Source of the DNA: Thermomicrobiaceae bacterium | GTDB lineage: Bacteria > Chloroflexota > Chloroflexia > Thermomicrobiales > Thermomicrobiaceae | Assembly: GCA_014874455.1 (NCBI GenBank) | Contig: JADBJL010000024.1 | Span: 1 to 36,149 of the forward strand | Direction of reading: 5' to 3' | DNA length: 36,149 nucleotides | The notes under the pieces: generated by a model | What the model saw: only the letters and a program-made list of their open reading frames with translations | Database searches by the model: none | Told to the model about the DNA's origin: nothing | Program-made: the position numbers and the translations under genes | Part shown: positions 1-36,149 of the stretch, in pieces | How positions within the stretch are numbered: the stretch's first letter is position 1 | How the letters are laid out: every line of letters begins with the position of its first letter

Positions 1-1815
1 CGACAGTACCTATGAGGGCTTGAAACAACGTGGAGCTGGGGGGGTTCGCTCAGCGGAACCCGCGTTCCGACAGTACCTATGAGGGCTTGAAACGCCGCTG
101 CTCCCAGTCGCCAGCCGCTCCAGCCCCAGTTCCGACAGTACCTATGAGGGCTTGAAACGCCGGACTCCAGCCGGCTCAGGAACCCCGGCGTCATGGTTCC
201 GACAGTACCTATGAGGGCTTGAAACAAAATTCGATCTCGATGTCAGCCGTCCAACAGGGTGGTTCCGACAGTACCTATGAGGGCTTGAAACACGCCGATG
301 CAGCTCGGGCTGCCCGCCGAGCTGGCCGGTTCCGACAGTACCTATGAGGGCTTGAAACCTCTTGATCTCGACCATCGACGAAGACGACTGCGTCGTTCCG
401 ACAGTACCTATGAGGGCTTGAAACCTCTTGATCTCGACCATCGACGCAGACGACTGCGTCGTTCCGACAGTACCTATGAGGGCTTGAAACCTCGCTCATG
501 TTTCCCTCCTTTCCGTCCAGGGTTTCGGTTCCGACAGTACCTATGAGGGCTTGAAACGCCACTCCCCATTCGGAGTGGCCCCACGTACCGACGAGTTCCG
601 ACAGTACCTATGAGGGCTTGAAACCAGGCATTCTTCAACATCGCCGCAGCACTCATGCCTCGTTCCGACAGTACCTATGAGGGCTTGAAACCAGGCACTG
701 CCAGACCCGGTCTGCCTGGGCGAGGTCGTTCCGACAGTACCTATGAGGGCTTGAAACACCACCTCGGCGCAGGAGCGGAGCCAGGCCCGGTCCGTTCCGA
801 CAGTACCTATGAGGGCTTGAAACTCTCAATCGTCTGCGGCGATTTGATATGTCTCATCGGTTCCGACAGTACCTATGAGGGCTTGAAACCGCCGTTTCCA
901 GGATGCGCGAAAGGTACAGGTCCAGCGTTCCGACAGTACCTATGAGGGCTTGAAACAGGTTGTAGTAGAGCACAGTACGCTCCTTTCACTACGGTTCCGA
1001 CAGTACCTATGAGGGCTTGAAACCCAGGTATGACCGCACCCGGTGCAGTAGTACCGCACGTTCCGACAGTACCTATGAGGGCTTGAAACCAGGGTGTCGG
1101 CATAGCCACGGCTGAAACCCATTTGTTCCGACAGTACCTATGAGGGCTTGAAACAGCACCTGGTCGGGGACAGCTCGCCGGGTGGTCCTCGTTCCGACAG
1201 TACCTATGAGGGCTTGAAACCCGATCAGCTCCTCAGCGAACTCGTCCAGGAACCCTGAGTTCCGACAGTACCTATGAGGGCTTGAAACAAGAGTAGCCCT
1301 CCCAGGCCTGGCTGAGCTTCGGGGCGTTCCGACAGTACCTATGAGGGCTTGAAACGCGCATGGCGATCGCGCCGGACGGCACGGTCTACCGTTCCGACAG
1401 TACCTATGAGGGCTTGAAACGTAGCTGCAGTGCAGCTCCAGGCCAGGCTTCCAGGGGTTCCGACAGTACCTATGAGGGCTTGAAACAGCCTAGAAAGGGA
1501 AAGAGAGATGCTGAACTGGGCGTTCCGACAGTACCTATGAGGGCTTGAAACCCGAGGCCAAACATGCCGATCATCGGCTTGCCGTCGTTCCGACAGTACC
1601 TATGAGGGCTTGAAACCGCCGCGCGACGCAGGAGCACACGGAGATGCTTGGCCGTTCCGACAGTACCTATGAGGGCTTGAAACCCTCATGCCCCCCACCG
1701 CCCTGCCACGCACTGCTGCGGTTCCGACAGTACCTATGAGGGCTTGAAACGCGAGCGCCAGTCCCGCCGCTGTCCCAGCCAGGAGGTTCCGACAGTACCT
1801 ATGAGGGCTTGAAAC
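1..1815 (+). CRISPR. CRISPR array, 28 identical repeats and 27 spacers
   Basis: Twenty-eight copies of a 30-bp repeat that begins GTTCCGACAG and ends GGGCTTGAAAC. All copies look identical by eye. The first (1-26) lacks its first four bases at the window edge; the last intact one is 1786-1815. The 27 spacers are 35-38 bp. The repeat end CTTGAAAC resembles the ATTGAAAC-type 5' handle known from type I and III crRNAs, so I infer transcription along the plus strand with the leader off the left edge. Decay at the right end (1816-1949) supports this. The repeat has only a weak internal dyad (CCT-ATG-AGG). No cas gene occurs in the window, so the subtype cannot be assigned. Open frames across the array are repeat translations, not genes. 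Confidence 0.99.
359..460 (+). repeat. Adjacent near-identical spacers
   Basis: Spacers 359-394 and 425-460 flank the repeat at 395-424. Both are 36 bp and differ only at spacer position 23 (A at 381, C at 447). Read on the reverse strand in one frame, they encode DAVVFVDGRDQE and DAVVCVDGRDQE, so the change would be Phe/Cys if the target is coding in that frame. Either one spacer-repeat unit duplicated and mutated, or two spacers were acquired from related targets. Confidence 0.97.
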
Positions 1816-1949
1816 GCCGGCCGGCCGGCTGCCGGAGAGCCTACGCGTGACCTCTGCTGACAGCATCGATGAACACTCGAAACCCCCGAAGAGGCGTGCC
1901 CGCAGTCGGGTCGACCTGCTCCGACAGTACCTCTCCGCATGCTTGCAGC
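1816..1949 (+). repeat. Decayed leader-distal CRISPR repeats
   Basis: Two degenerate repeat copies continue the array at the normal period. The first, 1854-1883, is 30 bp and matches the consensus at 20 of 30 positions, keeping GACAG, ATGA and the terminal GAAAC. The second, 1918-1949, keeps CTCCGACAGTACCT and a CTTGCAGC end but carries a 2-base insertion and a scrambled centre. The intervening spacer-sized segments are 38 bp (1816-1853) and 34 bp (1884-1917). Decay at one end is the usual mark of the oldest, trailer end of an array. Confidence 0.85.
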
Positions 1950-2049
1950 CCGCTCAACAGGCGCTCGCATGGCTGACCGGCGCGGCAGCCCCGGATCGCT
2001 GGCGTCACCTGGTCAGCGGGCCTGGCGACACGACCGGCGCTGTTACGTG

Positions 2050-2078
2050 TTGGTTCCCTTCGCTCGGCGTCCTACACT
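2050..2078 (+). promoter_or_regulatory. Sigma-70-type promoter for the debranching enzyme gene
   Basis: TTGGTT (2050-2055), 17 bp, TACACT (2073-2078). Transcription would start near 2085, about 48 bases before the chosen ATG at 2133. The same TACACT -10 box with 17-bp spacing occurs at 14643-14671. Read-through from the CRISPR array, which lies on the same strand, is also possible. Confidence 0.45.
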
Positions 2079-2132
2079 TATCCACACGGCTCCGGGGTGC
2101 CGGAGCGTCGTGCCGAGGTGGGTTCCAAGGCC

Positions 2133-4370
2133 ATGGGACTTGTCCGAGAAGCCCGGATCCTCAAGCGCGGCGAACTCTTCGTCGTCAGCGACGAGCGCGG
2201 CGACCTGCGCCGGCAACTGCCGGGCGCCGGGGTCTACTACCGCGATACCCGCTACCTGAGCGAGTACTGGCTCCTCTTGAACGGCGAGGAACCCGAACTC
2301 TTCGACTCCTCCGCCGAGCGGATCTCCAGCGGCCTCTTCGAGTTCGGCAACACGCTGTTCCGCTCCGAGGACGGACAGGACGTGCTGGCGCACACCATCA
2401 GCCTCAGCCGCTGCCGCTCCGTCGACCAGCGGCTGGAGGAAGAGCTGGTGCTGCGCAACTACAACCGGTTCCCGGTCACGGTCGAGCTGGCGCTCGTGCT
2501 GGCGGCCGACTTCCTCGACATCTTCGAAGTCCGCGGCTTCCCGCGGGAGCGGCCACGCGGGCGGATGTTGCTTCCCCGGCACCGTGGCCGGGAGCTCTCG
2601 CTCGCCTACCGCGCGCCCGACGACCTGTTGCTCGAGACCGAGATCCGCTTCAGCCGGCCCCCAGACGAGCTGACGATCGAGCCGGGGAGCGGCGACCTCG
2701 CTGAGCTGGTGCTCCCACGCATGCTCCTCCCAGGAGGAGACCAGCTCGTTCGCGCCCGCGGCGCAGCCCGGCCGCCGCGCGTCTTCGCGGTCTTCCGTAT
2801 GCACCTGCCTCCGCAGGCGAGCGATCGGCTCACCATGCGTCTCGCCCCGCGGCAGCTCGTCCAGCGGCGCGAGGTGGTGCGGATCCCCGATGTCTCGATC
2901 ATCGGCGAAGCGCCGCAGGCCCAGGAGATCCGGTTTGCGCGTGTGCGTACCGACCACGAGCTCTTGAACCTGGTGCTCGAGCGCAGCCTGCGCGACCTCC
3001 AAGCGCTGGTCACCCCCTTCCCCGGCGGCCGGCTGATCGCTGCTGGCATCCCCTGGTTCGTGGCGCCCTTCGGCCGCGACAGCCTGATCACTGCCCTGCA
3101 GATGATGATGTTCTCCTCCGAACTGCCTCGCGACACCTTGCGCTTCCTGGCTCAGTACCAGGGCAAGAAGGAGGACGACTGGACGGAGGAGGAGCCAGGC
3201 AAGATCCTCCACGAGCTGCGCTTCGGTGAGATGGCCCGATTGGGCGAGTCGCCCCACACACCGTACTACGGTACCGTCGATGCAACGCCGCTCTTCGTCG
3301 TCACCTTCTGTGAGTTCATGGCCTGGTTCGGCAGCCCACACCTGTTCGAGGAGTTCTTACCGCCGGTCGAGGCCGCGCTCCGGTGGATCGACCGGTACGG
3401 CGATCGCAACCGCGATGGGTTCGTCGACTACGGCCAGCGCTCGCCGCGAGGGCTGGTGCACCAGAACTGGAAGGACAGCTACAACTCGCTCCAGTTCCCC
3501 GACGGCACGCCGATCTCCGCGCCGGTCGCGCCGGTGGAGGTGCAGGGTTACGTCTACCACGCCAAGCTCGCTCTGGCCGACGTGCTCCAGCGCTACGGCG
3601 ACGAGGCGCAACGGATGCAGGCTGTCCGCCTCCGCAATGAGGCACGGCAACTTCAGGAGCGGTTCGAGCGGCGCTTCTGGATCGAGTCGGACGGGTTCTA
3701 CGGGCAGGCCATCGACGGCTCGGGCCGTCTGGTGCCAGCGATCAGCTCCAACCCCGGCCATTGCCTCTACAGCGGCATCGTCCGCCCCGAGCGCGCGGAT
3801 CGAGTCGTTCGCCGGCTGCTGGCGCCAGACCTGTACTCCGGTTGGGGCATCCGGACGCTGAGCAGCGCGATGCCGCACTACAACCCGATGAGCTACCACA
3901 ACGGGAGTGTCTGGCCGCACGACAACTCGCTGATCATCGCCGGGCTGCGCCGCTACGGTTTCGAGCGCGAGGTGTGCCGGCTCGTCACCGACCTGCTCGA
4001 GGTCGCCAGCGCGTTCCCCTACTATCGCCTACCGGAACTCTTCTGCGGCTTCGGCCGGGAGGAGTCGAGCTGCATGATCCCCATCTCTTACCCGGTAAGC
4101 TGTAGTCCACAGGCGTGGGCTGCGGGCACGATGCCGTTCCTCCTCCGGGTGCTGCTCGGCCTGCAGCCGCAGGCGGCCGACCGCCGTCTGATCCTGCGAC
4201 CGCTCTTCCCGGACTGGCTGAACGAGGTCACGATCGAAGGGCTCCCCTTCGCGGGGCGAACCCTCGACCTGAATGTCAGACGGCAGCAGGGCCGGTATAC
4301 GCTCGAGTACCGAGCCGATCCGGATCTAACAGTCGAGCTGGCGAGCGGCGTGCTGGTCGGGCCGGCGTGA
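2133..4370 (+). CDS. Amylo-alpha-1,6-glucosidase / glycogen-debranching family protein
   Basis: A 745-residue protein of the bacterial glycogen-debranching-enzyme type. The N-terminal third (about 1-230, LKRGELFVVSDERGDL, YYRDTRYLSEY) resembles the GDE N-terminal beta-sandwich domain. The rest (about 290-690) is an (alpha/alpha)6 toroid of the amylo-alpha-1,6-glucosidase kind, with GIPWFVAPFGRDSLITAL, QNWKDSYNS and YHNGSVWPHDNSLIIAG segments typical of the family. It probably hydrolyses alpha-1,6 branch glucose or related alpha-glucans in the cytoplasm; no signal peptide is visible. ATG 2133 is chosen because GAGGTGGG lies upstream and homology-like sequence starts there. A GTG at 2097 would add 12 residues but has no ribosome site. 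It is the first gene after the CRISPR array. Substrate specificity is inferred from family only. Confidence 0.9.
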   Translation: MGLVREARILKRGELFVVSDERGDLRRQLPGAGVYYRDTRYLSEYWLLLNGEEPELFDSSAERISSGLFEFGNTLFRSEDGQDVLAHTISLSRCRSVDQRLEEELVLRNYNRFPVTVELALVLAADFLDIFEVRGFPRERPRGRMLLPRHRGRELSLAYRAPDDLLLETEIRFSRPPDELTIEPGSGDLAELVLPRMLLPGGDQLVRARGAARPPRVFAVFRMHLPPQASDRLTMRLAPRQLVQRREVVRIPDVSIIGEAPQAQEIRFARVRTDHELLNLVLERSLRDLQALVTPFPGGRLIAAGIPWFVAPFGRDSLITALQMMMFSSELPRDTLRFLAQYQGKKEDDWTEEEPGKILHELRFGEMARLGESPHTPYYGTVDATPLFVVTFCEFMAWFGSPHLFEEFLPPVEAALRWIDRYGDRNRDGFVDYGQRSPRGLVHQNWKDSYNSLQFPDGTPISAPVAPVEVQGYVYHAKLALADVLQRYGDEAQRMQAVRLRNEARQLQERFERRFWIESDGFYGQAIDGSGRLVPAISSNPGHCLYSGIVRPERADRVVRRLLAPDLYSGWGIRTLSSAMPHYNPMSYHNGSVWPHDNSLIIAGLRRYGFEREVCRLVTDLLEVASAFPYYRLPELFCGFGREESSCMIPISYPVSCSPQAWAAGTMPFLLRVLLGLQPQAADRRLILRPLFPDWLNEVTIEGLPFAGRTLDLNVRRQQGRYTLEYRADPDLTVELASGVLVGPA

Positions 4371-4442
4371 GGCGGCAGTCGGCTGCGTGCCTCTCGGTCG
4401 ACCGAGATTCAGCTCGCCGGTGACGTGTCGAGGAAGATTCTG

Positions 4443-5066
4443 GTGGGAGCGGTGCGCACGCGGTGGCGCTGGGTGGTCTTCGTCCGCTCGGTGCTCTCGA
4501 CCATCGAGAACCCTGGCGGGCCGCTCTTCCGCGCGCTCGGGCGGGCACTGGTGCGCCGGGGCCAGGAAGTGCTGTTCCTCGAGGAGCGGGGTAACCAGGC
4601 GGTACAGGCGCTTCTCCGCCAGCGGGGCGCCGCTGGCATGGCGGAGCTGCGCGAGGGCTGGCCCGAGCTGGCCTACCAGACCTACGAGCGACGCTTCGGC
4701 GCCGACCTGGTCGAGTGGCTCGGCCGCACGCTGGCGACCGCCGACGTAGCCGTGGTCGAGCTGGGAGTCGACCCGGATCTTGCCTACTGGGTCGGCGAGC
4801 TGACCCGGCCGCACCTGCGTACTTATCTGCTCGACCTCACGCCCGAGGCGCCGTCGCTGGCGCTCCTTCGCGAGCGCGTCGATCCCGCCCGCTACTCCGG
4901 GGTGGTCTGCTCGTCTGACGTAGCGGCGCAGTACGAGGCCCGCACACCCCCGGGGCGGCCAGTGCGCGTGCTCGACGTCAGCGACGAGCCGGTCGAGCGC
5001 GTGGCGGATCGGCTAGCGGATCTACTGCTCGAGCTGGTGGGCGCGTCACCGCCGGTCACGCCGTAG
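4443..5066 (+). CDS. Half-length GT-B glycosyltransferase-like (CgeB-type N-domain) protein
   Basis: About 207 residues. The start RWVVFVRSVLSTIENPGG, then a helix and RRGQEVLFLEERG, is a Rossmann-type beta-alpha-beta unit like the N-terminal half of CgeB/DUF3880-type glycosyltransferases, where a WxNG-type segment and HEV-FLE motif are usual. The frame ends where the N-domain should end, and no C-terminal nucleotide-sugar domain follows in any frame. The protein is therefore either a free-standing half domain or something with only a similar fold. The GTG at 4443 is preferred because GAGGAAG sits 6 bases upstream; GTG 4425 would add 6 residues. It lies 72 bases after the debranching gene on the same strand, so co-transcription is likely. 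Function is not established. Confidence 0.7.
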   Translation: MGAVRTRWRWVVFVRSVLSTIENPGGPLFRALGRALVRRGQEVLFLEERGNQAVQALLRQRGAAGMAELREGWPELAYQTYERRFGADLVEWLGRTLATADVAVVELGVDPDLAYWVGELTRPHLRTYLLDLTPEAPSLALLRERVDPARYSGVVCSSDVAAQYEARTPPGRPVRVLDVSDEPVERVADRLADLLLELVGASPPVTP

Positions 5067-5114
5067 CAGGCCGCGCTGTGTGGTCGGAATACGCAGTCAG
5101 CTCGCCGGGTTCCA

Positions 5115-5378
5115 TTACAGGAAGAAGGGATTGAGCGGGCGTACCGGAGGGGGCCAGCCTTCGCCGAGCGCGACGCCGCACGCCTGCACCTCCTGGCTGC
5201 GGCGGACGAGGAGCGCGAACTCCTCCTCGGTCAGCGTGAAGGTGCAACGGCAGTCTGGACAGGTGACGACGAAGACGCAGTCGTTGCGCGCCTCGCACCA
5301 CTCGGTGACGTCGCCGTACAATCCCTTGCCGCAGAGGTGTGCAAGTACCTGTTCGACGACGTGAGCTGCCACGTCCAT
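5115..5378 (-). CDS. Small Cys-rich, zinc-ribbon-like protein
   Basis: An 87-residue protein that I do not recognise. It has seven cysteines: C16, C28, C34 and C40/C43/C45 (CPDCRC), plus C67. The segment CPDCRCTFTLTEEEFALLV suggests a zinc ribbon or similar metal site followed by a helix. The gene is well supported: GAGGAG lies 6 bases before the ATG at 5378, and there is a strong promoter at 5418-5446. It is divergent from the F420 operon and shares the 101-bp spacer with it. It is probably cytoplasmic. A redox or metal-binding role is only a guess. Confidence 0.8.
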   Translation of the reverse strand: MDVAAHVVEQVLAHLCGKGLYGDVTEWCEARNDCVFVVTCPDCRCTFTLTEEEFALLVRRSQEVQACGVALGEGWPPPVRPLNPFFL

Positions 5379-5417
5379 ACGGCTCTCCTCTGCTGACCGG
5401 CTCTAGTGGTGTGCTCT

Positions 5418-5446
5418 ATTTTCGCGAGCTTTGTCGGATTTGTCAA
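5418..5446 (-). promoter_or_regulatory. Promoter for the small Cys-rich protein
   Basis: On the minus strand a perfect TTGACA -35 box (plus-strand 5441-5446) is followed after 17 bp by GAAAAT (plus-strand 5418-5423). Transcription would start near 5411, giving a leader of about 33 bases before the ATG at 5378. The region is AT-rich compared with its surroundings. Confidence 0.65.
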
Positions 5447-5479
5447 GTGTTGACCAAGGTCGAGACGAAAGGGTGAGCG

Positions 5480-6457
5480 GTGGCTGAGACGATCTCCCGC
5501 TGGCCCGCGGGGCGGGTGGTGACGCTCGCCGGGGGAGTCGGCGGCGCGAAGCTGGCGCATGGGCTGGCGCTGGCCGGCCTGGACGACCGCCTGGACGTGG
5601 TCGTCAATACCGCCGACGACTTCCAGCTCTATGGCCTGCACATCTCGCCGGATCTGGACACGGTGATGTACACCCTGGCCGGCATCGCGAACCCGGCCAC
5701 CGGCTGGGGAATCCTCGGCGATACCGCCGCGACCCTGGGCATGATCGGTCGCTATGGCCGCTCCACCTGGTTCTGGCTGGGTGACCGGGATCTCGCGACG
5801 CATCTCCTGCGCACCGAGCGGCTGCGCGCTGGCGCCCGGCTGACCGAGGTGACCGCCGAGCTAGCCGCCGCGCTGGGAGTCACCGCCCGTATTCTCCCGA
5901 TGTGCGACGAGCCGGTGGCTACCCTGATCGAGACCCCGGCCGGACGGCTGGAGTTCCAGGACTACTTCGTGCGGCGGCGACAGCGCGATACCGTGCTCGC
6001 GGTCAGGTTCGAGGGTATCGAGCAGGCGCGCATCACGCCCGAAGTCGAGCGCGCCCTGGCGGAGGCGAGCGTCGTCGTCGTCGGCCCGTCGAACCCGCTG
6101 GTCAGTATCGGCCCGATCCTGGCAGTGCCGGGGTTCCGCGAGCGGCTCCGGGCGTTCCACGGGCCGGTGGTGGCCGTGAGCCCAATCGTCGCTGGCCAGG
6201 CGCTCAAAGGGCCGGCCGACCGGATGCTAGCCTCGCTCGGCCATGAGGTCTCGCCGCTCGGGGTGGCGCGGCTGTACCAGGACTTCCTGGATGGTATCCT
6301 GATCGATCAACTGGACGCTGAGCTGGCGCCGGCCATCGCCGAACTCGGAATCGTGGTGAAAGTCGCCGACACGATCATGCGTACCAACGACGACCGCCGG
6401 CGGGTTGCCCGGGCCGTGCTCGACCTCGCCCGCGAGCTGATGGGAGCGGCACCCTAA
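5480..6457 (+). CDS. cofD: CofD/FbiA, 2-phospholactate or PEP transferase of F420 synthesis
   Basis: A 325-residue protein of the CofD family, which transfers a phospholactyl or, in bacteria, phosphoenolpyruvyl moiety from its GDP-linked form to the deazaflavin Fo, giving (dehydro-)F420-0. Visible family motifs: GGVGGAKL (18-25), NTADD (43-47), SPDLDT (56-61), GWGILGD, a [12 protein letters not shown] block near residue 200 and [15 protein letters not shown] near 240. The length is normal. The GTG at 5480 is supported by AAAGGGTGAG 6-8 bases upstream. The stop overlaps the cofC start by one base (TAATG), so the two are translationally coupled. Fo synthase (cofG/cofH) and the ligase cofE are not in the window. 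Confidence 0.96.
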
Positions 6458-7113
6458 TGACCGCGCTTGCGCTCGTGCCGGTGCAAATGCTCTCGCAGGC
6501 CAAGAGCCGGCTGGCGGCGCGGCTCGGCCCGGAGGCTCGCGAGGAGCTGATGTGCCGGTTGGTCGAGCGCCTGCTGCGCGAACTGCAGGCGGCTCGGCGA
6601 ATCGGCCGTATCCTGGTCGTATCGCCTGACCCCGCAGTCCTGGCACTGGCTGAGCGAGCCGGTGCCCGGGGCGTGCTGCAGGCAGGCACCGGGCTGAACG
6701 CCGCGGTCGAGCTCGGCCAGCGCTCTGCGGTCGCCGAGGGGTGGGCTCGGCTGGTCGTGGTGCTGGCCGACCTGCCCCTGCTGGCGGCAGAGCAGGTCGA
6801 CCGGATGCTGGCGCTGGGGCGCGAGGGCAGCGTCGTCATCGCGCCCGACCGGCACGGGCTGGGGACGAACCTGCTCGCGCTATGGCCGCCGGACGCGGTC
6901 GAGCCAGCCTTCGGCACGGCGAGCCGGGAGCGGCATGCGCGGGCGGGGCGGGTGAGCGGGCTGCGCGTGCTGGAGTACTGGTCGGTCGGTACCACCGTCG
7001 ACCTGGACACGCCGGAGGATCTCGATGAACTGCTCGAGCGCTGGGGTTGGAGGCCCGATTGGTGGCTCACCGGGAAGGGGGTGACCGGATGGCGGAGCGG
7101 AACAGCCGGGTGA
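6457..7113 (+). CDS. cofC: CofC/FbiD, phospholactate or PEP guanylyltransferase
   Basis: A 218-residue nucleotidyltransferase that makes the GDP-activated substrate for CofD. Family features: N-terminal ALVPVQMLSQAKSRLA with the conserved AKSRL, VVVLADLPLL around residue 105, DRHGLGTNLLAL, FGTASRERHARA, and a C-terminal VDLDTPEDLDELL. The ATG overlaps the cofD stop by one base. The last 25 bases overlap the start of the EamA transporter gene. Bacterial orthologues (FbiD) use phosphoenolpyruvate rather than 2-phospholactate; the neighbouring FbiB-C-like reductase suggests the same here, though this is inference. Confidence 0.93.
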   Translation: MTALALVPVQMLSQAKSRLAARLGPEAREELMCRLVERLLRELQAARRIGRILVVSPDPAVLALAERAGARGVLQAGTGLNAAVELGQRSAVAEGWARLVVVLADLPLLAAEQVDRMLALGREGSVVIAPDRHGLGTNLLALWPPDAVEPAFGTASRERHARAGRVSGLRVLEYWSVGTTVDLDTPEDLDELLERWGWRPDWWLTGKGVTGWRSGTAG

Positions 7114-8039
7114 CGAGCTGGGGCGTGCTGGTCGTAGCGCTGGGCGCGTCCCTGTGGGCGGTCGACGCGCCGATCCGCAAGCCGTTGACCGAGCTGCTGC
7201 CGGCAACGTCGATCGTGCTGGCGGAGCATCTGTTTCTGGCGCTGTACTCGCTGCCGATGGTCGTCGTCGCGCGGCGGGTCTTCTCGCAGCTCGGTGCAAG
7301 CGGCTGGCTGGCGCTCGTCGTGATCGCCTGGGGCGGTTCGGGGCTGGCGACGGTACTCTTCACCCAGGCGTTCAAGATCGGCAACCCGACGACCGTCATC
7401 TTGCTGCAGAAGCTCCAGCCGTTGATCGCGGTGCTGCTCGCCGGGATGATCCTCAAAGAGCGGCTGCCGCGACTCTACTGGCCCTGCTTCGCTGTCGCCC
7501 TGGTGGGCGCCTATCTGGTGTCGTTCGGCCGCCAGTCGCTCGAGCCGATCTGGCGGCTGCCGCAAGACCGGGTGCTGACCGCCGTGTTCGCGGTCGGCGC
7601 AGCGATGCTCTGGGGCGGCTCGACGGTCTTCGGCCGCTACCTGCTCCACGGGGTGAGTTTCCCGACCCTGGCTGCCGCGCGCTTCCTGCTGGCGCTGCCG
7701 TTCCTCGTCGGTCTGGCCGCCGTCCAGGGCGCGCTGGGAACGACGTTCCAGGTGGGGATGGCCCAGGAGCCGGTGCGGCTCTTCATCCTGGCGCTGATCC
7801 CTGGCCTGGCTGCCATGCTGGTCTACTACCTCGGCCTGAGCCGAACCCGGGCCTCCTACGCCACCCTCGCCGAGTTGAGCTTCCCAGCCATGGCGGTGGT
7901 CGTAAACTGGTTCGCGCTGGGCGCCCGCGTCGATGCAGTACAGGTGCTGGGCTTCGTGGTGCTCTGGTCGGCCATCACCGCGCTGACCTGGATCCCGTCG
8001 CCGCGGCCGGCCGCCGAGGCGCAGCCGGTGACCACCTAG
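7089..8039 (+). CDS. EamA/DMT-family transporter inside the F420 operon
   Basis: A 316-residue membrane protein with about ten hydrophobic helices in two EamA repeats, the usual length and architecture of drug/metabolite transporters. Pro-rich pore-side motifs such as LQKLQPLIAVLLAGMILKE at the end of the first repeat match the family. The ATG at 7089 is preferred over an upstream frame opening because AAGGGGGTGA lies just before it; it therefore starts inside cofC. It is followed 10 bases later by the nitroreductase gene, so it sits in the middle of the F420 cluster. Its substrate is unknown. A link to F420 or a precursor is suggested only by position. Confidence 0.9.
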   Translation: MAERNSRVTSWGVLVVALGASLWAVDAPIRKPLTELLPATSIVLAEHLFLALYSLPMVVVARRVFSQLGASGWLALVVIAWGGSGLATVLFTQAFKIGNPTTVILLQKLQPLIAVLLAGMILKERLPRLYWPCFAVALVGAYLVSFGRQSLEPIWRLPQDRVLTAVFAVGAAMLWGGSTVFGRYLLHGVSFPTLAAARFLLALPFLVGLAAVQGALGTTFQVGMAQEPVRLFILALIPGLAAMLVYYLGLSRTRASYATLAELSFPAMAVVVNWFALGARVDAVQVLGFVVLWSAITALTWIPSPRPAAEAQPVTT

Positions 8040-8049
8040 GGACGAGACG

Positions 8050-8697
8050 ATGGAAGCGTGTCCGTCCGCACTCCTCATACCCGGCGAGCGCAGGCTCGAC
8101 CTGCCGGAACTGATCCGCGGCCGGCGCTCGGTTCGCCGGATGCGCCCTGATCCTGTCCCGCGCGAGGCGATCGAGGCGGTCATCGAGGCGGCGGCCTGGG
8201 CACCCTCGCCGCACGGGGCGCAGCCCTGGCGCTTCGTCGTCCTGACGAACCCGGAGCGCAAGCGCGAGCTGGCCGACGCGATGGCGGAGACCTGGGAGCG
8301 ACAGCTCGCGCTCGACGGACAAGACGCAGACACGATCGCCAAGCGGCTGGCCGGCTCCCAGCGGCGCCTGCTGGAGGCGCCGGCCCTGATCCTGGTCTGC
8401 CTCTACCTGGTCGACCTCGACCGCTACCCCGATCCCGAGCGCCAGGCCGCCGAGACGACGATGGCGATCCAGAGCCTAGGTGCGGCCGTGCAGAACCTGC
8501 TGCTGATGGCGTACCGGCTGGGACTGGACACCGGGTGGATGTGCGCGCCGCTCTTCTGCCCGGAGGTGGTGCGGGAGACGCTCGGGCTGTCCCCCGACCT
8601 GATCCCGCACGCGCTGATCACGCTGGGCTACGCCGCGGCCGATCCGAACCGCCGGCCGCGTCGCCCGCTCGGCGAGTTGATCGCCCGCTGGGACTGA
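8050..8697 (+). CDS. Stand-alone nitroreductase, FbiB C-terminal-like (dehydro-F420-0 reductase candidate)
   Basis: A 215-residue FMN-dependent nitroreductase-superfamily protein. The RRSVRRM segment (about 25-31) and APSPHGAQPWRFVVL (about 51-65) form the FMN site typical of the group resembling the C-terminal domain of actinobacterial FbiB. That domain reduces dehydro-F420-0 to F420-0 after PEP has been incorporated. In Actinobacteria it is fused to the glutamyl ligase; here it is free-standing. I recall stand-alone enzymes of this kind being described for Thermomicrobia. It is the last gene of the cofD-cofC-EamA run, 10 bases downstream of the transporter. Other nitroreductase activities cannot be ruled out from sequence alone. 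Confidence 0.88.
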   Translation: MEACPSALLIPGERRLDLPELIRGRRSVRRMRPDPVPREAIEAVIEAAAWAPSPHGAQPWRFVVLTNPERKRELADAMAETWERQLALDGQDADTIAKRLAGSQRRLLEAPALILVCLYLVDLDRYPDPERQAAETTMAIQSLGAAVQNLLLMAYRLGLDTGWMCAPLFCPEVVRETLGLSPDLIPHALITLGYAAADPNRRPRRPLGELIARWD

Positions 8698-8809
8698 GCA
8701 GGCACCGCCGGTGCTCGTTATCCTCGCGCCGTGGAGAGGTGAGCACCGAGCCCCGGGCGACGCTCAGGTGGACGGAGTGCGCACAGGCCAGCGAGAGGCA
8801 GCTCGGGTG

Positions 8810-9739
8810 ATGGACAGCAGGCGACTGGTACGCGCGCCACTGCTCCGTGCCGCTCTCGTCGTCCTCACGACGGTCTTCCTCGCGCTCGCAGCGTGCGCCC
8901 CAGGAACGCCGACTCCGGCGGCGTCACCGCGTTCCTCCTCTGGAGCCGCGATCGCTGGGACGCCGACGACGGCAGGTGAGGTGATGGCCCCAGCATCTTC
9001 GCCGACAGGCCAGGCCGCGATCCCGGTGTCCTCGCCGGCCGCCTCTGGAGGCGAGGCCCCTTCTCCGGCATCGAGCGCGCTCCCACCCGGTATCGCCGGA
9101 GAGCCCGCGACGGTCGTCGAGGTCATCGACGGCGACACCGTCACCGTGCAGCTCGGCGGCCGGCGCGCGGTCGTCCGGCTGATCGGCGTCGACGCGCCGG
9201 AGTCGCATGGCCCGTACACCGATCCGGAGTGCTACGCGGCCGAGGCGACAGCCACGCTGCAGAACTTGCTCGCCCGCTCGGGTGGGCAGGTCGTGCTCGA
9301 GCGCGACCGGAGCGAGGTGGATCGGTACGACCGGCTGCTGCGTTACCTGTGGGCGCCGGCCGGCGACGGCTGGGTGCTGCTGAACGAGGAGCTGGTGCGC
9401 CAGGGCGCGGCGGTTGCCCGTCGCTACCCGCCGGACGTGAAGTACGCCGAGCGGCTGGAGGCGGCCCAGCGGGAGGCCCAGGCTGCCGGGGCCGGGCTCT
9501 GGGGCGCCTGCCGGCAGCCGAGCTCGACCGCGCCGGTCGCTCCGGTGCCGATCGGGTCACCGTCTCCGAGCACCGGCACCGAGCGCCAGGGGTGCGATGC
9601 TGCCTATCCCGATGTCTGTATCCCGCCCCCGCCGCCCGATCTCGACTGCCCCGACGTGCCCTACCGGCGCTTCCGCGTGCTGCCGCCCGACCCGCACCGC
9701 TTCGACCGTGACGGCGACGGCGTCGGCTGCGAGGGCTGA
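8810..9739 (+). CDS. Secreted lipoprotein nuclease: SNase domain plus Excalibur domain
   Basis: A 309-residue protein. A hydrophobic signal ends in the lipobox LAAC with Cys29, so it should be a lipid-anchored exported protein. A Ser/Pro/Ala-rich linker (about 30-100) leads to a staphylococcal-nuclease domain (about 103-230) with VIDGDT (metal Asp), RLIGVDAPE (catalytic Arg, Asp and Glu) and DRYDRLLRYLW. A second Pro-rich linker leads to a C-terminal Excalibur calcium-binding-type motif ending DRDGDGVGCEG. It probably degrades extracellular nucleic acid. The ATG at 8810 is chosen for its position at the signal peptide, with GAGAGG upstream; earlier in-frame starts would add non-signal sequence. 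It follows the F420 operon by 112 bases. Confidence 0.92.
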   Translation: MDSRRLVRAPLLRAALVVLTTVFLALAACAPGTPTPAASPRSSSGAAIAGTPTTAGEVMAPASSPTGQAAIPVSSPAASGGEAPSPASSALPPGIAGEPATVVEVIDGDTVTVQLGGRRAVVRLIGVDAPESHGPYTDPECYAAEATATLQNLLARSGGQVVLERDRSEVDRYDRLLRYLWAPAGDGWVLLNEELVRQGAAVARRYPPDVKYAERLEAAQREAQAAGAGLWGACRQPSSTAPVAPVPIGSPSPSTGTERQGCDAAYPDVCIPPPPPDLDCPDVPYRRFRVLPPDPHRFDRDGDGVGCEG

Positions 9740-9817
9740 GTGCCCCGCGCCTTGCCCTATCTGGTGGCATCGGCGAGCATAGGGGAGAGCGAGCCTCTCT
9801 TTTCGCGCGAGGCAGGG

Positions 9818-10738
9818 ATGGAACGGAGCGCGTTCGAGCTCGAGCCGATCGCACCCTTCCGGCTCGACCTGACAGTCTGGATCCTGCGCCGCCGTCCGGA
9901 CAACGTCGTCGACCGCTGGGACGGCTGGGTCTACCGGCGCGTACTGGTGCTCGACGGCGAGCCGGTTGAGGTGGCCGCCCGGCAGCTCGGGCCGGTGGAT
10001 GCCCCGCGGCTGGCGGTGGAGCTCGCCGCCGGGCGCCTGCCGGCCGGGGCCGAGGAGCGCGCTGGCGAGCTGCTGGCCCGGATGCTGGGGCTTGGGGTCG
10101 ACCTCGGGGGCTTCTATCGGCTCGCCGCCGGAGACCAGCGGCTGCGCGCGCTGGTCGAGCGCTTCCGCGGCGCCAAGCCGACCTGCTACCCGACCGTCTT
10201 CGAGGCGCTGGTGAACGCCATCGCCTGCCAGCAGGTCACGCTCAGCCTGGGTATCCAGATCCTGAACCGGCTGGCGCTCGCGCACGGCCTCCGTTATGAA
10301 GACGGGGACGGCTCGTACCCGGCCTTCCCGTGCCCGGATCAACTGGTGGGGCTGCGGCCGGTGGCGCTGCGAGCGCTCGGCTTCAGCCGGCAGAAGGCCG
10401 AAGCGATCCTCTCGCTGGCCGAGGGGCTGGTGGCCGGCGATCTCAGCCTCGACGATCTCGAGCGACTCGACGACGCGGCAGCGCAGGAGCGGTTACGCGC
10501 GCTGCGGGGCGTCGGACGCTGGACAGCCGAGTACGTGCTGCTGCGTGGCCTGGGGCGACTGCACGTGTTCCCCGGCGACGACGTGGGTGGCCAGCGGAAT
10601 CTCCGGCGGTGGCTGGGTCTCGACGGGCCACTGAGTTACGAGCGCGTGCGGGAGACCCTGGAGCCCTGGCGGGCATACAGCGGCCTGATCTACTACCACC
10701 TGCTGCTGCAGCGGCTCGCGGAGCGGGGCGTACTGTGA
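9818..10738 (+). CDS. AlkA-like DNA-3-methyladenine glycosylase
   Basis: A 306-residue HhH-GPD base-excision glycosylase. The helix-hairpin-helix segment LRGVGRWTAEYVLLRGLG (about 228-246) and the following FPGDDVG, whose second Asp (about residue 255) matches the catalytic Asp of E. coli AlkA, are clear. The N-terminal region is like the AlkA beta-domain. It should remove alkylated purines from DNA. The ATG at 9818 has GAGG 5 bases upstream; an earlier frame opening just after the nuclease stop would add 26 residues with no homology look. The stop overlaps the GTG of the next gene by 4 bases (GTGA). Confidence 0.9.
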   Translation: MERSAFELEPIAPFRLDLTVWILRRRPDNVVDRWDGWVYRRVLVLDGEPVEVAARQLGPVDAPRLAVELAAGRLPAGAEERAGELLARMLGLGVDLGGFYRLAAGDQRLRALVERFRGAKPTCYPTVFEALVNAIACQQVTLSLGIQILNRLALAHGLRYEDGDGSYPAFPCPDQLVGLRPVALRALGFSRQKAEAILSLAEGLVAGDLSLDDLERLDDAAAQERLRALRGVGRWTAEYVLLRGLGRLHVFPGDDVGGQRNLRRWLGLDGPLSYERVRETLEPWRAYSGLIYYHLLLQRLAERGVL

Positions 10739-11283
10739 CCGGCCCGGATGATTCGCCTCGAGAAGGGCTCGTCATCTTCACCATTGGCCACTCGACGCGC
10801 CCGCTGGAGGAGTTCATCGGACTTCTCCGGGCGCATGGGGTGACGCTGCTGGCCGACGTGCGGACGGTGCCGCGCTCCCGCCGCAACCCGCAGTTCAATC
10901 GCGAGACGTTGCCGGGGGCGCTGGCGGCGGCCGGGATCGGCTACCGGCACCTGGCGGGCCTGGGCGGCTTGCGGAGGCCGCGTCCGGATTCGCCGAACCT
11001 CGCCTGGGAGCACGAGGGCTTCCGCGGCTTCGCCGACTACATGGGCACCCCCGAGTTCGAGGCGGCGCTCGACGAGCTGCTGGAGCTGGCCCGCTGGGAA
11101 CGGGTGGCGATCATGTGCGCCGAGGCGGTGCCCTGGCGCTGTCACCGCTCGTTGATCGCCGACGCGCTGGTGGCTCGCGGGGTGAGGGTGGAGCACATCC
11201 TCGGCCCGGCCCGTCGCCAGCCGCACACGCTGACCCGCTTCGCTCGCGTCGAGGGCGGGCGGGTCGTCTACCCGGCGACCTGA
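10735..11283 (+). CDS. DUF488 family protein
   Basis: A 182-residue DUF488 protein. The start FTIGHSTRPLEEFIGLL, the LLADVRTVPRSRRNPQFN segment and the C-terminal MCAEAVPWRCHRSLIADAL with its Cys/His pair are the family signature. The biochemical role of the family is not settled. The GTG at 10735 overlaps the glycosylase stop by 4 bases, with GGAGCGGGG upstream, so the two are likely co-translated. This pairing suggests, without proving, a link to DNA damage or nucleotide handling. It converges on the lipoprotein gene with a 20-bp gap and no obvious terminator hairpin. Confidence 0.88.
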   Translation: MTGPDDSPREGLVIFTIGHSTRPLEEFIGLLRAHGVTLLADVRTVPRSRRNPQFNRETLPGALAAAGIGYRHLAGLGGLRRPRPDSPNLAWEHEGFRGFADYMGTPEFEAALDELLELARWERVAIMCAEAVPWRCHRSLIADALVARGVRVEHILGPARRQPHTLTRFARVEGGRVVYPAT

Positions 11284-11303
11284 CGCGCGGTGCCGGGTGC
11301 GCC

Positions 11304-12056
11304 TCAGCCCCGGCTGAGCGTCCGCTCGGCGATGGCCACCACGTCAGGGTACGGGTTGTAGCCCAGCGAGGCGCCCTCGTAGCGGTAGAGCAAGTCTCCC
11401 CGGCGCACCAGCAGGACGGCGACGATGAAGGTCGTCCCATCGCTCTCGACCGTGCCCTGCAGCGCCGCTGTCTCGTCGCCGAGCGGCGGTGCGCTGACCT
11501 CGGCCAGGTGCCAGCCCTGGCGGGCTTTGGTGGCCTCGCGCTGGAAGCGGAGCGCCTCGCCGGTGGACTCTGGAGACCCGTAGCGGCTCACCTGGGCCCG
11601 GAAGATGATCATCCGCTGCAGCGCGTCGTTGATGCCCGGCGAGGGGATGGTGAACTCGCGGTAGGCGGAGCCGGCGAAGCCCCAGGCCTGGAGCCGGTCG
11701 AGGTGGGCGTTAGGATCCGGATAGTTGGCCGCGATCTCCGGCGCGGTGACGTCCGGGTCTTCGTAGTCGAGCGCGAAGCCAGCCGGGAGGTCGGCCAGCC
11801 CGGGCAGCCGGTCGAGCAGGCCGACCGGCGCGGGCGTGGCACCCGGCGTGGGCGGTGGGGGCGAGGGGGCGGGCGTCGGGAGCGGCAGTGGCGTGATGCC
11901 TGAGGCGGGTGCCGGCCGGGCAGCGGTAGCGGTGGCCTGGATGGCCGCGACGGCGGTGAGCTCGGCGCTGCGGGTGGCGGTCGCGGCGGGGTCGGCCGCT
12001 GGCCGGGCCTGGCAGGCGGCCAGGAGGATCGCGCTGAGCAGAAGCAGCAGGCGCAT
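11304..12056 (-). CDS. Lipoprotein of unknown function
   Basis: A 250-residue protein starting MRLLLLLSAILLAACQ, with a lipobox LAAC and lipidated Cys15. It is followed by an Ala/Thr-rich stretch and a Pro-rich linker (about residues 50-80). The remaining 165 residues form a globular domain that I do not recognise, with LPAGFALDYEDPDVTAPEI, a FTIPSPGINDALQRMIIF strand-helix stretch and a C-terminal VLLVRRGDLLYRYEGAS. The ATG at 12056 fits the signal peptide and has GAAGGG 6 bases upstream. A much longer open frame extends upstream but lacks coding character. The gene is probably monocistronic. An extracytoplasmic role is likely. Confidence 0.85.
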   Translation of the reverse strand: MRLLLLLSAILLAACQARPAADPAATATRSAELTAVAAIQATATAARPAPASGITPLPLPTPAPSPPPPTPGATPAPVGLLDRLPGLADLPAGFALDYEDPDVTAPEIAANYPDPNAHLDRLQAWGFAGSAYREFTIPSPGINDALQRMIIFRAQVSRYGSPESTGEALRFQREATKARQGWHLAEVSAPPLGDETAALQGTVESDGTTFIVAVLLVRRGDLLYRYEGASLGYNPYPDVVAIAERTLSRG

Positions 12057-12186
12057 CGTCGCCCTTCCGACGTCGGGGTACAGCCACACCGGCTGCCATC
12101 TTATCGCGCGGGGCGCGCCCGCCCATACCCGAGCTGCGGCACTTACTCTCACTCGCCTAGCTATTCGGCCACTGGTGTCCGACGAT

Positions 12187-13266
12187 TCATGGAGCCTGCT
12201 GGCCGGATCTCGCTGCTGAGGCTTCCAGATGCAGGTGCAGGTACTTGCGGGCGAGGTAGAGTGCCTGATCGGCCGGTAGCGCATCCTCGGCAACCTGCTC
12301 CCCGTGGAAAAGCCTGTCCCTGATTCGCTTTACCTCCTTCATAGTTTCAAGATCTCTGTCGGCTTCATTAGGAGCGAGCTGGACCGCGCTGGCGGCGAAC
12401 TTTTCATTCAGACTGTACTTATCTTCCATCACATCTCGTATCCGCTCGAGAAAAGTTCTCAGAGCAGCTTGTGGCTCCTCACCAAGCAAACGTTCGAAGA
12501 AGTGCCGCTCGTACTCAGGGAACAGCTTATTGATTAAGATTTCGAGCGCTGCCCATGCAGCAAGAAATGCACGAAGCCGATCCTCGCGAGTCTCCTGGGC
12601 GGCTCGCAGTAGTTGCTGAACACGCTGGAGTTGACTATCTGCTGACAACAACATATAGTAGTTGATGGTAGTTTTCTCTATTCCCGTTGGGATGGGCTTT
12701 AGTATCGATAGAGATGCCGTTCCGTGGCTGGTGAGGGCATAGACGGGTTTCCCATCGGGTCGTTCGAACACGACGGAGTCGTGTACCTTCCGCATCGTCT
12801 CGATATTCTCGATGCTCAGGATGACGGCGTTCACGGCTGCTGTTACGGCAGGGCGGAATCGTTCACGAATGGTATCCTTGTCTACCGCGTCGAGGCAGAG
12901 GACGAACGATTCGTTTTCTCTACAATGATCAGCCTCCAAGAATTCAAGTTCACTCTCCGCCTCCATAGTGATAACGAGTGCCGGAGTGTTACCAAGCTTT
13001 TGCTTGCGCTCCGCTCGGATCTGCTCAACCCAGGCAGCGATTCCATCCTCGATATCGTCTGGCCAGGGAATACCACGGAAGATGAAATCGAGAATCATCG
13101 CGCCGAGAGCTGCAGCGCGGTCCCCATGCAGGGTGTATCGATCCAGGTCCAGCGTGAGGACGGCTCGGACGCCGCGCCCGGGGTCGTTGATCAGCTCGAG
13201 GTCTCCGTCTTCCGGAGCTAGCTGAATGCCGGTAATTCCCCAAACGGCTGTATATTTTGCTTTCAC
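12187..13266 (-). CDS. HEPN-domain protein (Apea-like), possible RNase
   Basis: A 359-residue protein. The C-terminal third (about 225-350) looks like an Apea-like HEPN domain: AAWAALEILINKLFPEYE, then a helical region, then RIRDRLFHGE, whose Arg316 and His321 match the R-x4-6-H catalytic motif of HEPN ribonucleases. The N-terminal two thirds are mixed alpha/beta and I do not recognise them. Base composition is clearly lower in GC than in neighbouring genes, suggesting later acquisition. The GTG at 13266 has GGAGGA 8 bases upstream, and a good promoter lies at 13332-13360. No partner antitoxin or nuclease gene adjoins it. Many HEPN proteins act in defence or toxin systems; here that remains inference. 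Confidence 0.75.
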   Translation of the reverse strand: MKAKYTAVWGITGIQLAPEDGDLELINDPGRGVRAVLTLDLDRYTLHGDRAAALGAMILDFIFRGIPWPDDIEDGIAAWVEQIRAERKQKLGNTPALVITMEAESELEFLEADHCRENESFVLCLDAVDKDTIRERFRPAVTAAVNAVILSIENIETMRKVHDSVVFERPDGKPVYALTSHGTASLSILKPIPTGIEKTTINYYMLLSADSQLQRVQQLLRAAQETREDRLRAFLAAWAALEILINKLFPEYERHFFERLLGEEPQAALRTFLERIRDVMEDKYSLNEKFAASAVQLAPNEADRDLETMKEVKRIRDRLFHGEQVAEDALPADQALYLARKYLHLHLEASAARSGQQAP

Positions 13267-13331
13267 GACGCGTTTCCTCCGGAGTGCTCACCTTGCCGGC
13301 ATCGGTCTCTGTGGCAACGGTACTCTCTAGA

Positions 13332-13360
13332 ATTGTATAGCCTGGACTCGTGAATAACAA
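13332..13360 (-). promoter_or_regulatory. Promoter for the HEPN-domain gene
   Basis: On the minus strand TTGTTA (plus-strand 13355-13360), 17 bp, TACAAT (plus-strand 13332-13337). It is one of the best sigma-70-type matches in the window. The start would be near 13325, giving a leader of about 60 bases. The stretch is AT-rich relative to the surroundings. Confidence 0.65.
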
Positions 13361-13502
13361 GTAATCGGTTGTACGGCCGGCGCTGCGGGTTCTTCGGGAA
13401 GCAGCAGGACGGAGATAGCACCCCGACTAGGAGAGCAGCGGGCGACGGCAGATGACTATCCAACGCATCGCGGGAGTGTATGAGACCTCACCCTATCGCG
13501 CT

Positions 13503-13530
13503 GTAGGGGCGACCGGCCGGTCGCCCCTAC
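13503..13530. repeat. 28-bp perfect palindrome, REP-like
   Basis: A perfect palindrome whose left arm is GTAGGGGCGACCGG and whose right arm is its exact complement. The two 14-base arms have no spacer. Very similar GTAGGGGCGACC palindromes are familiar as dispersed intergenic repeats in several bacterial groups, so this is probably one copy of a REP-like family. No U-run follows, so a terminator role is not supported. Confidence 0.8.
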
Positions 13531-13696
13531 CGGGTATTTCGCCCACCCTCGGCGATAGGGAGATCGCTAGCTGAGGGATAAGGCGCGGCCCCTGCCGTAG
13601 GCGTGCCGACAGCAAGCCGCACTTCAGTCATCGCTGGCGGGTGGCTCTCCACTCACTTGGAGGGTTTGGCGTGACATCGGCACTGTGCGGCTCGTC

Positions 13697-13735
13697 GCCC
13701 TCGGTCACCGGACGCCGAGGGCTTCACCGAAGCCC
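13697..13735. repeat. Two overlapping hairpins sharing one arm
   Basis: GCCCTCGG (13697-13704) pairs with CCGAGGGC (13715-13722) around a 10-base loop. GGGCTTC (13719-13725) pairs with GAAGCCC (13729-13735) around a 3-base loop. The hairpins overlap at 13719-13722, so they cannot both form. No adjacent gene start makes an attenuator role evident. Confidence 0.55.
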
Positions 13736-14001
13736 CTCCTCCGCCATACGGGGCCGGGGGTCTCCTGCTACATTATTATGTCGACCTGAGACTACCTCTC
13801 GGACAGCACCTCTTCAGCCAGCGCCCGCACGACGGTGTGGTGTTCACTCCAAGCGCGCCAGACCTGCTCGGCCCCGTGCCGCACGGGCCCTTGCACGAGT
13901 GCGCGGCTCGCCCGTTGTGACCCGCTTGGCCCGGCCGACGTTGATGCCGTGGATCAACGCGCCCCTGCGATCATTGCCCACCTGGCTACCCTCCGCCTTG
14001 A

Positions 14002-14520
14002 TCAACAGCCGGCCTGGGCGAACTCGGGCGCGTAGCGCACCAGCCCTTCCACCCCGTGTAGCGCGCCCGGCTGCAACTCCAGCGCCATGAAAGCGTCGCC
14101 CGCCCCGTACTCGTTGCTCAGCCGATAGGTGCTCGCCGGCACGAAGCCGAACCGCCGGTAATACCGCGGATCGCCGAGCAGCACCACGAAGCCGTAGCCG
14201 CTCTCCCGGCAGGTTTCCAGCCCCTCGCGTATCAGCCGGGAGCCGATGCCTCGCCGCTGGTACGCGGGTAGGACACCGATCGGCCCGAGCGCGAGCGCCC
14301 GTCTTGGCATGGCGGGCGCAGGGACGATCGTGACCGGCGAGAACGCCACATGGCCGACGATCAGCCCGTCGGACACCGCGACCAGCGAGAAGGCCATCCT
14401 GCCCGCCCGGCGGAGCAGTTCCACCAGATGCGCCTCGTTAGGGCTCGGGTAGAACGCCTGCTGGTGAACTGTCCGGATGGCAGCGCTCTCCTCTGGCCGC
14501 TCGGCACGGATCTCGGTCAT
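14002..14520 (-). CDS. GNAT-family N-acetyltransferase
   Basis: A 172-residue GNAT acetyltransferase. The acetyl-CoA-binding core is LGPIGVLPAYQRRGIGSRLI with the Q-R-R-G-I-G pyrophosphate loop (about 79-98), followed by GFVVLLGDPRYYRRFGFVPA, as in YhbS-type enzymes. The length fits a single-domain member. The substrate is unknown. The ATG at 14520 has GGAGGG about 10 bases upstream. The gene is divergent from the thiamine-diphosphate enzyme with a 193-bp spacer that carries the latter's promoter. Confidence 0.9.
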   Translation of the reverse strand: MTEIRAERPEESAAIRTVHQQAFYPSPNEAHLVELLRRAGRMAFSLVAVSDGLIVGHVAFSPVTIVPAPAMPRRALALGPIGVLPAYQRRGIGSRLIREGLETCRESGYGFVVLLGDPRYYRRFGFVPASTYRLSNEYGAGDAFMALELQPGALHGVEGLVRYAPEFAQAGC

Positions 14521-14642
14521 GACCGCCTATCCCTCCAGCGATCGGCTCAGCGCGGGTGCTCCTCAACGGCCGGTTCCGCAAAGGGGGCCGCCCGTCGTGT
14601 CCACGACCCCGAGTATGGCCGAACCGTCGCCGGGCAGCACGC

Positions 14643-14671
14643 TTGACCAGGCAATGACGCGAGCCTACACT
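14643..14671 (+). promoter_or_regulatory. Promoter for the thiamine-diphosphate enzyme gene
   Basis: TTGACC (14643-14648), 17 bp, TACACT (14666-14671). Transcription would start near 14678. This decides the gene start: an in-frame ATG at 14654 lies within the promoter spacer and cannot be in the transcript, so ATG 14714 is used. Confidence 0.65.
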
Positions 14672-14713
14672 GGCCTGGATGCAGGCCAGCCTACAGAGTT
14701 ATCGGGGGCGGCG

Positions 14714-16489
14714 ATGAGCGGGCAGCACGCGGAGACCTCCACGGGCGAGCGAACGTTTTCCTGGTTCCAGGCGGGAGAGACGGCCGAGGCATACGTCGAG
14801 GCGCTGGTCTCCCAGGGGGTGTCGTGTCTCTTCCTGAACCCCGGCACCGACACGTTCCCGGTTCAAGAGGCGGTGGCCAAGCGCCAGGCCCTCGGCCGGC
14901 CGGTGCCGAGGGTCGTCCTCTGCCCCTTCGAGATCACCGCCCTGGCTGCGGCGCATGGCTACTACGCGGCCACTGGACGCCCGCAGGCGGTGCTCGTGCA
15001 CGTCGACGTCGGCACGCAGAACCTCGGCTCGATGCTGCACAACGCGCAGCGCGGCCGCGCCGCGGCCGTCGTCTCGGCTGGGCGGGCGCCCTATACCACC
15101 GACCGCGAAGTGCGCGGCGCGCGCGACTCGTACATCCACTGGCTGCAGGAGCAGATGGACCAGCACGGGATCGTGCGCAACTACACCAAGTGGGACTACG
15201 AGCTGCGGCGCCCCGATCAGGTCGGCGAGGCCGTCGCGCGCGCCTTCCAGGTCGCGGCCAGCGATCCGCCCGGCCCGGTCTACCTGACCCTGCCGCGCGA
15301 GGTGCTGATGGCCTCCCCCGGCGATGTGCGGATCTACCGCCCCGAGCGCTTCCCGCCGGCCCGCCTCGGGGCCGGCGACCCCGAGGCGCTGCACGAGGTG
15401 GCGAAGCTGCTGGTGCGAGCCGAGCGACCGGTCGTCCTGACCGGCAGCAGCGGCCGCAGCCGAGCCGGCTTCGAAGGACTGCTGCGCCTCGCCGAGCTGC
15501 TGGCCTTGCCGGTCGTCGAGTGGCGCGACCGCACCAACTTCCCGGCCGACCATCCGTTGCACCAGGGGTACAACTACGGCAACGAGCCGCTCATCGCGTC
15601 GGCCGATGTCGCTCTGATCCTCGATCACGATGTCCCGTACATCCCGACCCGAACCGACCTCTCGCCCGAGGCCACTGTCGTCCAGGTCGACCTCGATCCG
15701 GTCAAAGAGCGAGTGCCGCTCTGGACGTTCCCGGTGGATCTGCCTGTGAGGGCGGACACCGGTCGAGCGCTCGATGTGATCGCGAGTTACGCCAGCGAGC
15801 TGCTTACAGATGCCGACCGGCGGCGGGTCGAGAGCCGGCGGGCCGAGCTGGCGGCCAGCCATGCCCGGCTGCGCCAGCAGTGGAGCCGCGCGGCGCTGGA
15901 GCAGGCGAGCGCCCGGCCGATCGCCCCGGAGTGGCTCGGCTACTGCCTGGAGCAGCTCCGCCGCAAGGCTCCCGAGTTCGTCTTCGTCCTGGAAGCGGTG
16001 ACCAACGCGGTGACAATCGCTCGCCAGGTTCAGGTCGCCGAGTACGGTACCTGGTTCCAGAGCGGCGGCTCCGGCCTCGGCTGGGGCATCGGCGCGGCGG
16101 TGGGGATCAAATTGGCACAGCCGGATCGCCCGGTCGTCGCCGTGGTGGGCGACGGGTCGTTCCTCTTCGGCGCGCCGGTCGCCACGCTGTGGACGGCGCT
16201 GACGAGCGGGGCGCCGGTGCTGGTCGTGATCTGCAACAACGCTTGCTACAACGCCACCAAGCAGCCGCTGATCGCCGCCTATCCCGAGGGGTACTCGGTG
16301 CGGCTGGATCACTTCGTCGGGATCGATCTCGAGCCGGCCCCGCGCTACGACGTCCTGGCGACCTCGGTCGGGGCGTACGGCGAGCGCGTGGAGGATCCGG
16401 CCGAGGTTCTGCCGGCGCTGGAGCGGGGGCTGGCGCGCGTGCGGGATGGGCAGTCAGCCGTCCTCGATGTGATCCTGGCGCATCCGTAG
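14714..16489 (+). CDS. Thiamine-diphosphate-dependent enzyme, acetolactate-synthase-like
   Basis: A 591-residue ThDP enzyme of the acetolactate synthase / pyruvate oxidase superfamily. The N-terminal PYR domain has the cofactor-activating Glu (about residue 73, CPFEITALAAAHGYY). A central domain of the nucleotide-binding type runs about 210-360. The C-terminal PP domain has the GDGS motif (479-482) followed by the NN pair (508-509), the Mg/ThDP signature. It is divergent from classical IlvB, and no small subunit adjoins it, so true acetolactate synthesis is doubtful; a 2-oxoacid decarboxylase or ligase role is equally possible. GGGGG lies about 5 bases before the chosen ATG. The gene converges on the radical SAM gene. 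Confidence 0.9.
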   Translation: MSGQHAETSTGERTFSWFQAGETAEAYVEALVSQGVSCLFLNPGTDTFPVQEAVAKRQALGRPVPRVVLCPFEITALAAAHGYYAATGRPQAVLVHVDVGTQNLGSMLHNAQRGRAAAVVSAGRAPYTTDREVRGARDSYIHWLQEQMDQHGIVRNYTKWDYELRRPDQVGEAVARAFQVAASDPPGPVYLTLPREVLMASPGDVRIYRPERFPPARLGAGDPEALHEVAKLLVRAERPVVLTGSSGRSRAGFEGLLRLAELLALPVVEWRDRTNFPADHPLHQGYNYGNEPLIASADVALILDHDVPYIPTRTDLSPEATVVQVDLDPVKERVPLWTFPVDLPVRADTGRALDVIASYASELLTDADRRRVESRRAELAASHARLRQQWSRAALEQASARPIAPEWLGYCLEQLRRKAPEFVFVLEAVTNAVTIARQVQVAEYGTWFQSGGSGLGWGIGAAVGIKLAQPDRPVVAVVGDGSFLFGAPVATLWTALTSGAPVLVVICNNACYNATKQPLIAAYPEGYSVRLDHFVGIDLEPAPRYDVLATSVGAYGERVEDPAEVLPALERGLARVRDGQSAVLDVILAHP

Positions 16490-16532
16490 CGACGTGGCGT
16501 GGTCGCCGAGCTGGTGCCCCCGGCCGGCTCGC

Positions 16533-18038
16533 TCATTCTGCTTTCAGCGGATCCAACTGATCCGCAGTCGGCTCCGCTCAGCAGAACCACGATTCGGTGA
16601 GGCGTGGTGGCGGGGGACGATGCCTGCGTCGCGGCGGATCTGCCGGAGGCTCGATTCCGGCAGCCGCGCAGGCGAGCGCTCGCACGGCGGCGAAGGTTGC
16701 GTAGTTGTCCCAGCCTTCGCGCGTCGCCCGCTCGACCAGAGCTGCCACCTCACGCTGCAGGCGATCGACGCGTGGGTCGGGATGCGTCCAGGTATAGGTG
16801 AAGGCAGCCTCGTCGAGCGGGCCGACCCACTCGGCTGCGTCCGGCCGGTCGAGCAGCGCCGAGCCTGGCGGCACCAGCAGGCGGATCGAGAGGTGTACTG
16901 GGTCGACGTGCTCGATCAACCCCTGTTCCTCGATGAAGTCGAGCAGCTCCAGGTAGTCCTCGAGCGTCGTCCACGGCGTGAACGGGAGCAGCGAGGGGCG
17001 CAAGGCGATGCCGGCCTCGTCCAGCACGCGCAGCGCCTCGACGACATCGGCCTTGCGGTGGCCCTTGTCGATCTTCTCCAGCACCAGGTCGCTCGCCGAT
17101 TCGACCGCCGAGACGACGAAGACGCACCCCAGGCGCCGGAACTCGGGGAAGAGCTCGCGGTGGCGCAGGATGTGCTCGATCCGGGTGGTGAAGTCGAAGG
17201 TGACGTGCGGGAACTCCTCGTGCAGCGCCTGGCAGACGCGCAGGCTATGCGTGGGGCCGTTGAGGAAGTCGGGGTCGCCGAAGGTGATGTGGCGCACCCC
17301 CTGCCGCACCTGCCGGCGGATATCGGCCAGCACGACCTGGCGCGGGATGGCGAAGAAGCGCCCGCGGTAGACGGGCACGATCGGGCAGTGCAGGCAGGTG
17401 TGGTGGCAGCCGCGGGTCGTCTCGGTGTAGCCGGCCGGCACGGCGCGGCCGTCCATGACCAGGTGGGCGTAGTGCCGCGGCGGCGGCAGATCGGAGCGGT
17501 CAGGCTCCGGGAAGTCGATCCGGGCGAGCGACGGGCCGGCCCGGTAGGCGCGGTCACTGACGCCGGGTACCGGGCCTGGTTCGCCGCGTTCCAGCGCCTG
17601 GATCAGGGCGAGCAGCGGCGCCTCGTACTCGCCGCCGATGACGAAGTCGGCCCACTCGCGGAGCAGGTACTCGGCGTTGAGCCAGGCGTAGAGGCCGTAG
17701 AAGCAGAGCAGCGCGCCCGGGTTCCGGCGCCGGATGCGCGCGGCCAGCTCGATGCCGAGCCGGAGCGCGGTATGCATCGGAACCGAGATGGCGACCAGCC
17801 GCGCGGCCGCAATGGTCGCGTCGTCCGGCGGGGCGACGGCCGCGTCCACGGCGACCGGCCGGTAGCCGGCACGGCGCAGGTAGGCCAGCGGGAAGGCGAG
17901 GTTGAGCGGCTGGTGGCCCAGCTCGTAGCAGGAGAGCAGCAGGATCGCCCCAGGCGCTTTCAGGTCGAGCGGCATCGGCTGAAGCCGAGCGACCGGCTGG
18001 CTGGCAGCGTCTCTGGTTGTCGTCGACAGCGAGGCCAT
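16533..18038 (-). CDS. Radical SAM selenoprotein with Cys-Sec-Ala-Glu-Pro tail (B12-binding-type N-domain)
   Basis: A 501-residue protein if the TGA at plus-strand 16578-16580 is read as selenocysteine. The N-terminal half (about 30-150) resembles a cobalamin-binding-type Rossmann domain. The radical SAM domain carries Cys211, Cys215 and Cys218 (CHHTCLHC) for the 4Fe-4S cluster. Before the TGA the frame reads TESWFC; after it, AEPTADQLDPLKAE and then a TGA stop at 16533-16535. Cys486-Sec487-Ala-Glu-Pro matches the tail for which a family is named (CUAEP/CCAEP-tail radical SAM (seleno)protein, from memory). A SECIS-like stem-loop encloses the TGA. Ending at 16578 would give a product lacking the motif. 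ATG 18038 has GAGGAG 8 bases upstream; an earlier start at 18104 looks non-coding. The reaction is unknown. It lies 72 bases after gamma-glutamyltransferase on the same strand. Confidence 0.87.
16536..16586 (-). promoter_or_regulatory. Candidate bacterial SECIS element
   Basis: In the mRNA (minus strand) UUCUGCU (16586-16580, including the U of the UGA) pairs perfectly with AGCAGAA (16542-16536). Inside it GCGGAUC (16565-16559) pairs perfectly with GAUCCGC (16553-16547) around the loop AGUUG (16558-16554). The loop starts 19 bases after the UGA, within the spacing known for bacterial SECIS, and has a G in its first two positions. An alternative long stem is possible (AGCGGA with UCCGCU, CCGACU with AGUUGG). 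Both put the UGA at the base of a hairpin. This is drawn by eye and not energy-computed. Confidence 0.7.
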
Positions 18039-18110
18039 GCCCGGACTCCTCGACGATGAGCGCCGTCGGCACCTAAGGGTAACAGCCGGGGAAGGCAGAC
18101 CCAAGGGGCG

Positions 18111-19796
18111 TCAGGTCGGGATGCCGGGGCTGAACTCTTCTCCGGTGACGACCGCATCGCCACCGGAGTAGCCGGCTGCGGCGCCGTCCGCTCGCCAGCA
18201 GGCGCCCCCGCGGAGCAGGCCGGTCTCCTGGTCGATCAGGATGCCGTTCATCCCGCCGGCGACCTTCGGAACGATTTGTACCGTGTGCCCGCGCCGCTCC
18301 ATCTCGGCCGCCAGCTCCGGCAGGCGGTCGAACCCGTGCTCGAGCTCGAGCACCGGCCCGCGGTCGAAGAGCCTGGGTGCCTCCACCGCCTCCTGCACGC
18401 TCATGCCGAAGTCGATGACGTTGACGATCGCTTGCAGCACCGCGCCGAAGATGCGCACACCGCCGGGCGTGCCGATCGCCAGCAGTGGTTTCCCCGCTTT
18501 GAGGACGATGGTGGGCGACATTGAGGAGAGGATGCGCTTGCCCGGGGCGATCGAGTTGGTGCGGCCTGGGGCCGGATCCATCAGCTTCATGCAGTTGTTG
18601 AGGAGCATCCCGGTTCGGGGTACTGTGACTTTCGATCCGAAGGCGCCGTTCAGCGTCTGCGTCGCCGAGACCACGTTCCCCTCGGCGTCCACGGCACAGC
18701 AGTGGGTGGTACAGGCTCCCTCCCCGTCCGGCGCGATCCCGGCCGCGTACTGCTGCGCCCGGCGCAGGTCGATCTGCGCCCGCCGCTCGGCGGCGTAGTC
18801 TTTGGACGTCAACCACTCGACCGGTACCTGTACCCGCTCGGGGTCGGCGAGGTAGCGGGCGCGGTCAGCGAAGGCGATCTTCATCGTCTCGGCGATCAGG
18901 TGCACGGTGTCGGGTGTGCTGAAGCCCATGGCCGCGAGATCGAAGCCCTCCAGGATGTTCAGCATCTGGACGATGTGGACGCCGCCAGAGGAAGCTGGCC
19001 CCATCGAGACGATCTCGTAGCCGCGATAGGTGCCGCGTACCGGCTCGCGCTCGTAGAGGCGGTAGCGCGCGAGATCGTCCAACGTGACCAGCCCACCGTT
19101 GAGCGCCATGTCGCGCGCGACTGCCTGGCCGAGTGGGCCGTCGTAGAGGTAGCTAGCACCCTCCGTAGCGATCCGCTCGAGGGTGGCTGCGTAGTCGGGG
19201 CGGCGGAGGATAGAGCCGACCGGCGCGGGCACACCCCCTGGCAGGAAGACCTCGGCCGAGGCGGGGAAGCGACGGAGCTCGTCCTCGCACAGCCGGATGA
19301 ACCCGTGCAGGTATGGGCTGACTCGGAAGCCCTGGCGCGCATAGCGCACCGCTGGCTCCAGCACGACCGCCAGCGGGAGGCGTCCATAGCGCTCGAGTGC
19401 CGTCGTCCAGCCGAGCAGGCTGCCGGGCGTGGCCACGGCCAGATAGCCGGTATCGTTGAGCCCGCCTTCCACCTCGTTGTCCAGCGAGCCGGGGATCGGC
19501 ACGTACATGTCCTCGCGCGCCGCCAGCGGCACGACGGCATAGTCGTCGATCGTCACCAGCCTGCCGTCGGCGAGCCGGATAGTGAAGAAGCCGGCTCCGA
19601 AGATCGAGACCATCATCGGCTCGACCACCGAGAGCGCGAACACCGTCGCCACAGCGGCGTCGATCGCGTTGCCGCCCCGCATCAGCATCTCGAGGCCGGC
19701 CAGCGAGGCCAGCGGGTGGTTCGAGGTCACCATGCCCAGTGAGGCGATCGCCTCGCGCTTGATGGTCGGTCGGCCAGTTGCGAGCTTCTCACTCAT
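18111..19796 (-). CDS. ggt: Gamma-glutamyltransferase
   Basis: A 561-residue N-terminal-nucleophile hydrolase of the gamma-glutamyltranspeptidase family. It cleaves gamma-glutamyl bonds (glutathione or related compounds), or acts as an acylase in some members. The autoprocessing/catalytic Thr is Thr363 in GEGACTTHCCAVD, at the expected large/small-subunit boundary. The small subunit continues with a TQTLNGAFGSKV segment, TGMLLNN and GTPGG. No signal peptide is visible at the chosen start, so it may be cytoplasmic, unlike E. coli Ggt. ATG 19796 begins the conserved region (MVTSNHPLAS at about 22); its ribosome site is weak (GGGAG about 15 bases upstream), so the start is less certain. It lies upstream of the selenoprotein gene on the same strand. 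Confidence 0.92.
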   Translation of the reverse strand: MSEKLATGRPTIKREAIASLGMVTSNHPLASLAGLEMLMRGGNAIDAAVATVFALSVVEPMMVSIFGAGFFTIRLADGRLVTIDDYAVVPLAAREDMYVPIPGSLDNEVEGGLNDTGYLAVATPGSLLGWTTALERYGRLPLAVVLEPAVRYARQGFRVSPYLHGFIRLCEDELRRFPASAEVFLPGGVPAPVGSILRRPDYAATLERIATEGASYLYDGPLGQAVARDMALNGGLVTLDDLARYRLYEREPVRGTYRGYEIVSMGPASSGGVHIVQMLNILEGFDLAAMGFSTPDTVHLIAETMKIAFADRARYLADPERVQVPVEWLTSKDYAAERRAQIDLRRAQQYAAGIAPDGEGACTTHCCAVDAEGNVVSATQTLNGAFGSKVTVPRTGMLLNNCMKLMDPAPGRTNSIAPGKRILSSMSPTIVLKAGKPLLAIGTPGGVRIFGAVLQAIVNVIDFGMSVQEAVEAPRLFDRGPVLELEHGFDRLPELAAEMERRGHTVQIVPKVAGGMNGILIDQETGLLRGGACWRADGAAAGYSGGDAVVTGEEFSPGIPT

Positions 19797-20007
19797 CGTT
19801 CGTGCTGGACTCCCTCGCAGGACTCGTCGCCGCGCCAGTCGTGCCAGTGCACGATACGCCTTGAAGGCGCGGCGGGCAAGACAGCGTGGGTCACGTTTCC
19901 GGAGAGGCGGGAGCCTGCGCGTGCAGCAGGCCGCCTGAGAACGCCAGGATGGTACGATGGCAGCGGAGCGGGCTGGCAGGCGTACGACGTGCGAGTGGAG
20001 ATCGCGG

Positions 20008-21216
20008 ATGGGCGACACGACGCGGATGGAGCCATCGAGGCGGGCGCGGCAGTTGCCGCCCTCGCCGATCCGGGCGCTGGCCCCGCTGGCCGAGGCGGCC
20101 AGGAAGCGCGGCGTGCGGGTGATCCATCTCAACATCGGCCAGCCTGACCTGCCGCCGCCGGCCTGCGTGCTGGAGGCGCTGGGACGGGCGAGCCGGCTGC
20201 CGCTGGTGTACGCGCCGGCCCGGGGCCTGCCGGAGACGGTCGAGGGCTGGTGCGCCTATTACCGGAGGCAGGGGATCGAGGTCGAGCCCGACGAGGTGCT
20301 GGTTACTGCTGGCGCCAGCGAGGCGCTCTGGCTCGCGCTGCTCGCGACTGCAGACCCCGGCGACGAGGTGCTGGTGCCCGAGCCGTTCTACGCGCCCTAC
20401 CAGGGGCTGCTGGCGGCAGCGGGCCTCGCGCTGGTGCCGGTACCGCCCGGCCCTGGCCTCGGCCCGCCCGATCCGGCCGAGCTGCGGGCGAGAGTCACGC
20501 CGCGCACCCGAGCGATCTTGCTCTGCAGCCCGGCGAACCCGTCTGGCGCCGTCTGGGATCGGGCGGCGTTGACGGCGGCGGGCGAGCTGGCTCGCCAGGC
20601 CGGTCTCTATCTCCTCTCCGACGAGACCTATCGGGAGATCGTCTTCGACGGGCCGCGCGCGACGAGCGTGCTCGAGCTGCTGGGCCTCGAGGAGCACGCC
20701 GTCGTGATCGACAGCCTGTCGAAGCGGTTCAACGTCTGTGGGCTCCGCATCGGGAGTCTCACGACCCGCAACCGCGCGGTGATGGCCGCGGCGCTGGAGC
20801 TGGCTGAGCTGCGGCTGGCGCTCCCGGTCGTCGACCAGCTCGCGGTCGCCGGTGCGCTGGCCGCCCCGCGCCCGTACGTGGACGAGGTGGTGGCGGCGTA
20901 CCGTGCCCGGCGCGACGCCGCGCTGGCAGCCCTATCGACCGTCCCCGGGGTCGAGGCCCACCGGCCGGGCGGCGCATTCTACATCGTCGTGCGTCTGCCG
21001 GTGGACGACGCCGAGCGCTTCGCCGCCTGGCTGCTGGCCGAGTTCGAGCACCGGGGTGAAACGGTGATGCTCACGCCGATGCGCAGCTTCTACGCCACGC
21101 CAGGCGCTGGCTGCGACGAGGTGCGGCTGGCGCTGGTGCACGGGCCGGAGACACTGGGGCGGGCGGTCGAGATCATGGCTGCCGGGCTGGCGGCCTACCC
21201 GGGGCGCACCGGGTGA
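20008..21216 (+). CDS. Class I/II PLP-dependent aminotransferase
   Basis: A 402-residue fold-type I aminotransferase. Motifs: HLNIGQPDLPPP near 40-51, TAGASEALWLAL near 100-111, SPANPSGAV (174-182), SDETYREIVFDG (204-215) with the PLP-pyridine Asp, and DSLSKRFNVCGLRIG, where Lys239 should form the Schiff base. The substrate cannot be told from sequence; an aspartate/alanine-type amino acid is likely. The ATG at 20008 has GTGGAG 7 bases upstream. The gene is divergent from gamma-glutamyltransferase (211-bp spacer) and converges on the PATAN gene with a 29-bp gap. Confidence 0.92.
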   Translation: MGDTTRMEPSRRARQLPPSPIRALAPLAEAARKRGVRVIHLNIGQPDLPPPACVLEALGRASRLPLVYAPARGLPETVEGWCAYYRRQGIEVEPDEVLVTAGASEALWLALLATADPGDEVLVPEPFYAPYQGLLAAAGLALVPVPPGPGLGPPDPAELRARVTPRTRAILLCSPANPSGAVWDRAALTAAGELARQAGLYLLSDETYREIVFDGPRATSVLELLGLEEHAVVIDSLSKRFNVCGLRIGSLTTRNRAVMAAALELAELRLALPVVDQLAVAGALAAPRPYVDEVVAAYRARRDAALAALSTVPGVEAHRPGGAFYIVVRLPVDDAERFAAWLLAEFEHRGETVMLTPMRSFYATPGAGCDEVRLALVHGPETLGRAVEIMAAGLAAYPGRTG

Positions 21217-21245
21217 ACGCGCGGAGAGTGGCCGGGTGCCCGTCC

Positions 21246-22439
21246 CTACGGCGTCGACGTGGGGTAACCGGTACGCCGACGCTCTCGGCGGGAGGGTTGC
21301 TGGCGTGGCTCGCGGAACATGTCGAGTAACAGCAAGCCCTCGATCTCGTAGAACTCGTACATCCGCAGCATCTGCTGCAGCTCCGGGTCGGCGTGGCGGT
21401 ACAACCCTTCCATCAGTCCCTGCGCTACGACTGGCTCGAACATCTTCGAAAACTTGTTGTTCTGGATCGCGATGAACAGCTTGTAGAGGTCGATCAGCTC
21501 AGTCGCCGAGAGGCGGGTATCGCGGTCGGTCTTGATGACGCGGCCCGAGGCCATGCGCACGCGCAGCCCGTGCTGGAGGGCGAAGCGGTTCAACTGGTTT
21601 TCGAACTCGAGCGCGATCCGCGCGTAGTCGAAGAGGATCAGCTTGAGGTAGATCGACTCGACTGCGAGCGTGAAGAGCTCGATGATTTTCTCGCGGTTCG
21701 GCGGCACCGCTTCCACGTAGCCGCCGCGGGCTAGGTGATACAGGGCACGGGCAGCCTGGAACTGGGTAATACCAGCATCGCGCGCGATGGCGGCCACGTC
21801 GCGCTGGCCATCGACGAGCCGGAAGACCGGCAGAAACTCCTCAGGCACCGGCTCGATCGGCATCGGGGTACGCCGCCGGAAGATCACGTAGACCGACGGC
21901 ACGACCGGGCTGATCTCGATCCACTCGTCGACCCGGCGCGTGCCCTCGATGATCAGTTGCATGCTGTCGATGCTGACCGGTACTCCACCTTCGTAGACAC
22001 AGTGGCCCGACGAGAACGTGAAACGGCAATTCCGCCAGAGAAAGAGAGTGTAAATCGAGATTTCCAAGAGCTGTTCCTGGCAGGCCTCCAGGTCGGCATC
22101 GGTGATCGTCCGGGTGACCTTGAGGTGGCGGATGATCGCGTCCTCGGTGCGGATGCCGCGGCGCCGCAGCTCTTCCAGGTGCGAGAGCTCGACTTTGCCT
22201 GTGCGGATCAGGAGATCCGGGATACTCGGCAAGCGCGAGCCGGCTGCCACGTAGGTGATGTTGCCCTGCTCGAAGGTGATGGTTCGCGTGTTCCAGCCCT
22301 GGATCAGCGTGAGCGTGCCGGTCTTGCGCAGAAAGCTCAGCATCTGGAGAAGGTCGGAGAGCGTGAAGACGCCCAGCCGCCCCAGCAGGTCGTACTCATC
22401 CGTCGTCGCCAGCACGGAAGTGTTGAACCGGTCGGTCAT
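21246..22439 (-). CDS. PATAN/DUF4388 domain protein
   Basis: A 397-residue protein. The N-terminal 100 residues (GRLGVFTLSDLLQMLSFLRKTG, then TLIQGWNTRTITFEQGNITYV) are a PATAN/DUF4388 domain, which in other bacteria binds response-regulator or signalling partners. The middle part, with QRDVAAIARDAGITQFQAARALYHLARGG, has a winged-helix look, and the C-terminal 130 residues are helical with YKLFIAIQNN. It is probably a cytoplasmic signalling adaptor. The ATG at 22439 overlaps the SGNH hydrolase stop by 4 bases (ATGA), with GGAGG 7 bases upstream. It is the last gene of a three-gene operon. Confidence 0.87.
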   Translation of the reverse strand: MTDRFNTSVLATTDEYDLLGRLGVFTLSDLLQMLSFLRKTGTLTLIQGWNTRTITFEQGNITYVAAGSRLPSIPDLLIRTGKVELSHLEELRRRGIRTEDAIIRHLKVTRTITDADLEACQEQLLEISIYTLFLWRNCRFTFSSGHCVYEGGVPVSIDSMQLIIEGTRRVDEWIEISPVVPSVYVIFRRRTPMPIEPVPEEFLPVFRLVDGQRDVAAIARDAGITQFQAARALYHLARGGYVEAVPPNREKIIELFTLAVESIYLKLILFDYARIALEFENQLNRFALQHGLRVRMASGRVIKTDRDTRLSATELIDLYKLFIAIQNNKFSKMFEPVVAQGLMEGLYRHADPELQQMLRMYEFYEIEGLLLLDMFREPRQQPSRRERRRTGYPTSTP

Positions 22440-23467
22440 GGGGTGCCTCCGAACGGGATGACCGTCACCTGCGCTTCCCCAACGTGGCCAGCGACGTCGT
22501 ACGCCCTGACGAGGAGGGTCGTCTGAGCGGTGGCACCGGCGCTGTCCCAAAGGGCCAGCCAGACGTGCTGCTCAGGGTGATACTGGAGCTCGACCGGTGG
22601 TCGATCCCCTACCAGGAGTTCAACACGTGCGACGCCGACGTTGTCGGTCGCCTGCACCCGCACGGTGGCGAAGCGTCGCGCCAGCGGCCCCGCCGCCGGC
22701 CGCTCGATCTGCACGCTGGGTGGTTCGGTATCGATGCCGAGCGCTTGCCAGACAAGCCGAGCAATCTCCTCGTACCCCGCGTTCGTCGGGTGCACATCGG
22801 CAGGGTACCACGTCCATTCCTGGATATGACCGCGAAAAGCCGGCTCCAGATCAGCCACGGGCGCACCGTACCGGGCCGCTGCCTCGCGGATGACCGCGTT
22901 GAACTGGGCGACCCACCAGGCGTCAGTCTGCACGGCGAAGGGATCCCCCTCGCTCAAATCGTACACCGTCGTCACCACGAGAGGCGACTCCTGGCCGAGC
23001 ACGTCCCGGATAGCAGCGAGCGCCGCCGGATAGTCTTGGCGAAAGCGATCGAGCCCGGCCTGGCGTTCCTCCGGAGACGCGTCGAGCAGCTCGAGCAGGT
23101 CGTTGCCTCCCAGGCTGAGCATTACAGCACGGATCTCGGCCTGCTGCGAGCGAAGACGCGCCACCTCGTCGCGGAGGCGAGCGAGTTGCTCACCCTGGAG
23201 GAAGGACCGGGTCGTCTCGCCTGGCACGGCGAGGTTCACGAGCCGGGTCGAGCGGGCCGTCGCCTGAGCCAGCAGGTCGCAGACAAGCCGCGGATAGGCG
23301 CGCTTGCGCGGCAGCGTGGTGCCGATCCCGGCGCTGAGCGAGTCACCCAGTGCCAGGCAGACCGGCTGTGCCGCCGCGCCCACCTCGCGGCCGGTCATGG
23401 CGGGCAGGCCGGCCAGCGCGGCGAGCGCCAGGGAAGCCAGCGCCGCTAGCCATCGGTACCGGCTCAT
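22436..23467 (-). CDS. Secreted SGNH/GDSL hydrolase with C-terminal Ig-like domain
   Basis: A 343-residue exported protein. A signal peptide (1-32, ending VGAAA) precedes an SGNH hydrolase domain with the nucleophile Ser43 in LALGDSLSAG, oxyanion Asn122 in LGGND, and the Asp224/His226 pair in DVHPTNAGY. This is a lipase/esterase or deacetylase fold. After about residue 250 a beta-rich Ig-like domain follows (TEPPSVQIERPAAG, then ATDNVGVARVELLVGD). The substrate is unknown. Its ATG overlaps the HIT-Nudix stop (ATGA) and its stop overlaps the PATAN gene start, so the three genes form one translation-coupled unit. Confidence 0.92.
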   Translation of the reverse strand: MSRYRWLAALASLALAALAGLPAMTGREVGAAAQPVCLALGDSLSAGIGTTLPRKRAYPRLVCDLLAQATARSTRLVNLAVPGETTRSFLQGEQLARLRDEVARLRSQQAEIRAVMLSLGGNDLLELLDASPEERQAGLDRFRQDYPAALAAIRDVLGQESPLVVTTVYDLSEGDPFAVQTDAWWVAQFNAVIREAAARYGAPVADLEPAFRGHIQEWTWYPADVHPTNAGYEEIARLVWQALGIDTEPPSVQIERPAAGPLARRFATVRVQATDNVGVARVELLVGDRPPVELQYHPEQHVWLALWDSAGATAQTTLLVRAYDVAGHVGEAQVTVIPFGGTP

Positions 23468-24381
23468 CGGGAGGCTCCCACCGGGAGGCCGAGCCGGCCG
23501 AGGGCCGTGCGCAGCAGCTCGCGGGCCGGCTCATGGGTCAGCGCGAGGGCCGCGTCGGCCGGTTCGAGCAGCACCGTGTCGGTCTCGAGGTGTCGCTCGA
23601 AGCCCGGCTCTGGCTCGGCAGAGACGATGAGGTAGGCGACCAGCCGTTCCCGGCCCCCGGCGTCAAAACGGAGCGTCCCGGCCCAGCCGATCACCTGCCC
23701 GCGCAGGCCCATCTCCTCGTGTACCTCGCGCAACGCGGCCCGGTAGGCTGGCTCGCCCGGCTCGATGTGCCCCTTGGGTAGGACGATCGAACCGTCCGAA
23801 GCGCGGCGGAGTGCGACCTTGGTGTGGCCTTCCAAGAGAACGATCGCCCCGACCTGCGGCACGGCCTGGTCGCGCTCGCCACGGGCGAGGGCCGAGAGTT
23901 CGAGCTCGGCGCGCAGCTTCGCATAGGTGACCGGGATGAGTTCGGGCAAGACCATCGTATTGGCGAGGATCGGCATGAAGTTGGCGTCGCCCTGCCAGCG
24001 CGGCACCACGTGGATGTGCAGGTGGTCGCTGATACCGGCGCCAGCGACCGCCCCGATGTTGAGCCCGATATTGAACCCGTCACAGCGCAGGACGCGACGC
24101 TGCGCCTCGGTGATCCACGGCAGGAGGCCGAACAGCTCGGCGCTCGCGGCCGGGTCGAGCTCGTTCAACTCGGCGACGTGCGCGAACGGAACCACCATCA
24201 CATGCCCGGTGTTGTACGGGAAAAGGTTCATGATCAGGTATGCAGCCTCGCCCCGGTAGAGGATCAGGTTCTCCACGTCGTCACCAGCGGCGGGCTTGGT
24301 ACAGAAGATGCACCCTTCATGGTGCACGTCGCCTGCCACATAGCGTAGTCGCCAGGGTGTCCAGAGTCGCTCCATCGTCAT
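23464..24381 (-). CDS. HIT-Nudix fusion protein
   Basis: A 305-residue fusion of two nucleotide-hydrolysing domains. Residues 1-165 are a HIT domain of the Ap4A phosphorylase/GalT-like type, with Cys24-Cys27 (CIFC), NLFPYNTGHVMVVP and the triad HLHIHVVP (His120, 122, 124). Residues 175-300 are a Nudix domain whose box starts at Gly204 (GHIEPGE) and ends REVHEEMGL (218-226), matching the G-x5-E-x7-RE-U-x-EE-x-G-U pattern. Both domains act on nucleotides such as diadenosine polyphosphates, so a combined clean-up role is plausible. ATG 24381 is used; a second ATG two codons later has a better-spaced AGG. It is the first gene of the operon with the SGNH and PATAN genes. Confidence 0.92.
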   Translation of the reverse strand: MTMERLWTPWRLRYVAGDVHHEGCIFCTKPAAGDDVENLILYRGEAAYLIMNLFPYNTGHVMVVPFAHVAELNELDPAASAELFGLLPWITEAQRRVLRCDGFNIGLNIGAVAGAGISDHLHIHVVPRWQGDANFMPILANTMVLPELIPVTYAKLRAELELSALARGERDQAVPQVGAIVLLEGHTKVALRRASDGSIVLPKGHIEPGEPAYRAALREVHEEMGLRGQVIGWAGTLRFDAGGRERLVAYLIVSAEPEPGFERHLETDTVLLEPADAALALTHEPARELLRTALGRLGLPVGASR

Positions 24382-24759
24382 GCCTGCACAGATGCTCGTC
24401 TCCGCGAAACGCTCGCTAGAAATCGTAACACAGCCGCACTTTCCCCTCGCCCGCTGGTACCTGTGGCTGGAGGGAGAGCACTACCAGGTATTTCTGGCTA
24501 GAGCGAGTGTAGCCCTTCGGTAGGGTGACTTCCAGGTATCCCCGCCTCCCCGCGCTGAGGCGAGTTGCCGAGCGCCGCGGGGATGTTGCACGGCGAGCCG
24601 TGCGGTGGTTCCGACGTGCGGCTGGTTGCCTGCGTACGATCGCGGTAGAATGAGCTATCGCCTGTGGGACGGGTTGACGTCGTGGCTTTCGCTGCACCAT
24701 ACTACGCCAGCGGGCGTTGCCTCGGGGGAAACGTCGTCATCGAGGAGATGAGCACTCGC
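24382..24759. other. Divergent intergenic region with a possible gene remnant
   Basis: A 378-bp spacer between the HIT-Nudix operon and the sugar transferase. On the minus strand, roughly 24416-24555, a frame ending at a TAG reads RGYLEVTLPKGYTRSS and later QKYLVVLSLQPQ. This Lys/Tyr-containing composition is unlike the usual GC-rich shadow frames. No start codon with a ribosome site and no recognisable family are visible, so it may be the tail of a decayed gene or chance. The sugar-transferase promoter also lies in this spacer. Confidence 0.35.
24623..24651 (+). promoter_or_regulatory. Probable promoter for the sugar transferase gene
   Basis: A strong -10 box TAGAAT (24646-24651) with a weak TGGTTG -35 box (24623-24628) at 17-bp spacing. 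It would give a leader of about 100 bases before the chosen start. Confidence 0.4.
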
Positions 24760-26280
24760 ATGGCAGCGCTGAAGAATGGGGGCGGGGGAAGGGATTCGAC
24801 CGGCAAGGGAACCGCCGTCGTCACTCCCAGTCGCGGCCGCTCCAAGGTCGCACCCCGGATTCCGCGCGTCGTTCAGGTGGCCATCGATGCCGGGTTGATC
24901 GCCGTCGCGTTCTGGCTGGCGCACGTGTTGCGCTACCAGGCCGAGCTCGGCGGTGACGTGCCGGAGCCATTCATCCAACCACTCGGTACCTTCCTCGACA
25001 AGGTCGTGCTGCTCGTCCTCGCGGCGCTCGGCATCTTCGCCGTGCGTGGCCTGTACCGGCTACCACGGTGGACGAGTCTCCTGGACGAGGGCTCGATCAT
25101 CGCCAGCGGCGCGACGACGGCCATGGCCATCGTCATCCTGTACAGCTTCCTGCTCCGCTTCTCACCCTCGCGCCTGATCTTCATCTACGCCTGGGTCTTG
25201 ATGATCGCGTTGCTGATCGGCGAGCGCCTGCTGGGTCGCTGGTTGAAGGCCCAACTCTGGGCACGCGGGATCGGCGTCGACCGGGTGCTGGTCGTCGGTG
25301 CTGGCCCGGCCGGCCAGAAGATCATGCAGTACCTCTACAACCATCCCCGTCTCGGCTATCGGGTGATCGGGTTCGCCGACGTGCAGCCGCCTGCGGAAGA
25401 GCTCGCTCTGGCGACCGAGCGACGCGTGGTTCATCCGCCCTACCTCGGCAATCTCAGCCAGGTGACCGAGATCGTGCGCGCAGCCCAGATCGACGAGGTG
25501 ATCGTAGCGTTGCCGCCGGCGCACCACGACCAGATCCTGGAGATCGTCGAACAGTGCCGCGAGCTCGACGTCGCCTTCTCGCTCGTGCCCGACCTGTTCG
25601 AGCTCGCGCTCGACCGCGTGCAGATCAGCGAGGTGGCCGGCCTTCCGCTGATCGGGATCAAGGAAGGCCAGATCCGAGGCTGGAACTACGGTATCAAGCG
25701 TGCGATGGATGTCGTCATCTCGCTGGTGGTGCTGATCGTGGCCGCGCCGCTGATGGCGTTGATCGCGCTGGCGATCAAGCTCGACTCGCCGGGGCCGATC
25801 TTGTTCCGGCAGACGCGCGTGGGCAAGGGCGGGCGGCATTTTACCCTGTACAAGTTCCGCTCGATGGTGGACGGAGCGGAGCAGCAGCAGCCGGTGCTCC
25901 AGGAGGCGTACGGCCGCAGCGCGCTGCTCTTCAAGCTGCGCGACGATCCCCGCGTGACCCGGGTCGGCCGCTTCCTGCGCCGCACGAGCCTGGACGAGTT
26001 GCCCCAGTTCTTCAACGTGCTCAAGGGCGAGATGAGCGTGGTCGGGCCCCGACCGCCGGTGCCAGCGGAGGTGGCGGAGTATGAGGACTGGCACCTGCAG
26101 CGCTTGATGGTGACACCCGGGTTGACCGGCTTGTGGCAGGTCAACGGGCGCAGCGACCTCAGCTTCGACGAGATGGTGCGGCTCGACCTGTATTACGCCG
26201 AGCACTGGTCGCCCTGGCTGGATATCAAGCTGATGCTCCGCACTGTGCCGGTCGTCCTCACCGGCCGGGGAGCCTACTGA
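24760..26280 (+). CDS. Polyprenyl-phosphate sugar-1-phosphate transferase (WcaJ/WbaP type)
   Basis: A 506-residue membrane protein that starts exopolysaccharide or glycan units on undecaprenyl phosphate. Four or five N-terminal membrane helices (about 35-170) are followed by a CoA-binding-like Rossmann domain starting RVLVVGAGPAGQKIMQYL. The C-terminal bacterial sugar-transferase domain (about 312-506) has KRAMDVVISLVVLIVAAPLM (re-entrant helix), LFRQTRVGKGGRHFTLYKFRSM and DELPQFFNVLKGEMSVVGPRP. The start is uncertain: ATG 24760 has GAGGAG about 12 bases upstream, ATG 24748 sits directly on that site, and a GTG at 24664 is also open. No other glycan genes adjoin, so it may act with a cluster elsewhere. 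Confidence 0.92.
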   Translation: MAALKNGGGGRDSTGKGTAVVTPSRGRSKVAPRIPRVVQVAIDAGLIAVAFWLAHVLRYQAELGGDVPEPFIQPLGTFLDKVVLLVLAALGIFAVRGLYRLPRWTSLLDEGSIIASGATTAMAIVILYSFLLRFSPSRLIFIYAWVLMIALLIGERLLGRWLKAQLWARGIGVDRVLVVGAGPAGQKIMQYLYNHPRLGYRVIGFADVQPPAEELALATERRVVHPPYLGNLSQVTEIVRAAQIDEVIVALPPAHHDQILEIVEQCRELDVAFSLVPDLFELALDRVQISEVAGLPLIGIKEGQIRGWNYGIKRAMDVVISLVVLIVAAPLMALIALAIKLDSPGPILFRQTRVGKGGRHFTLYKFRSMVDGAEQQQPVLQEAYGRSALLFKLRDDPRVTRVGRFLRRTSLDELPQFFNVLKGEMSVVGPRPPVPAEVAEYEDWHLQRLMVTPGLTGLWQVNGRSDLSFDEMVRLDLYYAEHWSPWLDIKLMLRTVPVVLTGRGAY

Positions 26281-26618
26281 GCCTCCCGCTGGTCTCCAGC
26301 AGAAAAAGCAGTCCAACGGCTCCTCAACCGGCCCCGGCGAAGGCCTGAGGGCCAGAAACGCAGGTGCATGGCCGTCAGCGCGTGCGCGGTGCCTATCGGC
26401 CGACATCCGACTTGCCAGGCTGACTCCTGTGGGCAGGGGCAGAGAAGGGCCTGGAGCTCGCGTCGTGCAGTTCGATGGCGCGGGTCGGTACGGCCTCGGC
26501 CTCTGCCAGCGGGCGCTGCGCCGACACGTGTAGCCGCGCGGCACCGTCCTCGCCTCGAGCCGTCAGTCGCAAAGACGCGCGGATTCAGCCACCGCAACCG
26601 GCGCTGCCCGGCGCTCCG
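26281..26618. other. Gene-free convergent spacer
   Basis: A 338-bp stretch between the stop of the sugar transferase and the stop of the TadG-like gene. I see no convincing gene or RNA, and no hairpin followed by a T-run. A small GGCC-TGAG-GGCC dyad near 26340 is not long enough to call a terminator. Confidence 0.5.
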
Positions 26619-28193
26619 CTATTCGACCAGCCAGACGGCCGGTAACTCGATGTCGACGTACTTCCTGTACCTGACCTCAGCATCGGTATTGCCGTTGTTC
26701 CTGAGCTGGTCGACGATGAGCTGGCCCTCGGCCCAGGTGCCGGAGACGTTGCCGCTCAGCTCGAGCGGGGCGTCGGGCAGGTAGACGATCCCCTGGATGA
26801 ACGTCCTGCTGTTGCCGACCATCCGGAACGTCGATGTGTTGCCGCGTTCCTGGAAGATCGTCAGGCCGGGCTGCATGCCGGGGTACAGCGGCGTCGTCGA
26901 ACCGGCCAGGCGGTAGGACGTGTTCCCGACCACGTCCATCCGGGCACCGTTCGCCAGGTAGAAGAGCACGTCCTGCCCGGCGATAGTCTGGTTGCCCTGG
27001 AGGCGGAACGTGCCGCCGTCGAAGTAGTAGAGGCCGGGGAACAGCGTGGTGTCGCTATTGCCGGTCGTCGCGAAGTCGCTGTTCTGCATGTAGAAGCTGA
27101 TCTGGCCGGGCGATGTTCCGCTGAGCTGGACGTTGCCGGTATTCACGAACGAGCTACTGATGAAAAAGAAGTTGTACTGTCCGGAGAGCAGGCGCACGGT
27201 AGCGTTGCCGGTGATGCTGAACGCCCCGCCTCGGAACACGTACGTGCCCGGGTGGAGCACGAGCGTGGCGTTGCCCGAGACAGAGAAGCCGGAGTCGAAC
27301 TGGTAGAAGCCAGGGTTGAGCGTGACGGTACCGTTCCCGGTATAGCTCACGGCGCGTTCGAACCGGTAGGTGCCCGCCTGGAAGGTGAGATCCCCATTCC
27401 CCGAGCAGCTCACGTTCTGGCGATAGCGGCCAGGCGGAAAGTTCCACGGAGCTGGGTTGCTGCACGGGTAGGGCGGGTCGACCACGGCTGGGTTGACCGG
27501 GCCTGGCACCGTGGGCCTGGGGGGCGGGGGCACGTTTCGTAACGGATCCTCGACCACCGGCATGCCGCCGTTTCGACCCCGTGTGCCCTGGAACTGGCAG
27601 TTTCCGGTCTGCGAAAAGCCGGGCACCAGGTGCGCATCGACCGTGCTGTCAGCGTGGAGCGACCCGTTGCCCACGCACCGCATCCCACCGTTTGACATCG
27701 CGCCACCGTTCACGACGTGGAGATCAACGTTGCCGATCAGGTTGATCGCCGTGGGGTTATTCTCATCCAGCGCCAGCAGCGCGTAGTCGCCCGGCTCGGC
27801 CCCCACCTTGGCCACGGCCTGCGCGCTGGCCTGCCAGTCGCCCGTGTAGACGACACCGATGAAGAAGCGCTCCACGTCGGCCGTCAGGCGCACACGCACC
27901 GTCCGGGCCGAGCGGTCGATCTGGACGTTAGAGGCGTTCAGCGCGCCCTGGTAGCCGTTGCGCTGGGCATAGTCGGCGGCCGCCGCCACGATCTCGGCAT
28001 CGCTCCGGTTCGCCAGCAGCAGGCGAGCGCCCGCCAGCGCGGCGGCATCCGCGGCGTTCTGAACCATCCGGCGCTGGCCCAGCAGGTACCCGACGTCGAC
28101 CGCGAGCGCGGTGAAGCCGAGCATCACGACCATGCTGATCGCCATCAGTACCAGGACTTGACCCTTCAAGCGGCCGAAACGTCGTTGAACCAT
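26619..28193 (-). CDS. TadG-like pilus-associated protein with Gly-Asn solenoid repeats
   Basis: A 524-residue protein. The N-terminus (about 5-60: GQVLVLMAISMVVMLGFTALAVDVGYLL, then NAADAAALAGARL) is the Tad/TadG helix that anchors pseudopilin-like proteins in the membrane. After residue 140 the sequence contains 14 Gly-Asn motifs (for example LIGNVDL, YTGNGTV, SGNATL, ITGNATV, NTGNVQL). The best-ordered ones recur every 20-25 residues in a pattern like GN-x4-L-x-PG-x-Y-x-F, which suggests a beta-solenoid exported domain. ATG 28193 has GAGG 8 bases upstream; a GTG 9 bases earlier lacks one. It is last in an operon with two TadE-like genes, 44 bases after the second. It is likely a surface or pilus-tip component. 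Confidence 0.85.
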   Translation of the reverse strand: MVQRRFGRLKGQVLVLMAISMVVMLGFTALAVDVGYLLGQRRMVQNAADAAALAGARLLLANRSDAEIVAAAADYAQRNGYQGALNASNVQIDRSARTVRVRLTADVERFFIGVVYTGDWQASAQAVAKVGAEPGDYALLALDENNPTAINLIGNVDLHVVNGGAMSNGGMRCVGNGSLHADSTVDAHLVPGFSQTGNCQFQGTRGRNGGMPVVEDPLRNVPPPPRPTVPGPVNPAVVDPPYPCSNPAPWNFPPGRYRQNVSCSGNGDLTFQAGTYRFERAVSYTGNGTVTLNPGFYQFDSGFSVSGNATLVLHPGTYVFRGGAFSITGNATVRLLSGQYNFFFISSSFVNTGNVQLSGTSPGQISFYMQNSDFATTGNSDTTLFPGLYYFDGGTFRLQGNQTIAGQDVLFYLANGARMDVVGNTSYRLAGSTTPLYPGMQPGLTIFQERGNTSTFRMVGNSRTFIQGIVYLPDAPLELSGNVSGTWAEGQLIVDQLRNNGNTDAEVRYRKYVDIELPAVWLVE

Positions 28194-28237
28194 TCTGCGC
28201 ACCTCGTACCTGGAGTAGGACAGCGCACCTCACTCGC

Positions 28238-28687
28238 TCAGTAGTGCACACGCATCGTGCTGCTCGCGCTCAGGTTCACCTCCGTGACCGGGAGCGCGTA
28301 GCCGATCAACGGCTGGAACGGATAGCTGACCTGCACGCGGATTCGCTCGTCGGGGTCGGGCTTGCCGTTGACGTTGGCGTCGTTGACGACCTGGAGCGTC
28401 ACCACCAGCGCGTCGGGGTTGGGCAGGCGTACCCGCCCGAGGATCTGCTGCCGGACCAAATCGGTCGTGGCGAGCTGGCAGGGCGGGGCCGCCTCGCAGC
28501 GCGTGCCGTGGACGGCAGCCCAGCGAGCGCCCTCGCGCGCCGCGTTCGTCACCTGGTGATCAACGTAGAGCAGCCAGCCGAACTCGAGCGTCCCGAACAG
28601 GAAGAGCAGGAAGATCGGGATGACGAGGGCGAACTCGACCAGGTTCTGCCCATCGTAGCGGTGGTAGCCGAGGTAACCGCGCATCAT
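28238..28687 (-). CDS. TadE-like pseudopilin (second copy)
   Basis: A 149-residue protein with a pseudopilin-type N-terminus: GQNLVEFALVIPIFLLFLFG with the conserved Glu, then LEFGWLLYVDHQVTNAAREGARWAA, the TadE signature. A short extracytoplasmic beta domain with two Cys (GTRCEAAPPCQ) follows and may form a disulfide. Its ATG overlaps the stop of the upstream TadE gene by 4 bases, so the two are coupled. It would be a minor component of a Tad (Flp) pilus or a related secretion apparatus, but the ATPase and platform genes are not in this window. Confidence 0.9.
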   Translation of the reverse strand: MMRGYLGYHRYDGQNLVEFALVIPIFLLFLFGTLEFGWLLYVDHQVTNAAREGARWAAVHGTRCEAAPPCQLATTDLVRQQILGRVRLPNPDALVVTLQVVNDANVNGKPDPDERIRVQVSYPFQPLIGYALPVTEVNLSASSTMRVHY

Positions 28688-29118
28688 CGCAGCACCATCA
28701 TCGTGACCTCACGCTCGATCGGGATGGCAGCGGGGATCGGCGGGAACTGGATGAACGGCTCGAAGTCGAGTCGGGCGGTGACCGTCACGTACATGTAGGA
28801 CTGCGAGTTTCTCGTCTCTGTCCCGGTGGTGCTCTGGATGGTCGGGGTCATGCCGAAGATGGTGGTACCCTCGCTGAGCGCAGCGTCACGGATGCCGGCC
28901 GAGTCGACGGCTGTCGCGGGCGAGATGGCGCCGTAGCGGGCGCCCTCGCGCGCCATGTTGCCCAGCTCGATGTAGGCGGTGAAGGCGCGGCCGACGTCCG
29001 CGGTGATGGCGACGAGGAGTACCAGCAGCGGGAGGGCCAGAGCAAACTCGACCAGCGACTGGCCGTGCAGGTACCTCAGCGAGCTGGGCGAGTGGCGGGA
29101 AGACGCAGGGGCAAACAT
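28684..29118 (-). CDS. TadE-like pseudopilin (first copy)
   Basis: A 144-residue protein with GQSLVEFALALPLLVLLVAI (about 19-38, conserved Glu) and DVGRAFTAYIELGNMAREGARYGA, the TadE pattern. A beta-rich extracytoplasmic region follows. It heads the minus-strand operon TadE-TadE-TadG-like. AAGAGAAG lies about 6 bases before the ATG. A 414-bp AT-richer upstream region holds several palindromes that could regulate it. Confidence 0.9.
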   Translation of the reverse strand: MFAPASSRHSPSSLRYLHGQSLVEFALALPLLVLLVAITADVGRAFTAYIELGNMAREGARYGAISPATAVDSAGIRDAALSEGTTIFGMTPTIQSTTGTETRNSQSYMYVTVTARLDFEPFIQFPPIPAAIPIEREVTMMVLR

Positions 29119-29532
29119 AGCGCGCTTCTCTTCACGAGTTAACGAATCATGACGAATGACTCAGGCAGTGAGAATGCTTCAGACAAAGATCGCCGCCAGC
29201 CTTGCCTTCAAGCTACAACCATTCTCTCGCGCTGTCCAGGTACTCTTGTACAGTACATACGTACGGGATATGGTGGAGCACTCGTGTATGCGAGTGCTAG
29301 GCTGAGCTGTACTCGAGACCTAGGACTCGGCTTCTACCCCTGAGTGGCCTGCGGCCCAGAGCCAGGGATGAGCAGAAGGAAGACGAGGAGAGGAAGCTGA
29401 CCGGATCTCGGCGTGAATCAGCGGCTGCCGCTGGCCTGCTACGGCGGCTCAGGGCAGATGGCCCTTTACCACAAGCGGTCGACGCGCACTCCGCTCCTGG
29501 TGAGCAGCGTGCGGGCATCGTCTGGCGGCAGT
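29119..29532. other. Gene-free upstream region of the pilin operon with palindromes
   Basis: This 414-bp region holds a symmetric group of four GTAC sites (29240-29264), a perfect 8-bp hairpin AGCACTCG/CGAGTGCT with a 6-base loop (29277-29298), and a near-palindrome CGAG-A-CCTAGG-A-CTCG (29314-29329). I could not find a clear promoter pair for the pilin operon. Open frames here look spurious. Confidence 0.55.
29240..29264. promoter_or_regulatory. Symmetric GTAC cluster, possible operator
   Basis: Four GTAC tetramers start at 29240, 29248, 29253 and 29261, with gaps of 4, 1 and 4 bases, so the whole 25-bp block is symmetric about 29252. It lies about 120 bp upstream of the first TadE gene. 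A regulator binding site is inference from symmetry and position. Confidence 0.4.
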
Positions 29533-30234
29533 TCAGCCGGACTGGCCCAGTGCCCGCACCTCGTCGGCGCTCAGCCGCAGGTGTACCGCCTCCTCGGTGA
29601 TCGACGACACCCAGTCGATCGGAACCCGGACGTCGCGGTGGAAGAGCACGCCGGCCCGGACGACGAAGGCGACCACCTCACCGTCCTCGTTGGTCTCCAC
29701 CTCGTCCACGACCCCGACCTTCTCCCCTTCGCGGTCGAGGACGTTGGTTCCACGGCTGAGCAGGAGCGCGTCCGCAGGCAGGTTGGATTCCACCTCAAGT
29801 ACCGCCTCCGGCGGAACCGCTGGGCTGAACAGACCGCTGGTAGCCGGATCGAACTCGTGGTACGGTAGCTCGGCTGCCGGTTGCCGGGGGGCTGGTGGTG
29901 CCCACAGGATCGCCGGGCCGGTGGCGCCTGGGATCCCGGGGAGCAGATATGGCAGCGAGCGCAGGTCATCCTCCGTTGGGTGGATGAACTCCGCCTCCAC
30001 GAATTCAGGCAGCCGCTCGACTTCCGCTGCTGTCACCGTAAGCCGAACAGTGCCGTCTGGGTCGACCCGTTCGATCAGGTCGCGGTCGACGATCCGATCC
30101 CGCGTGAGCAGCACGCCCTGGTGCACGATGACCTGCTTGACCTCACGCGTGTCGTAGTCCAGCGCGATCCGGTCGACGCGACCGACACGCTCGCCGTCCT
30201 TGCTGACGACCGGCTTGCCGAGCTCGATCTGCAT
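29533..30234 (-). CDS. Protein with two PRC-barrel domains
   Basis: A 233-residue protein with two PRC-barrel-like halves. The N-terminal one (about 1-75) reads GKPVVSKDGERVGRVDRIALDYDTREVKQVIV. The C-terminal one (about 155-230) reads SRGTNVLDREGEKVGVVDEVETNEDGEVVAFVV, ending VPIDWVSSITEEAVHLRLSADEV. A Pro-rich linker separates them. PRC barrels occur in photosynthetic reaction centres, RimM and stress proteins; no specific role can be given here. ATG 30234 has GAGGAG 7 bases upstream; a longer frame upstream lacks coding character. It is divergent from the Fur-family gene. Confidence 0.88.
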   Translation of the reverse strand: MQIELGKPVVSKDGERVGRVDRIALDYDTREVKQVIVHQGVLLTRDRIVDRDLIERVDPDGTVRLTVTAAEVERLPEFVEAEFIHPTEDDLRSLPYLLPGIPGATGPAILWAPPAPRQPAAELPYHEFDPATSGLFSPAVPPEAVLEVESNLPADALLLSRGTNVLDREGEKVGVVDEVETNEDGEVVAFVVRAGVLFHRDVRVPIDWVSSITEEAVHLRLSADEVRALGQSG

Positions 30235-30390
30235 CGTCCGCTCCTCTCTGCTCACGGTCGTCGCGACTCTGGGCGATCGAGAACCGTACCACCAGCGGTC
30301 ACCCGGTGCGGCACGGGGTGACCGAAATGCCGTGATAACCGGAGTATACCGTACAGGTGAACCACGATCCTTCGCGCCTGCATATGTGCG

Positions 30391-30396
30391 TATAAT
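30391..30396 (+). promoter_or_regulatory. Perfect -10 box upstream of the Fur-family gene
   Basis: TATAAT lies 22 bases before the GTG at 30419. A TG lies two bases upstream of it, near but not exactly in the extended -10 position. No good -35 box is visible at 16-18 bp, so the promoter may rely on an activator. A short leader containing GAGGAGGG would result. Confidence 0.45.
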
Positions 30397-30418
30397 CGGG
30401 AGAGGAGGGCCATGAACA

Positions 30419-30877
30419 GTGCTGGCGGAACCGGAGATCATCGCGCGGATCCAGGAGCGCGGGCTGCGGGTCACCCGGCCGCGCCGGCAGATCGTCCGGG
30501 CTGTGCTTTCTCAGACCGGGCCGTTCTCGGCCGAGGAGCTGCTAGTCCGGCTGCACGGGAACGGCATCGCAGCCGGGCGGGCGACGGTCTTTCGCACGCT
30601 CGACCTCCTCGTCGAACTCGGCGTGCTCGACCGCGTCCATCATCCTTCCGGGCTGCACCGCTACGTGCTCGCGGGGCTCGACCATGGCCACTATGTCGTC
30701 TGCTCGCGTTGCGGCGCGGTGGCAGACTTCAATGGCTGCAACGTCGATGACCTGATCGCCGCAGTGGTCGCTCAGACCGGCTTCCGGATCGACGGTCACT
30801 GGCTAGAACTCTTCGGCCTCTGCGCGGTCTGCCAGAACGATACCGCTGCCAACTGCTCGGCGGCCGCTGCCGGTTGA
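30419..30877 (+). CDS. Fur-family metalloregulator, probable Zur
   Basis: A 152-residue Fur-family repressor. A winged helix (about 1-80, with RATVFRTLDLLVELGVLDRV as recognition region) is followed by a dimerisation domain. Two CxxC pairs, Cys95/Cys98 and Cys135/Cys138, form the structural zinc site; His89 and His91 (DHGHYVV) belong to the sensory site. The znuA-znuC-znuB genes lie immediately downstream on the same strand, so zinc sensing (Zur) is the likeliest role, though Fur or Mur function cannot be excluded. The GTG at 30419 has GGAGGG 9 bases upstream. An overlapping ATG at 30412 is in another frame and does not encode the regulator. Confidence 0.88.
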   Translation: MLAEPEIIARIQERGLRVTRPRRQIVRAVLSQTGPFSAEELLVRLHGNGIAAGRATVFRTLDLLVELGVLDRVHHPSGLHRYVLAGLDHGHYVVCSRCGAVADFNGCNVDDLIAAVVAQTGFRIDGHWLELFGLCAVCQNDTAANCSAAAAG

Positions 30878-30995
30878 GTGTCACGCTTTCGAGAGCGCCG
30901 GCAGCCGGGGATCTCCGCTCCGAGTTTGCTCAAGGCGTTACCGCTCTAACGTCAGTGTCGTGTTCAGCCCGTGCCGGATGATCGTGTGCTCGGCC

Positions 30996-31032
30996 TTGCA
31001 GCGAGTTACTGAGACACGGTATCGTTTACTCG
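30996..31032 (+). promoter_or_regulatory. Promoter and possible operator of the zinc-uptake operon
   Basis: TTGCAG (30996-31001), 18 bp, TATCGT (31020-31025). An imperfect inverted repeat, CGAGTTAC (31002-31009) against GTTTACTCG (31024-31032), covers the spacer and -10 box, where a repressor such as Zur would block RNA polymerase. It is read by eye; no consensus for this group is known to me. Confidence 0.4.
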
Positions 31033-31083
31033 GCTGCGCTGGGAGCGCAGAAGAGCCGAAGACTGGTCGGGGCGAGGCGGGCG

Positions 31084-32040
31084 ATGGCACAGGGAGAGCG
31101 ATGGCTGGAACAGGTGCGGCGAGCCGTGTTACTGGCGCTCGTCGCCGTGGTGCTGCTCGTCGCCTGCAACAGGACTGCGGCTCCCCCGCCGCCAGAGGCC
31201 AGCCCGGCGACCACACCAGCAGCCGCCAAACAGGTTCGCGTCGTCGTCAGCCTGCCGGTCTTCGTCTCCCTCGTCGAGGCGGTCGGCGCCGACCGCGTGC
31301 GGGTGAGCTCGCTCGTACCCGCTGGCACTGATCCTCACACCTACCAGCCGACGCCCCGCGATGCCCAGGCGCTCGCCGAAGCCGACATCGTCTTCGTCAA
31401 TGGGCTGGGGCTGGAGGGCTGGCTCGGCAACCTGATCGCCTCGGCCGGCCCCTCGGCGCGCGTGGTCGAGCTGGCCGAGGGACTCCAGACCATCCAGGAC
31501 GAGCAGGGCACGCCTGAGCACGCCCACGAGGCTGGCAACCCCCACCTCTGGCTCGATCCCGACTACGCCATCGAGTATGTGCGTCGCATCGCCCAGGCAC
31601 TGGGGGAGATCGACCCTGGCGGCGCGGCGACCTACCAGACGAACGCCGAGCGCTACATCGCCGAGATCCACGCCTTCGACGCCTGGGCGAAGGAGCAGGT
31701 GCAGCGGATCCCGCCTGAACGCCGCAAGCTTGTCACCTTCCACGATGCCTTCCCCTACTTCGCCGAGCACTACGGGCTGGAGCTGGTCGGGGTAATCGTC
31801 CTCAGCCCGGGCCGGGAGCCCTCACCGCAGGAGCTGGCCCAACTGGTCGATCTCATCCGTCAGCAGGGCGTGCCGGCCATCTTCACGGAACCGCAGTTCA
31901 ACCCCAAGCTGGCGGAGACCCTGGCGCGCGAGGCGGGCGTCAAGGTATTGGAGCTGTACAGCGATACCCCGCCGGCCGGCGAGGACTACATCGGTATGAT
32001 GCGGCGCAACGTGGAGCACGTCGTCGAAGGGCTAGCCTAG
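31084..32040 (+). CDS. znuA: Zinc-binding lipoprotein of an ABC importer (ZnuA-like)
   Basis: A 318-residue cluster A-I metal-binding protein. The signal ends in a lipobox LVAC with Cys28, so it is membrane-anchored outside the cell. Metal ligands by family alignment are His85 (DPHTYQP), His154 (NPHLWLD), His220 (TFHDAF) and Asp294 (ELYSDTP). A His at the third position, rather than Glu, is typical of zinc rather than manganese proteins. Only a short His-bearing loop (EHAHEAG, about 145-151) replaces the long His-rich loop of E. coli ZnuA. GAGG lies 6-9 bases before the ATG. The stop directly abuts the znuC start. Confidence 0.92.
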   Translation: MAQGERWLEQVRRAVLLALVAVVLLVACNRTAAPPPPEASPATTPAAAKQVRVVVSLPVFVSLVEAVGADRVRVSSLVPAGTDPHTYQPTPRDAQALAEADIVFVNGLGLEGWLGNLIASAGPSARVVELAEGLQTIQDEQGTPEHAHEAGNPHLWLDPDYAIEYVRRIAQALGEIDPGGAATYQTNAERYIAEIHAFDAWAKEQVQRIPPERRKLVTFHDAFPYFAEHYGLELVGVIVLSPGREPSPQELAQLVDLIRQQGVPAIFTEPQFNPKLAETLAREAGVKVLELYSDTPPAGEDYIGMMRRNVEHVVEGLA

Positions 32041-32859
32041 ATGCAGGTGCAAACGGAACTTCAGCCTTCAGCGGTGACGACCGGTGAGCCGGTCATCGTG
32101 GTGGATCGCTTGACGACCGGCTACTACCGCGAGCCGGTGCTTCAGGAGATCAGTTTCGCGGTACCGCGCGGCGCGCTGGTGGGCGTGATCGGGCCCAACG
32201 GCGGGGGCAAGTCGACCCTGTTCCGGGTCATCGTCGGGTTGCTCAAACCCTGGCAGGGCCGCGTGCTCGTCGGGGGCCGATCCGCGCGTCCCAGCCCTGA
32301 CATCGCCTACATCCCGCAGATCCACGCGGTGGATTGGGCTTTCCCGGTGACCGTGTGGGACGTGGTGATGATGGGCCGGTACCCCCGGTTGGGGCTCCTG
32401 CGCCGGCCAGGCGCGCGGGATCGCGAGCTGGCCGAGTGGGCGCTCGAACGGGTGCGCATGCACGATTTCCAGGCGAAACCGATCGGCGCGCTCTCCGGCG
32501 GCCAGCGGCAGCGGGTGTTCCTGGCCCGTGCGCTGGCCCAGGAGCCGAGCATCCTCCTCTTCGACGAGCCGGTCAGTGGCGTCGATGCGCCGACACAGCA
32601 TTTCATCTTCGAGCTGCTGGAGCAGCTCTGCGCCGAGGGGCGCACGGCGCTGGTAGCCTCGCACGACCTGAGCTGCGTCGCGCAGCGCTTCAGCCAGGTG
32701 CTTCTGCTCAACCGGCGGATGTTCGGGTTCGGCCCACCCGAGCGCGTCTTCACTGAGGAGCTGCTCAACCAGACCTTTGATACACATCTACTGCTCCTGC
32801 GCTACGGTGACCGGGTGATCGTAGTCGAGAGTCCGGAGGACGGTACGAGTGCTTGTTGA
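32041..32859 (+). CDS. znuC: Zinc ABC importer ATP-binding protein (ZnuC-like)
   Basis: A 272-residue ABC ATPase. Walker A is GPNGGGKST (51-59), the Q-loop lies in IAYIPQ, the signature is LSGGQRQR, Walker B is ILLFDEP, and the H-loop is ASHD. It powers metal import with ZnuB. Its start codon follows the znuA stop with no gap, and its end overlaps znuB by 11 bases, so the three are one operon. Metal specificity is taken from the ZnuA ligands and the neighbouring Fur-family gene. Confidence 0.94.
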
Positions 32860-33694
32860 TCTCCTGCTCGAACCGCTACGCTACGGGTTCCTGCTGCGTG
32901 GGCTGGCTGCCGCGGTGCTGATCGGAATCATCTGCGCGGTGATCGGAACGTATGTCGTGCTCAAGGGTTTCGCCTTCATCGGCGACGCCCTGGCCCATAT
33001 CGCCTTCACCGGCATCGTCGTCGCCTTCCTGGCCGGCTTCGTCTTCTACCTGGGAGCGCTGGTGGCAGCGGTGGCGGCCGGCCTGGGGATCGGCCTGATC
33101 CAGCGTCGGGTCGGCCTGCGTACCGATACCGCCATCGGCATCCTCTTCAGCGGCATCTTCGCCTTCGGCATCGTGCTGATGAGCGTGGGCATCAAGACCT
33201 ACACGGTCGACCTCTTCAGTTATGTCTTCGGCGATATCCTCTCGGTGCGGCCGCGCGATCTGCTGGTGATCCTGGGGCTGGGCGGGCTTGTCCTGCTGCT
33301 CATCGGGCTGCTCTACAAGGAGCTGCTGTTCGTCAGCTTCGACCCGGTGGCCGCTGAGGCCAACGGCCTGCCGGGAGGCGCGCTCCAGCTTCTCCTCTTG
33401 ACGCTGCTCTCGATCACCGTCGTGGCGTCGGTGCAGGCCGTCGGCGTCGTGCTGGTGGTCGCCATGCTGGTGACGCCGAGCGCCACCGCGTACTTGCTGA
33501 CCGACCGGTTCCACCGGATGATGCTGCTCGGAGCCGGGCTCGGCGCTCTCTCGGCGCTGGTCGGCTTTTACCTGAGCTATTACCTGAACGTGCCTTCCGG
33601 TGGCACGATCGTGCTGGTGGCCAGCGCGCTTTTCGCGCTGGTGGCGCTGCTGTCACCCCGGCGCGCCCAGCTTCGACTGCTGGTTCGTGGATGA
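32849..33694 (+). CDS. znuB: Zinc ABC importer permease (ZnuB-like)
   Basis: A 281-residue integral membrane protein of the ABC-3 family with about eight hydrophobic helices. Typical segments are VIGTYVVLKGFAFIGDALAH, TDTAIGILFSGIFAFGIVL and SVQAVGVVLVVAMLVTPSA. It forms the metal channel with ZnuC. The GTG at 32849 lies inside the end of znuC, with GGAGGA 8 bases upstream. The length is normal. Confidence 0.94.
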   Translation: MLVDLLLEPLRYGFLLRGLAAAVLIGIICAVIGTYVVLKGFAFIGDALAHIAFTGIVVAFLAGFVFYLGALVAAVAAGLGIGLIQRRVGLRTDTAIGILFSGIFAFGIVLMSVGIKTYTVDLFSYVFGDILSVRPRDLLVILGLGGLVLLLIGLLYKELLFVSFDPVAAEANGLPGGALQLLLLTLLSITVVASVQAVGVVLVVAMLVTPSATAYLLTDRFHRMMLLGAGLGALSALVGFYLSYYLNVPSGGTIVLVASALFALVALLSPRRAQLRLLVRG

Positions 33695-33772
33695 ACGGTT
33701 GGCCGCGCTCTGTTGAGCCGGCAGGATCGAGAGATAGCGGTACCGTACGGATACTCCGGGAGGATTTGTCCA

Positions 33773-34177
33773 ATGAAGGTCGCGTACATCTTCGCGACGC
33801 CCAGGGCCGCGAGCTACAAGCTCGGGCAGATGGTTCTGCCACAGCTCGAGGCTGGGACGCACGGCGTCGAGGTCGTCGGGATGTTCTTCTTCGACGACAA
33901 CGTCTTCGTGCTCCGCCGCGGCGATCCGATCGGCGAGCGGCTGGCGAAGGTGGCTGCGGAGAAGGGCATCCTGCTGATGATGTGCGACATGTGCGCCCTG
34001 GAGCGCGACCTGGCTGAGGGCCAGCCGGTCTGGTGCGACCCGGCGACCGGCCGGGGTCGCCAGGAGCCAGCGATCTGTCAGCCCGTAGGAACGGTCGAGG
34101 GCGTGCGCGTCGGCTGCTTCCCCGACCTCTACGCTGCCCTGGGCGCTAATCCGCCTGATCAGGTGATCACGCTCTGA
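33773..34177 (+). CDS. Cys-rich DsrE-family protein, SaoD-like
   Basis: A 134-residue DsrE/DsrF-like protein. It starts MKVAYIFATPRAASYKLGQM, continues GVEVVGMFFFDDNVFVLRRG and ends GCFPDLYAALGANPPDQVITL. Five Cys are present: Cys71-x2-Cys74 (MCDMC), Cys88, Cys102 and Cys115. DsrE proteins carry sulfur as persulfides in relay systems. The pattern reminds me of the DsrE-related SaoD family, named from selenocysteine-linked gene clusters; I recall this and cannot check it. ATG 33773 has GGGAGGA about 10 bases upstream. It lies 78 bases after znuB and may be co-transcribed. Confidence 0.85.
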   Translation: MKVAYIFATPRAASYKLGQMVLPQLEAGTHGVEVVGMFFFDDNVFVLRRGDPIGERLAKVAAEKGILLMMCDMCALERDLAEGQPVWCDPATGRGRQEPAICQPVGTVEGVRVGCFPDLYAALGANPPDQVITL

Positions 34178-34366
34178 TCTGTCTCTGTCAATGCCCGCTC
34201 AGCGCCTACTGCCGCACAATCGGGTTGCGGTTGAGCGAGGCTGGCAACGAGAGAGGCCCTGCTGTCGTCCGGCAGGTGCCGGGCAGTGTCCGCGATCGGT
34301 GAATGGGAGAGGCAGGTCAGGGCGCCGGTAACCGTCGAGGGGCGATCGGTCTGCTGAAGAAGTCGA

Positions 34367-34531
34367 CTATGCCAGGGTAACCTTCGCCGGCACAGAGTGA
34401 ATGATATCGGCGAGGCGAGCTCGGAGGGCTTCCTCATCGAGCAACCCGGCCTTATACTCGATAATGGCGTGTTCGAGATCGGCGACCAGAACTGTACTGA
34501 ATGCCGCGCTATGCCGGCTCGACGACCTCAC
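34367..34531 (-). CDS. Possible 54-residue small protein
   Basis: A short frame overlapping the end of the nuclease-like gene by 23 bases, from a GTG at 34531 to a TAG at 34367. The segment VLVADLEHAIIEYKAG, then LLDEEALRARLADIIHSVP, reads as two amphipathic helices and has coding character with lower GC. No ribosome site precedes the GTG, so it would depend on translational coupling. The rest of the 34178-34366 spacer holds nothing I can identify. It could be a real small gene or the tail of a decayed one. Confidence 0.4.
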   Translation of the reverse strand: MRSSSRHSAAFSTVLVADLEHAIIEYKAGLLDEEALRARLADIIHSVPAKVTLA

Positions 34532-35267
34532 CGAACGGGGTCAGCAGGCCGATGCCGTGCTCGCGTGCTGCCCTGTCGGTATCCTGGTAGATCATGCGCC
34601 CGAACGCGTACGCCTTGACCGGTTCCCTCACGCCAGCGGCTCGGAGACGGGCTTGAAAATCGGCCCGGCGGAGCTTGCGCGCCCACTGGCGGATGTCGGA
34701 TGCCCGGAGCCGCGCCTTCGCTTCGACCAGCATCCAGAGCTCTCGGCCGCTGGCATCCCGTACCGCTACAGCCACGTCGATCTCACCGTCGACGCTGAGA
34801 CTCTGCGGATGGCCGAGGATCTCGTAGCCTCTTGCACGCAACGTTTCGAGCAGAACCCGCGCCGCGTCCACCTCCGCTCCCGCGCCGACGAGGGCCGAGA
34901 GAGCACCGAGGTGCTGTCGAGTGGCCCGCCCGTCACGATCGAGTCGGGCCAGCCAGGCGGCCTGGGCCCGGGTGATCTCGGTGAGCTCGGCGACGGAGGC
35001 GGCGAGACGGTCGAGCCGGGCATCGATCGTGTCGAGGCGAGTGGCGTGCGCACGGGTAACTTCGGCCAGCTCAGCCATCCGCCGCGCCAGCTCGCTGAAG
35101 GAGCGCTCCATCTCGGCGCGCAGATCCCGCACCTCGGCCGGCAAGGCGAGCAGCTCGCGGCTCAGGACGTAGCGGCGTAGCTCGTCCTGCCACTCCGGGT
35201 GCTGCTGGAGCAGTCTGATCAACTCGTGAAAGTCCTCGGCCCCGAACGTCACGATAGGTTCCTCCAT
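34509..35267 (-). CDS. Coiled-coil protein with PD-(D/E)XK nuclease-like C-domain
   Basis: A 252-residue protein. Residues 40-110 form a long heptad-like coiled coil (LAEVTRAHATRLDTIDARLD, then LAASVAELTEITRAQAAWL). The C-terminal part (about 130-250) has a PD-(D/E)XK-type core: GEIDVAVAV with Asp164, then LWMLVEAKA with Glu182 and Lys184. This layout matches the DUF3782-type proteins common in thermophiles and filamentous bacteria, whose role is unknown. ATG 35267 is preceded by TTGGGGC, a modest ribosome site. Nuclease activity is not shown; the catalytic residues are at least present. Confidence 0.82.
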   Translation of the reverse strand: MEEPIVTFGAEDFHELIRLLQQHPEWQDELRRYVLSRELLALPAEVRDLRAEMERSFSELARRMAELAEVTRAHATRLDTIDARLDRLAASVAELTEITRAQAAWLARLDRDGRATRQHLGALSALVGAGAEVDAARVLLETLRARGYEILGHPQSLSVDGEIDVAVAVRDASGRELWMLVEAKARLRASDIRQWARKLRRADFQARLRAAGVREPVKAYAFGRMIYQDTDRAAREHGIGLLTPFGEVVEPA

Positions 35268-35398
35268 GCCCCAAGCCTACCACACTGCCGGTGAAGACTC
35301 TGCCCGGAGTTCGAGGTCGAGGCTCGGCAGCCGTCCCGCGGCGTGTACGGGGAGTCCTCGAGGCCACGGGGGAAGCGACGCGACACGGCGGTACGCGG

Positions 35399-35857
35399 TC
35401 AGTGTGCTGCTGGAAGCGTGAGCTCGCGTGTCGAGAGCTCCTCCCAGCGGAGGAGCTCGCCCCCGAGCTCGGCTTGACGGGCACGGGCCGCCTCTTCGCT
35501 GGCGAAGGCCGCGATGCCCCAGCCCATCGGGCTATGGATAGCCGGCGAGAGGAGATACCAGGCGTCCTCGGCGCGGAGCCACTCCTGCGTGTTGAAGTCG
35601 TGCACCCAGATCACAGCCCAGTCCGGCTGGTTCTTCTTGCGATAGGCCAGCAGGTCACCGATGTCGTCGAAGAGCGCCATCGTGCCGTCCGCGCTCGCTG
35701 CCGCTGCGGCGAAGCGGGGGTCGCTGATGATCATCCCGCAGCGGGCACAGGTATCCCGGCCATAGCGGATCTCCGGCGGTTCGAGCTGGCCGGACTCCCG
35801 CCCGCAGCTCGCAAGGAGCAGGAGGATGCCGAGCAGCACGAGCAGACGAGGCCTCAC
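35399..35857 (-). CDS. nosL: NosL-type copper-chaperone lipoprotein
   Basis: A 152-residue lipoprotein. The signal ends in the lipobox LASC with Cys18. The motif CARCGMIISDPRFAAA (Cys37, Cys40, Met42) is the NosL copper(I)-binding signature, and the body has DDIGDLLAYRKK and WVHDFNTQEW. NosL helps deliver copper to nitrous-oxide reductase. The GTG at 35857 overlaps the upstream permease stop (GTGA), with GGAGG 8 bases upstream. A longer open frame upstream runs through the permease gene in another frame and is rejected. nosZ itself is not in the window. Confidence 0.88.
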   Translation of the reverse strand: MRPRLLVLLGILLLLASCGRESGQLEPPEIRYGRDTCARCGMIISDPRFAAAAASADGTMALFDDIGDLLAYRKKNQPDWAVIWVHDFNTQEWLRAEDAWYLLSPAIHSPMGWGIAAFASEEAARARQAELGGELLRWEELSTRELTLPAAH

Positions 35858-36149
35858 CGCAGCGCCTCCTTGCGAAAGATCAGGTACCCGAAGCCGAGGC
35901 CCAGGCACGACCAGAGCAGCAGGCTGCCGAGAAACGTGGCAGTCAGAAATGGCCCGAGCGTGTCCTGTGCATAGAGCCCGGCAGGCCCCAGCAGCTCGAG
36001 CGACTCGCTGACGAGCTTCAGCGCCATGATCCGGTAACTTTCGACCGGATTCGCCAGCGCTGTCACCAGGAGCCACAGCGGTGACAGCCGAACCACGAGG
36101 GCGGTGCCCATGACGCCCAGGCTGCTGACCAGTACCAGCACCAGCCAGA
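35854..36149 (-). CDS. nosY: ABC-2 permease, NosY-like (C-terminal part)
   Basis: The last 97 or so codons of a gene that continues past the right edge of the window. The visible part has three hydrophobic helices (LVLVSSLGVMGTALVV, LWLLVTALANPVESYRI, FLTATFLGSLLLWSCLGLG), and the NPVESYRIMAL segment is characteristic of NosY-type ABC-2 permeases. Its stop overlaps the nosL start. NosDFY transports a sulfur species or copper-related cargo for nitrous-oxide-reductase assembly. The upstream part and partner genes cannot be seen. Confidence 0.8.
   Translation of the reverse strand, partial: WLVLVLVSSLGVMGTALVVRLSPLWLLVTALANPVESYRIMALKLVSESLELLGPAGLYAQDTLGPFLTATFLGSLLLWSCLGLGFGYLIFRKEALR

What the first reader, a model, noticed from the sequence alone, without database searches (positions are those of the whole stretch)
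16533..18038. Unannotated selenoprotein: radical SAM enzyme with Cys-Sec-Ala-Glu-Pro tail
Seen: the radical SAM frame ends TESWFC-TGA, and the frame after the TGA reads AEPTADQLDPLKAE and then stops. Cys-TGA-Ala-Glu-Pro is exactly the tail for which a radical SAM (seleno)protein family is named (CUAEP/CCAEP, from memory). Chance agreement of four specified residues around a TGA in the right family is very unlikely. Ordinary annotation would drop the last 15 residues, including the likely active tail.
Basis: partly seen in the sequence, partly recalled or inferred. Interest (0 to 1): 0.92.

Follow-up and report, generated by a model that had tools for sequence, protein, structure and literature searches.

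The report
Selenocysteine-tailed radical SAM enzyme
The gene encodes a radical enzyme whose end is almost certainly read through a UGA 'stop' as selenocysteine; it belongs to a family that databases already name but whose function is unknown, and here it is tied to an ATP-grasp amino-acid ligase, a formyltransferase-like protein and an iron-handling protein that suggest a shared pathway.

Summary
The minus-strand radical SAM frame (18038 to 16533) reads ...TESWFC-TGA-AEPTADQLDPLKAE-stop. It is a full-length member of NCBIfam NF040546, 'CUAEP/CCAEP-tail radical SAM (seleno)protein' (776 bits, cut-off 500). All 171 homologous loci read have TGA, TGC or TGT at this position, and AEP follows in all 169 extracted automatically. 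A hairpin at fixed register after the TGA is 86% paired in 88 TGA genes, with many compensatory changes, against 40% in 41 Cys genes: a SECIS element. The genome carries selA, selB, tRNA-Sec(UCA) and a SelD with its own in-frame TGA. Sec decoding is therefore well supported but not shown experimentally.

So this is a new member of a known, computationally defined family. What I did not find described: 97 of 99 Chloroflexota genomes with this enzyme also have an ATP-grasp amino-acid ligase, often adjacent and linked to YggX (Fe-S protection) and a formyltransferase-like gene. The window's genome has that trio on another contig. Its nearest relative, ArsL (arsinothricin biosynthesis), ends in RCCLKC and often sits near ATP-grasp genes. 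I infer a biosynthetic module in which the Cys-Sec tail handles a soft atom or reduces the active site; the chemistry is inference.

The parts
16533..18038 (-). CUAEP-tail radical SAM selenoprotein, 501 residues with Sec at position 487
   Evidence: translation with TGA=Sec; NF040546 776 bits over profile 1-467/468
16578..16580 (-). in-frame TGA, Sec codon (residue 487), next to Cys486
   Evidence: sequence; aligned with TGA/TGC/TGT in all homologues
16547..16565 (-). SECIS hairpin GCGGATC-AGTTG-GATCCGC, bases +13 to +31 after the TGA
   Evidence: covariation in 88 TGA homologues versus 41 Cys homologues; -10.7 kcal/mol on its own; a longer stretch has a competing fold
16536..16577 (-). conserved tail AEPTADQLDPLKAE after the Sec codon
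17385..17408 (-). radical SAM [4Fe-4S] motif C211-x3-C215-x2-C218 (CHHTCLHC)
   Evidence: invariant in 58 homologues; PF04055 E=3.3e-14
18046..18051 (-). Shine-Dalgarno-like GAGGAG ahead of ATG 18038
   Evidence: sequence

Best explanation
The gene encodes a radical SAM enzyme of the NF040546 family whose UGA codon 487 is decoded as selenocysteine, giving a C-terminal Cys-Sec-Ala-Glu-Pro tail. An mRNA hairpin starting 13 bases after the UGA (SECIS) recruits SelB with Sec-tRNA(Sec); all required genes are in the genome. The family moves between Sec and Cys at this site. The enzyme is one part of a conserved module with an ATP-grasp L-amino-acid ligase, commonly also a YggX Fe-S-protection protein and a formyltransferase-like protein. 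Shown by sequence comparison: family membership, conserved tail, SECIS, Sec machinery, co-occurrence. Inferred: that the radical enzyme makes or modifies a small amine or amino acid which the ligase then condenses, and that the Cys-Sec pair binds a soft-atom substrate or reduces the active site. The inferred chemistry is not covered by the confidence given; I put an ArsL-like reaction at about 0.3.
For: NF040546 at 776 bits, cut-off 500. Cys/Sec exchange in all homologues, and AEP invariant. Fixed-register hairpin: 85.7% of cells paired in 88 distinct TGA genes against 40.4% in 41 Cys genes; 3'-letter shuffles give 71% (max 75%), same-protein synonymous recoding 66% (max 69.5%), slides of 1-3 bases at most 57%. 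The isolated 19-mer averages -9.7 kcal/mol in TGA genes and -2.8 in Cys genes, p=4e-16, relatedness not corrected. In L046 the frame stops two codons after AEP, yet five pairs of the hairpin at the same register persist beyond the stop. selB, tRNA-Sec, selD (itself with TGA) and selA are present. At least 9 Sec/Cys changes are forced on the tree. The ligase is in 97 of 99 genomes with the enzyme and in 34 of 301 without; in GTDB family f3 the two match genome by genome, 9 both and 14 neither. Adjacency in several phyla. In the window's genome ligase, YggX and formyltransferase-like genes lie together on contig C58. ArsL-family genes in three of four plasmids examined also have an ATP-grasp gene nearby.
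Against: No protein-level evidence of Sec. A longer RNA stretch folds into a competing hairpin and its stability is not exceptional (z=-1.36). Several Ktedonobacteria TGA genes have only partial stems. Cys forms occur in genomes that keep selB, so Sec versus Cys does not track the machinery. In the window the enzyme itself is not beside the ligase. The co-occurrence count is not corrected for phylogeny, and the ligase occurs without the enzyme in 34 genomes. No arsenic gene family appears among the tallied neighbours.
Confidence: 0.88

Rival explanations
1. The TGA is an ordinary stop: the protein ends ...TESWFC and the AEP reading after it is residual or chance.
For: Standard gene calling stops there, and the RefSeq CDS of the T. 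roseum homologue ends at the TGA.
Against: AEP is conserved beyond the position in all homologues, including Cys forms that translate straight through it. The SECIS is present with TGA and absent with Cys. Full Sec machinery.
Confidence: 0.04
2. Function: the Cys-Sec tail is a redox relay, like the C-terminal GCUG of mammalian thioredoxin reductase (from memory). It swings to the active site to reduce a disulfide, an oxidised substrate or a cluster, and takes electrons from a thioredoxin-type donor.
For: Adjacent Cys-Sec near a C-terminus is the thioredoxin-reductase arrangement (established knowledge). Interchange of Sec and Cys at least 9 times fits a catalytic chalcogen whose rate, not its existence, depends on Se. 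Neighbouring YggX and NfuA point to Fe-S and oxidative-stress handling.
Against: No thioredoxin reductase or thioredoxin gene was among the top neighbours. The nearest family, ArsL, has a Cys-rich tail in an arsenic-handling enzyme.
Confidence: 0.3
3. Function: ArsL-like. The Cys-Sec tail holds a soft heteroatom (As, Se, Sb, a metal or persulfide sulfur), and radical cleavage of SAM transfers a carbon fragment, such as the 3-amino-3-carboxypropyl group, to it. The ATP-grasp ligase and the formyltransferase-like protein then elaborate the amino acid formed.
For: ArsL (NF040542) is by far the next-best family, 318 bits against 52 for the third. Both end in a vicinal-Cys tail that aligns. ArsL is proposed to transfer the ACP group to As(III) (PMC8552651). 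ATP-grasp genes accompany RCCLKC-tail genes on three of the four plasmids examined. In two related genomes the ligase-YggX-formyltransferase trio lies near ORFs whose starts I read as SAM synthetase and adenosylhomocysteinase (by eye, not scanned).
Against: No ars genes tallied next to the CUAEP enzymes. The ATP-grasp proteins of the two systems are only distantly related, 23-25%. Broad, partly vertical distribution looks more like core metabolism than antibiotic production.
Confidence: 0.3
4. Function: the C-terminal Cys-Sec pair ligates an auxiliary metal site or cluster.
For: The fold model resembles MiaB, RimO and other cluster-bearing radical SAM enzymes as well as cobalamin-type ones.
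Against: Only two adjacent soft ligands are conserved at the tail, apart from invariant His residues elsewhere; no second Cys motif. Coordinates of the model were not available, so distances were not measured.
Confidence: 0.15

Closest known systems
NCBIfam NF040546, CUAEP/CCAEP-tail radical SAM (seleno)protein
   Same: Full-length match at 776 bits over a 500-bit cut-off; CxxxCxxC motif; C-U-A-E-P tail; RefSeq names the T. roseum homologue so.
   Different: Nothing in sequence: it is a member. The SECIS covariation and the ligase/YggX/formyltransferase association are findings made here; no held paper mentions the family.
ArsL, arsinothricin biosynthesis radical SAM (NCBIfam NF040542, RCCLKC tail)
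   Same: Nearest other family (318 bits); 33-38% identity over residues 32-431; vicinal Cys at the C-terminus; ATP-grasp gene nearby in three of four loci examined.
   Different: Below the 450-bit cut-off; RCCLKC instead of CUAEP; no ~50-residue stretch before the tail; lies with arsM, arsN1 and arsR, which were not seen near CUAEP genes.
AprD4, OxsB, MgmA, TsrM (solved radical SAM structures with a cobalamin-type N-terminal fold)
   Same: Same overall fold in the model (Z 25-27).
   Different: 13-21% identity; B12-binding domain below Pfam's cut-off (24.6 against 32.1 bits) and I see no DxHxxG motif in the sequence; none is known to me to have a Cys-Sec tail.
TIGR04167 and TrsS (NF045646) radical SAM selenoproteins
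   Same: Other bacterial radical SAM selenoproteins listed in a 2026 inventory (PMC13188914).
   Different: Different families and Sec contexts (GxxU for TIGR04167); neither was among the NCBIfam matches of this protein. NF040546 is not found in that paper's text.

Membership tests
NF040546 CUAEP/CCAEP-tail radical SAM (seleno)protein | score above the curated cut-off (500 bits) over the full profile | tested here: met
   776 bits, profile 1-467 of 468
NF040546 CUAEP/CCAEP-tail radical SAM (seleno)protein | C-terminal C-(U/C)-A-E-P motif | tested here: met
NF040546 CUAEP/CCAEP-tail radical SAM (seleno)protein | radical SAM CxxxCxxC cluster motif | tested here: met
   C211, C215, C218 invariant; PF04055 above cut-off
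Bacterial selenoprotein | SECIS stem-loop immediately 3' of the UGA | tested here: met
   comparative test; definition from PMC9312934
Bacterial selenoprotein | selA, selB, selC (tRNA-Sec), selD in the genome | tested here: met
Bacterial selenoprotein | homologues with Cys at the UGA position | tested here: met
   TGC/TGT in 41 distinct sequences
Bacterial selenoprotein | selenium present in the protein | not testable with these tools
   needs 75Se labelling or mass spectrometry
ArsL (NF040542) | score above 450 bits and RCCLKC tail | tested here: not met
   318.3 bits; tail is CUAEP
B12-binding radical SAM enzymes | B12-binding domain PF02310 above gathering score | tested here: not met
   24.6 bits against 32.1; the fold of that domain is still present in the model

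The most novel reading that the evidence does not exclude
The CUAEP enzymes are the radical step of an undescribed, widespread pathway (Chloroflexota, Nitrospirota, Rokubacteria, Acidobacteriota and others) in which a Cys-Sec tail presents a soft atom (metalloid, selenium or metal) to a SAM-derived radical, forming an organoelement amino acid that an ATP-grasp ligase and a formyltransferase-like enzyme build into a small peptide-like product.
Probability: 0.2. Interest if true: 0.8.

Novelty: new member of a known kind. Interest (0 to 1): 0.42.

Why it matters
It fixes a truncated gene model and adds comparative RNA evidence that the whole family is decoded as Sec. More usefully, it ties a named but functionless selenoprotein family to a specific ligase, a formyltransferase-like protein and an Fe-S-protection protein across phyla, and to ArsL, a characterised relative. 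That turns 'unknown selenoprotein' into a testable pathway.

Tried and rejected
Thermodynamic folding alone was uninformative (z=-1.36, with a competing hairpin); comparative pairing settled it. Rfam has no match in the window. The idea that Cys forms mark genomes without Sec machinery failed: selB is over cut-off in 75 of 80 homologue genomes, many with Cys forms; of the five without, three have Cys forms and two TGA forms in fragmented assemblies. The window's own neighbours (TPP enzyme, gamma-glutamyltransferase, aminotransferase) are not conserved beyond relatives, so no function was drawn from them. The GNAT at 14002-14520 is not ArsN1. No arsenic genes among tallied neighbours. Paper searches for CUAEP, CCAEP and NF040546 found nothing; the Haft papers that might describe the family are not held. 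The PDB look listed no closer relative than AprD4 and OxsB, which does not exclude one. Genomes with the ligase but no CUAEP enzyme showed no CUAEP-like radical enzyme near the ligase; only two of 14 examined kept YggX and the formyltransferase beside it.

Full report
Observation. The minus-strand frame from ATG 18038 runs 486 codons to TGC TGA and continues AEPTADQLDPLKAE to a second TGA at 16535-16533. A GAGGAG box lies 7 bases ahead of the ATG.

Is it conserved? Homologues came from 400 Chloroflexota genomes, from a scan of GTDB representatives (spanning Chloroflexota/Thermomicrobiota, Rokubacteria, Nitrospirota, Planctomycetota, Gemmatimonadota, Acidobacteriota, Poribacteria, Methylomirabilota) and from further stretches. 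All 171 loci have TGA, TGC or TGT at the position within C-(U/C)-A-E-P. Strict automatic extraction kept 169; the other two contigs end just after the motif. On a tree built without the tail the Sec/Cys label changes 10 times, at least 9 forced by well-supported branches.

Is the TGA read as Sec? The genome (G000, 3.37 Mb, near-complete; nearest named relatives are Thermomicrobiaceae) has selB on C80, tRNA-Sec with anticodon UCA on C96, selD on C106 with its own in-frame TGA in the usual place (SCAG-U-AGKLGP), and selA on C97. Directly after the rSAM TGA, bases +13 to +31 read GCGGATC-AGTTG-GATCCGC. At that fixed register 88 distinct TGA homologues have 85.7% of cells paired, with exchanges such as A-T to G-C and C-G to T-A on both sides, and a loop mostly AGTTN. 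The 41 Cys homologues have 40.4%. Shuffling the 3' letters between sequences gives 71% (max 75%), recoding the same proteins with synonymous codons gives 66% (max 69.5%), and sliding the register gives at most 57%. So the pairing is not a by-product of the conserved peptide. In L046 the protein ends two codons after AEP, yet part of the hairpin (five pairs at the same register) persists past the stop codon. On its own the 19-mer folds at -9.7 kcal/mol on average in TGA genes and -2.8 in Cys genes. Single-sequence folding of a longer stretch is ambiguous. Not every gene fits: several Ktedonobacteria TGA genes have shortened stems. Relatedness among sequences is not corrected in these counts.

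Annotation. In RefSeq the Thermomicrobium roseum homologue is named for the family, but its CDS ends at the TGA, so the AEP tail is missing from the gene model. The family name does not occur in any held paper, and NF040546 is not found in the text of a 2026 inventory of prokaryotic selenoproteins. Papers not held may describe it.

Structure. AlphaFold2 with 58 sequences gives mean pLDDT 93.9, about 81-86 over the tail region and 54 at the last residues. The closest solved folds are AprD4, OxsB, MgmA and TsrM (Z 25-27). The N-terminal domain has the B12-binding fold but scores below Pfam's cut-off. Coordinates could not be read, so the distance from the tail to the cluster is unknown.

Context. 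In the window the flanking genes are a TPP enzyme, a gamma-glutamyltransferase and an aminotransferase, and these associations are not conserved beyond relatives. Across loci three gene families recur: an ATP-grasp L-amino-acid ligase (ATP-grasp_4 plus LAL_C2), YggX (Fe(II) trafficking/oxidative damage protection) and a formyltransferase-like protein below the Fmt cut-off. Among 79 loci (some redundant) with at least 4 kb on both sides they lie within 4.5 kb in 35, 34 and 32 cases, in several different gene orders. The ligase is also adjacent in Rokubacteria, Nitrospirota, Acidobacteriota and Methylomirabilota. In the window's genome all three are together on contig C58. Of 400 Chloroflexota genomes, 97 of 99 with the radical enzyme have the ligase, against 34 of 301 without it. 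Within GTDB family f3 presence agrees genome by genome, 9 both and 14 neither. The overall test is not corrected for phylogeny.

Nearest relative. ArsL (NF040542) is the second-best family by a wide margin, 318 bits. It ends in RCCLKC, and its CC aligns with the C(U/C) of the tail (this end alignment crosses a long gap). ArsL is proposed to move the 3-amino-3-carboxypropyl group of SAM onto arsenite (PMC8552651). On three of the four RCCLKC-tail plasmid loci examined an ATP-grasp gene sits nearby, distantly related to the ligase here (23-25%).

Mechanism. Shown: family, tail, SECIS, machinery, co-occurrence. Inferred: a SAM radical enzyme acts on a small substrate, the Cys-Sec tail either holds a soft atom at the active site or supplies electrons to it, YggX protects the cluster, and the ligase and formyltransferase-like protein process the product. 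I put the soft-atom (ArsL-like) and redox-relay readings at about 0.3 each. Absence of ars genes nearby argues against arsenic as the usual substrate.

Verdict. The finding is right, and the protein is an ordinary member of an already named selenoprotein family. The added value is the comparative SECIS evidence and the conserved partner genes, which make the family's function testable.

Noticed in passing
window 5480-8697 +: Coenzyme F420 genes: cofD (5480-6457, TIGR01819), cofC (6457-7113, TIGR03552) and an FbiB C-terminal-like nitroreductase (8050-8697, below cut-off).
   Followed up: partly
window 30419-33694 +: A Fur-like ORF (by eye) followed by a metal ABC transporter: Mn/Zn-type substrate-binding protein and ATPase (below equivalog cut-offs) and a permease-like ORF.
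   Followed up: partly
L046, bases after the TGA codon at 2869: Frame stops two codons after CUAEP, yet part of the SECIS hairpin is kept beyond the stop codon; RNA structure kept without the peptide.
   Followed up: yes
L197 5956-7392 (NC_011961.1, Thermomicrobium roseum): RefSeq CDS named CUAEP/CCAEP-tail radical SAM protein ends at the Sec TGA, so the tail that names the family is missing from the gene model.
   Followed up: yes
A3 neighbour set (loci): DUF169 (PF02596, 6 of 87 neighbour ORFs) and NfuA (4 of 87) recur beside CUAEP enzymes.
   Followed up: no
L195 and L196: The ligase-YggX-formyltransferase trio lies near ORFs whose starts look like SAM synthetase (both) and adenosylhomocysteinase (L195, probably) in two related genomes (by eye).
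   Followed up: no
L063 and L070 (Thermomicrobium sp. CFH 73360): Apparently identical CUAEP genes on two scaffolds of one assembly; duplication or assembly redundancy.
   Followed up: no
L068, L069, L074, L075, L077 (Thermogemmatispora): Cys forms have a longer tail after CCAEP with further Cys pairs.
   Followed up: no
L202-L215: Chloroflexota genomes with the ATP-grasp ligase but without the CUAEP enzyme; the ligase mostly has another context there.
   Followed up: partly
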